Of a stretch of DNA of 64,000 nt, positions 1 through 64,000 are shown one piece after another. A program made the position numbers and the translations under genes. The DNA is taken from assembly GCF_022376445.1 (NCBI RefSeq), contig NW_025955035.1:1-64000 (forward strand). Direction: 5' to 3'. Source of the DNA: Fomitopsis serialis. Taxonomy: Eukaryota; Basidiomycota; Agaricomycetes; Polyporales; Fomitopsidaceae. The number at the start of each line of letters is the position of its first letter. Position 1 is the stretch's first letter. The notes beneath the pieces were generated by a model that was not told the origin of the DNA, ran no database searches, and saw only the letters and a list, made by a program, of their open reading frames with translations.

Positions 1-2
1 TG

Positions 3-518
3 AGACAGCACTCGACACTACCGACTTTGATTGCCCGACGAGCCATAGCACTTCAGAAACGGTCGGAGGACCTTTCGAAGATCTATTCGAAGGTCTACGA
101 AGCGAGACGTGAGGCTGCCCGACGCTTCGAACGAGAGCACCAGTACACGATCGAAGACTTTGACTTCCAGCGTGGGGACTTAGTCCTCGTACGAAACACA
201 GCGATAGAGAAGGCCTTGAACCGTAAGATGCGTCCGCGATACCAAGGGCCTATGGTCGTCATATCACGAAACCGAGGAGGTGCCTACATCATTGCTGAAC
301 TAGATGGCACGGTTCTCGACAGACCTATCGCGGCGTTTCGAGTCATTCCCTACCTTGCTCGAAGATCGATCACAATTTCGCTCGAACATCTGGACGTACC
401 CTTCGAACGCTTGCATGAAATGGAGCAGTCAGACACACTAGGAGATGACGAACCAGACGCGCCTGATTTACCCGACGAACTAGACGATGAATCGTCGAGT
501 TCAGAAGACGAAGAATGA
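3..518 (+). CDS. Ty3/gypsy pol C-terminus (partial)
   Basis: This is the C-terminal tail of a Ty3/gypsy-type Pol polyprotein, open at the left edge of the window and ending at TGA 516-518. The visible part resembles the region after the integrase core: a basic helical stretch (about residues 8-45 of the visible frame), then FQRGDLVLVRN and RPRYQGPMVV, the small beta-barrel-like integrase C-terminal module that agaricomycete gypsy elements keep at this place. An acidic, Ser/Glu-rich tail follows. The reverse transcriptase and integrase catalytic core must lie to the left of the window. Two antisense genes and an LTR-like sequence lie downstream, so this is the 3' end of an element. Family assignment is from motif recognition only. 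Confidence 0.8.
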   Translation, partial: RQHSTLPTLIARRAIALQKRSEDLSKIYSKVYEARREAARRFEREHQYTIEDFDFQRGDLVLVRNTAIEKALNRKMRPRYQGPMVVISRNRGGAYIIAELDGTVLDRPIAAFRVIPYLARRSITISLEHLDVPFERLHEMEQSDTLGDDEPDAPDLPDELDDESSSSEDEE

Positions 519-764
519 GTCTGTCAAGAGACTCGCGCAGTATACCCCATACAGATTTATGTTTTAAGGACACCCTCGCTCTTTTCACTCAGATCCTTCG
601 AACACCGTGGCAGCGGTTAGAAACAAGATATACATTATACGAACGCGAGAGGGAGAGACGTTACAGACCCACAGCCACATGCGCGAGACACAACCAGGAC
701 ACTACAAGTACAAGTACGAGACTCCGAACGCGGACACTAGCTACGAACATGGCGTACGAACGAT
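519..764. other. spacer between convergent gypsy genes
   Basis: A short spacer between the pol stop codon and the stop codon of the antisense gene on the minus strand. It presumably holds both 3' ends. No further gene was seen. It is part of the stretch rich in the sequence TTCGAA. Confidence 0.5.
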
Positions 765-2400
765 CTACTTCGAACCCTTTCCCTTCGAAGGCCCGGCCGA
801 CGGACCAGCTGCAGGCGCATCGAACGCACCCCGCGCGACCGTTGTGGACTCGACGAAGAGCTCGTCGACGCGGCGGGCGTAGTACTCTTGGAGTCCCTCG
901 AGCATCGCGAGCTCGAGGCCCATCAAGTTCAGCGAGGCCTCCACGTTGCCGATGCGGTCGTGGGTCGCCGAGAGGGCCGCACGAGCCTCGGCGAGCGAGC
1001 GGATAGGCGCGCCCTGTGCCTGAAGAATCGCCGATATGTCGATCGGCGGGGCCTGCGTCTGAGCGGCGTGCAAGGCCGCGGCGGCGCGAGGATGGAGCGG
1101 CGTGCGCGATGTCACGAAGGCCGCAGGGCCCAGGGCAGGGACCGTGACGGGAGCAGGAGGCGCGGGGGCAGCAGGCTCCTCGGATTCACCTCGCTTGCCT
1201 ACGAAGTGGACATGTTAGCTACGAATGGCGACGCGAGTTTCGAAGGCACGAAGCGAACTCACCGGAGCGGCGAGCCTTGCGAGTGCCGGCCAAAGTGGCG
1301 GCGCCCCAATAGCAGCCCTGCTGATCACGCAGGCACTGGTTGCAAGCGACTGCGTCGGCCTCGAAGACGCAGTCCTTCGGGGTCGCGTAACCCGCGGCGC
1401 AGCGGTCGCACTACGCCACGAAATGTTAGTAGGATACGACGAAGAAATCGGGGAGAGTACTCACTGCCATCGTCCTGTCGCGCACTGTGGTCGCGCGGGC
1501 GACAAGCTTGCGGACGGCGGGGTCCGTGACGTCGGGGGCCGAACCGTCGGCCGGGGCCTTGCGTTTCTTGGTCTTCTTCGAGCCCTTGGGCTCGGGGACG
1601 ATCTCGACTTCCGGCGACTCGGCGCGAACGGTCGAGCCATCCGAGGCCGTGGGGGACTGTGCGCGGGACTTACCCTTGCCCCGAGCACCGGACCGACCAC
1701 GTCGCGGCAGGGTCTTCTCCTCGCGAAGTTGGCGAGCCGCCTCGCGTTTGTGGGCCTCGGCGGCCTCCTCGAGCTCGGCGGCCTCGCGGCGTTCGAGTTC
1801 TTCGGCCTCGGCGGCCTCGCGACGGGCGTTTTCGTCGGCCTCTTGGGCCTCGCGGACTTTCTGGGCCTCGGCCTCCTGACGTTCCCTCTCATCGGCCTCG
1901 AGCCGAAGGCGGGTCTGCTCGGCGTCCCAAAGCGCGCGTTTCTCGCGTTCGAGTGCCGCGTGCTTGATGGCGGCCTCAAGGAGCGGCCAATCCATGTTGT
2001 CTGCGCATTGGCGCGCGGCCTCCGGGTTGACGTCGGTGGCGAGGACAAGGAGACGGCCGAGGGCCGTCGCGTGGCGCTGCGAAAGGAACGCGCCCTTCGT
2101 CACGCGGGTGAAGCGATTCTTCGAACGTATGAGTCGGTACGAACGAAACGAAACAAGCGGAGGACTTACCACAGCCGCGTACGCGCCCTCGAACCATTCC
2201 TCGATGGCATCCGGATTTTCGGGCACGAGGTGCCCCACGACCCAGTTGGCGAGCGGAGCCATAGGGATCTTCGGGTCGTGGGGGACGGGGAAGCCGGTCT
2301 TCGCGTCCACCGTGTACTCGTCGTCCGACGCAGAGGCGCCGGCAGGTTCGGGGGACTTGGCGAAGACGGGAGCGGGCGCGGGAGCGGACGAAGCGGACAT
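765..2400 (-). CDS. antisense gene 1 of the gypsy element, six-Cys cluster protein
   Basis: Model: complement of 765-1198, 1263-1410 and 1465-2400, giving 505 aa with all junctions in frame. The introns (54 and 64 nt) have GTGAGT donors, and the first has a CTAAC branch site. The ATG at 2398-2400 starts a Ser/Ala/Pro-rich N-terminus. Residues ~130-250 are a long Glu/Ala/Arg coiled coil, followed by a basic stretch (KKTKKRK) that could be a nuclear signal. Exon 2 encodes six cysteines spaced C-x2-C-x9-C-x8-C-x2-C-x6-C, close to a Zn2Cys6 pattern but with a longer first loop. The C-terminal exon is helical. It is convergent with pol and lies between pol and the 3' LTR. I know similar proteins only as hypothetical products scattered through agaricomycete genomes; a DNA-binding or Gag-like role is a guess. 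Confidence 0.75.
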
Positions 2401-2767
2401 GGGGCGAGCGAACAGAGACGAAGACGGGAGAGCGAAGCGGGGGATTAAGCGAAGTTCGGCGGGATCCCCCCCGCTATATGTGCGCTCGAGCTTTGTGGGT
2501 CCACCTACCGCATTCGAGGCGCTGAAACAACGGGGATCATCCCATCAGAACCAGTCCGAAACGGGAAAGAAGCGCTCACCTCCCGTCCAATGGGATTAAT
2601 TCTTCGGATCAACGTGATCGAAGCGCGTCCTGCCGTTCGCTAATCGCTTCTCAGTGCTCGCCATTGGACAAGACCTTCGGACGGCCTGGCGCGGAAGTAT
2701 CTCGATGATCGCGGACGCAAATCAAGCGCCGGCGTGTTCGAGCGACCAGGACGGTCAGTATCTCAGT
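2401..2767. other. region between antisense gene 1 and the polypurine tract
   Basis: No coding sequence is supported here. The first 60 bases are the purine-rich leader upstream of antisense gene 1 (read on the minus strand). The rest probably contains its promoter. Confidence 0.45.
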
Positions 2768-2777
2768 AAGGGGGAGA
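2768..2777 (+). promoter_or_regulatory. candidate polypurine tract
   Basis: AAGGGGGAGA is immediately followed by TG, the dinucleotide that begins nearly all LTRs. In retrotransposons such a purine run primes plus-strand DNA synthesis. Its place between pol and an LTR-embedded gene fits. The distance from the TG to the stop codon of antisense gene 2 (223 bp) matches the 200 bp seen in the solo LTR at 8,280-9,836. Confidence 0.5.
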
Positions 2778-3000
2778 TGATGAGCCCTTAGCTCACCTAC
2801 CCACCGAAAACGCCATTTACGGTCGATACAACGGTACACTAAGTCAGAACGGTCGACGCACTGTCCGTCCGTTCGAGGGAACCGCCCGATGTTCGAAGCT
2901 CAAGCGTCAATGTTCGGAACCCTTAGTGGCAAGGCAAGCGGTTTAGAAGCGTCGCTACATTGGTAGGACTACGGGCAAGTACACGGCTAGGTCAAACTAA

Positions 3001-3707
3001 CTAGTGACGGCCTCGGCAACTCTCGTATCTATGGCCTCGACCTCCACACCCATGACCACCACCCCTACCCCTACGAACAGACGGACCGGCGTCGAAGCTA
3101 CGGTCAGTGTTGACGCGCTCGAGCAGGCTTTCGAGCAACCCGACGAGGGTGCCGTGCGTGCGGCGCTGGTCGACTGCGATGTTGTGAATCGCTCGACCCA
3201 TGGACTCGAGGTTGTCGGGCAGCTGGCGGAAGTCGGACAGGATCAACGTCTCGCGCTGATACTGTGGGTTCGCGAGAGGACGACGTTCGGCCTGGTTGAC
3301 TTGTTCGAGCAGCACCAAGGTCTCGGACCACGCGATCGTAGGGTAGGGCGAACCTAGGATGTCTCCCTGGTTGCCATCGCGGTGAAAGACCTCGTCGAGG
3401 TAACGCATCAACTCGTCGATCTCGGGGAACGACCTAGGAGCAGGAAGCGTATCGTTCGCTAGCAGGATGGCCCGGCTGCGGGACTCGAACAAGAATCGCT
3501 GTTCGAAGGTCGGTTCGATGGTTCGAACGATAGTCTAAGTTCGGAGGCACGTACAATCATCCAACGGACTCCGTGGGCCCAAGCCAGCCACTCTCCGGGA
3601 CTGTTGGCATCGTATCGCGGCTCGACAAGTCCCTCGGTCTTGAGGACCTCTAGGAGGCGGTAGTAGCGGGCAGCATACGCTTCGGAAGTTGGGTCGAGGT
3701 GCGGCAT
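3001..3707 (-). CDS. antisense gene 2, copy 1 (LTR-borne)
   Basis: Model: complement of 3001-3498 and 3555-3707, 216 aa. The 56-nt intron has a GTACGT donor and CAG acceptor and lies right after the conserved EWLAWAHG / RWMI block. An in-frame ATG at 3843-3845 would add 46 residues. I prefer 3,707 because it aligns with the start of the homologue at 8,480-9,271. Shared blocks with that copy are VEPR, EWLAWAHG, R-W-(M/L)-I, F-(E/D)-SRSRA and PYP-IAW. The C-terminus here is Gly/Arg-rich with two Cys (RGRGGGHGCGGRGH), which could bind nucleic acid. Function is unknown. It is transcribed opposite to the element. Confidence 0.65.
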
Positions 3708-4040
3708 GTTCGTGTAAGTCAGGCGAACTCCTGCAGCTGTCTCATATCTTCGAGGACTGTCACCGGCTCCGGTTATGACCTTCGCCGTTCGGGGACGGTC
3801 GCCCGTTATGCGGAACCTGCGGAAGGCCGAGTTGGATTCTCTCATGTGTTAGTAGGTCCGGGTCGAGCGTTGTGACATTCTCCGATTGGCTGCTTTCCTT
3901 ATCACTTTCATTCATCATTTCTTATTTCTCTTGGCTCTCTTGGTCTTCGGACCGTATTTTCCTGTATATACTCTGGGACTTGTTCCCTTCGAATCTCAGA
4001 GACCCCCTTACCCTCTCAATCTCACCTCGCACCGGCGAGG

Positions 4041-4136
4041 TTCGTCAGTCAGCCAGTACGTTCGAAGTCAGCAAGTTCGCCAGTCAGTCAGTACGTTCGA
4101 AGCCAGTCAGTCAGTTCGCCAGTACGTTCGTCAGCT
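4041..4136. repeat. short tandem repeat, CAGTCAGT / CCAGTACGTTCGAAG units
   Basis: Irregular tandem copies of CAGTCAGT, GTACGTTCGAAG and AGTTCGCCAGT are visible by eye. The tract lies inside the probable 3' LTR, downstream (in element orientation) of antisense gene 2. This is where the second LTR, at 8,280-9,836, has its own CAGGCTCAGG tract. Confidence 0.65.
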
Positions 4137-4400
4137 CGTAGTTGCCCCGAGAGGCTCTACACTTCTTCTCCTGCCGTCGCTCGCCTTCCTTGTCACCGTT
4201 CGTTCGACACGTCTGTCGAAACTCCCTCCTACCTTCGAGGCTTAGCCCTCGTCTTCGAACAGTCTTCGACATCTTCGAAGCTCTCCCACGTCGTTCGGAG
4301 TCTTGTCCGTCCTCCTCCTTCTTACCTAGACCACTGTACAGTCCCACGTACATCTCATAGACTCAGAGGCCTCGCATACCACTGCTCGACCTCACGGTTG

Positions 4401-5676
4401 GGTTTTTGTGTGGCTTTTGTGTTCTTTTCGGTCGCGTCAGCGCTTAGTACTGAGAGACGATAGCAATTAACACCGACTTGGCTGTGCGCCTGTCTTTGCC
4501 TTCTTTGGCTCACGGCGCTCCGAGCTCGCAGCGCCTTTCTTCGTATCAACCGCGCCCTTGCCTGCTTCCTTCGCCACGGACTCTGCACGTTTGCGCTTCT
4601 CCTTGGTCCCTTTCTGTGTTTCTTCGACTGACGCGCGCGTGCCTGCGGCAGATGCTACAACAGGCATTATCAGATCAAGACAGCGGCAATATAGTTTCGG
4701 GAACGGACTTACAAGGTGCCGACGACTTCGTTACCTTACTGCTAGGCGGATTCAGTGAGTTACGACTCTTTGGTATATACGTCGCCCATGCTGTAAGTCT
4801 CGCTGTGAGCAGCAGAGCTATCCTACGCCACTTGTACTTACATTTTTGGGCAGCCTTCCTGGACGCGGCGCGCACCGGCGGGCGGTGCCCTGCTATTGAG
4901 ACCGCAAGTCATTGGTCACGGTGAGTAGGCTAGCTGTAGACACAAGTGTTGCATACTCACATGCCTGCTCAGGTTGCTCTTCAACGCTCAGGTTTCCATC
5001 ATGACCTCCAACATCGGCAGCTTGAATGAGCTGAGACGACGGTCGTCCAGCGCGGCCATTAGTCGAGGAAGCTGCTCGCGCCGACATTCAATGATCTTGC
5101 TTTCGACTGACTACGGCAAAAGACCGGTCAGCGAGCCAACTCAGCGGGTTTTCAGTCAACGTACGTGGCACTCCCAAATCGATCTTTTAGCTGACAATAC
5201 CAGTTTCGGTAGAACTGTCAATGTGGGCAGCGAGACCAGTACCCTCCGAGTCGCGCTCGCTACGAGAGACCACACCGGTGACCGTAACCCAACCAACAGG
5301 AAGGATGAGGTATTCGCCAGCGAAATCGACGGTGTCGGTGAGTATGAGACGTGCTGATGGTGTGTTGTCTCGAGTACTGAACAAGACTGATGATCTGTTA
5401 GGGCACTAGAAGAAAGGACGTGGAAAGGAGGAGGGTGTGCGCTGGCAGGATTCGGAGAGCGAGCCAGCAAGTGCGGGCTCGGCGCTGGTGAAAGTCACCG
5501 TGTGACAATTCCGTACGTCTCGCCTCTACCTCTCGACGGTCACCGCTTACACACTTTCCAGCCGTGTCGAGCCACTTAGACACTCTTTTCTGTCGGTATC
5601 ACGGTGCGTTAATTGCACATACCTCTGTCGATTGAGCTTACCCGCATATCTGCAGAGTTGCTAGTCAGTAATCAGC
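4401..5676. other. no gene supported
   Basis: Several short open frames occur on both strands (for example 4,974-5,357 plus and 5,156-5,470 minus), but none shows a recognisable domain or a consistent splice pattern. The right part must contain the promoter of the Plavaka transposase gene and possibly the left terminal repeat of that element, which I could not identify. Confidence 0.4.
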
Positions 5677-8279
5677 ATGGCCTATATCTGTAACGGTTGC
5701 ATGAAGAGCTTCTCGCGCCGTGGCACGCTCCTCCAACACTTCCAGCTGAGTGAAAAGGGAGCGTGTCAAGCTGCCCGTCACCAACATGAGGAATCTATGC
5801 GCCATCTGACCCGCCGTGACAACCATCGGCGTGCTCAGGCGGCGCGCTCACGGTCGAGGAGTGCCTCCCGTGCTAGCGAGGGTGGGCAGCCTATGGACGA
5901 TACAGACACTGGCAATGGAGACGAAGGTCACGTCCTGTTTGACGGAGATTACTTTGGTGCGGCCGATGAATACGACGACAACGATCTACCCTTCGATGAC
6001 TCGCCGACGTGCCAACCTGCCGATGACCTCGATGAAGACGACCTCGATGATTCTGCCAGAGACGAAGCAGTTGGTGACGACATCCCTCCACCAGATGATC
6101 TCGCGAGCAGAGATATGCAAGGCGGACACGATCGCATGGACATTGATCCTGCTTCCTCCACGGCCGACGCCCACGACGGCGTACAGGACAACGCCCCTGG
6201 CGGTCTTCAAAGGGATGCGCATATCCAGCTTGGCCAATTGCCGGTCCACATCGTCCCATTTGGTGGCGACGCCGGTGCGCCCATCGATCCTGAAGGTGCA
6301 AAATCGACTGGTGCAGGATACAAGGCGTATGCGCATCAAGTCGATCCCAATTCGAAGAACTTTTATGCGCCGTTCACGTCGCGCGTCGATTGGGAGATTG
6401 CACGCTGGGCTAAACTGCGTGGCCTCGGCTCAACGGCATTCTCAGACTTGCTCGCGATTGACGAGGTGAGTTGATACCTGCCGCGAACATCTGCCGACAC
6501 TTAATGTGTATCTTGGTTGTGTAGGTCTGCAGTCGTCTAGGGCTCTCGTTCAAGAATGCGGATGAACTAAACAAGATCATCGACGACAAGCTTCCCAACC
6601 ACAGACCAGTATTCCGCCGCTTTGAAGCCTGCGTGGGCGGCGAAACATTCGCAATGTTTTGCCGTGATATACTGGAGTGCGCTCGTGCGCTATATGGTGA
6701 TACGGAACATGCGAGATACCTCTGCGTTTCTCCTGAGCGCCACTACGCGGATGCGGACCAGACAGTGCGTCTCTATCATGACCTTCATACCGGGCAATGG
6801 TGGTGGGCGACGCAGGTATGTCTTCGAGCTCTTAATTGAATCTTGTTCTCATCCCATATGAGCAGAAGCAGCTCGAGAGCGAGAATCCCGGAGCCACTGT
6901 TGTCCCGATTATCCTCTCATCGGACAAGACACAGTTGACGATGTTCCGGAACAAAACCGCGTACCCTGTCTACCTCACGATCGGGAACCTTCCGAAGGAG
7001 ATTCGCCGCAAGCCGTCGCACCGCGGCCAGATTCTCGTTGCGTATCTTCCGACCAGTCGGCTCGAGCACATCAAAAACAAGGCCGCTCGCCGACGGACCC
7101 TGGCCAATCTATTCCATGTATGCATGTCGACAGTCACGGAACCCTTGCGCAATGCTGGCGTGACAGGTGTTCATATGACAAGCGGAGATGGGGTCGTACG
7201 GCGGTGCCACCCGATACTAGTCATCTACGTCGGAGACTACCCAGAGCAGGTTCTCGTGACGGGGACCTATACGGGCGACTGCCCAATATGCAAATGCCCT
7301 CATGATGATCTTGGTACCTACCCATGCCCCCACGATTATCGTGACGTCAATGAAGCCCTCGACGCACTCGGCCTCGTAGGGACCGCCGACTACAACAGCG
7401 CCTGCGAGCAAATCGGCATTAAGCCGATTCAACACCCATTCTGGGAGAAGCTACCGTACGTCGACATATACCGCTCCATCACACCCAACATACTCCATCA
7501 ACTACATCAAGGGGTCATCAAACACCTCCTTGTGTGGCTAACGGATATCATCGGCGAGGATGAGATCGACGCACGCGTGAAGCGGCTCCCTCCTAATCAC
7601 AGCATCCACATATTCTACAAAGGGATATCCGGCCTCTCACGTGTGACGGGAACCGAGCACAAGCAAATGGCTCGCTTTATTCTGGGCTTACTCATCGATG
7701 TTGACCTGCCGGGCGGAGAGTCTGCGGATTTGATTGCAGCGACGAAGTCACTCCTCGACTTCCTGTACATGTCTCAATACTCGGTTCATTCGAGCGCGAC
7801 ACTCGACGCTCTCGAACGCAGGTTGTCCGAGTTCCACGAGAAGAAGGACGTCTTCGTCAGACTTGGTACGCGCGGCCACTTTCTCATACCGAAACTTCAC
7901 ATGATGCTTCACTATGTTCGCGCGATTAAACTCTACGGCACAACGGATAATTACAATACCGAAGCCACGGAGCGGCTTCACATCGATTTCGCAAAAGAGG
8001 CTTACCGATCGACAAACAAGAAAGACGAGTTCCCACAAATGACGAAGTGGCTCGAGCGCCGCGAGAAGGTGTTGCAGCATGCGAAGTATGTCGAGTGGCG
8101 AGTACTACATGCTCAGTACCTGGCCGATCCGCGTCACTCAGAACCTGCCGCCGCAGATGAAGAGACACGATGGCGACCGCCTGATTTAGCGTGTCCGTTG
8201 CTTCATCATATGACAAAGTGGCCGACTCGCAACGCTGTACCTCTCACGGAGCTTCTATCTCCTGATGGGTATGGTGCGA
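5677..8279 (+). pseudogene. Plavaka-type transposase, 5' part (interrupted by an LTR insertion)
   Basis: Exons 5677-6465, 6525-6815 and 6866-8279 are in frame (introns 59 and 50 nt). The product starts with a C2H2-like finger (MAYICNGCMKSF, then C and H about 20-30 residues on), then has an acidic low-complexity region. The transposase proper follows, with blocks diagnostic of Plavaka elements (a CACTA-related group found in fungi): YVGDYPEQ, CPICKCP, FWEKLPYVDIYRSITP, LHQLHQGV-KHL, LSRVTGTEHKQ and LYGTTDNYNTEATERLH. The catalytic Asp/Glu set lies among these. The gene breaks off at GYGA (8,279) where a TG...CA element begins, and resumes at 9,841. Without the insertion it would have been an ordinary full-length transposase, so it is now probably inactive. 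Confidence 0.88.
8276..8279. repeat. target-site duplication GCGA (left copy)
   Basis: GCGA borders the LTR-like insertion on the left, and the same four bases are at 9,837-9,840 on the right. Removing the insertion and one copy restores the Plavaka frame (tat ggt gcg aca ttc ctc). Duplications of 4-6 bp are expected for LTR retroelements. Confidence 0.8.
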
Positions 8280-8370
8280 TGTGGGGTGGGCCCACATGGG
8301 AGCAGCGGCACGACCTCAATACACCGCACGTACAAGTCAAGACGGGAAGGGGCAGCAACCGGCATAGGGC

Positions 8371-8424
8371 AACATTGATTGTCGAACAAGCGAACGCAAC
8401 ATCGATTGTCGCACAAGCGAACGC
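8371..8424. repeat. 27-bp direct duplication
   Basis: Two adjacent 27-bp units, 8371-8397 and 8398-8424, differ at two positions. They lie near the left end of the LTR-like insertion. Confidence 0.8.
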
Positions 8425-8479
8425 ACACGGCGGAAGAGCTAATCGAGCACCCAACCAAATACATGCGGAAGGAGGAAGG

Positions 8480-9271
8480 CTACTGTACATGAACGGCAGG
8501 TCCCTCCGCCACCTCATCCTCGACCTCTCCCTCCTCCATGGCCTCGACGTCGGGAGGGCGTGCAAACTGCAGGCGACGCGGTATTCCGGAGTAGCCGTCA
8601 GGCACGTACACTCCCTCCGACAAGCGAGCGTGCAAGTCCCGGACGCCGGCCTCAACGGAACCCAGGCCTCGGGCAAAACGGACGGCTTCAGAACGAGCGT
8701 CGCGGTTGGCGGTCCGGCACTCGTCGAGGAGGCCTTGGAAGCGGGTGAGCAGACCATCGAGGCTGTCGGAGGAGGCGCGGAAGGAAGATAATTGCATGGG
8801 CCGTTCCATGTACCGAATCGGAAGAAGCGGGCGACCAACCTCGGCATCGGATTGCTCAGCGGCGACGCGGTTTGGAGCCCAGGCGATCAACGGGTAGGGC
8901 TCGCCGACGTAGCTATGCTGGGACGGGAGAGTCAGGAAGACCTGGTCGAGGTACTCGATAAGATCCTGGACGTCCGAGTACCGGCGGACGAGCGGAAGGG
9001 ATGCGTCGCCGTGGGCAACCGCGCGAGACCGAGAATCGAAGAGCATCCGCTGTGCGGAACGAAGGCAGGTTGGCGAGACGAGGAGGACGAGGCGGAAGAA
9101 GGCACGTACGATTAGCCATCGGGCGCCATGGGCCCAAGCGAGCCACTCAAGGTCGCTATCGGGGTTCAGACGGGGCTCTACCACACGCTCGTCACGAATG
9201 AGGTCGACGAGGCGGTAGAAACGGGTGGTGTAGACGATGGTCGAGGGGTTCGGTGGGATGTCGGCGGGCAT
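8480..9271 (-). CDS. antisense gene 2, copy 2, inside the solo LTR
   Basis: Model: complement of 8480-9049 and 9110-9271, 243 aa. The 60-nt intron (GTACGT...CACAG) falls at exactly the same codon as in copy 1, after R-W-L-I and before R-M-L-F-D-SRSRA. The intron is a multiple of three and has no stop, so a reading through it would also be open. The protein is mostly helical, with an aromatic motif EWLAWAHG near residue 45 and an acidic C-terminus. It lacks the Gly-rich tail of copy 1. No homology to a known enzyme is apparent. Its position within an LTR, on the strand opposite to the presumed element, is retained between the two copies, as is the intron. This argues that it is a real and conserved gene. 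Confidence 0.7.
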   Translation of the reverse strand: MPADIPPNPSTIVYTTRFYRLVDLIRDERVVEPRLNPDSDLEWLAWAHGARWLIVRAFFRLVLLVSPTCLRSAQRMLFDSRSRAVAHGDASLPLVRRYSDVQDLIEYLDQVFLTLPSQHSYVGEPYPLIAWAPNRVAAEQSDAEVGRPLLPIRYMERPMQLSSFRASSDSLDGLLTRFQGLLDECRTANRDARSEAVRFARGLGSVEAGVRDLHARLSEGVYVPDGYSGIPRRLQFARPPDVEAMEEGEVEDEVAEGPAVHVQ

Positions 9272-9475
9272 TGAGGACTCACACGATGGTGGACTGGCGG
9301 ACGGATGAGGATGGCAGGGACGGCGGAGGGAGACCCACGGGGGCGGAAGGAGTAGGAACGGAGGGGAACGGGTGCCAGCGAGGCAGGGACGTGGGAAAGG
9401 CGGCGGAAGGGGGCTAGGAGGACGGGGCGGAGGGAAGGAGAGTTAGTTACCTACCACTACCTCTGAGGACTCAGT

Positions 9476-9640
9476 ATCTAGGTTGCACCGGGCAATCTCA
9501 GGCTTCAGGTCCCGTCTCAGGCTCGCGTTCAGGCTAAGGAAGGTCGCAGAAGTTAGGCTCAGGCTCAGGAATCAGGAGAGCTCAGGTTAGGAACGTCGGA
9601 GGGAAGGCCATCGAGTATACCAGGCTCAGGAAAGGCGGTC
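9476..9640. repeat. low-complexity CAGGCTCAGG tract
   Basis: Repeated, irregularly spaced copies of CAGGCTCAGG, TCAGGCT and relatives. The tract lies in the right part of the LTR-like insertion, in the place where the gypsy LTR at 2,778-~4,400 has its CAGTCAGT tract. Confidence 0.65.
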
Positions 9641-9840
9641 TTCACTAAAGGACATCGCGGACGAAGCGTGCGGCGCACCACCCCATCTCCCCTTTTCCCT
9701 CCGCGAGGTACCACGGACCTCGCTCGCTTCCTCCGCGAACTGTCAACTTGCACCAACGACCCCCGCCCATCGTTTTCACCGATACCAAGAATTCCCTTCC
9801 GCGTCGTCCACGCACCGGGGACTCGCAATCACCACAGCGA

Positions 9841-10466
9841 CATTCCTCATGCCCGCCCTTGCTCGATTCGTGGTGGAGTCGATCACGCCGGCGTTGACTC
9901 GTAGCGAAGTCGAAGCCCGCGCTGTCAAAATACGGTTCCCATCCTCGACTCTTCCCGTCTTCCACAGCATCAAATTTCGTAACCAGGACTACTACGGCAA
10001 TGATACCCTCGACTCAATCCATGCGCATCCGCGGCGAATGGGCCGGAATGGCAACATCGCTTCACCTGCGCGCTTTGACACCGCACTTGTGCATGTTCGG
10101 AATACTGACGAGCCGAGCACTGGACTGCAAGGTGCGTGGCTACAGACGGACCACCATTGACTTACTGACAGTGTACTAATGGCAGATTTGCGAGTAGGCC
10201 AAGTGCGCGCAATCTTCTCACTTACGAAGAACGATGTGCAACAACTGTTCCCTCCTGGCGTCCAGGTACCGCGCCACCTCGTCTACATTGAATGGTTCTC
10301 GAGCTTCTCTGCTGACGCCGACGAGCGGTATCAGATGTACAGAGTGAAGAAGTTGACGGGGTCTGCGAAGATCGCCTCCGTGGTACCACTTACACTAGTC
10401 AAGCAGAGTGTACACCTGTATCCGAAATGGGGTAAAGTCAGGCCATATAGGCATAAGTTTGTATGA
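9841..10466 (+). pseudogene. Plavaka-type transposase, 3' part
   Basis: This continues the transposase frame after the insertion: exon 9841-10131, a 54-nt intron (GTGCGT...TGGCAG) and exon 10186-10466, stop TGA. The conserved C-terminal Plavaka blocks are present: PALARFVV, PVFHSIKF, ARFDTALV, LRVGQVRAIF, LFPPGVQVPRHLVYIEWF and a SVHLYPKWG ending. The frame joins 8,279 across the GCGA duplication without a base missing. The stop codon lies within 25 bp of the inverted-repeat sequence at 10,490. Confidence 0.85.
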
Positions 10467-10489
10467 TATCCTTGTGGTGAGCACGGAGT

Positions 10490-10507
10490 GATCATACATA
10501 AACTCCA
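10490..10507. repeat. inverted repeat, left arm
   Basis: GATCATACATAAACTCCA is an exact inverted copy of 13,275-13,292. Similarity continues about 30 bp outward and some way inward. Several TCATACAT / ATGTATGA motifs lie close by. It may be a terminal or subterminal repeat of a transposon occupying 10.47-13.3 kb, or the right terminal repeat of Plavaka with a second copy further on. Confidence 0.6.
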
Positions 10508-10879
10508 GTACTTACCTGCAGCTGTTTTCATACATGAGCTGCCACTCGCTCATGTAAAAGCGAGGCGCCGTCATGTATGAACGAGGCGCCGTCGGTCGTT
10601 ACCTGATATGGCAGGTACCCCGGGCTAGCCCGGCCCCTTTGTCCCCGGCGGGGCGGTACCACTGACGCGCGATGCGAGGCTACCCCATATGGATGCACAT
10701 CGGGGTCAGCGCATCTGAGATCAGGTACGATCTCGGATCCCCTGCGCCGCCGCCTGCGTGGCGTCTGCCTCGGACAAGCCCGGAAGGCCGCAACCAGCCG
10801 AGCGAGCGGCGAGCGGCGAGCGGTTCCGCCCGCCGTTTGCAACCTCCTTGCGACCTCCACCATGCCGCGTCGACCACCG

Positions 10880-11700
10880 CCGGATCACCGACGTCGCAAG
10901 AGCACAGCGCGTACGACGACGGCAAGCATGTAGGGTCACTGCCATGCACGCAGGCGCAGCCGACGAACGGCGGGTGGATGTGTCTGCGAGGAGCTGGTAT
11001 CGAGGTGAGTGTAGACGCACACGAGCATCGAATGAACTGACCATGCTTACAGGACGCGGCGATGCGCAGGACATGCGCGTCGACCGTGAGCACGCAGGGC
11101 CAATGCCTCGCGTGCAAGCGCAGCCGACGGTAGACCGCAGGTACGGGTGCGAGCACGAGCGCGTGAGCAGGCGGGCGGGCGGGCGGGCACTCGCGCGCGC
11201 TGCGAGCAGGCTGATGGGTGGGACAGATAAGTATGCGGATGGGTAGTAGAGCGGACAGGTGAGCGAGCGGATAGGTAGGAGAGCAAGCAGACGGACAAGC
11301 GGCCAGACAACAGCACATGCCCACCGCGAACGCACTGGGCAAATGCCCACCGCGCAGACACAGCCGACAGATGCCCACGCAGGCGAGCAAGCAAACCGGC
11401 ATACGGGCGCGCAGGCGGGCGTGCATGCAGGCGAGCGGATGGACGAGCGGGAGGGCGAGCAGACGGGCAGATGGGCAGACGGGCGGCCGAACAGACGGGC
11501 GGCCGAACAGACGGGCGGCCGAACAGACGGGCGGACAACCGGACGAGTTAGATAAGCCGGAAAGTAGGCCAGCGAGTGGATGGACGAGCAGGAGGGTGAA
11601 CGGACGAGAGAGCGGGCGGACAAGTGGGAGCTCGAGGGCGGACAAGCGGGCGCCGGGCGGGCGGACGAGAGGGCAAGCACCGAGCGTGGACCAACACGTA
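10880..11700. repeat. GC-rich degenerate repeat block with GGGCA..TGCCC palindromes
   Basis: The block is built from short degenerate CGG/GCG-type units (for example GGACGGGCGGCCGAACAGAC three times at 11,480-11,540). It also has longer units containing CCGAC...GCGCAGG-type sequence next to a palindromic core at 11,337-11,348 and 11,097-11,108. Long open frames occur on both strands, but they encode only monotonous Arg/Pro/Ser/Cys strings and are not genes. The same family recurs at 19.4-20.5 kb in the opposite orientation. Confidence 0.65.
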
Positions 11701-13274
11701 CAACGAGTGTTAGAATACAGTACTAGTAGTACTAGTAGTAGGAACATAATCTATGTCACTGGAATGCTATCGCCTATGATTGCTATCAACGAGAACAGTG
11801 TATATTGCGCCGCAACACCGGTTATGACTCGAGACTCAAAGAACCAGTACAGTACAGTAATGTAGAGTCTAGACATCCCTACCATACACGAGAATAGTCT
11901 GTACCGCATCTCATCTGTTCTTTAGATTCAGTGTATGCCACTATACATACATCTAGTACCTATTCCAACTTACAGAAGATGCATACACAGTGCAAAGGAC
12001 CCAGAACGCGAGTCGCACGTATGTTGCAGGCCTAAGTAGGACCGTTAAACGCGTTCTGATTGGCCAGGAACAGCCCGAGCACATCGGGGTTGCCAAGTTT
12101 GGTGAAGCAACAAATAGATACAAACGTTCGGTTTACCGGGGCGCCCGCAAAGCTCACCCAGTTGCTACCACAACTCTACCATCTACCCGCCCTGGACCGA
12201 CCGTTGGACCAGCCCAAATGGGGCGTCGACCAGCCCAAACCTCGGCGCATTGACTAGCACGAATGGCGCGTCAGCGGATGCCGGATACAAGTCACGGCAC
12301 GTCAGTGAGTATGTACTGCTAGTGGTACGTCAACCAGCACGAATGACGGTGCGTCGAGCAGTACGAATGGCGCGTCGACGGGTACGTATGGTGGCGCGTC
12401 GATGATTGTGAACCACACATTGACTGGTGTGAACAGGGCGTTGGCCGGCCGTCAACAAGGCACTTCGCACTGCGAGCGAGCCCTTGAATAGGGCAGGCGA
12501 TGCGCGGGAGGCTGTGGGTGACCGAGGACGACACTTGGAGAATTGCAGGGACTCCTGTGGGCGATGGGTGCGGGTGGGGCAGCAACATGCGGGGCAGCGA
12601 TTGGTGGGACGGCGGCGGCGATGAACAGGTGGGCGACGGACGGAGACATGGTAGTGCTGAGGGCATAGACAATGTTGCGTTGTAGAGATCCTCGTCCACT
12701 TGTTCCAGATGTACCATACGTAGTCGATATCTTAACTGAGTACTACAGAATTTGTGTTGAATCGCAGCATTTGTTGGCGCTTCAAACATACCAAATCGGG
12801 ATGGCCACTTCATGACTTCATTTTCGGCGCAAATCACAGCACTGAGACTTGAATTGATAAGCAAACAAATGAATAAAAGGCCACAATATGTGTCATGGGG
12901 CGCGACATGTGCAGTGCATATGTCGTGCAGCACAACATACGTGCCGTAATACGCGCTGTATTTATTCGGATCCCGATATACTGACTATTCAGGCACTGTG
13001 CTTACATAATGAGTCGCGGCTATTTACGGTGCCGTACCTAGCTCTAATACTAGGACGTGTCAGATCAAGCAGATCGCAAATCGCGATTGCACGCGCCCGA
13101 TGCCCTCGCAGCGCGCAACAGCTCCTATTTAGGGCTGCCGCCGCCACCGCAAGCTGCCGCTGACAGTGGATCACCCGGGCTGTCCCTAAAGGGCAGTCGC
13201 CCTTTCGGGTAGTGAGCGAGACGCCGGCTCCAGTTATTACAGCACCTTTATACATGAAGGCTTGCTGTGAGTTC
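11701..13274. other. no gene supported
   Basis: Mixed sequence between the GC-rich block and the right inverted repeat. Around 12,200-12,440 there are repeated short GCACGAATGGCGCGTC-like phrases (a small degenerate direct repeat). A GC-rich hairpin-like stretch lies at 13,170-13,210. No gene was found. Confidence 0.4.
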
Positions 13275-13292
13275 TGGAGTTTATGTATGATC
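13275..13292. repeat. inverted repeat, right arm
   Basis: Exact reverse complement of 10,490-10,507. Beyond it the sequence GGATTCATACATGATTC continues the similarity to the left arm. Confidence 0.6.
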
Positions 13293-13741
13293 CATTTGTG
13301 CTAAGCACAGGGATTCATACATGATTCTGCCAGCATCTGGTGGTAAAGTCGCTCCGAGACACTGGACGACTGATACCGTATTAGATGAATGCACAACGTT
13401 CTACCTTAATCAGTACAAGGATCCTCATAGTTTCTATAATCTGTACTAGCATCCTTACGATACACGGTATTCTGTGCAATGCAACTTGATTCTCTGTATC
13501 GTCAGAATTAACGAAAATTATGGCGCTTCTCTGCATTGTTGTGCTGCTTCTCGGAATTTGTCAGAATTCTCAAATGGAGGTTTTCCCGATGACCCCTTTG
13601 CTCTCCCTCGTCTTCACCCTCACGACGACGGAGAACCCCGGAAATCACGAATACGAAACACGATGTGCTGAAGCTTTATGGGTGCGCTCGATTGCAGCTG
13701 CTGCAGATGGTATAGTGCGATGCTGACATGGTGTTGCAATA

Positions 13742-15073
13742 GAGGTCCAACGATTCCCCAACGCAGCAAGTGCTGAGGCGCTTCGCCCACTTTGCGATGT
13801 TCGTGGAACGTATTAGCATCCCGCATCCGGAGTGCATAGACCCTACACTCTTTCTTATCCTCTCTGAAGCTAGCGCAGGCGAGCCGCTCCTCCCGATGCT
13901 CAGAGAGATTAGATGCTCGTGCACAGTCTCACCGTTCTTCGACACAACTATTCTTTCCCTTGTAGGGCCCGCACTTCGACAATTGATAATATTTGAAGAG
14001 CCAAGGCTACTCGAGACCGCCGTCGAGGCCCACGCGGTCAGGCGAATACTCTGCGGACTACCCTCCAAAGCTCCTGCGCTGCAAGATCTTCGCATATACC
14101 ACCGCATCCGCGATGTCTCGCCAATTTCGTCGATCGGCCAACTCCGCGGACTCCGCACACTACGCATAAAATCATGGTCGGAGGCATCGTGGTTCGCACC
14201 ACTCATGTCCGTGCTGGCCAAGCTGGAGCATCTACGTGATCTGGTTCTTCCCCTTGACCACTGGGACGCGAACACGACCGAGACACCGATTACCGATAGC
14301 TTCCCCCAGCTGCGGAGGCTGAAGCTTGACGGTCTATGGTACAAAGGCGCGCTGTGCATTGGGTCGATGGCATCGAACATGCCACCTGCTCGGCTGGAAT
14401 ACCTTGAAATACCCGTGCCGTCCTCAACAGCTTTGCGGAGGACTACAGCGCATTCGAAGACCTCGTCACCGCATGTGCCGGGACATTAAGCACGCTCAGA
14501 GTCGAATTGGGGCCGGGCAGAGCTGCGGGCCCCGGTCAAGGCAGTGCCCCCATGCCAGCATCCAACCTTCTGCCACCTCTGATGCAGCTCCGTCATCTGC
14601 AGTTATGCGAGATCTGCATACCTTCGGGCAACGTATCATTCACGGACGACGACCTACACTCCATCCGAGAAGCGTGGCCACTCCTTCAGATTTTCATAGT
14701 CTCCTGCCAGCTCAATCCGTACACGCCAGACTGTGCCCCTTCCTTTCGCAGAGTTGTTGACCTTCTGCGGGACTGTCCTCGTCTCACGGTCCTCAAGCTC
14801 CCGGCCGTAGCCATCAACGGGGAGGTGTTATACTGTCCATCGGTCAAAACTCTACCTAAAGGGGTCGTGGTCAAGGATGATGACATCCGAGATCCTGGAA
14901 CGTTTGCGGGGGTCATGAGATCACTGTTTCCCGCTATTAGTGTTAGCGAGGATGCCCTGGAGGTCGCACGCACGCTGTCGTCCGAGCGGTGGTGCGCAGT
15001 TTTGTCTGCACTGAAGGATAATCGGATATACGCGTACACTGCTTACCATCGTTATATAGTAACTCTACAGTAA
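13742..15073 (+). pseudogene. LRR / F-box-associated type protein, 5' truncated and frameshifted
   Basis: The frame from the acceptor CAATAG (ends 13,741) runs to about 14,415 and encodes leucine-rich stretches such as LPMLREI, LRQLIIF, LRGLRTLRIKS, FPQLRRLKLDG and RLEYLEI. After about 14,415 the protein continues in the +1 frame (VLNSFAEDYSAFEDL, LMQLRHLQL, CPRLTVLKLP) to TAA at 15,071. One missing base near CCCGTGCCGTCC (14,412-14,423) explains the switch. Such proteins are very common in Agaricomycetes, usually with an N-terminal F-box. No convincing F-box exon was seen upstream, so the 5' end is missing or lies in the poorly defined 13.47-13.74 kb region. Function cannot be inferred. Confidence 0.55.
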
Positions 15074-15271
15074 GCACGCGGAGGCATGGCTTATGATACT
15101 TAGGTAGATCGCTCCCATATTTATTAGTATCGTGGCTACGATCTGGCACCGGCAGCGACCGTATGTACACCATATATGGCGCGTGAGATGCCTTTTGGAG
15201 AGGGTACGGAACGTGACGTCACCACAGGGCGCGTAGTGACGCACGCGGAGCCCCCGCCGCGACGTCCTCCT

Positions 15272-15278
15272 TATATAA
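15272..15278 (+). promoter_or_regulatory. TATA box of the mitochondrial-targeted protein gene
   Basis: TATATAA lies 76 bp upstream of the ATG at 15,354. CCGCCATGATC around the start is a good translation start context. Confidence 0.6.
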
Positions 15279-15353
15279 CCTTCCGCCCGCTGCCCCCATG
15301 CCACCGTCTTCAACAACAACCGGCCGTTCTCCAACTACCAGAAACCACCCGCC

Positions 15354-16642
15354 ATGATCTCCCCTCGCATCGTCCGCCTCTCCGCCAACCGCGCCCTCGC
15401 CGCCCGCCCATACGCAGGCACGTCCGCGCGCTACCTCCACAGCACGACCATCGCGCGTATAGGCGGCACAGAAGCACCCGGAAGGGACCCGCAGCTGTCG
15501 CAAGGGACAGTGAGGAAGGAGGAGAACCTCCACCCCGGCGACGTCCAAGACCAGGCCGCCCGTTCGGGCCAATCGAGCGCGAACAAGTCCCCGCTCGACG
15601 CCGCGTCTGGAGCGAAGGGAAAGAAAGCAAGCCAGGAGGGTTTCTCTGGCAACCAAGAGGGTGTCGGGTTTGCCGAGCAGGTCGGCGGCGCGAGCTCTAG
15701 TGGTCAGCGGAACGCAGGGGAGGGCGCCGGCGGGAAGGAGGAGGCAACGCCACCGGGGTTCCTCGATGCCGTGAAGAGTACGCTCGGCTTTAAGACGACG
15801 AGCGGGGAGGTGAAGCAGAACCGTGATGGCGGAGAAGGAGTCACGGGGACAGGGACGTTTGCTGGGCTGAAGGGCGAGCAGAAACAGAACAAGCACGGCG
15901 GAAGGGGTTTCCACACCAGTGCGCGGACGGCGATGGCGGCGGATACGACCACGGCGGGCCAGGCGCCCGACGCGAGCAGGCAGCCGAAGGACCGTACGTA
16001 CGCTGAGCAAAATGAACACTTGAAACACCGGGAGGCTGATTCGTCCCGGGAATCGAAAGGCAAGGGGAATGCTGCGGAGAAGCCCAGCTTGCCATCTCAC
16101 AAAGTGCGTTCCATACATGCTATGGCCCATGTTGTAGAACTTACTTGGAAGCAGTTTGATGACAAGGTGTCCTCGAGCCAGCAACGCTCCTTCCATACCT
16201 CCGCGCGTCGTCCCGAACAGAAGCATACGGCCGAGTCGTACTTCAAAGACGTGGACGACTCGCCCCCGCAATCATCCAAAACGCACCAAGTCGACTCGAG
16301 CGACAACAAACTGGTGACGCCGAACGAACTGGAGCCGGGCGAGTCCTCCGATAAAGGTTCGCAGACCAAGGAGTACCAAACTGTGAGTGCCGTCCTGGGG
16401 TAGCCTTGTCTTGCGCTCTGGCTGCATTTCCGGAGTTGCTGAGTGTGCTAACACTTATGCTCTTGGTATAGGCCGACAAGGACGAGCCGTATGACGTTCC
16501 GGGCAAGAACGAGGAGCAGAAGCTGAAGTATGGCGGCACGAGCAGGGAGAAGCCGCATGCAGGTGAAGGGAACACCATCAGCAAGCCGGGATCCGGGCCC
16601 CAGGGAGACACTGCTGGGGGCCACCGTCCAGAGCGCAACTGA
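15354..16642 (+). CDS. predicted mitochondrial protein with repeated FHTSAR motifs
   Basis: Exons 15354-16103, 16155-16382 and 16472-16642 give 382 aa with no broken frame (introns 51 and 89 nt, phase 0). The N-terminus (MISPRIVRLSANRALAARPY) is an Arg/Ala-rich amphipathic mitochondrial presequence, followed by RYLHSTTIARI, the usual cleavage-region signature of fungal mitochondrial proteins. The rest is hydrophilic, rich in Gly, Lys, Glu and Ser, and probably disordered. It repeats RGFHTSART and RSFHTSARR in the interior (exons 1 and 2), each resembling the presequence cleavage motif. A GFLDAVKSTLGFKTTSGEVKQ-like amphipathic segment lies near residues 138-160. I do not recognise the family; a matrix stress or LEA-like protein is one possibility. 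Confidence 0.8.
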
Positions 16643-17424
16643 AAGCTTTCAGAGACGTACATGAATGATGGTCGCGATGGAATCAATAGGGGTTGAGTGG
16701 ATGTGGATGTTTCGTCAAGACATGTGGCACCTGGCCTAAGGTTGTACATTATGAGCTATTATTTGATCAAGCATGCGAAGGACTTAGGGTAGTGCAACGA
16801 TGATCCCTGTAGTGACTGTATGCCGTCAATCCCTCGTCTGGCCGTTTCTGTCACGTCAGCCTTAGTCCGCCAAGTACTGCCAACAGTACCTCGCCAACTA
16901 CAGACGGCGATGCAACATGGTTGGTATTCTAAGCGAAGCGAGGCACGAGCGTCGCGTAGAAGTGAGTCTACGCATGCAGGAGGAGATTTAGGCGCGCATC
17001 GCTCTCCTCTGCGCGCCCACTCGGACGACCGCTCTCGAAGGCTCCGCGGCCGCTACACCCTTCGAATAGCTCTCGTTTTCTTCCACTAAGACTACACCAC
17101 TTGTAGCTTACAGGAAGGGGACTATGGTACAACCTTCGCTCATCAATCCCGATGGCGACGAAGAGCCGGATTATGTGAGCAACGACCAAATGATTGTACC
17201 ACTCACAAATGCGTGGAGGATGGTCAACACAGAGTCGTAGTCTCTGTCTCGCAAGCTTGTCCGACATGAGCATCCAGCTGAGCGAGCAGCGGTTGCCATT
17301 GTGGACTGTCCGACTCCGAGTCCTTCGACCGCCGCCCAGTGCTCCGTCACCAGCGCTCTCGCTCACTGGTCGCCGGGCGGGACCAACCCGCTGAGTTTCT
17401 TTCATGCTGCACGCAACACGCTTA
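16643..17424. other. no gene supported
   Basis: Downstream of the mitochondrial protein gene. There are short open frames only, without recognisable content. Confidence 0.4.
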
Positions 17425-17905
17425 CACTGGCTCGCGTCGGCACGAGCATCGCTAGCTCGTGTCATGCACACGCGAGTCAGGCTGGAGGCAACATGCTTAC
17501 ACTGGACGCAGTATGCTTCACTGGCTCGTGTCAGCACGAGCTCATAGCCAGCGAGTGTCACACACGAGTCAGGCTGGACGCAGCAGGCTTATACTGGCTC
17601 GCGTCAGCACGAGCTCATAGCCAGCGAGTGTCACACCGGGTCAGGCTGGACGCAGTATGCTTACACCGGCTCGTGTCAGCACGAGCTCATAGCCAGCGAG
17701 TGTCACACACGGGTCGGGCTGGACGCAGCACGCTTACACTGGCTCGTGTCGGCACGAGCATAACACGCTCGTGTCATTCACTGCACACGAGTCAGGAGCA
17801 TGCAGCAGCAGCATGCTTACACTGGCACTGGCTCGTGTCGGCACGAGCGTAACGAACTCGTGTCATCCACTGCACACGAGTCAGGCTGGACACACCGGGT
17901 TCGAT
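17425..17905. repeat. minisatellite, about six copies of a ~70-bp unit
   Basis: The unit contains CTGGCTCGTGTCAGCACGAG, a CAGCGAGTGTCACACACGAG segment and GTCAGGCTGGACGCAGCA, and ends with (T)GCTTACA. Copies 2-4 are the most alike; the first and last two have small insertions and substitutions. CTCGTGTCRGCACGAG within the unit is itself an inverted repeat. Open frames through the array are artefacts of the repeat. Confidence 0.85.
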
Positions 17906-18635
17906 GAGCACGACACGGCACTGCTCCTCCTAGGGTCAGCGGAGCGATGTTTGCTTCGCGGCGCCCATCCGGCGGGACTCTGCGAACCGGTTGATCAGCA
18001 ATACGGGTCATTGGCGTCGTCAGTGTTGGACACTGACTCACAGAGCATGTACGACGAGGCTCGTCGGCTTCTGGACTGGGGGTAACGGCTTCGCCGCAAC
18101 GCGCCGCCGTACTCGACGTCTTCATATTGGGTATCGCGGCTCACCCGTTGCCCCTCAGGTCCAGGCACACTCTTCGAGTCGGGCAGCCCTGCGGGCTGCG
18201 CCCCACACCGCCAATCATTCCCCTCTCGCTCTCTTGCAACTGACCATCCAAGCTCACTCAGTAATAATGAGGCGGGCTGCTGGTACGCCTCGCTTCACAC
18301 GTGACCGTCATATCCGCCACGCCGGTCATCGTATCCCAGTGCATAGAGGGCCGTAACAAGGCCGTACTGACGGTAATAAGTCGTCAGTATCAGTGATGTT
18401 CAAATTGCACGCCCAACTGAACAACCTTCACCTACTGATAACACTCCTCGACAACGTTGCAGCCTGACGACTCGTACTTCCATACGTTTTCCCTCGCAAC
18501 CCATACGGCAACGCCAGCTTAATGTGTTGCTGCTCGCGTCGTGTGCTCCTGCAATGTCAACATGCACCTGCTAATGCAGCTTTACGACATTCCCTACGCC
18601 AATCAGAGTTGAGCGTCGGTAACAACATAAACATA
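17906..18635. other. no gene supported
   Basis: Between the minisatellite and the left end of the pogo-like element. No coding sequence or clear repeat was seen. Confidence 0.4.
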
Positions 18636-18661
18636 CAGTCTATCACCGTCAAACGAGACAC
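18636..18661 (+). repeat. left terminal inverted repeat of the pogo-like element
   Basis: 26 bp, identical to the reverse complement of 23,089-23,114. Preceded by TA. Confidence 0.85.
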
Positions 18662-19379
18662 GACCGTCAAACGAGACACGCGGCTCTGAGATGTGTATCA
18701 CCGCACTTACGCCCATACAAACTAAATGTAAATTAAGTTCCTTGTGCTCTCGTACACCCACAAAAAGCATCGCGCGTGAGATGCAGTGTTGGCTGTGTTA
18801 TTTGAGTAAATGTTGCACCGTTACACCCTTCCAGAACTGTCCCGAATACTTGTGACTATATCAATACCGTCGAGAGACCGTTTTTGTTACAAAAAAGTGC
18901 GGAATACACAAAACGAATGTACATCTAGCTTATCTGAAAGTTCTGGAGAGATCGGTCAGACAATGAATGATATCGAGCACGAGAGATGTGGACGTGAAGG
19001 TGAGCGTCAACATTGTGCAGTTCGCCCAAGGAGCCACAAGATACTGTAGTACATCGGGAAAACCCCCATTTGGGAATTCGTGATAAGTGACCAGCAATCG
19101 AACCGATTCGAACGAATACACAGAAAGTTGCTAATGTCTGAACATTCCGCGGTATCGTGAATATCTACAAGAATTGTGAGACTTCAGTCATTCATGCTAC
19201 ACTAAACCTGATAATGTCGAAGTAATGCATGTATATTCTCAGGTGGCTCGACTCACACAGCGCAAATCGGGAATAGAGACTACAGTACGCAGGAAAGATT
19301 ACACCATAACGAGCTTCCACCGTACGTCCTCAAGGCCTCATCGAGCAGGTAAACTTGTCCCAGCCGCCCTCGGTGGGCG

Positions 19380-20480
19380 GGTGGAACTCGCCCGAATACT
19401 AGCAGCGCGGCATGCCCTGCCCACCATCGCGATCACCCGCTTTGCTCACGCGCCCGCCTCGCCCGCCCGTCCGCCTCGCCTGCCCGTCCGCCTGCCCGTC
19501 CGCCTGCTTGCCCGTCCACACTTGCGCCCGCGCCCACGATCCGCCCGTCGGCTGCGCTTGCGCGCAGGGCATTCGCCCTGCGTGCTCGCTGTTGTCATGT
19601 GTGTCGCGTCCTCAGGCGTGCGGTCCATTCGTCGATTGTGTTTGTGGCCCGGCATTCGTCCTACACGCTCGCTATTGCCGCGCATATCAACGCCCGCTTG
19701 TACACCCCACTCAGTGTCTCCGCCCGCTTACTTGTGTTCCCGCTCTTCCGCCTGTTTGCCTACCTACCCACGCGTTCGTCGGCCGTGTCTGTGCACTGGG
19801 CAAACGCCCAGCGCACTCGCGGTTCGCGTGCATGTGGTGTTGGCCTGCGCCCTGTGCCCGCTCGTTTGCCCTCGCATCCGATTGCCCGCTCATGGGCATC
19901 TGCGGGGGAACGGGCGGGGCGGGTGGCAGTCAGTGAGGGAGGACGGAAACGGAGACGAGGGAAGGTCGTACTGCCCTTGCTAGACTACGCGTTCTGCGCG
20001 TCGAATTGGCGGATCCGACGAGAGCGAGGGTGCATGAGCGAGGGAGAGGGAGAGGGGCGAGGGGCACGGTGAAGTGTGTCGGAAGGGGCGCAGGGCAAAT
20101 GACTGCGGGATGGACAAGCACGGGGTCAGGATAGTCATCGTTTGGTGGTCGACACCCACCGGCATTCGTAATACTCACCTGCTTGTCCGCTCGCAGCCCT
20201 GCTTGCCAGCTTTCCCGCCCACTCGCCCGCCCATTTACCCGCCTGCTCGCCCGCCCGGCCGCCCGGTCGTATGCAGTCTCTTCGCTCTTCCGCACCACGC
20301 CCGCTCGTCGGCCGTGTCTACACGCAGGGCATTGGCCCCGCGTGCTCACCGTCGTCGTGCGCGTCGTGCAGCAGCACGTCGCTGCACCCTGTGCTCGCTA
20401 TAAGCATACCTGCTCGCGTATGTTTGTACTCACCTCTCCTGCCCTTCGCTTGCGTGCCCCTGTCGCTCAGGGCAGGATTT
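19380..20480. repeat. GC-rich degenerate repeat block, second copy family
   Basis: Composed of CGCCCGCC/TGCCCGTC-type units with three embedded palindromic cores (19,567-19,578; 19,798-19,809; 20,327-20,338). Each core lies beside GTCGGCYGTGTCTGCGC-like sequence, as in 10.9-11.7 kb but inverted. Apparent long proteins (Leu/Pro/Arg/Cys strings) are repeat artefacts. Confidence 0.6.
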
Positions 20481-21050
20481 GCGTGCACATCTGTTGTCGT
20501 GCGAGTCTAGGTTCACGCGCGTTCAGTTTGCATGTCGGTCGGGCTACGCTGTCCGTTATGGCGGCGGAAGTGTCTTGTGACTTGTCGTACTTAAGTCTGG
20601 ACACGCAGGCGAGTTGGAGAGGTGACGAGGAGGAGAAGGCCCAACGAAGGACTTGTACAAAACAGCAAAAGGCGAGAGACGCCCAGTGAGCGCGTGACGG
20701 CTTCGAACTCCGACATGCCACGTCGCACCTGCGTAGACTCCCTGCATCCTCGAGTCGTCCTCTCGCTGCGATCATCCAAGCCCGTCGACCCACTATTCAG
20801 CTAATGTGCTATAGCTCTGACCTGCTCATAGGCTCGCCTTTCACTGAGCGTATAGAGCGCACGGCTCTCTGCACCTTCACTCTCGCGCCCATCCGCTGAC
20901 TTTAATGTTTTTCGCGCTTGGGCAACCTCTGGACGTGTCAAGCCCCGCCGCATCTGCATCTCAAACCGACCGCGAGGGGGTGCGACCCCTCCATGCGTCT
21001 TGCAGCCGCCCGGCTTCCACAGTCGCAACGAACAAGCATCGCTGCGCCGG
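20481..21050. other. no gene supported
   Basis: Interior of the pogo-like element between two GC-rich repeat blocks. There are short overlapping frames on both strands with no recognisable domain. Confidence 0.35.
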
Positions 21051-21059
21051 CCTGCAACT

Positions 21060-21600
21060 GCCCGCCCACGCACACATGCACACCCACCCGCATGATCGCC
21101 CGTACATACGCATACCCACCCGCCCTATCGCCTCGTCTGCTCTCACTTGCTCGTATGTCTACTCGCTGGCTCGCCCTGTCACCCACTTGCCTACTTGTAC
21201 ACCTGCCGGCCAGTTCCCCGCCGCAGCCCCTGAAGTCAACTGCGAGGTAGCGCAACCTGTCCCGGGTGCATCTCGCAACTGCCCGACCCCAGACCTCGTG
21301 ACGTACAGAGAACACTGCGTCTGCACCCATGCTAAACGTGAAGGCCTGCCTGCTGAGTTCTTGCTGACCTGTCCACTTGCCCACTTACTGGCTCTGTTGC
21401 TCGCCTACTGGCTCTGTTGCCCGCTCACTTGCTTCTCGCCCACTCGCTTCTCGGCCACTCACTTGCGCAATTACCCCTTGTCCGCCCGCACGTATGCTTG
21501 CTCACACAATCCTCCATCCATCCAACTTCCTGCACGGACACATGCGCGCCCACCTGCCTGCTTACCCGGCTCCTCGGCAGCTTAGCTCTTCACCTGGCTG
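21060..21600. repeat. degenerate CACTTGCC / GCCCGC repeat tract
   Basis: Short units such as CCCACTTGCC, ACTGGCTCTGTTGC and CTCGCCCACTCGCTTCTCG repeat irregularly. The tract lies inside the pogo-like element. Open frames here (for example 20,905-21,585) are not considered genes. Confidence 0.5.
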
Positions 21601-22554
21601 TGTCCTAGCCCATTGTTGCCTAGTAACTTACCTTTGCCCACCTGTGGAGCCGTGGACCTGTTGTACCCGCAGTGCGATCACTTCGTCTTTTTGTGGTTGC
21701 AATTCTCTGACTCGTAGCTCTTCAGTGCTAACCATAATGTACTGAATGCTCTGCTACGAGCAGATGCGGTGGCGAGAATAACATGACTTAGAATATGATT
21801 GGATGTGGTAGTGATACGAGAGCTAGTTTGTAGTTTGTAGTACTTTGTCCGAATCATTGTCACGGTCACCGTTCTATAATAATGACTATGCGTTTTATCC
21901 TCATATGACACTGCATAACCAAAAAGCGAAACAAAGAAAGCATAGTACCCGATATAATGCGCAGCGAGTGCGCAGAAGTGGTTCGTATTGCATGTAATTG
22001 CCACAAATTCGCCCAGGAAGTGCTGGGGGGTTACAGAAAACCCGCTAATTTGGGAAAGAATAGAACAGGTGGTATTGCAGATCTTTACCTAGAAATGCTG
22101 ATCATTGTTGATATTTTGTTGTCATTCTCAAATGAAACTTTTCCAGATGTATTCAATTCAATCCGGCGCAGGTTGTGACTGTGACAGCCGCGCCGCCGCC
22201 AGGCGGCGCGGCGCGAGCGACGGTGACGTGTGACAAAGACGGTGCAGACGGTGCGGCGGAGCGTCGATGGGCTATAAACGTCGTCGAAACGAGTGCTGAG
22301 GCCGCCGCCGGAGGCGGCCAAATTTTTGTGCATTTGTCACAACCGGCGGGCCCCCCAGTGACCCGTGACAAGGGTCCTTTACCGGTGTGGCGAGGGGCCT
22401 TGTGACGCGTGACCGCCGGACTGTATTGAATACTACAGTAATGGCACGTGCACTCATCGTAGAAGTTGAATGCAGTTGTCTGGACTGTCTTCTCTCATTA
22501 AGCTTTTATTCCTTCTGTCCTTCTTTGCGGCACGCAGGTTGTGCTTGAGAACAC

Positions 22555-22839
22555 ACTAATGAGGCGAGATTGGCAGCGTGGAAGGAGCAGGTCACGAAGT
22601 GGGACACCGCGAAGGTTGCAAAGCGGCGTCCAAGGTGGACCAAGCCGAAGCGACCCACGAAAGATCTTGATCCAGCAATCCCGCGGCCAAAGCTTTCCGA
22701 TTTCGTTGCAGCCGCGAACGGGACCATCGACGCCGATGAGATCCTTGACACGGACGACGATGAAGATGGCGAGAGCGGTGTTGGGCAAGACTCGTCGGAT
22801 TCGGAGGGCGATGCGGCGGAGCACTCTGATGATGATTAG
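22555..22839 (+). pseudogene. transposase C-terminal fragment (pogo/Fot1 DDE type)
   Basis: About 94 residues remain: LAAWKEQVTKWDTAK, then basic RPRWTKPKRP, then an acidic Asp/Ser tail ending at TAG 22,837. A basic-then-acidic tail after a helical Trp-containing segment is usual at the end of fungal pogo/Fot1 transposases. The location just inside the right terminal repeat fits. A stop lies directly upstream in frame and the catalytic domain is absent. The family assignment is an inference from context. Confidence 0.5.
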
Positions 22840-23088
22840 AGATCTTATCTGGCCTGATAAGATGCGATAACACCGTGATCAGACACGACATCGCCGGATA
22901 TGGGTGTCTCGTTCGACGGTGATTTGGCGCACGACGGAACAGTACAACTTACTCTACTATATCTTTTAACACGTTGGTTCTCGAGCTGTGACATTTACAT
23001 AGGGTCCTAATAATGCATTTATACTCCGTCGTAAAGTCTCTACTCTCACAAGTGGCTCAAGAATAATCTATAAAATCATCATGTTTGG

Positions 23089-23114
23089 GTGTCTCGTTTG
23101 ACGGTGATAGACTG
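23089..23114 (-). repeat. right terminal inverted repeat of the pogo-like element
   Basis: 26 bp, inverted copy of 18,636-18,661. Followed by TA. Confidence 0.85.
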
Positions 23115-23116
23115 TA

Positions 23117-25173
23117 ACATTGCCGAAAGACACGCATCAACGCCCATCTGGAACTTACTCAACAGCCCTGCCAGGGTAAACGCCCAGTGCTCCTTGATTA
23201 AATGACCCTCAGCCTGAGACCACCACCCGCGGTGAACTCAATGCAACCCACCGTCGCTCCCTTTAACCACGCCAGCTTCAGGCCCGGGCACGGCAGGCGT
23301 CCCAGGTCGCTCAAGCCATGGACCGGCACAATTCTCAAATTCGACGAACCGCAGACGCAAACGCCGTCGCCACTGCCAACACCTCCCTCCCTCCCCATCC
23401 TCCTACTCCCCATCCTCCTACTCCCCGATGAAACCCCGCCAGCAGTAATGATTGAAGTGGAGAGTCGCCCCGAGAGGAGAGGTGCAAGCTGGACATGGAC
23501 CGCCAGCAAACGCCCAGCTTGCCAGATTGGCCAAGGGCAGCCAATCGTGCTCACCACCGGGAATCTCCGGTCAGGCATCGGCCAGATCCAGGGAGTCGCC
23601 GAGCTTAGACGCCATTGGATCACGTGGTCTATACATGGAGGCCCCGACCAATGCGACGTACGGATGCCAACGTCGTGGTGCAGACTGGGACGACGCGACC
23701 GCGTCCACCATACCCGCCTGTATCGCATCTTGTCTCCTTCCCCGAGTCCACACCCCTCCCTTGCCAGCGACGTGACACTTGTAACAAGCCCAGACAGCCC
23801 GTACGAATTTGACTCGGGAGACGACGCCGATCCACCTTCGAGTTGAAGTATACCCCCACCTCCTAACATCACTCACATTCAAACTTGACTACATCCTCTA
23901 ATACAGATGTGTCAGTCTCATTATGCATCAACGCGACAGTGTTATCCACTCATGACGGTGTCACAGTGTCCGTCGAGTCTGGCCATTCCTGTCTACATCA
24001 CATGCGACATGCACATCGAAAGCCCACAGTGATATGCTATGCCCGCTCTACAGCCGCTTGCGGCCCTCATGCTTCAATCACGTCCCTAGACCCTAAGTAA
24101 CTCACTACCTGCATAGACGATGGCATACATGATCATGATCATGACCATCGAACCCACATTTGGTCGCGCAATCATCGCGCAGTATAGCCTTCACCTTGAG
24201 CTCAACTGGTAGACCGGTGACCACTTCTTTCAGGACCTCGGTACACTTTAGTACGAAGTGGTGATCTCGTGGATCACTCTATAACAGTGGTTCATATCGG
24301 TGATTTCAAAAATAGCTCAATCACTCGTCCGGTGAGGAAGCTCGCTGGACCCGTTCGTACAGAAGCTCGCGCTCATGGTTGTGTGATTTCTGACCGTGTT
24401 CTCTCTACCGCCAGCTCTCCAATGTCACATTCAGGGACCAATCCCCGAGTTCGCAAAGCTCAACTTGACGTACGACGCACGGCCGCATCATGCATGACCG
24501 GCAGCTATGGTGCGGCTTGTGTTCTCTATCGCACATTAATTCCGAATTCCAGTCGGCAGGTTTCCATTTCGGCGCAACCTCAGCGTATGCTTTGCACTCC
24601 TATACAGCAGCATTGTGGTTGACGATGATGTAGATCATCCGCGGCCGACATTCGTCAACCTTTCCGTGGCTTGCGCTGCAATTGCCAAGCTATTTGCGAT
24701 CATACGCGATCTCGCTGCTGCAGGCAATCAACAGACAATCTCGTCTGAGGCGGGGTAATGGAGGCGACAACATTCTCCCGCCGGGGCCGCCTCGCCCGGA
24801 TCGGGCTCCCGTTCGCTCATTATCCCGACCTCCGGGCGCCTGCGTTCAATCTTCATCGCCCGAAAAGCCGTCGCGAACACATGCGCATGAGGCCTTCCCG
24901 GTCCGGGTGAGTCACTTAAAAACCATGAGCGATCACTCATGGTGTAGCTGTCGCGTCTGAAAGGGCCCCAGGCTCAGAGCGCGCATACCATGAGTGATGC
25001 TCGAGGCGACTAAGGTGTCTTCTTCTGTTCCATGGACACACGCTCTGGATTCCCGGCACGACGTGACGCTCTCGGACGATTCGCATATAACGCCTGGCTC
25101 GCGGTACAGGTAGTGGACTCTTCCCTGGACACCCAAACACCTGGTTTTGTCGGACACTACGAGGAAGATTGCA
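23117..25173. other. no gene supported
   Basis: A 200-codon frame (23,202-23,846 plus) overlaps an equally long one on the other strand (23,198-23,872 minus). Neither shows a domain, though the plus one ends in an acidic Ser/Asp tail. TGATCATGATCATGA at 24,129-24,143 is a small palindrome. The last 100 bases should contain the promoter of the transporter gene. Confidence 0.35.
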
Positions 25174-27237
25174 ATGGCGTCTGCAGGATACCTGATCTAC
25201 TGCGGCGTAATGCCGCTGTTGAAAACGTACGTCTGATCGGGGTCGTGCTCGTCATGTAGATCGTTTCGCTGACGCTTGCGTGCAGCTTCATCGCCATTTT
25301 CGTCGGATACTTCCTCGGCAAGAAGGGGCTTTTCAGCGCAGAGGCGTCCAAAGGCGCCTCGCAGGTGTCTATGAACGTCTCGCTGCCCGCCCTGATCTTT
25401 GCGAACGTCGTACCCGCGTTCACCTCAAAAAACGTATCGGCCCTCGGCCCGCTGTTCCTGACTGCATTCTCCTACCTGGGTTTGGGTTCATCTTCGGGCT
25501 CATCATACGCGAGATATGCTACGTGCCGCGCAACTTTTGGCAGGGGATCGTCGTGCTGTGTGGTATGAGCAACTGGGGGAACCTCCGTCAGTACCCTACC
25601 AAGATTTGTATGCGCATTGTGCATGTATTCACGTGTCGTGTGCTCTGTAGCGAATGCAATTGTACAGGCCGTGATGCAGGAGGCACCATTCAACCCTGAT
25701 ACAGACCCCGCTCGTGCGTGACTTAGTCGAGTTACAACTGCAACATGCTACTGACTGACGCATGCATGCAACATGGGTAGTGGGGGTCTCGTTTGTCTCT
25801 GTATTCATCGTGTCATACCACCTGGTCTTCTGGGTGGGCGGTGCCGCACGCTCGCTCGCTTGGGACTATCTTCCGGGGTACCGCAGGGGGCGGAGGCGGA
25901 ACGACGTTGTCATTGGTACGAGAAGCCCATTGGAGGCTTCATTGCTCGCCACGTCTTGCGTATGAAAAAGGCACGCCCTGCGCCTGCTTACACCGAGAAG
26001 GCCGATGCTGCATCCGTCTCAGAGAAAGGCGGGAAGGAGAAAGAGAAGGAGAAGGAAACGATAGACGACCTGGAAGCGAACATGACTGCAGAGCTCCACA
26101 CGGGGCAGCCAGAGCTCGGGATGGTTGAGGAGGACCACACGTACGAGACTGATCCCGATATCCAGCTCGCACGGCGGACGTCCCATCTGTCCATCACATC
26201 CCAAAATCCCGCCGACCTTCTGTGCGTGCAGGCGTATCGCCGTCCCTCCCCCGGCCGCCTGCGACTCCACCCTCATCAGTGCTGCACTCGGAACGCGCGA
26301 GCATCCATGAACAACATCCTTCGTCGTACTTCGCACGCCTGAAGAAGACGCTCAGGCCCCTCTCGGCTGCGGTCACACCCATCACGGTGTCCCTCTCCAT
26401 TTCTCTGCCTATCGCGCTCATTACGGACCTCAAGGCGCTGTTCGTCGACACGACCGATCAGGGAGGTCCGAGCTGGCATGGGCCCGATGGCAATCCGCCT
26501 CTGAACTTATTTACGTCAGTGGTAAGTGCTTCCACCGTGTTCGTCTATGCGAGCGTTCATCTCACCTATACCGTCAATGCAGCCCAGTTCCTCGGGGACA
26601 TCGCTGTGCCCCTGTCGCTCATCCTTCTCGGCGCATCCTTCGCGCGCATGGAGATCCCAAGGCCCCTCTCACGGCTGCCCATCATGGCCATGCTGGCTGC
26701 GGCCCTCGCCAAAATGGCGCTGCTACCCGTTATCGGGGTCTTCGTGGTGCAGGGCATGGCCAAGGGAGGTCTGATCCCGCGCGAGGCGCTGGCGGAGAGG
26801 TTTGTGGCGATGTTCCTCAGCGGAACGCCCGCAGCGGTGAAGTGCGTGCCCGCTCCGGCTGTGTTGCGTGGATACCGAGGTGACACTGTGCTTCGCCATT
26901 CCATAGCCAGCTGATCGTATCTTCCCTGTACTCCACCACGGGCGACGTCGACACGCTTTCTGTGAGTGATAGACTGTGTACTATCGCCGACGGTGCCTGT
27001 CGCTTACCCCATATGCCAGGCCTTCCTCCTCGTCCAGTGTAAGTCCCGCCGTAACCGGAGGCTCCGCATTCTGTTAAGAGCTTCGTGGCTGACGTCTCCC
27101 ATCTTGCATCAAGACATCGTCATGTTCTTCTCCTCCGCGTGCGTTGATCTTTCCCAGGACTCACGCTTCCTTTGCATCAACATTGACTTTGTGGCATCCG
27201 CAGAGCACTGACCGCGGTCGCGTTGCTGCTTCTTTGA
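25174..27237 (+). pseudogene. AEC-family membrane transporter (auxin efflux carrier type), frameshifted
   Basis: The gene encodes a PIN-like membrane protein of the auxin efflux carrier family (Mem_trans), which in fungi sits in internal or plasma membranes with uncertain substrates. Visible parts in order: MASAGYLIYCGVMPLLKT; helix FIAIFVGYFLGKKGLFS; SLPALIFANVVPAF; FGFIFGLIIREI; GMSNWGNLP; a hydrophilic central loop rich in Lys/Glu (about 25,970-26,330); ITVSLSISLPIALI; VPLSLILLGASFARME; a C-terminal helix set ending VIMFFSSAALTAVALLLL-like (exon end AG|A at 27,204), stop 27,235. About eight introns are evident. Single-base losses shift the frame near 25,476-25,484, 25,871-25,880 and 26,216-26,232. 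Either the gene is dead or these are consensus errors. Confidence 0.75.
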
Positions 27238-27987
27238 CGACTCTTGTCAGACGACTCCGCGTGCACCACCGCACGCCTTTGATGGAACTTGGCATGGCGG
27301 CGATAGACTGACTGACACCCTAGAGCATGCGCGCAGTATTGCGTTATTCGCTACTCGTATCGCAGCACCCATACCTTATACGTCCTCTCCCGATCATTAC
27401 TCTCTCCGGCATGTCGGATGTGTAGCTTAACTGGCTGTATGATACTGTTAATTTTGTTGCCTAGAAACAGACGGGGAACAGCGAGAAACTCTTTGCGCGT
27501 ATATACCCGGCCGGTAACACCAAGGTAACAAACACTGCAACTCTCCGTGAGCAGTTCCCGATATTCTCGCGATCAGACTGATGGTTACATACATACAGCA
27601 TGAGTACGGTTCGGAAGTGCCACCAGATTGCATATTGAAGATCCATCGCCCGAGGTATTGGTACTGCAATTCAGGGCTTGTAATGCACTCGGCTAACGCA
27701 TACGGGTATGCAGGTTCAGAGCGTGTAGGGTCGTCGAATGTCATTAGAGCGATCAGAACATACATATAGAGCGTTGTCCAGAGAATGACTGCGGCTAATA
27801 ACACATGAAGGAAATCCTGATGGGTCCCAGGAAGACTAATGAAACACGGGAGGTTCTGTTGGCTACCAGGCCAGCTACGCGAGTGCGCGGATTAGGAGTG
27901 TCTACGATAATCTAGGGTAACAGTAGTGATTGCATTGCAGTCCATAGGGCGGCCATAACTTATCCAGTCTACCCACACGCATACAGC
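27238..27987. other. no gene supported; convergent intergenic region
   Basis: Lies between the 3' ends of the AEC transporter (plus strand) and the SDR gene (minus strand). No coding sequence was recognised. Confidence 0.5.
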
Positions 27988-29144
27988 CTAGTGCTCCGGG
28001 TCAAAGTCGAGGTCTTTCGCAATGTCCTCCCACTTGTCCATGTCTTCGAGGAGCCGTGCGCAGTGCTCGCGGACGTGGTCGTACGTGACATTGCCGAGCA
28101 TGAGGTACAGCGGCAGCTCGCGGCCCTTGGCCTTGCCCTCGCCGCGCACAGCGTCGACGAGGAGGTTCATCGCCTTGTCGGGGTCGCCCATGGCCTGCGC
28201 GGCGACGGCCTTGAACCCGCCGACGCACTTCTCGCGGAGCGCGTCGTATTCGGCGATGTGGTGGTTCGACGTGTACGGGACGTTGTGGACGTTCTCCGTC
28301 CGGAAAGCGCCGGGTGCGCAGACGGTGACCCTGATGCTCCATTGTGCGAGCTCGGTCGCGTACGTCTCGGCGAGGGCTGTGGGAACGGGACGTCAGCGTG
28401 CGCTCCCAGACCGGACTGCGAAGCAACTGACCGTGCACTGCGGCCTTTGATGCAGCGTAGAAGCCAATGATCTGGAGAAGATTGCGATGTTCAGCGGCCA
28501 TCGAGTGCTGCCCGTAACTGAGTCCGGACTCACTGGACTGGTACGCCATGCGGACCGGCTGCCAATCATCACGATGGTGCCCGACCGCCGTTCGCGCATG
28601 TGCGGCAGGATGGCGTTTGTGACGTTGATGACGCCCATGACGTTCGTCTGGAACTGCTTCGTGGCGGCCAACGCGCTGTGGAACACGGATATGATCAGCC
28701 AAGGGCTCGCGTCTCAAAGCGACCGATCTGTCGCAGGCGTTACGTACCCTCCCTCTTCGATCAAGGACTTGAGGCCGTACCCGGCGTTGTTGACGACGAC
28801 GTCGATGTGGCCCCAGATGGAGAGCGCCTCGTCGACGGTCTTTTGGATGTTCTCCGGGCTGTCGCACACGTCGAGCACGATGATCCGCAGCCGGGTGCGG
28901 TCGCCGACGGGGAGGGTGAAGCTCTCGAGGTTGCGCACGGTGGCGATAACGTAGTCGCCCCGCGCCAGCACAGTCGATACGAGGCGCTTGCCGAATCCTG
29001 AGGAGGTGCCTGAGGAAGACGAGCAACGTCAGCGGATGGCGCGCGAGGCGATGACGATGACGGGGGCGTCTGCATCGAACGCGTCCCTCTTCGCGAAGCC
29101 CACGACGTACCGGTGATGAACCAGACCTTGCGGTTGACTTCCAT
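27988..29144 (-). CDS. short-chain dehydrogenase/reductase
   Basis: Exons (complement) 27988-28376, 28432-28471, 28534-28675, 28748-29009 and 29111-29144 give 288 aa, all in frame. Classical SDR features: the nucleotide-binding T-G-x3-G-x-G (TGTSSGFGKRL, split by intron 1), D at LDVCD, NNAG at NNAGYG, catalytic Ser in IGSRSAW, and Y-x3-K in FYAASKAAVH (encoded by the tiny fourth exon). PGAFRTE follows as the usual P-G loop. Length and spacing match classical NAD(P)-dependent SDRs, of the type that acts on small alcohols or ketones. The substrate is not predictable. The start at 29,144 has ACCATGG context. Predicted cytosolic. Confidence 0.88.
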
Positions 29145-30627
29145 GGTGTTTCTCATCTTGGCGAATGAAAGGCTGGTGTCGGTTGAACTGTGGCTGTTGG
29201 GGATGTAGGGCTGCACGGAGGGGGCGGTGCGGTGTCTGTAGGAGACTGCTGAAGGGCCGAACTGGGTGTGTGGGTTCTGCGTAGGCTGCCTGCGGACGCT
29301 GTGGTCCTGGGGGTACGAGGTCGTCTAGACGGAGGTGAGTGGGGAGTCGCAAGCATCACGCCCAGCCTTAAGTACCATCCAGACGGGGAGACACCGACAG
29401 ACGTCAGCCAGCCAGTCATTTCTGCTGATCGGAAATCTACAATCCAAAGCAACAGCGCATCTGTGAATTGACAGCCCAGCGCTATGCAAGACTCAGAGAA
29501 GAGGTGCCGCGGTACTTATCTCGCCGCCCGGATCTTACCCGTGCCAGGGCCCGATCGCGCGTTCTGAACCGATGGGATCAGAACGGGTTACAAGGATGGG
29601 TTGGTTGGATGCGGGCAGCCTGGCCAGGCCTTGGGGCGTGCGGTATGATACGCGGCGGCTCTGCTCAGCGCGTCCGCTGCCCTTCCAAGTCGAACCCGTG
29701 CAGGGCTGTGCGGGCGCTCCGGAGCAGCGGGACCGGGGCAGGTCGTGCGAGTAACTGCGTCTGCGTATGTTTTGGGATGACTTTGAATGACAAGAGGCTC
29801 GTTCTGGTCCGCGGTGCGTGTCCTATCCTGGTAACGAATGGCACCTCGTAGATGTACTAGATAGAAGTATGAGTAGCGCCAGGATAGCTGATCGCATGAG
29901 AACCCACCTTAGGATCACTGCAGAAGATTGCATATGCAAGCTATGTACGCCACTATCTCGTGCATACAGAAATAGCACACCAACCTTGCGCAGAGGCCAC
30001 TAAGCCACATACAACGAACGAGCGGACACGTCCTGGCTCATCCCCCGCAAGTCAATGTCGAATGCATGACCAGCGGCTGCGGGAAATCCTTCACGCTCGA
30101 CAGGCCGATATTCACGACGTCGCTGCCCGCTATAACTGCGCCCGCTCCGTGCGGCGACCGGGGCAGTACACTTCCTAAACGCGACGTCAAACCGTCCTCC
30201 CCCTGCGGTCGCCGCGTGCTCGCGCTCCCGCCACACAGCCACCACGCCCAAACCGCTGGGGGCGATCAGCGTCCGCAGACGCCTTCCGCGCAATTGCGTC
30301 AGCGTAAAACAAGATGCCGAGTCGAGCTCGCGATCGCGGGTAGTATATAGACACCACGTTTCGCACCGCGGATCAGTGGCTGGCGCAGGCGTTCAGAACA
30401 CTGAACCTTGCTGTGTGGGTCAGACCGAAACGTCCGTGGAGGCTCTAATACAGTAAACTCGGGAGGAAGAGACGCGGGATATACAAGACCCAAGGTACGA
30501 GATATGGTGGCTTCGAGCACGCACGCGCGACGCCGCGCCTCCCGCCACACGGCGCACTTACGAACACGCTGTACGGTATCCTCCCCGCAGATGCCAGCGT
30601 GAGTGGCGCCAGCCCGGCGGGAGGTCG
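29145..30627. other. no gene supported; probable shared upstream/downstream region
   Basis: The first part is the promoter side of the SDR gene. No domain-bearing frame was found. The right end is what would have been the 3' flank of the metallophosphoesterase gene before the KDZ insertion. Confidence 0.45.
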
Positions 30628-30694
30628 TCAAGCACTGTCCAGCAAGTCCACAATGACGGGCTGAAACGGTGCCTCCAATAGTTGGGGGGAACCC
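30628..30694 (-). pseudogene. displaced 3' end of the metallophosphoesterase gene
   Basis: Read on the minus strand, this short piece continues the metallophosphoesterase frame: SPQLLEAPFQPVIVDLLDSA then TGA (30,628-30,630). FQPVIVDLLD is the kind of C-terminus seen in fungal members of that family. It is separated from the rest of the gene (43,855-45,190) by the KDZ transposon. Joining across one copy of GGG keeps the frame exactly. Confidence 0.75.
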
Positions 30695-30697
30695 AAA

Positions 30698-31010
30698 TAC
30701 TATTCAATGAGTATTTACTCATTTTGTTATACTATTCTGACGAGAAAAAAATGACTGTATTACACCCATATAAACCACGAATACTCGCGATCACATAAGT
30801 ACTCGCTGACAAGGCTCGCTCGCTGAGTACTCACGGGCAGGGGTTGCTCCCTGAGTACTCGGCGGCGAGGTTCACTCCCTGAGTACTCGCGGATGTTGGT
30901 TGCTCTCCAAGTACTCACGGACTGGCATGTTCACTCTGAGTACTCACGGACGATGGTTGCTCCCCGAGTACTCGCCGACGACATTTATCCCCCCAAGTAC
31001 TCGCATTAAT
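30698..31010 (+). repeat. left terminal inverted repeat with GAGTACTC array
   Basis: The outer 25 bp match the right end. Inside there are about eight GAGTACTC or one-off variants spaced roughly 25-35 bp apart, separated by phrases such as GGGTTGCTCCC and GGTTCACTCCC that recur inverted at the other end. Confidence 0.8.
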
Positions 31011-31041
31011 CATCTCTGCAAATGAAATATTTCTTCGTGCA

Positions 31042-34000
31042 CTACTCGTACATGCTCTCCTCATCGTCAACTTCACCTGCATTCAGCTCTGCCAGCTCTA
31101 CAGCAGCAGTATCGCCATCCTCACCATCAATCATACTAACCTCTAGTGGTGCGACCATGTCGTCAAAAATGATCTGCAACGACAGCGGGAAACACTTCTG
31201 CGCATCCGTCAGCAGACGTGAGTACATTGACGACTGCCTGCAGCAGATGTCAGCCCTCGTGCCTTTGATATGCATGGCATCACTACATACCTTGCCGCGA
31301 AAGCAGCCGCTCCTTGCTCGTCAAGATTTGTGCACACAACTTCGGCACGCTCCTCCCACTTCTTCATGCAGTAGTGGAAGAATCGCTGCACGCGCCTCAT
31401 CTCTTCCTTCACAATCTCCACCTCCTCATTCCATCTCGTTGTGCGAGCACTTGCCCGGAACCATTCAAGTCGACAGGCTTCAGCCACTGTCAGTGCACTA
31501 CCCACTTGATCATTCGGCTCACTCACCTTCCAGCGCCCACTTGTCGAGTGCAGTGTCATGGTACGTACCATCCCGCCAGATCCAAGACACTGACTCCTTT
31601 TGCCTACCGACGTTCTCTTTCGCGACGACTGGAGGCCGGCACTGTTCCACGAGGAGGGGTCTCAACGTATTCGGTCTGTCTCTCGTTGCCAGCCGATCCA
31701 CCTTGAGTCGCGCTCGCTCGTATTCCTTTCGCAATGCCTCTATCTTCTCGCGCTCGCCCGTCTTCAGCTTACTATATCTGGTTTGCGCCTGCTGCCCGAA
31801 CGACCCCGCATTCTGTCCGCGGTAATATGCTTCGAAGTGAAGCTTCTGCCGGATCTTCTTTAGAGTATCGTTGGCGTGAGCCACGCGCAGCTCCTGCTCA
31901 GCAACAACGAACCGCTCAAGAGATGCATGCCTGCGTATCTCTTGCGAATACGCAGAGGGGACGAGTACCGTGGCTTGTTCAGCAGCGACTGAGTCTATTG
32001 ACGGCCACTCGGCCTGAACATCCGCCTCAACCATGAGGAGACTCGGGCCCATGACCCTCTGTTGCCACAGAAGCCAGTCCACAAGCCGCCTCTCGAGTTT
32101 CGATCGTTCTTTGGCGATGCTGTTGTACTTGTCGGACGACGGCTCCTTTTCGTACGCGACAACTTTGGCTTTGAAGGCTTCCCTGTCGGCCAGTCATATG
32201 ACGTGTCAATTGTGAATGAATGTACTAACTGTTCCTGTTCCAGCTCAAAGCCAGCCACCAGCATGTCCCCCAGACCTCCTCTCACCGTCTCCTCGATGCC
32301 AGTCGTATCTAGCGCTGATGCTTTGCGCTTCGTACCGGCATTCGGCATCGGCTTCTGGCGCGCCGATGTCTCTTCTCGCTTCAACCTAGCCAAGATGTCC
32401 TGGATCGTCGGAACTACTAATGTTCAGCACGAAGGTCTGTGAAGATATCACCAAGCACTATATACCTTCATCAACTGCAGGTTGGTACGGGTTCTTCACC
32501 TTGGTTCCGTCGAAATTGGGGTCCGTCATTTGAGCAATGTACGCGGCTTCGTCCCTGCGCCACTCGTCTAATGGGCGCCGATTCGTCGTCAAGGTCTTCT
32601 CCAAGCCATCCAGCTGAGCCCGATTCTTGCCATAGTATTTGTCTGCGAGTTTCAACTTCCCCTGTAGAGATCGCCCTGTTTCGCATCAGGCAACAGTCGC
32701 TCGCCCTGTTAAGCAGTCACTCACCGATCTTGAACATCTTTTGTGCGTTGAAATCGGAGTTGTGTGCGTCGAGGACGTCTTGCCTGTGCCCGGGTCCCAT
32801 CTCGCGCACCGATCGCCCGATGGCATTCTGGGCAGCCCATCTCCGTTCAACGGCCTCGCCATCGGTGTTGCCTACCCCAGGCATATAGTAAAACGAAAAC
32901 AGGTACTTGCAGATGCCTGTGTGCGAGGGCATGTGGAACTTCGGGACGCAGCGGCGGATCACAGGCCACAGCTCCTTCGCGAGTGTTACACCTGGCACCG
33001 ACGGTAAGGTGGAAGCGATCTGCTTGATGCGGTGCCACCAATTTATGCCGTATTTGCAATTGACGTCGTAAGAGCTTATCCACAGCGAAAGCGACGTGAA
33101 CCATTGAAGGCCACATAATGTCGCGTAATCGACGTTGGCATAGCGTTCGCCGATGTGTAAGTCGACAGTTCCGCAGGGGAGGACATATCCATGGCGCGTG
33201 CAAGACAGGCTGACCTGACCGGTTTTGATCTTGCCCTTGTAACGATCGGAAAGCGCATTGAAGTTGCTGCAGTTTGCCGTCTCGTCTTGCGCGTCCTCGT
33301 AGACCTTCATCTTCTCGAGGTACTCCTGGTACTTCTCACTGTCGACGTAGTAAGCTCCACCGTTCATCAACGGGAAATCCAGTGGATCCATCTTCTTATC
33401 GTGTTGGTGCAGGGTGAAGTTGCCATCTTTCCCGTAATGCAGCGCGTCCTTGTACCGATCCTGCTGTGGTCGGTCCTTCCAATGCGGGTCCATGTTGATA
33501 TCAGGTTGAGGACAAGCTGGGCAGCGCAGGGCGAGACTACCGGGATCGGGTTTCCTCTTCACTTCGGCCGCGAACCTCTTCAATGTCTCCAGGTAGGTGT
33601 ACTGCCGGTGCGACATGAGGAACTCCCGATACCTGTCCTATCAACTACATGAGTCTAGGCACATACAAGGCCGCATGACCAGTCGACGTACCTTCACATC
33701 GTCGAAGAACGCGTTGGAGGTTAGCCTTCGCAAAGTGCCGTAGAAATCGTGGGCTGTTGTTTTGGCTTGGAACGTGAGCTGAGTGAAGAATCCAAAGGTG
33801 TGGATGGTGAACACCGTCTGAGGGCGGGAGAACGATGCGGGCCACAGCCCGGCCCTCCAGAGTTGGATCGGGCGTTCCAGCGGGGCGTCGCAGCCGTTGT
33901 GGCAGTCGCAATAATGGACGTTCATCGTCTGGATCCCAGTGGTGTGCACCACCGTGAGTTGCGTTGGCTGATTGCTGACGGCGCGAGGACATGGGCGGCC

Positions 34001-34722
34001 ATGGTGACCAACCGAGAAGACTAGTCCAGCGTCGCTGAGATACTCGCGCTGGAAGTACTTGCCGTTCCACCATTCAATTCGATGAAGGGGGTTCCGTTGG
34101 TGTGTCACCACAATGCACCGCTTACACAGTAGTGGACCGTTGAAACACTCGGTACACCGGTAAGTGGCGGCGCCGTCGCGGCAGTCGTAACACGGTTTGC
34201 CGAGGTTGGGGTCAATCTCCCGCCTTCGGAACACGTTGAGAAGCTTTTGAGCCCATTGGTCGAGGAATGTGGTCATCACGACATGCAAGGGCTTCGAGAA
34301 TGATTAGATAGTTATGGTGGCATTTACATGGTGCGACGTACCTCGCCATGCCCTTTCTTAGGCGGGGCGTCCTGTCCAACCGCCTCTCCCTCCGTGAATT
34401 GATCCACAGACGCAGGATTAGTTGCACTGGTCGCCTGTGAGCCAACTGCCTCTGGAGCGGCGTCGAGGTGGGTGGATGTATGTGTGGCAGTGCCCCAGGT
34501 ATTGCTACTCGGACTCGCCTCCTCAAGCAATCCACCCATCGATGGCAAGGGAGCAGCAGGGGGTGTGGGTCGGGCGCGCTTCTCTTTGCGCCGCCCAGGC
34601 GAGAGATACTCTATGACTTGTTCGCCGTTCGCATCGAACGTGACGGTGGGTGGTCCGTCGGGAATGACGATCGGCTGAGGCAAAAAGTCCTCCTCGACTC
34701 GCTTCGGCTTGCGTCTGCCCAT
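31042..34722 (-). CDS. KDZ transposase with CxC2-like cysteine cluster
   Basis: Eight exons (complement): 31042-31237, 31291-31477, 31527-32182, 32230-32416, 32466-32675, 32725-33637, 33692-34291, 34342-34722. The total is 3,330 nt, 1109 aa, intact. The start MGRRK is chosen over an ATG 27 bp upstream for its basic N-terminus. Residues ~161-186 hold C-x2-C, C-x2-C and C-x2-C pairs (KPCYDC, CTEC, CKRC) in the arrangement of the CxC2 domain that precedes KDZ transposase cores. RNase-H-fold acidic residues are likely D398 (KDGNF), D518 (SYDVNCKYG) and E588 (NTDGEAVERRWA). The C-terminal third is coiled coil with an acidic end. It mobilises the surrounding element, and the intact frame suggests recent activity. 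Confidence 0.92.
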
Positions 34723-36498
34723 CGCGAAAGTGACAGATCCGAGTGTCACAGGTGGAGGTGAAGGCGGGCTACAACCCTAACGGATTCGGGAGGCGCGGCG
34801 CCACTCACGCGCGACGCGTAGATGAACAAGCAGTTGGCACATGTGGCCGTGTCCTCGAGCGCGTGTTTGAGCCCTTGCGCCGCTAACGTCATCCTTGTTT
34901 GGTATCCTAGCAAAGTAGTATGGGTAATCATTACTCTACATCTACGACAACGATCGGAACAGTCTGCGACTCCTTGGCGTCATCCAGGAATGTTGGGGTT
35001 CAAAGTGGCGATGAGCGTCGGAATGGATGCTGGTTGCTAGTCGCTGGAAGCCATAGCGGGCATGAATACAGGCGAGAGTGAGCAAACTGCGAGGACTTAC
35101 TGCAGTGGCGTGTATCCGTGCAACCCCGGTATAAAGCTATACCGTCCGCGGTTCTGCGAGGTCGTCCACTTGCATCGTTAAATGATGAGGACGAACGTGC
35201 GCGCCATCGCCCAGGTCGTCTCTTGATCGTGCCCTGGTTAGAGTCCGTAGGCGTCCGAGCAACGCCAGCCAGGCCCAAATTTGATGACTGTGGGCTCGCA
35301 GATCAACCTGGGACTCCGAGAACAGTCAGACAGGGTTTGGGGACGGTAAGATACAACTGAGAGAGGCTCTGAAAATTGGAAGTGACGACGGCGCGTAGAG
35401 AACAGCACACATCGCCCCCGCAGTCCGCGGATACTTCACCCGGGCCTCTCCCCAACGCGCACATCAACGCGGGACTGCAGTTAGACGAATGCGGGCGCAT
35501 CCTGAGACGTGCCGCCAGGGTCTACTTCGCACGAACACCGGGACGAGCGTGTAACAGGGATTGGAAAGCCGTCCAAATGCAACTGACCTTCGGATGGTAT
35601 GTGCAGGCTACAGACAAGCCTTTGCTTCCCAGTCTCCTTGATCCCCTGCACCGCATCCCTCTCCCTCTACATCGGCCTGCCCCAGTCGTGCCTTCACGGA
35701 CTCCAGACCGGACTGATGCGCACCGCGGTTGCGGCCGTCATATACACACGCGCGCGTCGCCGAGTTCCGAAGGCGACCAGTGGCTTGTCTGAGGCTTGAC
35801 AATCGGTGGGCGAGCCTGAGCGGCGGGCGAGCATATCCGAGGGTACGCGACACAGTTTGGGGAAAGCAGGAGCGAAGTCGGACGCTTGAGGGTCGCCAGG
35901 AGGGTCACTCGACTGCTCAATCGTGAACAGGAGGTTCCCGGACCTGGACATCAACGCATGGCCGAAACCAACACGGACGTCCAGGCCGTTGAGAGGGAGG
36001 CGTGGAGGGTACTTGGAGAAGGGTGGAGGCGAATGGCGGAGAGGGTGAGTAGCAACTGGGAGGATGAGATGGGTCGGAGATGGGCGCGCGTGGTTGACGT
36101 TGAGCGCCCAAACTGCTGGGTATGGTAAGTCCCTCGCAGGCGAGCGGTCTGTCCTCGGCGCTCTCAAGTGGGAGCGTGTCGCCTTCCATCCTCTAGCCAT
36201 CTAATAGCCTGTCCGACTGCTCTCCGCTCACCACACGGTTCTGCGATCCAGGGTAGATTTCGGTCTTCCTGCGCGAACCTGCTGCGGCGCAGTATATCTG
36301 CTGCCGAGGCGCCAGCAACTAACGTCAAGACCGTGAGGTTGTGTTCAGTCGTCCTGGCCTGTCAAGCGGCTGCTTTGCTTAATCTGGCTCTCGGTGCTCT
36401 TTCGCTTCGTGGCTAATCGTCGGTTTCTACTTGTCTATCGCTACGCCTGTCGACCTCGGTCTACGCTGTGTCATCAAACGTGCCCACAGATTCCGTCC
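34723..36498. other. divergent promoter region of the KDZ element; possible small exons
   Basis: This is the space between the transposase start and accessory gene A. Two plus-strand frames look somewhat protein-like and end at good splice donors: 35,376 to about 35,597 (donor GTATGT) and 35,958-36,124 (MAETNTDVQAVEREAW..., donor GTAAGT). They might be 5' exons of accessory gene A or a separate small gene. I could not join them with confidence. A minus-strand frame at 35,694-36,200 overlaps both. Confidence 0.35.
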
Positions 36499-38879
36499 TT
36501 ACAACGCTGTGCCTCGTCGGAGTAAGTTCTTCGTCAAAGTGTTGGCCGTCCGCGTCCATTAATTGATTTATAGTAGTCTCACTGTCACGTCGCCCGTGTG
36601 GTTCTCAAGTACTGCTCAGCCCCTGATATCGCGTACGGACCCACATCGCCGCATCGTCGTCTCGGTGTTAACTCGTGCACCCGGGCGTAGCCCATGGCTG
36701 ATGCTAATCTACATAGGGAGGTGCAGACGACCTCCTTCACATTGACTGCCACCCTTCGTCTGGTAAGCAGCCTCAGTCTGACTCTGCATTCGCTCACTTG
36801 ACGCGTGAACAGAATGGCGACACCCGATTTGTCCCTTCGACGGGAGATGTGCAGCGGATGCTGACGACCATTGCAATATCATCACGACGCCATTCCTTCA
36901 TTGGGTGCCGGAATTCCCGAGGATCGCAGGCCGCGAAGTCGTCACCTATGAAGACGGCTTGTGGGTCCTCAGGAATACACGCGTTGGCCCCAGCTCTTCA
37001 ACGAGAAGGCCTTTCATCACGCGTGCATCCCCAAGGCCGGTTCTCGGTACGCGCCCAGTGCCCAGGTCTACGAGGGCTTTGGGTACCGCCCTTGGCTAGA
37101 ATCAAAGTCGTGTGGGGTCCCGGGTTTGGATTTCTAAAGCCCGAGCTTCTAGATGAGCTTTTCAGGATCGCCTGCGACGTACTACGACGTTACGATGTCG
37201 CCGCCGGATCTGCCAGTACGAACGTCGCCAGCGTCGAGCACACTGCTCCCGATCTCACCCTCGGACGCATGCTGGGGTTGCTGCTGCGAAATGCAGTTGA
37301 CCGACTGCGTCAGGTGCCCACTACGGAGCGACACGCTCTCGTGACCGGCCGCTTGGCCCATCGCATCATTCTCGAACTCTCCGGACTTACAGTGTACTAC
37401 ATTGTCGTCGTCGGGCGCATGCACGACCTGCGGTGCTGGTCGCGTGAGCCCCTCGGCGTGCTCGGGCCTTCTTACGCAACAGCGCGACGGCTCAGCTCTT
37501 TTTCGTCTCGGCATCCCCTTCTGGTTCATTCAGCCCTGGAGAGAGGGTCTCTCAATCCGAGAGGTCGTGTCATTTCGCTCCTGGGCCCGTGAGCTGAACG
37601 ACCAGCCCGCTTCTCCGCGCATCCCGAAGAGCTGGTACGATCCGGACGGTACACATCAAGATCCCGCTCGGTGGACTCACGCATCCCTCGTCTATGTTTG
37701 CAACACTCTGTGCTCGTCGTCGTTGCCCCAACTGCAGATGATTGTTCGACCAGAGGCGGCCGAGCGAGAAGCGAAACGCGCCAAACGTGACGATGACACT
37801 CCGCTCTTCCCACCAGCCCAATCCTGCCTGCCATCTGCTCCCATCCCGAAGCACAACCCGAAGAAGCGCGGGAAACGCTCTCGCGGAACGCGTGCGGGGC
37901 CGAAAGCCGTCGTCTCGTCCCATCCTGCCACCCACTTTAAACCACCGCCGAGCGACGTCGCCGTCATCCCACCAAATTGGCGCGCTGCCCTAGTCGCCGC
38001 TTCACCTCTGACGTTTCCTCCCCTCGTGGCTGCTCAGTACTACTTCCCCCTCCCTACCTCATCCTCGAAGCCGACCAGCACAAGCCACGTTACATTCACA
38101 ACTTCGTGCGGATTCGTGACTTTCTAAGTCACCGGTTGGTCGACGCGCACGTTTCGGGTGCGCCCTTGCGGATCTCAGAGTGGCGACATGTCCTCTACGG
38201 CGATTATCCTGTGGTAGAGCCGCGAGCGACGCCGCCCGCCCGTGCCCCTGAAGGCTCCAAGGAGAGCACCACTGACTCTGCGCCACGTAATGGCCTTCAG
38301 ATCCTGCGTGCAGAGAGACGGGCAGCTGTCGGTGCCCTGTGTGGCAAAATCGGTGGCTTGTTGCCATATGATGAGGCCGCCGTCGTCCAGTATCGTGGCA
38401 TGGCAGTCGACATGGTAGCGGCAAGTCTGAAGCGGGATGTCTTGCGGTGGATCACCTGGGAGTTGTACGAGGTCAATTGGCGCTGCGAATTGCGCGCACT
38501 CGACCGATGTCTCGTTGACCATAGCCAGGACGCGTTCTTGAAGTGGGAGCGCGAGCAACTCATCGCGGACGTGTGGCGTGGCCCGACGATACAATCCGGC
38601 TTCTCAGCAGTCGTAGTTGCCGATTCATTCCCCTGCTGGACACCCGCCGGCGAAGCTCACTGGCGAGAGCGGCGCACCAACCTGCGCGCGTTCGTGTCCC
38701 TCATGAGTGTGTGGCCCGACTTCCCTCTTTCGCTCCGAGGAACCATGACGGACATCGCCAATTGCGAGAACACCTACGAGTTCTCGCAAACCGAGGCCGC
38801 TGCGATCCGGTTCTATGTCACGACCTTCACTGCTCGTTTCCACCGTCTTCCCTGCCCGCCCGTGATTCGAGTTTTCTAG
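36499..38879 (+). pseudogene. KDZ accessory gene A, unknown family, frameshifted
   Basis: Readable exons join in frame at 36,554-36,663 (TSPVWFSSTAQP...), 36,716-36,762 (after ACATAG) and from 36,813 on. They encode CPFDGRC, TTPFLHWVPEFPRIAGREVV and TYEDGLWVLRNTR, then LFNEKAFHHAC, VVWGPGFGFLKPELLDELF, LGIPFWFIQPWREGLSIREV, a basic PKKRGKRSRGTR stretch (possible nuclear signal), QYYFPLP, HNFVRIRDFLSHRLVDAHVS and ISEWRHVLYGDYP, with Trp-rich C-terminal helices to TAG 38,877. The family is widespread in Agaricomycetes as hypothetical proteins and its function is unknown. One-base losses near 36,981-36,990, 37,101-37,110, 37,461-37,470 and 38,045-38,058 break the frame. The 5' end is unresolved. 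Confidence 0.55.
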
Positions 38880-38973
38880 CATGTAATTCTAGCTGTATGT
38901 GTACATAGATAAACTAGGCATTGAGCTCCGCAACGAACCTGTCCCAATGAAACACGAGCCCATGGAACCTGTC

Positions 38974-39041
38974 GCTAAGTGGCTTTGACTTTGTCCCAAA
39001 GCGGGACGAGGCAACGCTTGATGTGGCTAAGTGGCTTTGAC
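38974..39041. repeat. 16-bp direct repeat upstream of accessory gene B
   Basis: GCTAAGTGGCTTTGAC occurs at 38,974-38,989 and 39,026-39,041, about 155-220 bp before the gene B start. GCATAAAGG at 39,124 is a possible TATA-like element. The repeats could be regulatory sites. Confidence 0.5.
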
Positions 39042-39193
39042 ATTTCACGGCTCGATGGTTTGCCCTAACGAGCCTTTTGTTCAGCGATCGCACAACGTTT
39101 CACTGGTGCCCCTGACCCGCGGCTGCATAAAGGGGGGCAGCAGTTGTACCTCGCTTCGACCCTCTCTCTACTCGGCGCCCCGACCTTCTAACC

Positions 39194-41132
39194 ATGGACG
39201 CTCCTCTCTGCCGTGCATGCATCGTGGACCCGAAACGCAAGATTGACCAACACGCATGGTTGGTTAACACCGTGCGGGCTGCCTGGGAACGACCTGGTAA
39301 GCCGGAGAGTTACAAAGCGATGGCGGGCCGCATCGCGAAAGAGTTCGACGCTTTTCACGCTGCGAGCATATACGGGCTGAAAAAGGATGGCAAAGTCGTA
39401 CGGTTCGAGACGGACGCCGAGCGCGATGGGAGATGCGCAGGGAGAGTTGGCGTACGTGCCACAAGCCGCTTGAATATGCTCGGTATTAACACCATACTCA
39501 CCAGAAAATCTTCAACTGGATCGAGAACAACCGCGCCTACTTCGAGAATTTGAAGAAGGGCACGCCGAAGCTCCTTGAGCTGCCAACGGAATCTGAGCCG
39601 GTCGCCGCACCGCGAGCAAAGAGCATCGTGGATCTTTACAAGCGTGACCGCCCCGAGATCGGTCAGATGGCACGACAAGCGGCGGAGAAGGAAGGCTTGA
39701 CCTCGGGAGACCACTGGCTAGGCATAGTCAACAAGGCATACACAGCTGCCTTGCTCGAATTGGCGACCACAGACCCGGAAAAGCACCAGGAGTACGTGGA
39801 GGAGTCGAAGCGGTCGAAGGAACAGGCGAGCATGGATCGCGCACTGGCCTTGCAACCGACCGCAGGCCCCAGCTCGGGGGGCGCGCCACCTGGGAACAAG
39901 GACAACAAAGCCGAGTACGTTGGCACCGTCGTTGTTCTGCCCTCGTCTATCTAACATATGACAGCTCCTTGAAGCGCGTCCTCTTTACAGCCAAGCGATC
40001 GGTGGATACCTGGGCGAACGAGATTGATGCCGACTTCTTCCTGTACGTCGGTGTCATCGAGGAGGGTCAGTGTGTCAAGTATCTGTATGTTCATCTGCTT
40101 TTGAACGACGATCGCGGTGTGCTCACTATGTACTTAGCATCGGCAACAATGCGTTGTCCCCGGATAGTCTCGTCGCGCAGATGAAGACTAATTCGGTGCT
40201 CGACGAGCTGGACGACCTTGTCCTCGAGCGCAAGAGGCAGCGCGATGCGCCTGGGCCGCAGGCTGTCGCAGCTGAAGAGACCCACGACGAGGGTGTGGCA
40301 CCTGAAGTGGCCGGCGAAGCCGTCGCCACACACGGACAGGACGCAGAGCTGCCAGCACCTGCCGAGGCCCCTTCTCGCTCTGGCACCTCGAGCGGTGTTC
40401 CTGAGGAACCCCCGCTTTTCAATGCGCTTGAGAGCACCCCCGGTTCGGTCTCAGTGGCGTCCGCGAAGGACTCTGCGTTCATTGACGCACCACCCGGCTC
40501 TGCGATCTCTGCACCACGCCGCTTTGACCGCTCTGTAGTAGCAGACGGAACCACAGAAGCCGCCATTCCACCAGCGGTGAGCGACGTGAGAGCTGGCCCT
40601 GTTGCCAGCGGCAGCGAGGCTATCGAGGCCTCTTCCGCGAGAGGCGGAGACTCAGACTGCATCGCACTACCAGCGGTGAGCGGCGGGTTGGACGCCTCCG
40701 CTGCCAACATCAGCGGGACTCCCGAGGGGTCTGCGGCGACAGGCGGAGACCCAGACGACGTGTCGCTCGCAGCCGTGAGCAACGGGTCAGATGTGCCCCC
40801 CGCCAATGTTTACCAGGCTCCCGAGGTCCCGGCCGAAGACAACAATTCTGGCCCTCGGTCGAGTGAGGACGAACACGCACCTCCGACAGCTCGCAAGAAG
40901 TCCAAGACGGCTCAGAAGAAGGCCTCTGCGAAACCTCGTGAAGCCTCTAAGAAAGCCAGCAAGAGGAAGGCACGCGATGGCGATGATCCTCCTGACAGCG
41001 AGGCGCCACCAGCGACCTCACTTCGTTCGAAGCGGACGAGGTGAGTACTATGCGCGGTCTCGTCTGCTGCAACTGACTTGGCCCGCCAGAACCGTAGCGA
41101 ACTATGCCACGCTGAACTCCAAAGGAAAGTAA
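39194..41132 (+). CDS. KDZ accessory gene B, basic-tailed protein of unknown function
   Basis: Exons 39194-39451, 39505-39914, 39965-40078, 40138-41040 and 41090-41132 give 575 aa, all in frame (introns 49-59 nt). The start (AACCATGG) is followed by PLCRACIV with two Cys. A folded N-terminal region (to about residue 255) includes KQ-, W- and Y-rich helices: HAWLVNTVRAAWERP, IFNWIENNRAYFENLKK, WLGIVNKAYTAALLELA and DTWANEIDADFFLYVGV. Residues ~330-500 are Ala/Ser/Gly/Pro-rich with an imperfect ~29-residue repeat around PAVSxG. A strongly basic segment (ARKKSKTAQKKASAKP..KKASKRKARDG) near the end looks like a nuclear localisation or DNA-binding tail. The family was not recognised. An intact frame inside a transposon implies recent use. 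Confidence 0.75.
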
Positions 41133-41462
41133 AGGTAGATAGTATGCAATCTGAGGGGAGGGAGCTTGTATGATAGTCTCGCATGTTCATGTTGGTGTCG
41201 TGTCTAGGTAGTACCATTAGCTACACAGCTTGTGATTAATGGAATTCGTCGCGTGATAGTGACACGGTGCGGAGGACCATAGGTAACACTCGAGCTTGCC
41301 ATTATGATGTGCCGGCCCTGCATGACCGAGCGGCTGCGCGGGGCACTTGTCGTGTGGCCCGGCTTTGTTTCTGTCCCTCACTTTGGCCTATCCCTCTTTC
41401 GTACAATGTGCCACCGACAGTTTTGCTGGCCACTCGGACCCAGAACAATAGCGCAAATGCTG

Positions 41463-41468
41463 TATAAA
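41463..41468 (+). promoter_or_regulatory. TATA box of accessory gene C
   Basis: TATAAA lies 54 bp before the ATG at 41,522. It is well placed for a fungal core promoter. Confidence 0.5.
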
Positions 41469-41521
41469 GGTGAGCATTTCCCTGACACACGAGTCCCCGT
41501 CTTCGTCCTGACTCCCGCCTC

Positions 41522-43311
41522 ATGTCATCTCCCCCGCCCAATGGCCCTGTCGGGCGCAGGGTAGGGAGGATGAACACTCTCTTCTCACCTCACACACCCT
41601 CGAAGACCCAAGACACGAACGACCCCTTTCTCGCGCACTTCAAGGAGTTCGTTCGCGCACTGTCCCTCGAAGAAGACACTGCGGGTTGTCAACATGACCC
41701 AAGGAAGCAACTTCAATACTTAACCGATGATGACAACGTTGCACGGATTTACACAAGGGTGAGTAGTGTGTAACGATCTCGCGGACAGAGCCCTAATCTG
41801 GGGCACAGTGTACACGGTGTGGACCCCCTAACAAGGCGAAATTTCGCTATCTCAGTGGCCGTGTGGGCCCCCGTGAGCGCGACCTCATCCGTCGCATGAG
41901 CCGCATCACCACCGACCTTCGCAAGGCGGAGAAAGCTTCAGAGGCTCTGCAGAACAGGCAGAGTCGAGCTTTGGCCCGGGGTAAGCCTGACTCAAAGATC
42001 GACCAGGATTTGGAGCGTGCAGCAGACGTCGTACGTGCACTTCAAGCCGAGAGGACAGGCTTAGACGAGGAAAGTCGCGTGTTCCGTCAACAACGGGAGG
42101 AAAAATCACTCGAGGGCCCTCCGAAACCGGATGGACAAGTGCGCAGGCTGCCGCACCACACTCTCTCCCCATCCGCTGCGGCCACTAGGCAACCCACACG
42201 CGACACCGGTGTCAACAATCTCTCTCATGCTCCGCCACTGCCTTCTGCCTCTCACCAGTTACATCCACCCCGGGCCCCTGCGCCGACTCGGACGCACGAT
42301 GTCGGACAGACGGAGGTCTTGGGCGATGCTGACAGCAATTCGGATGGTTCAGAATCCTACTGGAAGGCCACGGACGACCGATTGCCTTCGCTTCTATCCA
42401 GCATGTCGCCCGACAACCGTCCGATCCCCATCCCACCATCTTCGCCTGTCAGTCTGGTGTCTTCGTCACCATCTCGGACTGTCGCCCGTCTTGGTCGTCT
42501 CCCTCGCGCGATAGCTGCGCACAATGCACCTGTGGCGACGCAGACCTCGTCTTCGCCGACAACTTCTCAGAAGGTACGTCACAATGTTTCTCTTGGGCAT
42601 AGCACCATCTCATATTGATGTCGTCTCTTAGCCTCGTGGCATCAAACGCGGTCATACTCAGTCGGACGACTCGGACGTGATCGACCTCACCCTGGATTCT
42701 GACAGCGATGCGGACGAGCAACGCGCCTCGTCACATGTGGCCTCACGACGCCGTCTGGGGAGTCGACCGTCACCACCGCCACAGCCTGAGCGACAACATT
42801 CATTGCACAAAGCACCCCTTCCAAATGAATCGGATATCTTGTGGGTCTGGCAATACACGGAGGTATGTCACGGCTCGTCTTGCCAACAGTCTCCTAATAC
42901 TGACCATCTATTGCGTAGAATGGAGAGCTCCCTGAGGGCGTTGTGTTCGACAAAACAGACCGGGACTCCTTCACATCGATCTGCACTAACTGGGGCCTCA
43001 AACTTACTGATCCTATTGCAGTATGGATGAGCCCGGAACATGCCTGGAGATTCATGCACGTGGAGAATCTCGCCGACATTCCCTTCTGCATGCGCGAAGA
43101 CGATTTCATCATATGGGTGAAGTGGGGACTGCGGGATCTTCCCATGCTCGACGTCGTCGCGAGTAAGTCTCCGCGTTGTTTTGTGAAGAACTTCATTGAC
43201 GAGTCTGTAGATGATATGAAACTCGTTGCTCCCAAGTGGCCGGACGCCGAAAGCATATGGCAAGCCCGAACTGAGTCAATCGAAGAGTACGACAAACAGT
43301 GGCGCTCGTGA
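41522..43311 (+). CDS. KDZ accessory gene C, coiled-coil protein with SUMO-interaction-like motif
   Basis: Exons 41522-41758, 41809-42573, 42632-42862, 42919-43162 and 43211-43311 give 525 aa, all junctions in frame. The last intron (48 nt, GTAAGT) is a multiple of three and could be retained. Order of features: Pro/Ser-rich start; IYTRCTRCGPPNKAKF, with a C-x2-C across exon junction 1; coiled coil about residues 100-185; Ser/Pro-rich linker; VIDLTLDSDSDAD, a hydrophobic core flanked by acidic Ser/Asp residues as in SUMO-interaction motifs; and a compact Trp-rich C-terminal domain (ILWVWQYTE, WGLKLTDPIAVWMSPEHAW, WVKWGLRDLPML). Function is unknown. It is presumably nuclear and might link the element to host SUMO-dependent silencing or transposition. 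Confidence 0.78.
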
Positions 43312-43494
43312 AGAGCTCGCCACCGTGACTATCTGAGGAACATAGACAGCGCGATTGTTAGATATTGTGCAACTGTACATTTATGATCTGTATTCAGTAT
43401 CAATCCATTCCACCAGTTTCATATAGAAAAGTTTGTTCCCGAAGTTTGTTGATGCCGAATACTCAGGGCATGTATTAATTGTAAGTATATATAC
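43312..43494. other. 3' flank of accessory gene C
   Basis: Short AT-richer stretch between the gene C stop and the right inverted repeat. It probably contains the polyadenylation region. Confidence 0.4.
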
Positions 43495-43854
43495 AGTGAG
43501 TCATCTCATTGAGTACTCAGCACCACCCGGTTGCGAGTGAATACTCGGGTGGTGATGTGGATCTGCGAGTACTCAGACTGAACATGGTCCGTGAGTACTT
43601 GACGAGCAACCATCGTCCGCGAGTACTCAGGGAGTGAGCCTCGCTGGCGAGTACTCAGGGAGCAACCCCTGCCCGTGAGTACTCAGGGAGTGAGCCTCGT
43701 CGGTGAGTACTTATGTGATCGTGAGTATTTGTGGTGCCACTGACATTACAAGTACTCATTCTATGGATGCTGTTCACGAGTACTCATGCCATGCACTCAT
43801 CTATAAGCTCGTGAAGATAATACTCGTCGATGAGTAAATACTCGTTGAATAGTA
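43495..43854 (-). repeat. right terminal inverted repeat with GAGTACTC array
   Basis: Mirror of the left end: GAGTACTC palindromes separated by phrases such as AGGGAGTGAGCCTCG and AGGGAGCAACCCCTGCCCGTG. It ends in ...GAGTAAATACTCGTTGAATAGTA. Confidence 0.8.
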
Positions 43855-45190
43855 CCCGGCTTCCCTGCAACGGCTCGTGCCTCCCCGAAGTTGACCCGGC
43901 TCCCCGGGCGGTATGCCTTCGGGCCCATGGGCCAGTTCGCGGCGTTCACGAAGATGGTTTGCTCAGCCTTCTGGCCCGAGTCAGCGCCCTCCGCGCCCTC
44001 GGCATCGCCCTCGGGCTGTGGCTCTGGCTCGGCGTCGGCGGCGGGCCACTCGTGGACGAGCGCGCCGTGGTCCTCGTGGATGTGCCCGAAGACATGGAGG
44101 CGCGGCCGGATGGCGGGGAGGCGGGCGGCGAGCGCCTCGCACCCGACGTGCTCGTCCCCGACTGTCTTGTCCATGATGTCGTGGGGCGGTGTATGCGTCA
44201 ACCTGTGTGAAGGGAACTGGCTCGTCATCCACGGCATCGCGTCTGAATGCAAATGGGTCCTGACAGTATGTCCGTCTTGGGGACCGCGGCCATAAGCTCT
44301 GTCGGGGGCAGCGTGAGACGGGATCGCGGTGAGTTTCAACGACAGGGGCGTACTCTCGGCCTCCTCTCCGCGCTGGTAGTTGAACGCCCAGTTGTGGAAG
44401 TAGGGGACCACTGCGGGAGGCGCACGGGCGAGACAGGACCGGGGTCAGGATTCCGGGGAACTGGTACGACGATGTCGTGGACTGACCGGCGAGCCGTACA
44501 CGGTCCATTTCCGCCCGTCCGGCTTGGCGCGGAACTCATAAGACTCGTCTTCGAGGTATACGATGCCGGACTTGGTCGCCCTGCGGCCTTGTATGAGATC
44601 CTGGATCAGGCCGATGTTCTAGAGGGGGAAGGCGGTCGGCACGCTAGCGGTGCGAGGCGGTGGGGATCGCGCACCTGCTTGGACATGCCGTGCCAGCGGG
44701 TGTAGTTCTTGTCGTACCAGTCGTCGTGGTAGTCGAGCGGGAGGTCGTGGTTGCCTGCGATGATACTCAATACGGGCGCGAGCGCGACCCGGTGTTAGAA
44801 CGGCGTGCTCTGGCGACAGCGGAGTGGGGGTGGGCGCGGCGGGGACTCACATCTTCGTCCGATGCGGGAGGTCGCCTATCCACTCCATCGTCCGCTGGAA
44901 GTCGGCGTAGGTGCCCATGGCCGTCAAATCGCCGCTGTGCAGCAGGACGTCGCCGGGGGGACGTGGACCATGCGGGAGTGGGTGTCGCTGATGCAGACGA
45001 AGCGCGTCCATTCCGGGGAGGGCACCGGGGGCGGGCTGGTGCTCGCGTACTCGAGGTGTATGACCGCAGTCGGGGAGCGGAGGGAGACGGGGGGCCGCGC
45101 AGGGCCGTCCTGGGGCGAGTGGGCGGACATCAGGGCTGGGGGAGAACTGTAGAGCTGCTTTGCTCGGTCCCAGAGAGACGGTGGGGGCAT
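43855..45190 (-). pseudogene. calcineurin-like metallophosphoesterase, disrupted
   Basis: Exons (complement) 44851-45190, 44675-44765, 44487-44618, 44354-44410, 44265-44298 and 44202-43855, continuing at 30,694-30,628 beyond the KDZ element. All metal-ligand motifs are visible: FVCISDTHS, LLHSGDLT, IIAGNHDLPLDYH, THTPPHDIMD and VFGHIHEDHG, plus VNAANWPMGPKAYRP. The fold is a two-metal phosphoesterase of the ser/thr-phosphatase-like superfamily (UPF0046/MPPED type), and the substrate is unknown. Three lesions: one C missing in the run at 44,955-44,960, one C missing at 44,402-44,405 (exon 4 has 57 instead of 58 nt), and the 13-kb transposon 21 or so codons from the stop. With the transposon in place the frame would end with 18 residues encoded by its terminal repeat. 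Confidence 0.85.
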
Positions 45191-46115
45191 GGGCTGCGGG
45201 CTGCTGCAGAGGGTGACGCGGACTGCCCAAACGGTCGAGCGCGTTCAGCTGGACTGCTCGGCGAATGCCAGCGTCGATGGCTGGCGGGTTAGTGGGCGCA
45301 CTCGCGCAACGGGGGCCGTGCGCGGGCAGGGGCTGGAGCTCTGGAGAGGCGGCTTGCATCGAGCCTGGCCCGGGCTGTGGGCCAAGGAGAGGGAGACAGA
45401 CGCGACAGACGCACCAGCCCTCCCGCAGTCCCTCCCATGTCACGCGCGTCACTCTGTTGCTTCCGTGACACGACGCGTTACTGCGCCGACCGAGACCGTC
45501 ACCACCATCCGCGACACAGCAGACTCTGCGTGGTCTTTCTCTGACGCATTCTCTATTGCTTGGCGGGTGGAACGTCGGCGTTCCTAGGTTTATCTGTTGT
45601 GGTTCGCCCTCTTCCGAATTGCAAATCTGGTCCTGTGCGCCAGCCACTCCAACGCTACTGGTCGCCGGCTTCACTACGAGTCTCAGGCTGCGACCTCTGG
45701 GCCGGTCTTCGGCTGTCCGACGTTGGACACATTACATAGCGTAGTCTCCGTTGCAGACCATACAAGCCGACACGCGTCTTGTACATTCAATCGCGCTCAA
45801 TAGCAGGGAGTGCGTTAGTGTCGCCCTATCCCAACGCACTGAAACGGCCGCATCGGACAAGGCATACATGGCGGGAAGGGAGTTTTCAATGTCGGAACCT
45901 TGGTCGGAACACTGTGTGTTCATAGTGCGTGGCTAGGCTCGGCTCTTGTATCTCTGCTGGCCTCCGTGCTGACCTCTGCTATTGCTGCCTCCGGAACATG
46001 CCGCGATGCCGTTCGACGGGCCTCACTCGGGACTGTGGTCTCCCCAACTCTCGTTCAAAGCTATTCCATTCTTGAGGCACTACATTCCGGGTGCCTGCAA
46101 TCTAAGTTAGCTGGA
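45191..46115. other. divergent promoter region
   Basis: Lies between the starts of the metallophosphoesterase (minus) and serine racemase (plus) genes. No other gene was recognised. Short frames are present on both strands. Confidence 0.45.
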
Positions 46116-47288
46116 ATGGAGGGCTCATCCAATCCCGCTGCGCTTCCTCTCTCCAGAGCCTCGGTCGTCTCAGCCCACGAGGCTATCAAGCCCGTTATCC
46201 ATCGCACGCCCATCTTCAGCTCGTCAACGCTATCTGCCTCCCTCCCGAACAAAAACACGCTCTATTTCAAAGCGGAGAATCTCCAGAAAGGCGGCGCCTT
46301 CAAGTTCCGCGGGGCGAGCTTCAGTCTGACACGACTGACGCAGGAAGAGCTCGCCAAGGGCGTGTGCACACACAGCTCAGGTACAGTCGCCCGCGCGCCG
46401 AAGAGCGGAGCGAGGAATATGACTGTTGACCTGACAATCGCACAGGAAATCATGCCGGCGCGCTGGCCCTCGCAGCCAGAGAACGCGGAGCGAAGTGCTA
46501 CGTCGTGATGGTACGCCGACCTCCGCCCTCTCCCACCCGTCCCCGCTCACCCACCATGCCCCAGCCAGACAACTCCGCCAAGCCCAAGATGGACGCTGTC
46601 CGCGCGTACGGCGCAGAGATAACCTTCTGCGCGCCCAACGCCCGCGCCCGCGCGGCGACGCTTGCGGAGGTCCAGGCCCGCACGGGCGCGACGTTCGTGC
46701 CGCCCTACGACGCTGCGAACACCATCCTCGGCCAGGGCACCGCCCTCCTCGAGCTCCTCGAGCAGGCGCCGGAGCCGCTCGCTGCGGTCGTCGCGCCCGT
46801 GGGCGGGGGAGGCCTCCTCGCGGGCACGGCGCTCGCTGCGGAGGGCACGGGCGTGAGGGTGTTCGGCGCGGAGCCGGCGGGGGCGGATGACTGTGCGCAG
46901 GGGCTGATGGAGGGACGGCGGAGGGAGGACGTGAAGGCGGAGACGATCGCGGATGGGCTGCGTACGCCGGTGGGGGTGCTTAACTTCCCGATCATCCAGG
47001 AGAAGGTCGAGCGCGTCATCGTGGTTTCCGATGAGGTGCGTTGGTGCTTCCGTTACTCATCTGGTCCGAGTCTCTCAATTGCTGGGGCCTTGTAACTTAC
47101 AGGAGATCGTGGAAGCGATGCGCCTGATGTGGGAACGCCTGAAGCTCGTCGTCGAACCGAGTGGCGCGACTGCGTTCGCGGCCGTCCGGAGCGAGGCGTT
47201 CCAGGCGTTGGGTATTACAGGTCCTATCGGTATCATCGTTAGTGGCGGCAACATTGACCTGTCCCAGCCGCTGCCTTGGACCCAATGA
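46116..47288 (+). CDS. serine racemase / threonine dehydratase-like PLP enzyme
   Basis: Exons 46116-46380, 46446-46510, 46565-47035 and 47103-47288 give 328 aa, intact. It is a fold-type II PLP enzyme that racemises or deaminates serine/threonine. The PLP lysine is K63 in GGAFKFRGA. The phosphate loop GGGGLLAG, the substrate loop SSGNHAGALA (completed across intron 1), VEPSGA and the C-terminal SGGNIDL are all present. The length equals eukaryotic serine racemases, which lack the ACT-like regulatory domain of biosynthetic threonine deaminase. VMPDNSAKPK is also typical. No targeting signal is evident, so it should be cytosolic. It could alternatively be annotated as a catabolic L-serine/L-threonine ammonia-lyase. 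Confidence 0.9.
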
Positions 47289-49386
47289 AGACGTATCGAT
47301 TGACCCAGCCATTGCCCTGGGCGACGGACCCAACGAATGAAGAGTGCATGCTCAGCCCGAACCTGTAAGCGCGACCCCCTGCACATACTACCTTATCGCA
47401 CAAGCTTTGTCTACATAGGGCTCGGCCTTCGCGAGGGGAGTAAAAGGATACATCGATTGACCCGTCCCCGGAGTACTTGGAACTCTGAGTACGTCATATT
47501 GGACGTCAGGATAGAAGACGTCCTGGGCCTGGGCAGACACTCAAGTACGCATGTGCTGTGTAACTTTACAATGGCCGAGTTCAGTGCGCAGGACACTCGT
47601 CTCCGCGAGAACGAATGCGATCCTACCTTCTCTCCTAGGAGCCCTCCGCTTGCCGTACCGCCGTCCTCGACACCTTATCAGACATGACGGATGCTTTCAT
47701 TCTTTGACAGGTGCTATTCCCGACTTAGCCCGCCCTCTGATAGGTGTCTGTGCAGTCCGTCGGACTGTCGGCTCGAGGCAAGCTCAAAGTTTGATCATGG
47801 AAGACCATAGAGGAGTGTGATGGTCCTCCGGCCTCTTCATCTCTGACCTCAGACTATCGCCTCCATCAAGCCACTCGACATGAGTCGCTCGCGAAGCAGT
47901 CGTCGGCCTACTACTGTAGTATGGTACGTCGCCTCGCACCTTGGCGTTCTTGTCCATTCTAACCTCCTACCGTGCGTCTCTCCCACTTCCCCTATGGCAC
48001 AGACCTGGCATCTAACAAATGACGAGAGGGCCCCACGCCATCTGCGGCTTGTGCTCCATGAGAATTCTCTTCGCCATCATCGGAGGGATGTCGTCTTCAT
48101 CCCTCGAATCTTCGAGTGGACTCGCCATCTGCTCTTCGTCTCGCCAGGTCGGAAAGCGGCAGGTACCATTCTCTCTCCTTTCCCGGAGCCTTGCCGCGTC
48201 GTGTGGCTCTGCCGTATCGTTGCCTCGCGGGCTACATTCATGTCACTACTCTTGAAGCTGCCATAATCTGCCCTGGTTGCCCTGCAGGCCGTACCTCAAG
48301 GTAGACTGATAACACCCGGCGCTATGATGCGCCGGTGCCCGTGATGCCGACTGGTGTTCTCATACATGTGCTCCCAGATGCTTCCACTCTGGGCGCGCAC
48401 GGTGCATATGGATGAGGGATGGGGACGGTGTGCTTTGGGCACGCTCGTCCGCGGCACTCCTGCTGCCGATCAGAGACCGCTTTGAGTACGCTGCATGTCC
48501 TCCTGTTGAGCCGTGCCTAGACTTGGGAGGTGAGCTATGGACCATGCAATGCTGAATGTAACAGTATCGAGGTGTCTAGGACCTCGTCAATCCTGGGATT
48601 GCTTCTCTCTTAGCCCCTCGGTATGCTGCCCACTACCAATTCATCGAGCACGGCGTTCAGCGCTAGATGATGACCAGTCTGAGCGCTGAGCGCCGTGAAA
48701 CAACATTATGATATGTAGTCTTCTTCGAATTCGGCTAGGTGCGCTCGTGGATGATATGACAAGATGTCCTCGCAAGGTTCCACGCGATCGTGGCTCCCAC
48801 TCCGCGCGGTCCGATCACGATCATCGAGGATTCTCAAACATAGGAGGTTATCACGTCAGCGACGTAGACGGACTGTTACTCTCAAAGGTGAGCTATTGGT
48901 AGCATTAATCTCGTGTATTGTATACTAAACATAAGCCTGAAGTTGTCCCGATGAGTCTCACACCGCTCTCGTGGGGGACTTGGTTTGTTATCGCCAGCTT
49001 CGCGGAAGTGCGCCCGACTCTTCTATCGCCCCTAGCATTCTCAGCAACTCTGCAAGTGCGCTCACGCGCGGCCGCGCGGTCCAGCGTGCTATAGCAAGCA
49101 CAACGCGCTCTACACGATGTGCATAGAAACCACCACATGCACACAGCCAGCTTTACCCGAGACCAGGACTGTCTTCCGTGCAATGCGAGCTCCGGTCTTC
49201 GCGCACAGCGGCCGGTGCGCCATCTGCCTCCAGAACAGAGACCGTCGAGGCTAGGTCGAAGCAGTCTCGCCAGGAGATTTAGCGGACCATGCGGACTGTC
49301 GTTGCATTGCTACCCACACAGCTCGCTCGTATAGGTCTTCTCCCGCGGTTCCCTGGACGTTCGCATGGTGCTTGCGCTGAGCCAGC
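47289..49386. other. no gene supported
   Basis: A 2-kb intergenic stretch. Only short unrelated frames occur (for example 47,880-48,266). No repeats or domain-bearing sequence were seen. Confidence 0.4.
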
Positions 49387-49394
49387 ATATAAAT
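49387..49394 (+). promoter_or_regulatory. TATA box of the chitinase gene
   Basis: ATATAAAT lies 55-60 bp before the ATG at 49,449. A nearer ATG at 49,416 is in frame but followed by TAG after five codons. Confidence 0.5.
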
Positions 49395-49448
49395 GTCGTG
49401 TCGTGACTGCGTGCCATGCTCAGCTTGCTCTAGCTTGCCCTGCCCGCG

Positions 49449-51230
49449 ATGCGTATCCCGTTCCTGACCAGCAGCGACCGCAAGTCGACTGGCTCTCGAA
49501 AGGCGGCGCCGAAGCAGAAGAGGGCCACGACGCCCATCGCGGCGGCGTACTACCCCGACTGGTCGAGCGACAGCGTCCCGCCTTCCAGCCTCGACTTCTC
49601 GAAGTTCGACGTCTTGTTGTTTGGTATGTCTGACTTGGGCCGATGCAGTCTGCAGCGGAATTGAAGGGTATATTCCCCCTAGCGTTTGCGACGCCGAATT
49701 CCTCGAATGGGATCAGCTGGGATGACGGCTCGACCTCGACCTTGAAGTCGCTCGTCAGCGCCGCTCACAATAGCGGCCATGGCACGAAGGTCGTTCTCTC
49801 CATCGGTAGGGCACATTTACTCACGCGCCGTGTGCCATGTCTCACGAGCACTTTAGGTGGCTGGAGTGGCAGCCAATCCTTTTCTCAGGTCATGAAGGAC
49901 GCCAACCGGGGCACCTTCGTGAAGGCATGTGTTGATGCTGTCAACAAATATATCTCGATGGTTAGTCCCACTACCTATGTCTACGTCTACCATCTGACGA
50001 GCGATGACGGACAGGGATTGACATCGACTGGGTTGGTGACGTATCCAATGTCTACACTCATGCCGTGCTGACATACCATCTGACAAAAATAGGAATACCC
50101 TAACGAGGACGGTGCAGGGAACCCGCACTCGTCGTCCGATGCGGCGAACCTCCTCAGCTTCTTCACATCCCTTCGGTCGGCCATTGGGTCTGACAAGATT
50201 ATCTCTGCCGCGGTCACTGATCTGCCCTGGACTGGCTCAGATGGCAATCCCCTCAAGGATGTCTCCGCGTATGCCGACCAGATGACCTACGCAAATATCA
50301 TGTATGTCGTTCCTTTTTCAGTTTCATTGTTCCATACTCAAGGTCGTTCCGTATAGGAACTACGACATCTTCGGTGCGTCGGACTCCGCCCCGGGCCCCA
50401 ATGCACCTCTCGGCGATCTTTGGGCACCTCGTCCCAGCCACAGTTCAACGCTCACGCCGCCGTGAAGCAATGGACCGCCGCCGGTTTCCTGCCAACCAGC
50501 TCATGCTCGGTCTTCCCCTGTATGGGTACGTGTCCAAGAGCACGAAGACGTCGCTCACGGACGGGACGCTCCAACACACCAACGGCAGCGACCTGGAAGC
50601 CTACCGCGAGGAAGTGCTCGGCCTGGCTGGAAAGAGCTACGCCGCAGCGCAGGCGCCGGCTGATCTCGATGAGGCAGACAGTGGGCTCAGCTCAACGCGC
50701 TGAACGGGTCGCACCCTTTGTCACGCAGAAGCCGGCGAACCTGTCTACATGGCTTCTGGTGATTTGAGCTCGTACTATGGCCAGCAGATCGCGTTCAGCG
50801 ACCTCATATCTTCGGGAGTCCTGAAGGAGGCGTCTGGGACGTTCTCGGCCGCGAACGGCTACACCTACGGTACGCATCGCAGTGGGCGTCACAAATCTTC
50901 GGCAAACTGACACTTTGGTCGTAGCATTGGATAACTGCAGCGATACACCGGTAATGTCTACATGATTGACTTACGGCCATATTAAAGCTCACGCGTCGGC
51001 TAGTTCATCTACGATACCTCGCGCAAGACTGTAGTACTTACGACGACCCATCGTCGCTCACCGACAAAGCCAATACGCGAAGAACTCTGGGCTAGGCGGC
51101 GCTTTCACTTGGTCCTTGATCAGGTGAGTCAGGGACGACGTCCTTGGTGCGTGCAAAGACTCATGACGGCGATGTCTAGGATTACAATTATGCTCTGCAA
51201 AATGCCATTCGCTCCGGTTTGGGGCTGTGA
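49449..51230 (+). pseudogene. GH18 chitinase, frameshifted
   Basis: A family 18 glycoside hydrolase that would cleave chitin in the fungal wall or in prey and litter. The parts read AYYPDWSS, SKFDVLLF, GTKVVLSIGGWSGSQSF, the catalytic D-x2-D-x-D-x-E motif (LDG|IDIDW|EYP, built from three exons near 49,955, 50,014-50,031 and 50,094), SAAVTDLPW, MTYANIMNYDIFG, LMLGLPLYGY and GGAFTWSLDQ-like, ending with DYNYALQNAIRSGLGL and TGA at 51,228. Single-base losses are needed at about 49,949-49,955, 50,421, 50,483-50,490 and 51,109-51,120, and at least one more after 50,640. The upstream ATG at 49,416 would give a hydrophobic signal-like leader (MLSLL*LALPA) but has an in-frame TAG. Confidence 0.8.
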
Positions 51231-51824
51231 CTCTATTGAGTTCCGCATGCCGAACACTGCGGTGTATGTGGTTGTTCTGTCCTTACCGCATTCATACTCT
51301 TGTTGGGTTGTTTGTTGGTTCCATTCAACGTCGCTGAGGGCAGGGCCCCATGAAGACGTACAAACAACCGTACTACACACTCCCTCCCAGTTCGTCTTCC
51401 TCCGTTCGCTGCATTCATACTCTAGTAATGTTTTCTTTGTTTGGGCATCGATATACCCGCTGGGAGTCGTTCCGAGTTCGCATTCATGTATCATATTCTC
51501 AATCATACTTCTCACTGCAATTTCATTGTGCGCTGCTAAACACATTTCCGTGTATGCGTATGCCAGCATTGACAGACAACTTGAGCGGTGCCCCAACATC
51601 TCAAGGAGTGACAAGGAGTAGGTCTATTGTCGGCTTAGAGGCTCAGACTCATGACTCAACGCACAGCATAACCTGTAAGGTATCAGAGCAATGCGACAAT
51701 GACTAGGATTGTGGGTAAGGAGCGACACTGCATACACAGCAAACACGACAATCAGAGCGTACGCGAGGATGGAGTAAATTACTAAATGGTGGATCCGAAA
51801 GTCCACGAAGACCTCGAGGCCACG
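51231..51824. other. no gene supported
   Basis: Convergent 3' region between the chitinase and the secreted-protein gene. It is less GC-rich than the surroundings, and both strands are open for about 160 codons without a domain. GCATTCATACTCT occurs twice (51,288-51,300 and 51,411-51,423). Confidence 0.4.
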
Positions 51825-52527
51825 CTAGGCTTGGACGAGGTGCACGTTCTGCACGGTGCAGCTGTCGAAGGTGTATGCGCCGTTGTTGTCGGCCGAGGCG
51901 CTGTACACCAGGACATTCGTGTTGCCGCTCTGGCACACGGCGAACGAGTTCGAGACGCCGTTGACCGCGAGTGTGGCATGGCCGTCCGCATCTCTCTGCG
52001 ATCCCCGAGCCCACCGTCAGCTCATCCGTCCTATGCGTACGCGCAACCGGAGACTTACCACGGCGCAGTAGGGCGTCTGGCCCCCGCGGCGTTGGCGGAA
52101 CCGTTGTTGGTCACCGCAAACTCGACGATCGAGCCCGCCGTGACGGACAGTCGCTTCCGACCGTGCCACTGTTGGTCGAGCTAGCAATCGGCGTGAGAGC
52201 GCCGCCGTTGAGCGACCAGCCAGAGAATTCGCCGGTGTAGTTCTGGTGGATCTCCTACAGACACGAGCAACGATTAGTATCCACCGATACCAGTCGCAAC
52301 AGTTGTGGACTGACCTCGAGCCACCAGTTACCGTTCTGGTCACCGTTGACGAGAGCGAGCACAGCGCCGGTGGCGTCATCCGCCGCAGAGGGATCGACAA
52401 CCTCCAGCTAAAAGTTGTAGGTCAAGGAGTTGGAAGCACCGGCACCGAGGGCGGTGCAGGCGTCCTGACGAGCCGACAGCGCGGCAGGCATGGCGAGGGC
52501 GACAGAGAGGGCGATGAATGCGAACAT
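51825..52527 (-). pseudogene. small secreted protein, unknown family, broken
   Basis: The ATG at 52,525-52,527 begins a clear signal peptide (MFAFIALSVALAMPAALSAR). The mature part has LEVVDPSAADDATGAVLAL, GDQNGNWWLE, then after an intron EIHQNYTGEFSGWSLNGGAL. A beta-rich stretch with Cys follows, and after a second intron DGHATLAVNGVSNSFAV with LVYSASADNNGAYTF, ending at TAG 51,825. Expected length is about 210 aa. An in-frame TAG stands at 52,408-52,410, and single bases seem lost near 52,149-52,155 and 52,080-52,086. It resembles uncharacterised secreted beta-sandwich proteins of basidiomycetes. Function is unknown. Confidence 0.6.
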
Positions 52528-52624
52528 GTTGGCCAAAGTCTTGAAAGGGTTGGAAGAGGCTTTGGTCGAGGTGAAGTTGCGGAAGATCGTTGGTGATGGG
52601 GAGTAAAGGGATCTCGCTGACCTG

Positions 52625-52632
52625 TATTTATA
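52625..52632 (-). promoter_or_regulatory. TATA box of the secreted-protein gene
   Basis: TATAAATA on the minus strand, 98 bp upstream of the ATG at 52,527. Confidence 0.55.
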
Positions 52633-53481
52633 CCTGCAACGATCGAAAGACGTAATAGAGGCAGAAACTCACCCGGGGGTCACGTACCTCCAGCCGGATG
52701 CACGCCAGCGGTGCAGGAAGATGAAACACCGCATTGAGAGTATGCCCGGTGAATCCTCCTGACGTAGAAGCCCTACGGCACGGCGCATGCTGCCCGTCTG
52801 TACTACGGCAAGGCAAACTGGCCTCAGCTATATTCGTGTACGATGTAAAGTACGCCGAGAAGCTATGTCCATTTGTCCACTAAATCCATAGGCCAAGGAG
52901 GAACGTAGCTCGATCAAGGGGTGAATCGTTCATATGCTGTATCACTCACCGAAAGTGGTGTAATGGATGAGCTGTCCGAGCTGGGAAGTCGGTTCACCGC
53001 AGGTGGTTGCAACCCCATAATATTCACCGCAACATTGCCTCCTCCATTACTGCCCGCCGGACTACTGCTCGCTTGCAGCGACCGGTATGGCAAGCCCGTT
53101 GTGACGAACGCAACATCGAGAGCACAGCTTGCGCACTTGAACACAAAGCCAGTGACGACATATCGCTGGAAGCCGTGAACACGTTCCAGTGGTCGACGTC
53201 CGCGTCAAGTACTCACAGCTTATTTCGCCACAAAATAGGATCGCATGTTCCCTCACCAGAGGGTGACCGCGGTCTCCATGCTTCACCTGCGTTCCCACAA
53301 CGAAGCAGCCAAACCACCCTCCGAGGTTCCCTCCCGATCCCTATGCAGCGTCATACCTCTTGGCATTCTCACCCACGTACCCAAGTATAGCACCGTTCCC
53401 TTCATCCGCCCAGAAATAAGTACCACAAGTTACAACTCCTCTCGCCCCCAGCTCCTCTCCGGGTCCACTCAGCCCAGGAAG
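52633..53481. other. divergent promoter region
   Basis: Lies between the secreted-protein gene (minus) and the SDR gene (plus). An open frame reaches upstream of the SDR start, but nothing in it looks like a conserved exon. Confidence 0.45.
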
Positions 53482-54847
53482 ATGCAATCATACGCGATAC
53501 CCGCGCTCGCGTCCTCGGTACTGCACGTCTCACCTTCAGGCTGGTCCTCCATGTTCCCCCCGCCGCCCAAGTGGTCGGCCGAGGAAATGCCGGACCTCAG
53601 CGGGAAGGTCGTGGTCGTGACCGGAGGGAATGACGGGATTGGGAAGGAGACGGTGAAGGTCAGTGTCCGAGCTCGCTGTCTGAACCCGGGAGCAGACCGC
53701 CCGACTGTACCTCCGACACTCACGGGGCATGCACGTAGGCGCTGCTCGCGCACAACGCGAAGGTGTACATGGCTTCGCGGAACCAGATCAAAGCACAGGT
53801 GGCGATCGACGAGCTCAAGCGGGAGACCGGGCGGGAGGCGATCTTCCTGCGGCTTGACCTGGCGAGCCTGCAATCCGTGAAGGCTGCAGCGCAGGAGTTT
53901 TTGGGGTGTGTTGCTCTCGCTGATGTGTACGATCGGCAGAGGATTGAGGGTGGTCGCGTATAGCAAGGAGACGGGGCTGCACGTCCTGATCAACAATGCG
54001 GGGTCAATATACCCACCTGTGGAAGACGTCACTGAGGAAGGGTACGACCTGCAATTCGGCACCAATGTCCTCGGTCCGCAGTAGGCGTTCTCCGCGCTCT
54101 TGCTGCCTGCCTAATGGTCTATGCCAGGGCACTACTACTTCACCAAGCTCCTCATTCCCGTCCTCCTGAAGACTGCTCGAGTATCTGCAGACGGAAAGGC
54201 GCGGATTGTACACGTCGCATCGGTGGGACACGAGTTCGTGAACGGGATCGACTTCGAGACGTTGAAGGACGGCCCGAAGAGGAGGCGGTGGCATACGACG
54301 AAGCTGTATTTCCAGAGCAAGTTTGTGTGTATTGTCGATCTCGTGCGAGGAACGTCGCTCCCTGATCCAAAAATGTTGTAGGGAAACGTCGTCGTAGCCA
54401 ACGAGTTCCACAGAAGATACGCTGACCAGGGCCTGGTTTCCTTCTCGCTGCATCCGGGGAACCTGAAGTTTGACACCAAACGACATCCGTCTTGGCCGAT
54501 CAAGCTGTTAGGGATACTAGTATGCCGGCTCTGCTCATGCATAATTAGTTGAGCGCACTGACCGAGGTCGACATTAGAACCCACTAATCCCTGGACCGAA
54601 GATGGGCGCACTCACGCAGCTATGGGCAGGGACGATGCCCGAGGGCGGAAACTTTGGCGGGAAGGCGAGCACCGACTCGTATGCTGACTATCTCAACTGC
54701 TTACGTGTTTGGCGGCAGTATTGCATCCCGTATGCGCGCGTCGGGCAAGCGAAGAAAGAGACAGACGACCCTGAGCTGGGGAGGATGCTGTGGGAGTGGT
54801 TGGAAGAGCAAGTGAGGGATGTTGAGCCTCCATATACAGAAACATGA
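53482..54847 (+). CDS. short-chain dehydrogenase, retinol dehydrogenase / WW-oxidoreductase-like
   Basis: Exons 53482-53658, 53739-53905, 53964-54073, 54128-54324, 54382-54519 and 54578-54847 are all in frame, giving 352 aa. If 54,663-54,716 is a GC-AG intron the product is 334 aa. A second possible start is the ATG of MFPPPPKW. Features: [18 protein letters not shown], the standard opening of fungal members; T-G-G-x-D-G-I-G ([11 protein letters not shown]); [23 protein letters not shown]; catalytic YFQSK; and SLHPGNLK. The C-terminal WEWLEEQV is also typical. It probably acts with NADP(H) on a lipid or small carbonyl substrate, possibly membrane-associated. The substrate is unknown. Confidence 0.87.
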
Positions 54848-55185
54848 GTACGATGCACGGGTGTTGATGCCCTCCCTGTGCTTGTACACATGCAGTGATG
54901 GTCTGTGTGGCATTACCAGAGAGGTGAATGAAGTCGGGAGCAAGAGTGGCAGTGAGACGAAGTCCTCGCGAAGGCAAATGTAGGTGACCGGATGCCGGAC
55001 CGAAGGAGATAAGATGCGGGGAGCCGAGATCTGTCCGATTTTCGTGGCGATCGACAAATTGGATGATCGAGTCAACTCAAGTCCCATCGTTGCACCCGTC
55101 CTTCTCCCTCACCGCCAGCTCACGAGGACAGTATTTCTCCTAGTACCCAACTAGTATCCGTCTACAACTTCCAGCAAGCAGAACG

Positions 55186-57338
55186 ATGAGCGGGACCACT
55201 GAATCCTGGTCACCGAATTCCTGGAGGAACAAGCCAGCAGCACAGGTGCGTGCTCTACGACTACCAAAGTGCGGGGAAGGACGCTGACTCGCTACGTAGG
55301 ATGTAGTCTATCCGGACAGAGAGAAGCTCGACAAGTGCGTAACCCGCTGTTTGACTCTCAGGCTACGGCTCTAACCAGGTTGCTTTCAGAGTGCTCAATA
55401 AGATCCGGACGCTGCCTCCGTTAGTCACTCCCTCCGAGGTGCGCAGTGCTTCTCAGTTCCTTGTGCTTATCATTCTCAGCGTTCTCTCAGATCGAGAGGC
55501 TTCGCCAACAACTGAGCCAGGTCCAACGCAACGAAGCCTTCCTCCTGCATGCTGGAGACTGCGCGGAGAGCTTCGACGCCTGCACGCATGTACGCCCCTT
55601 CCCGTCCTTTCCTCATTCTCCCACAAGCTCACGCGAAGTAGGAAAACATCTCTGCGAAGATCGGCCTCATCCTGTCGTTCTCCCTCATCCTCATCTGGGG
55701 ATCCCGCAAGCCCGTCGTACGAATAGGGCGTATCGCCGGCCAGTACGCAAAGCCGAGGAGTAGCGCCACGGAGAAGATCGGAGACCGCGAGGTGTTCAGT
55801 TTCCGGTACGCTAGCCTGTGCGAGGCTCTTGCATTCAACTCACCTTGTCGCGTATGAAGAGGAGATAACGTGAATGGGTAATGTCTCCCTCGCTATGCGC
55901 ATCCTACAGCCTACTGACGTTGCACAGACTGGACCCAAATGACCGAACACCAGACCCCGAGCGCCTTCTGAGCGCGTACTTCCACTCAACCGCGACGCTC
56001 AACTACGTCCGCGGGCTGCTCACGTCCGGCTTTGCATCTCTTCACCATCCAAGGGACTGGTCACTCTCGCACGTCCGCTCCCCCGCACTCCGGTAGGCTC
56101 CCCGCCTCCCTCCACACCCACACAGTAACTTACACCCCGCAGGGAGGAATTCGAGCGCATCACCGAGGGCCTCTCCGATGCGCTCGACTTCACGCGCACG
56201 ATCGGGCTCGGCGCAGATGGCGGCGAGCGCGCCTCGTACGAGCAGGGCGGTGGGCGGGGCGTCCTCGGCGAGGTCGACTTCTACACGAGCCACGAGGGCC
56301 TCATGCTCGACTTCGAGGAGGCGATGACGCAACGTTCCCCGTGCCGTCGTCCATCGCGTCTACGTCGCGCTCCGCCATCACAATGCATCCCGCTCGCCAT
56401 CCGCGGAAGCGGAGGGCAAGGGCGAGGCCCAGGAAAGAGTACTACAACACGTCTGCGCACTTCTGTGGATTGGAGATAGGACGAGGCAGCTGACGGGCGC
56501 GCATGTGGAGTACTTCCGTGGCGTGAGGAACCCGATTGGGGTCAAGGTCGGGCCTACGATGCAGGCTGAAGAAGTCGTTCAACTGCTAGACAGTGAGTGC
56601 TTCGCTGCCGTAGGAATGTCCGTTCCGCCATTGACTCCTTGTGAACAGTCGTGAACCCAGACCGCGAGCCAGGAAAAGTCACCCTCATCACGCGCTACGG
56701 CGCCGGGAAGGTTCTGCATGTCCTCAGCCCGTCCGCTTACATTACGCTCATCTCCCCGCACAGGTCGAGCAACACCTCGCATCGCACATCACCGCCGTCC
56801 AGGCGTCAGGGCACCCCGTCGCCTGGATCTGCGACCCGATGCACGGCAATACGCTCACGTCCTCGACGGGGCTCAAGACGCGGCACTTCGGGACGATCAT
56901 CTCCGAGCTGACCGCGTGCCTCCGGATCCACGCCGAGTGCGGCTCGACGCTCAACGGCGTCAGCCTCGAGTTCACGGGCGAGCTGAGCGAGGACGGATTC
57001 AGCGTGACCGAGTGCCTGGGCGGTAGTATGGAGCTGGCGGAGGAAGAGCTGGGGCTGAGGTACCAGGTAAGTTATCCTTTAATACGCGGCGCAGGATTAG
57101 TGGGTTGATGCGCGATGCTTGACAGTCGTTCTGCGATCCGAGGTTGAACTTCGAGCAGTCGCTGGGTATGTGGCCCGTTACTCTGCTCTTTGGCCTTTGG
57201 CTTGACTGACATGAGTTTGCTTCAGACGTCGCGTTCTTGCTCTCGAATCACTTCAAGAAAGCACGCGGACGCGCGGCCGGAAAACGCGCAGAAGGCGACG
57301 TACTCTACTCCGAGCTTGGCGGCAGGAAGGCAGCATAG
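55186..57338 (+). pseudogene. class II DAHP synthase (3-deoxy-7-phosphoheptulonate synthase), frameshifted
   Basis: First enzyme of the shikimate pathway: condenses phosphoenolpyruvate with erythrose 4-phosphate. This is the plant-type (class II) form. Exon blocks: WSPNSWR at the start (ATG 55,186); LPPLVTPSE; LLHAGDCAESF with the metal-ligand Cys; [54 protein letters not shown] with the metal-ligand His; EFTGELSEDGFSVTECLGG; YQSFCDPRLNFEQSLDVAFLL; stop TAG 57,336. There are about eleven exons. Single bases are missing near 56,430-56,436 (before KEYYNTS) and 56,458-56,464 (SAHF-L-W). The rest is excellent, so consensus errors are quite possible. Confidence 0.85.
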
Positions 57339-57646
57339 GTGTGCCGAGGTCAACCTCGCCGTTCGCTCAATCGCTGTCAGAAACAAACGGACTTGTAATG
57401 TGGTTTTGGAAACGAAGTGTACTCACCACAAAATCTCGCTACATAGGCGCTTCCTCGTGAACGCTACAGCGATGTCATTTCATGCTAGTGTACAACGGTG
57501 ATGTCGTGCGGTAGACTGTTCGATACAACTTGAGAGGACTCCTCCAAACTAGAGGGGGAGAAGAGAGGACATCAGCCACGGGAGGAGCCAACACGCGAGC
57601 ATCCACTCCTCACCTTACATCCGATTCCAGCGCTACCCCGCGCAGA

Positions 57647-58484
57647 TCATTCGCCGCCTTTCTTCTTCTTTTCTTCTACTTCAACGATGTTGTCCTTCGG
57701 AACGCCCTTCAGTAGGCCCACGCCTTCCTCGATCATCTCCACGATATCTCCAGAGACGTCGCCTTGAACGACAATCTCGTCGTTCCCCTGTGGGTTCTTC
57801 GTCACAGACGCGCCTGTTGCGAACTTTTGTGCGAAAAACTTGGCGGCTTTCTTCAGGTCGACGTCTGCAATGCGCCATAGTAGTCAGAGGGAAGCGAAGG
57901 CGCGGGTAATGCGAATCGATGGGGAAGTGAACAGATACGTACCGAAAGCTTCGAGCCCATGCACGGCGGTAACGAACTTGCGCTTGTTCCGCTCTATTCG
58001 CTTGATCGTCACCTGAGACGCCTACAATAACACACGTCAATTTATGGCGATGGAAGGGAGGACGGTCCGTGCGCACCATCTTCTTCTTTTGCGCCGCCTC
58101 TGCTTTCGCCTCTGCCTTCGCCTCTTTCTTCGCAGTATCCTTCTCTAGCTTCTCCTGCGCCTCCAAACTGAGTGTGCCCAGCTTGGCTTGAAGTGCCCCT
58201 GTACCAGCGATTAACATATATAGCAGCACGGAAGGGCAAGAAGGACGGACGTGCCTTCTGAGTAGTACTTGTCGTACAAGTCTGAGTCGTTCTCGTGCAG
58301 CCATTCCTTACACTTTGTCAGATGCGAGCCAAACTCGCAGTACTCCACTGGGAATGTGCAGACTTCAATAGCTTTGAGCTTCAAGCACGGCGAGTTTCAC
58401 TGCAGGGAAGATCGCACCTCCACAATACAAAACTTGCACGGGCTGTACTGGCTGCTCAGCCTGTGGTGTTTCCGGCTCTGCCAT
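57647..58484 (-). CDS. TMA22: translation machinery-associated protein 22 (DENR homologue)
   Basis: Exons (complement) 57647-57864, 57943-58021, 58077-58198, 58255-58362 and 58418-58484 give 197 aa, in frame throughout. DENR/Tma22 pairs with MCT-1/Tma20 and acts in ribosome recycling and reinitiation by removing deacylated tRNA from 40S subunits. The N-terminal zinc site uses C21, C24, C31 and C40 (YCGVC, YCEFG, TKC). [18 protein letters not shown] is the family signature. A Lys/Ala/Glu helix follows. The SUI1/eIF1-like domain covers about residues 100-188 ([50 protein letters not shown]). The junction after SE requires a GC-AG intron (donor GCACGT at 58,254). Usual family length is about 190-200. 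Confidence 0.93.
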
Positions 58485-59145
58485 GGTCTCTTGCTCGAGC
58501 AAAAATCAACGAGCCGAATCGCAGTTGAGTCGATCCTCCCTGTAACTTCAGGGCACTGGGAGATATTGCAGTTGTGGAGGCGATGGACGAGATGGTGGTG
58601 GTGAACGACTCCTGGCGATCGAGAGGTGGCTGTAGACGGTCGATTGGCCGAAGCATGCCCGAGGGGTCCCGGGACCAGATCACGGTGGTCGTCCGTGGAT
58701 CCTTGTGAGGCGCCGACGTACACACTTCATATAGGAGACTAATAGGAGTAGTTCGTCTCGGTGGGGTATATATGGCAACAGGACACTGACACTGGCTCAC
58801 GCCGCGGCGCACAGGCTGTCGATACATTGTTGGCTGCTAAACGCAGCCTGGAATACACGGACTGCGTTGAATGTATTGCTACTACTACTACGTGATGAGG
58901 GAGGGAAATGTACTACGCGATACATGGGTGCAGACATACATGAAATACAGACTGCTAGTGAACTGCGGCGTACTAAGACAGCAACGAGAGCCGATAAATA
59001 TGGGTGTGGCCCGACAACTAAAATAACGTCGTGATGCAAATCATGCAAGTCGTAAAGCGTAAGTATCTCGCGGCCGGTAGCGAGTCATAATAGTGTCCAT
59101 GTCCGGTCAGATGCGTCCAGCACATGGAGTGAAGATCGCCAAACC
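58485..59145. other. no gene supported; promoter of TMA22
   Basis: Upstream of TMA22 and downstream of the next minus-strand gene. It holds only short frames. Confidence 0.45.
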
Positions 59146-59896
59146 TCAGCGCCTCAATGCTGCCAACATGGCCATCGGATCGTTGCGGGTGAGCACAACG
59201 TGTATCTCCGCCTCGAAAACACCATCCTGGCCGTTCGACACGGAGACCAGGATGAGGTTCTCGATGGTGATAGCACCCCTGCCCAGCTTCCAACCCTCGC
59301 GTCCCTTCTCTCTGGGACCTTCGAGCTCGGCTCTCTGTGATCGGCCACGATGTCAAACGCGGTCACGTGCCTTAGATGCAACGCGTACTCACCGCAATGA
59401 GTTGACTGTACTGACCAATCACGGCCACCGCGACGTCGACTCGCGTCGCTGGCGAGGGGATCGGTACTCCAGTCACGCACTCAACTTGCGAGTAGCCTGG
59501 CCACTGAGCACCCATGTCAGGGGGAGAGCAGAAGGCAGCAGAGGCGGTTGTACGTACACTCAGCCGTATGTTGAACACGCTGCCTGGGGATCGATTCGCG
59601 AAGACATGGTCAGAGGCATGCCGAAGAATACCGCCAGGTGCCATCCCGCTCTGTAGGAACGCGAGCGGGAGTCCTCGTCCACCAAAGAGGCCCTGCACGG
59701 TGTCAAACGTGATGGTAATTTGACCAGCCCATGCTGGCAGCGGTCTTAGCAGACTCCCGCTGGAAGTGCGCGGAACGCGGAAGGTGTCTTCAACGAATGA
59801 CCCCCGAACACGGTGGTCTTCCAGTGCGGATACAAGTGAAGAGTACGATGAGACGTTCTCGGGGTGGAGGGTGGGGTGGAGGGATTTGTTGGACAT
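59146..59896 (-). CDS. conserved-looking protein of unknown function
   Basis: Exons (complement) 59146-59334, 59393-59503 and 59558-59896 give 212 aa from MSNKSLHPTLHPE. An in-frame ATG at 59,950 would add 18 residues. Introns are 58 and 54 nt with GTGAGT and GTACGT donors, and all phases agree. There is no signal peptide or membrane segment. Visible stretches are LPAWAGQITITFDTVQGLFG, GSVFNIRLS, WPGYSQVECV, TRVDVAVAVIGQYSQLIA and AITIENLILVSVSNGQDGVF, ending with EIHVVLTRNDPMAMLAALRR. Alternating hydrophobic residues suggest a beta-sandwich-like fold. The family was not recognised. It is followed on the same strand by TMA22. Confidence 0.72.
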
Positions 59897-60058
59897 TTTT
59901 TCGCAGGGCGGGACGTTGGGCGATTCGTAAACAGTGCAAATAGAGAACAAGATTAAACAGCAATAGAGAGCAAGCCGGACGAACGAATCAACGTCGTGCG
60001 GTCAGAACAGGGTGAACAGAACGGATGGATAGAGGGGACGCACCATTCCGGGACACAG

Positions 60059-60069
60059 AATTTATACTC
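60059..60069 (-). promoter_or_regulatory. TATA box of the 212-aa protein gene
   Basis: AGTATAAATTC on the minus strand, roughly 110-165 bp upstream of the two candidate start codons. Confidence 0.45.
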
Positions 60070-61001
60070 GTCGCGCGACCGTCCGCCCATTACCAGATAT
60101 ATCCAACAAAGCGCGTCCCTCGATCGCGACGCACCATAACGAGAGCGTACTCGACGAGGTCAATGGGCTCGCTCGCGTGGGGGGACGGTACAGGGGGGCG
60201 GGGAACAATACACACGTGGGGCATACCATTAGCAATCTACAAAGACCCTTAGCAACTCGAGACTTACCCCAGGTTTCGTCGTCTTGCCTCAGCCAAAATT
60301 GCCTTACTTACATCGCATTCTTCCTGGATACCAGTGGTGGTCGCAACGAGTGGCGAAGGGGAACCAATGATCAGCTTGGAACCTGCCTTGTCTTGTGCAA
60401 CGTTTTCGTTCAACAATAGATGGATCGACCACAAAGCCACGCGAGAACGCGCTGATTGCGCATGAAACACCGGTATTGAACGGATGCTGGAGGGGGTGGT
60501 ACAATGACGACACGAGGTAGACAGAAAGACTTCAGCGGCACCGTTTACGCGCCTATCATCGGGTCCTTCGGTTTATGGAAGACAAAGATCTACAGTGTCA
60601 CACAAGCTAACCGCGTAAGCATTATTCAACATTGAAGCTTCATGAACAACGATACCGCTCTACGAAGACGATCGAGCCATTCAAGTTTCATCTGTTACTT
60701 TCAAAATGTCTTCAGCATGTGTCTGGAAAAACCACGCCAAGACCATGTTAATCATTGTGAGCCGCATCGAGCATGCATTGTACATGAGTGGAACTTCCAA
60801 GTCCGCGAAACTGAAGTGGCCTGACAGGCCGGCCACTCGCAGAGAACCCACGTGACCGATATGTCGCATTCAACAATCAATCGAACGAGTATGTTGAATA
60901 TAGGAGCAAGGCCCCTTTCGAAACAACACTTGCAACAGTGTACAACAACTCACTGAGATTAGGATCCGGGCAATACAACAGAAGCCGCGATAAATTAGTG
61001 T
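60070..61001. other. no gene supported
   Basis: Between the 212-aa protein gene and the 3' end of the auxilin gene. It is slightly AT-richer than its surroundings. No coding sequence was recognised. Confidence 0.45.
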
Positions 61002-63876
61002 CTATTGCTTGAACGCGTTCCAAGCATCATTCAGCGACCCGAAGACACCGTTCGCAATCATCCTCTGCTCCAGTGTCGTGTTCTTCGCGTTCAGCTATAT
61101 CATCCATTAGCACCATTGCCCCCTCACATGCCTAGAACACAAATGAAGAGCCACACACCTTGTCGGGATGCAGCTTCGCAATCGCCTTCGTGTACCTGAT
61201 CTTCACCTGGCTCGGCGTTACGAGCTCGTGCATGCCCACCTTCTGCCAGCCGAGCTCAGGCCAGAGCACCGTGTCAAGGCTCGCAATCAACGCGCGGATG
61301 TTCGTCTCTTTCCCGTTCTTCCACCCCGCCAGCTTTGCGTCTACGACGTCCTTCAGCTCGTGCTTCGCCTGCGCCTCCGCTTCCGCCGCCTGGTTCGCCT
61401 CGCGCACGCGGTCAACAGCCTCAGTGGGCACAACGACTGCAGGAGCAGGACGCGGCCTCGGCTTGGGCGCCGACCTCACAGAGGGCGCGGACGCAGAGGC
61501 AGCAGCAGGAAGGGGGACGTCTGTCCCCGCGGAGAGCATCTTGCGACAACGCCCGACGCCCTTGACGGCCTCCATGCGCGCCTTGCCCGCAAAGTCCGCA
61601 CCCGCGATCGTCTCCCAGTCCTGGCGAGCCGTCTCCCACTTCTCCTTGCCTTCGTACGCCTCCGCGCGGCGCCAGAACGCCTTCACGAGCGCGTCTGCGA
61701 GGTCAACCCCCGCGCCCTCGTCCTCCTGCGTCACTTTGGCCTCACGCGTAGGGTGATACGACGGCCCGATGAGCGTGATCACCGTGGTAGCATCGTCGAT
61801 CGCACCAGTGTGGTCACCAGTCTTGATGCGTGCGAGTGCGCGGTTGTTGTAGAGTGGGACGAGGAGCAGGTGAGAGTCGGGGAGGGTGGCGATGGCGGAG
61901 GTGTAGGAAGTCTCTGCCTCCGCGTACCGTCCGAGCTTGAACATCTCAGTACCTGCAGCTTTGTGCTTCGCCGATGCGGCCATCGCAGCCGACGATGCTG
62001 ATACTGTCTTCCGCTGTGTTAGCCGGATCGGGGAGGGTACGCGGGGCGGAGGCTGCGCTCTCGAAGTCGATGCTGCATGTTGTGTGGACGGTGTCGGTGC
62101 TTGACTCCGCGACGGTGTCTTCCGCCGCCACGGCGAGGTATACACAGCTGGCGCGTCATCCGACAAAAGGTCGCCCGTCTTGACTCTCGACGCAGCAGAC
62201 TGTGCCTCAGGCCTCTGGCGCGCTTCCGCCTGCTTACGCCGCGCTTGAGGAGCAGGCCTCTGCGGGAGGACCTCATCGCCATCCTTGAACCCACTAACCC
62301 CTCCCTCTGCTCCCCGTCCCCAAGCTCCCCTTCCGGCGCCTCCTGCATCCATTTCGGCCGCCCGTTCGCGTTCGGCGAGCCTGAGCTCCCCTGGCGCGAG
62401 GTCGCAGCACGCTCCTCGTACGCCTTCAGCGCCTTCTCCTTGCCCTCCTTCCAGAACGCGTTTGCGCGGTTGAACATGGTCAGCCCGATCTCGCTCGCCT
62501 GCGCAATGAGCTTGTCCGCCTGCTCCTGCAGGTTCCGCTGTGCCTCCACAGACCCGGGCGACGGGCCATTCCGCGGTGGCGCCTCGCGCGCGCGCCCGGA
62601 GGCGCTCGGGCGAGACGTCGGAGCTGGACGTCGCCGCGGGGGCGCAGACTGTTCCTCGTCGGACTCGTAGTAGCGCTCGTACCCAGGCTCGCGCTGCGTT
62701 CTATGGTTGTCTGTACTTGCGGGCTCTGACGCGCTAGCGTTGGCGAGCAATGTCTCGAGGGCTGCCTCTACATCTAACCCTGTGTCGGTGGAGGCAAGCG
62801 CGACACGCGCCTGTTCCACAGAGAAGCCCATTTCTACGATCTTCCCGAGGATGTGGGGAGGCGGAGAAACCGCCCGAGACTGTGGTCTCGAACGCGAAGG
62901 CACAGTCTGAGACGACGAAATTGCTCGATTAGATTGGCTCTGCAGGCAATGTCCATGAGCGCAAGGAAACCCTGTGCGGATGTATGTACGTACAGATGAC
63001 GGTGGTGAACGCTGCGAGACTGGTTTACTAAGTTCTCCAAGTATGTCGTCCTCGTCTGACTGGTCACCGAGCAGCCCGTCCTCACGATCACCGAAGTCGA
63101 AATCGCCTGGTGTATCCGAGCGGCTTTGAGGAGGGTGAGGGGAAGTCCGCGTTGATTGGGCGGAGGGAATAGGGTTGAATTCGTCTAGGTCTAATAACGA
63201 CTCTCCTCGTGGTGGTGCAGACGTACGTTTCCGGGCAGCGGGCTGAGAGATGAAATCGTCCAGTCCCCAGTCATCCTGTGGGGCGGTGACTTGGTGGTAG
63301 ATGGCTTCGTGGTGGATGTAGACGACTTTGCGGCATCCGAGCCAAATAACCAGTCGTCGTCTTGGGGTGCGCTCACCTGAGCGGGCGTAGATGGTTTGGC
63401 GGCGGGCACGAGGTTCCCAAGCGAGTCAAGTCCCGCCCATGCATTTGCGGACTGCTTCGCAGCGGCGTGCTGTTGTTGCGACTGTTCCCTCCTCTCCCGC
63501 TCTGCCTGAGCTGCGCGCTCGGCTATGGTCATGTTCGCGCGATTCGCAGTGGAGCCGGGTGCAAGTGAGCCAGAGAAGAGACCGCTGAACGCATCGCTGC
63601 CTGAGCTAGGAGACTTTTGCACCGGTTTCGCGCCCATAGATGGAGACATACTGCTCGTTCCCAGTGATCGCGTAGACTGGATCGGCCCAGCGGCCCCTGG
63701 CGTGCCCGAGCGCGAGGCAGGGACGAAGCTGCCGGCGATGCAAGCATGGAGAACACATCGTTCTTCGCGTTCCGAGAGGGGGGTATTACTGGGGCCAGAG
63801 ATCCCAGCTTGCGTGGCTGTTCTGCTGGTTTGCTTACGCCGGTCGAGTTCCAGAGGTCAGCGAATGAGTCGGACAT
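61002..63876 (-). pseudogene. auxilin-like J-domain protein (clathrin uncoating), frameshifted
   Basis: Homologue of yeast Swa2/auxilin, which recruits Hsc70 to clathrin-coated vesicles. In order on the minus strand: MSDSFADLW and the LGSLAPVIPPS start (63,876); AERAAQAERERREQ helix; short acidic DDWLFG and DDWGLDDF motifs like clathrin/adaptor-binding sites; a UBA domain (HILGKIVEMGFSVEQARVAL, about 62,850); a linker; three TPR-like helical pairs (AGTEMFKLGRYAEAETSY, LYNNRALARIKTGDHTGAI, KAFWRRAEAYEGKEKWETA); and a J domain with HPD intact (AKLHPDK), split by an intron at 61,095-61,158. It ends GSLNDAWNAFKQ, TAG 61,002. Frames switch near 63,731-63,745, 63,281-63,300 and 62,289-62,306, each cured by one added base. 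Confidence 0.85.
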
Positions 63877-64000
63877 GGCGCTCGGGTAGGCCAGCTACAG
63901 ATGAACGGTGAAGTCGTGTGCGTCGTGATGATGGCGAGGCAGGTGATTAGTGGCCCGTATGGGGCTCTAGGCCGTATACAGAGACGAGAATGTCCACCCA
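63877..64000. other. upstream region of the auxilin-like gene
   Basis: Presumed 5' leader and promoter of the minus-strand auxilin-like gene, cut by the window edge. Confidence 0.5.

Follow-up and report, generated by a model that had tools for sequence, protein, structure and literature searches.

The window analysed here, a stretch of 64,000 nucleotides of Fomitopsis serialis, carries a KDZ transposase gene next to three further genes, which we call A, B and C. For KDZ elements a transposase and, in some of them, a TET/JBP gene are known. A sequence-only reading of the window had described one transposon with three passenger genes that the element had picked up. The locus therefore raises the question whether these genes are cargo or belong to the transposon itself. 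Comparison with related loci indicates that the trio is very probably an old and integral helper module of the transposon and not chance cargo. The features of the element are listed in Table 1.

Table 1. Features of the KDZ element in the window (positions are those of the 64,000-nucleotide stretch).
Feature	Position	Strand	Remarks
Target-site duplication GTGCCTC, transposase side, 7 bp	30669..30675	.	copy comparison
Whole KDZ element, 13,201 bp	30676..43876	.	bounds from alignment with the C179 copy
Transposase-side terminus (CAATAGTTGGGGGG...), ~47-bp imperfect terminal inverted repeat	30676..30722	+	
Left subterminal array, 13 AGTACTC matches, both strands	30798..31002	.	
KDZ transposase gene with CxC2 zinc cluster	31096..34722	-	~eight exons by C223 comparison
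Gene A, interrupted frame (intact relatives: ~650-735 aa)	36694..38879	+	start from C179 model
Gene B, 577 aa	39194..41132	+	exons 39194-39451, 39505-39914, 39965-40084, 40138-41040, 41090-41132
Gene C, 525 aa, VIDLT-type motif resembling SUMO-interaction motifs	41570..43311	+	exons 41570-41758, 41809-42573, 42632-42862, 42919-43311
Right subterminal array, 15 AGTACTC matches, both strands	43511..43785	.	
Gene C-side terminus (...CAACGGCTC), terminal inverted repeat partner	43830..43876	-	
Target-site duplication GTGCCTC, gene C side, 7 bp	43877..43883	.	copy comparison

The element is a defined, recently mobile, four-gene KDZ transposon. A query of the genome with the 13.2-kb unit, which the sequence-only reading had proposed as a check, revealed a full-length second copy with the same four genes and a flanking duplication on G000:C179, starting at position 41768 and 99.92% identical over 13.2 kb. 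The unit had been placed at 30695-43854; it proved real, with its true ends slightly further out according to the C179 comparison (Table 1). The two copies are separated by ten differences, one substitution and nine single-base length changes, eight of which fall in single-base runs. The flanks of the C179 copy differ from those in the window and bear their own 7-bp duplication, CTCGGGA, and the joined flanks of the window element match only themselves in the assembly, where an empty allele was thus not found; a haplotype duplicate in place of transposition was therefore rejected. Recent mobility, likewise part of the earlier description, was thus borne out. A third copy on C185 extends over only 4.65 kb before the contig ends. 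A 7-bp duplication was found at one further locus, C301, where GAAGACG and the same terminal letters surround a 20.5-kb unit in which the parts of gene C are split by nearly 8 kb. At C223 both conserved ends are present and the duplication is absent at these ends. The best explanation is an autonomous, recently active KDZ element with the transposase on one strand and A-B-C divergent on the other.

The long inverted repeats that had been reported to enclose the element were found as a 149-nt pair of 91% identity (30774-30922 / 43587-43735) and a 42-nt pair of 83% at the element ends. The pattern CAATAGTWGGGGGGA, which was built from the ends in the window and C223, has four matches in the genome (window, C179, C185, C223) and its reversed control none. 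The termini CAATAGT on the transposase side and GGCTC on the gene C side were found again in C223 and C301. The gene C-side end with differing flanks is also present in C490 and C444, and in C163 and C100. The ends of C46 and C675 were not found, nor was the transposase end of C490 within the 1.3 kb examined.

Inside the ends, the short motif AGTACTC is strongly enriched. It occurs 40 times in the window, counted on both strands with the palindrome GAGTACTC scored twice, versus 5.6 expected occurrences, and none of 100 shuffles reached 40. Two blocks adjoining the element ends hold 28 of the 40 matches. Elsewhere CAAGTAC is abundant at both C223 ends (13 and 6) and AAAGTAT is present eight times in the gene C-side end of C163, both being plain counts made without a shuffle control. 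The transposase-side end of C301 and the gene C-side end of C490 showed no strong repeat array. A candidate motif of C46 (CCGGCCGG) was not counted, the C46 ends not having been found. The subterminal arrays look like binding-site arrays that vary by family, and an element-encoded protein may bind them.

The surroundings of the element contain a gene of another transposon, a Plavaka transposase at 6836-8791 (PF18759, E 2.6e-89). The gene C-side end of the element lies inside a neighbouring open frame on the minus strand (43797-44444), which enters the element by about 26 codons. GHIH in this frame and GDLT in a second frame (44847-45731) recall, in our estimation, a metallophosphoesterase; neither frame has a Pfam family at E 0.001.

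The transposase is matched by the Pfam families KDZ (PF18758, 4.7e-43) and CxC2 (PF18803, 2.5e-28). It had been described as an eight-exon gene, and comparison with the relative on C223, an eight-exon model of 1083 aa, agrees with about eight exons. Residues 1-1048 of this model are covered in the window by seven tblastn pieces, in which stops are confined to intron read-through and to the end of one piece. A purpose-written gene finder based on simple dynamic programming ended its model of the window transposase after four exons. The KDZ core, the CxC-type cysteine cluster and the mobile unit with its target-site duplication are those of the KDZ superfamily. With regard to the Kyakuja group, the 7-bp duplication (window, C179, C301) and the first letters fit, but the last letters and the inverted repeats do not: the element begins with CA and ends with CTC instead of showing CA..TG termini, and it has the two inverted-repeat pairs where Kyakuja has none. 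We therefore filed the element as KDZ and, tentatively, as Kyakuja-like.

The divergent orientation of the three accessory genes, already noticed in the earlier reading, is evident from Table 1. Five exons each and 575 and 525 codons had been proposed for two of them. Gene B has these five exons and codes for 577 aa, identical to the NCBI model P0001. For gene C the length of 525 holds, but the gene-finder model has four exons; the NCBI model P0003, also of 525 aa, uses another start and another C-terminal splicing. On C223 (390.9-395.0 kb) NCBI merges B and C into a protein of 1025 aa (P0002), which may reflect an erroneous model or a true fusion. Just 5' of gene B the window contains a 52-bp tandem duplication (38940-39043, 71% alike).

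Gene A of the window family cannot be called intact, owing either to sequencing error or to decay. The window copy lacks eight single bases of the C179 copy, seven of them in one-base runs, and the C179 copy lacks one base of the window. All eight losses in the window are located within a 2.7-kb stretch (34826-37498); this clustering and the one-base runs suggest locally poor sequence rather than mutation. Near 38.05 kb gene A changes frame in both copies. The earlier reading had described full frames for the other two genes, not for this one. The frame change is confined to one short part of the protein (38000-38130 in the window, about 396.0-396.2 kb in C223) and is absent from C301 and C46. 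A programmed frameshift was considered and set aside, since the frame change in the window adjoins a run of C and sequencing error is possible.

None of the products of A, B and C has a Pfam match above the curated cut-off. A search of the PDB sequences with alignments of the three proteins, up to an E-value of 1, gave no match for A and B and one for C (E 0.26), which was taken as chance. The earlier statement that none of the three resembles a nameable protein is therefore in line with the absence of confident Pfam or PDB relatives. They had also been described as no dioxygenases, and the Pfam matches up to E=10 for A (P0005), B (P0001) and the merged B and C (P0002) are weak and of other kinds, with no TET/JBP or other dioxygenase family among them; a hidden dioxygenase was thus rejected. 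Other candidates were dropped as well. A DNA-alkylation-repair hint for B (E 0.081) and a PIN-TPR-GreABC hint in one B relative (E 2.3e-4, under the curated cut-off) were each confined to a single member, and an HMG-box-like stretch in B had no library match. Since confident relatives are absent, we infer the functions of all three genes.

The arrangement of the four genes is conserved. The order transposase<>A>B>C and its orientation were found at nine loci, i.e., C723 (window), C179, C223, C444, C46, C102, C301, C490 and C675, with only partial matches for the transposase of C444 and gene C of C102. By identity (26-75% at the protein level) these loci represent about six families. C556 has all genes except C, and C163 has A, B and C with no transposase match within 9 kb. 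A lies upstream of B at 12 of 14 B loci, and B upstream of C at 10 of 11 C loci. In the group of the window, 10 of 15 A loci show a divergent transposase within 9 kb, at a by-chance rate of about 0.55% per locus; this count of A loci omits weak matches (~22-30% identity or short) on C50, C623 (164 kb), C76 (34 kb), C612, C721, C81, C762 and C643. The other five are C77, C623 and C76, each with A alone, C163, and C54, where a remnant of A precedes B. All five transposases examined for it have the trio beside them (window family, C223, C301, C46, C675).

Single genes of the trio also occur. Relatives of A with an open frame and 58-60% identity are located at C77:18801, C623:135480 and C76:74362 with no detectable transposase, B or C; they are either non-autonomous elements or domesticated genes. 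Relatives of B with no detectable A or transposase nearby are present at C113:8072 and C110:57447. Among the 81 KDZ/CxC2 loci, a divergent A lies within 9 kb of 18 and is missing at the other 63; the 81 loci were merged by hand from 108 KDZ and 66 CxC2 matches, so that neighbouring fragments are possibly counted twice. The module is thus not needed by KDZ transposases generally. The sequence-only reading had named transposases that never have the trio, and the same genes as ordinary single-copy host genes outside any inverted repeats, as observations that would speak against it. The 63 loci with no divergent A nearby and the three A and two B genes on their own correspond to these observations in part. 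Outside F. serialis, relatives of gene A were found in Rhodofomes roseus (4 of 15 matches) and in an ENA record (one match), and no homologs of B and C among 8000 candidates.

A second and older group contains ten further A loci of about 35% identity, eight of which lie divergent to a KDZ or CxC2 match; the two others, C741 and C307, are partial A matches. One locus of this group was taken in full (C223:1366-1378 kb). It consists of a transposase, an A gene of 708 aa, an extra open frame and a gene of 563 aa, termed B'. Its transposase is 32% identical to that of the window (E 1.6e-86). Each of the eight loci of the group with a transposase has B' downstream of A and on its strand, at a distance of 3.2-4.7 kb in six cases, 9.3 kb at C2 and 16.5 kb at C179; B' matches at C307, C308 and C115 were left out, as they are not tied to an A with a transposase. 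B and B' were rejected as homologs (hhalign probability 0.3%). Since transposase and A are paired in both groups, the pair, judged from these comparisons, predates their split, and the downstream partners differ or have diverged beyond recognition.

The identities between families differ from gene to gene. They amount to 63-75% for the transposase (five families) and to 48-72% for A, 29-66% for B and 26-54% for C (six families). Identities of A and B are correlated (Pearson 0.95), as are those of transposase and A (0.73; 10 pairs each) and of transposase and B (0.78; 6 pairs), all on few and non-independent points. For gene C, identities between families do not track those of the transposase, A and B (Pearson -0.26 to 0.01). 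The A tree groups the window with C223 (100/100), whereas the C tree groups it with C675 and C444 (99/98), and the swapped groupings are rejected both ways (p 0.0003 and 0.00009); these trees have long branches, seven rows and partial C rows (C301, C444), and the groups were named after the identities were known. The contradiction between the two trees and the uncorrelated identities suggest that gene C was probably exchanged between element families.

The alignments cover parts of the loci. A4 contains 12 of 15 gene A matches (P0015, P0017 and P0019, broken or partial, were omitted). A1 contains 6 of 14 B loci, with the C223 and C556 rows restricted to the N-terminal portion, the tail of C444 trimmed and a stretch judged to be a retained intron removed from the C113 row, which was also used in this form for the Pfam search. 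A2 contains 5 of 11 C loci, with a stretch taken to be intronic removed from the C163 row, the C46 row beginning at a later ATG and the N-terminus missing from the row of C444.

Selection on the extra genes, which had been proposed from their intact splice phases, was supported by dN/dS values below 1 in one pair for each gene. The ratio is 0.20 for A (95% 0.14-0.25; window family versus C223) and, for C301 versus C163, 0.23 (0.14-0.34) in the first 260 residues of B, 0.61 (0.44-0.82) in the B tail and 0.32 (0.14-0.57) in the end domain of C. None of 200 codon resamples reached 1 in any of these four regions. For a transposase pair the ratio is 0.06, with synonymous change saturated and only stretches of at least 35% local identity used, a filter that does not apply to the four values above. 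Gene B combines a conserved portion with a tail of low complexity that evolves faster, and the best conserved part of the gene C product is its C-terminal ~90 residues.

The linkers of six gene C sequences contain ten VIDLT-like motifs, most of them beside acidic stretches. Composition-matched shuffles contain 0.14 on average and none of 2000 reached ten, for a pattern that was picked after the sequences had been inspected. The strict VIDLT form is absent from gene C of the C163 type, which shows acid-flanked V/I clusters instead. We take these motifs to resemble SUMO-interaction motifs, e.g., that of PIAS proteins.

The conserved gene order, the older pairing of A with the transposase and the purifying selection in the pairs tested make the trio look like an integral module. 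The claim that the genes are passengers, i.e., genes of the host that a KDZ element took up and carries along, perhaps to the benefit of the fungus, does not fit well with these results and appears improbable to us. It can draw on the many KDZ/CxC2 loci lacking a divergent A, on the A and B genes found with no detectable transposase, which make a host origin possible, and on the acquisition of genes such as TET/JBP dioxygenases by KDZ elements, as described in the available sections of PMC12730594. Against it stand the gene order and orientation shared by nine loci from about six families, the A-transposase pairing in a far older group, and the transposase, A and B identities, which move together between families; recent capture in particular is unlikely given the conserved gene order. 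If the trio is part of the element, what it does can be outlined at about even confidence from the joint inheritance of the genes, the selection on them, the motif arrays and the discordant history of C. A and B may assist the transposase as co-factors in the nucleus and C may be an adaptor linked to SUMO, the trio forming part of the transposition machinery. The transposase would excise the element and then insert it; cut-and-paste by a DDE-type transposase is established for such elements. A and B would be its old nuclear partners, which bind DNA ends, assist the assembly of the complex or guard against silencing, perhaps acting on the family-specific subterminal repeats (AGTACTC here). C would be a fast-evolving, exchangeable adaptor, the SUMO-interaction motifs of which bind SUMO-modified host chromatin or repair proteins. 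It could thereby aid expression or insertion of the element and link it to the SUMO/chromatin control of the host.

Two other roles for the trio were weighed. In the one, B or A would bind the subterminal arrays and free the element and its relatives from silencing marks, similar to VANC of the VANDAL elements, which binds arrayed short motifs in non-coding parts of its own elements (PMC5735166, in the sections available). The dense short-motif arrays at the non-coding ends, which differ among the window family, C223 and C163, and the division of B into a conserved part and a faster tail would suit such a role. However, the arrays sit at the ends, where binding of the transposase alone would explain them, and they are not evident at every one of the ends examined. 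We regard anti-silencing as unlikely. In the other, A and B would only be structural subunits of the transposition complex, stabilised by C, with no role in host control. This would agree with the way A and B track the divergence of the transposase and with the divergent layout around a shared intergenic region. A fixed subunit would need neither the discordance of C with A nor its many SUMO-interaction-like motifs, and we consider a purely structural role quite unlikely.

A description of A, B and C was not found in the literature searched, which includes the accessible portions of PMC12730594, PMC12810828, PMC5735166 and PMC12062965, with the founding KDZ paper (Iyer 2014) outside this set. 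If the reading as an integral module is true, the conserved three genes would be dedicated co-factors of a large fungal transposon group, and they would account for 'uncharacterized proteins' in at least two polypores, F. serialis and, for gene A, Rhodofomes roseus. Among known KDZ elements, Kyakuja shares with the element the KDZ transposase, the 7-bp target duplication, the 5' CA and an Agaricomycete host. Kyakuja-1_LB and Kyakuja-2_LB are described, in the text available, with 7-bp duplications, CA..TG ends and no inverted repeats, while Zisupton and a Dileera family have 8-bp duplications (Kojima, 2025; PMC12730594). In contrast to these two Kyakuja elements with their TG end and TET/JBP gene, the element ends with CTC, has ~47-bp imperfect terminal as well as subterminal repeats and carries A, B and C instead (PMC12730594, same sections). 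The KDZ1-KDZ3 elements of Cryptococcus are similar as KDZ elements of 9-11 kb whose movement was shown (PMC12810828). They differ by their CxC1 cluster, by terminal repeats of 139-241 bp and by duplications of 8 bp (KDZ1) or 4-8 bp (KDZ2, KDZ3) versus 7 bp here, and in the portions of that source available only the transposase is mentioned (PMC12810828).

The module offers a specific case in which to ask whether transposons of fungi encode factors for anti-silencing or SUMO recruitment. In En/Spm (CACTA), with TnpA and TnpD, a second element-encoded protein acts on subterminal repeats; this element has another transposase class and a shorter duplication than the KDZ element. VANDAL is a plant element of another superfamily, the Mutator type. 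By analogy, the KDZ elements of polypores could be modular machines in which an old core of transposase, A and B co-evolves with the family-specific subterminal arrays and is joined by a swappable SUMO-binding C that connects the element to the chromatin control of the host, a fungal counterpart of VANDAL anti-silencing made from unrelated proteins; we put this forward tentatively, as a doubtful extension. Like VANDAL with its VANC protein in Arabidopsis, the element is a multi-gene DNA transposon with an extra protein of conserved and variable parts and with short, family-specific motifs arrayed in non-coding regions (PMC5735166, available sections). The targets of VANC shift through the turnover of tandem repeats, and its binding and the resulting demethylation were demonstrated there, whereas the corresponding features of the KDZ element are known from its sequence (PMC5735166, available sections).
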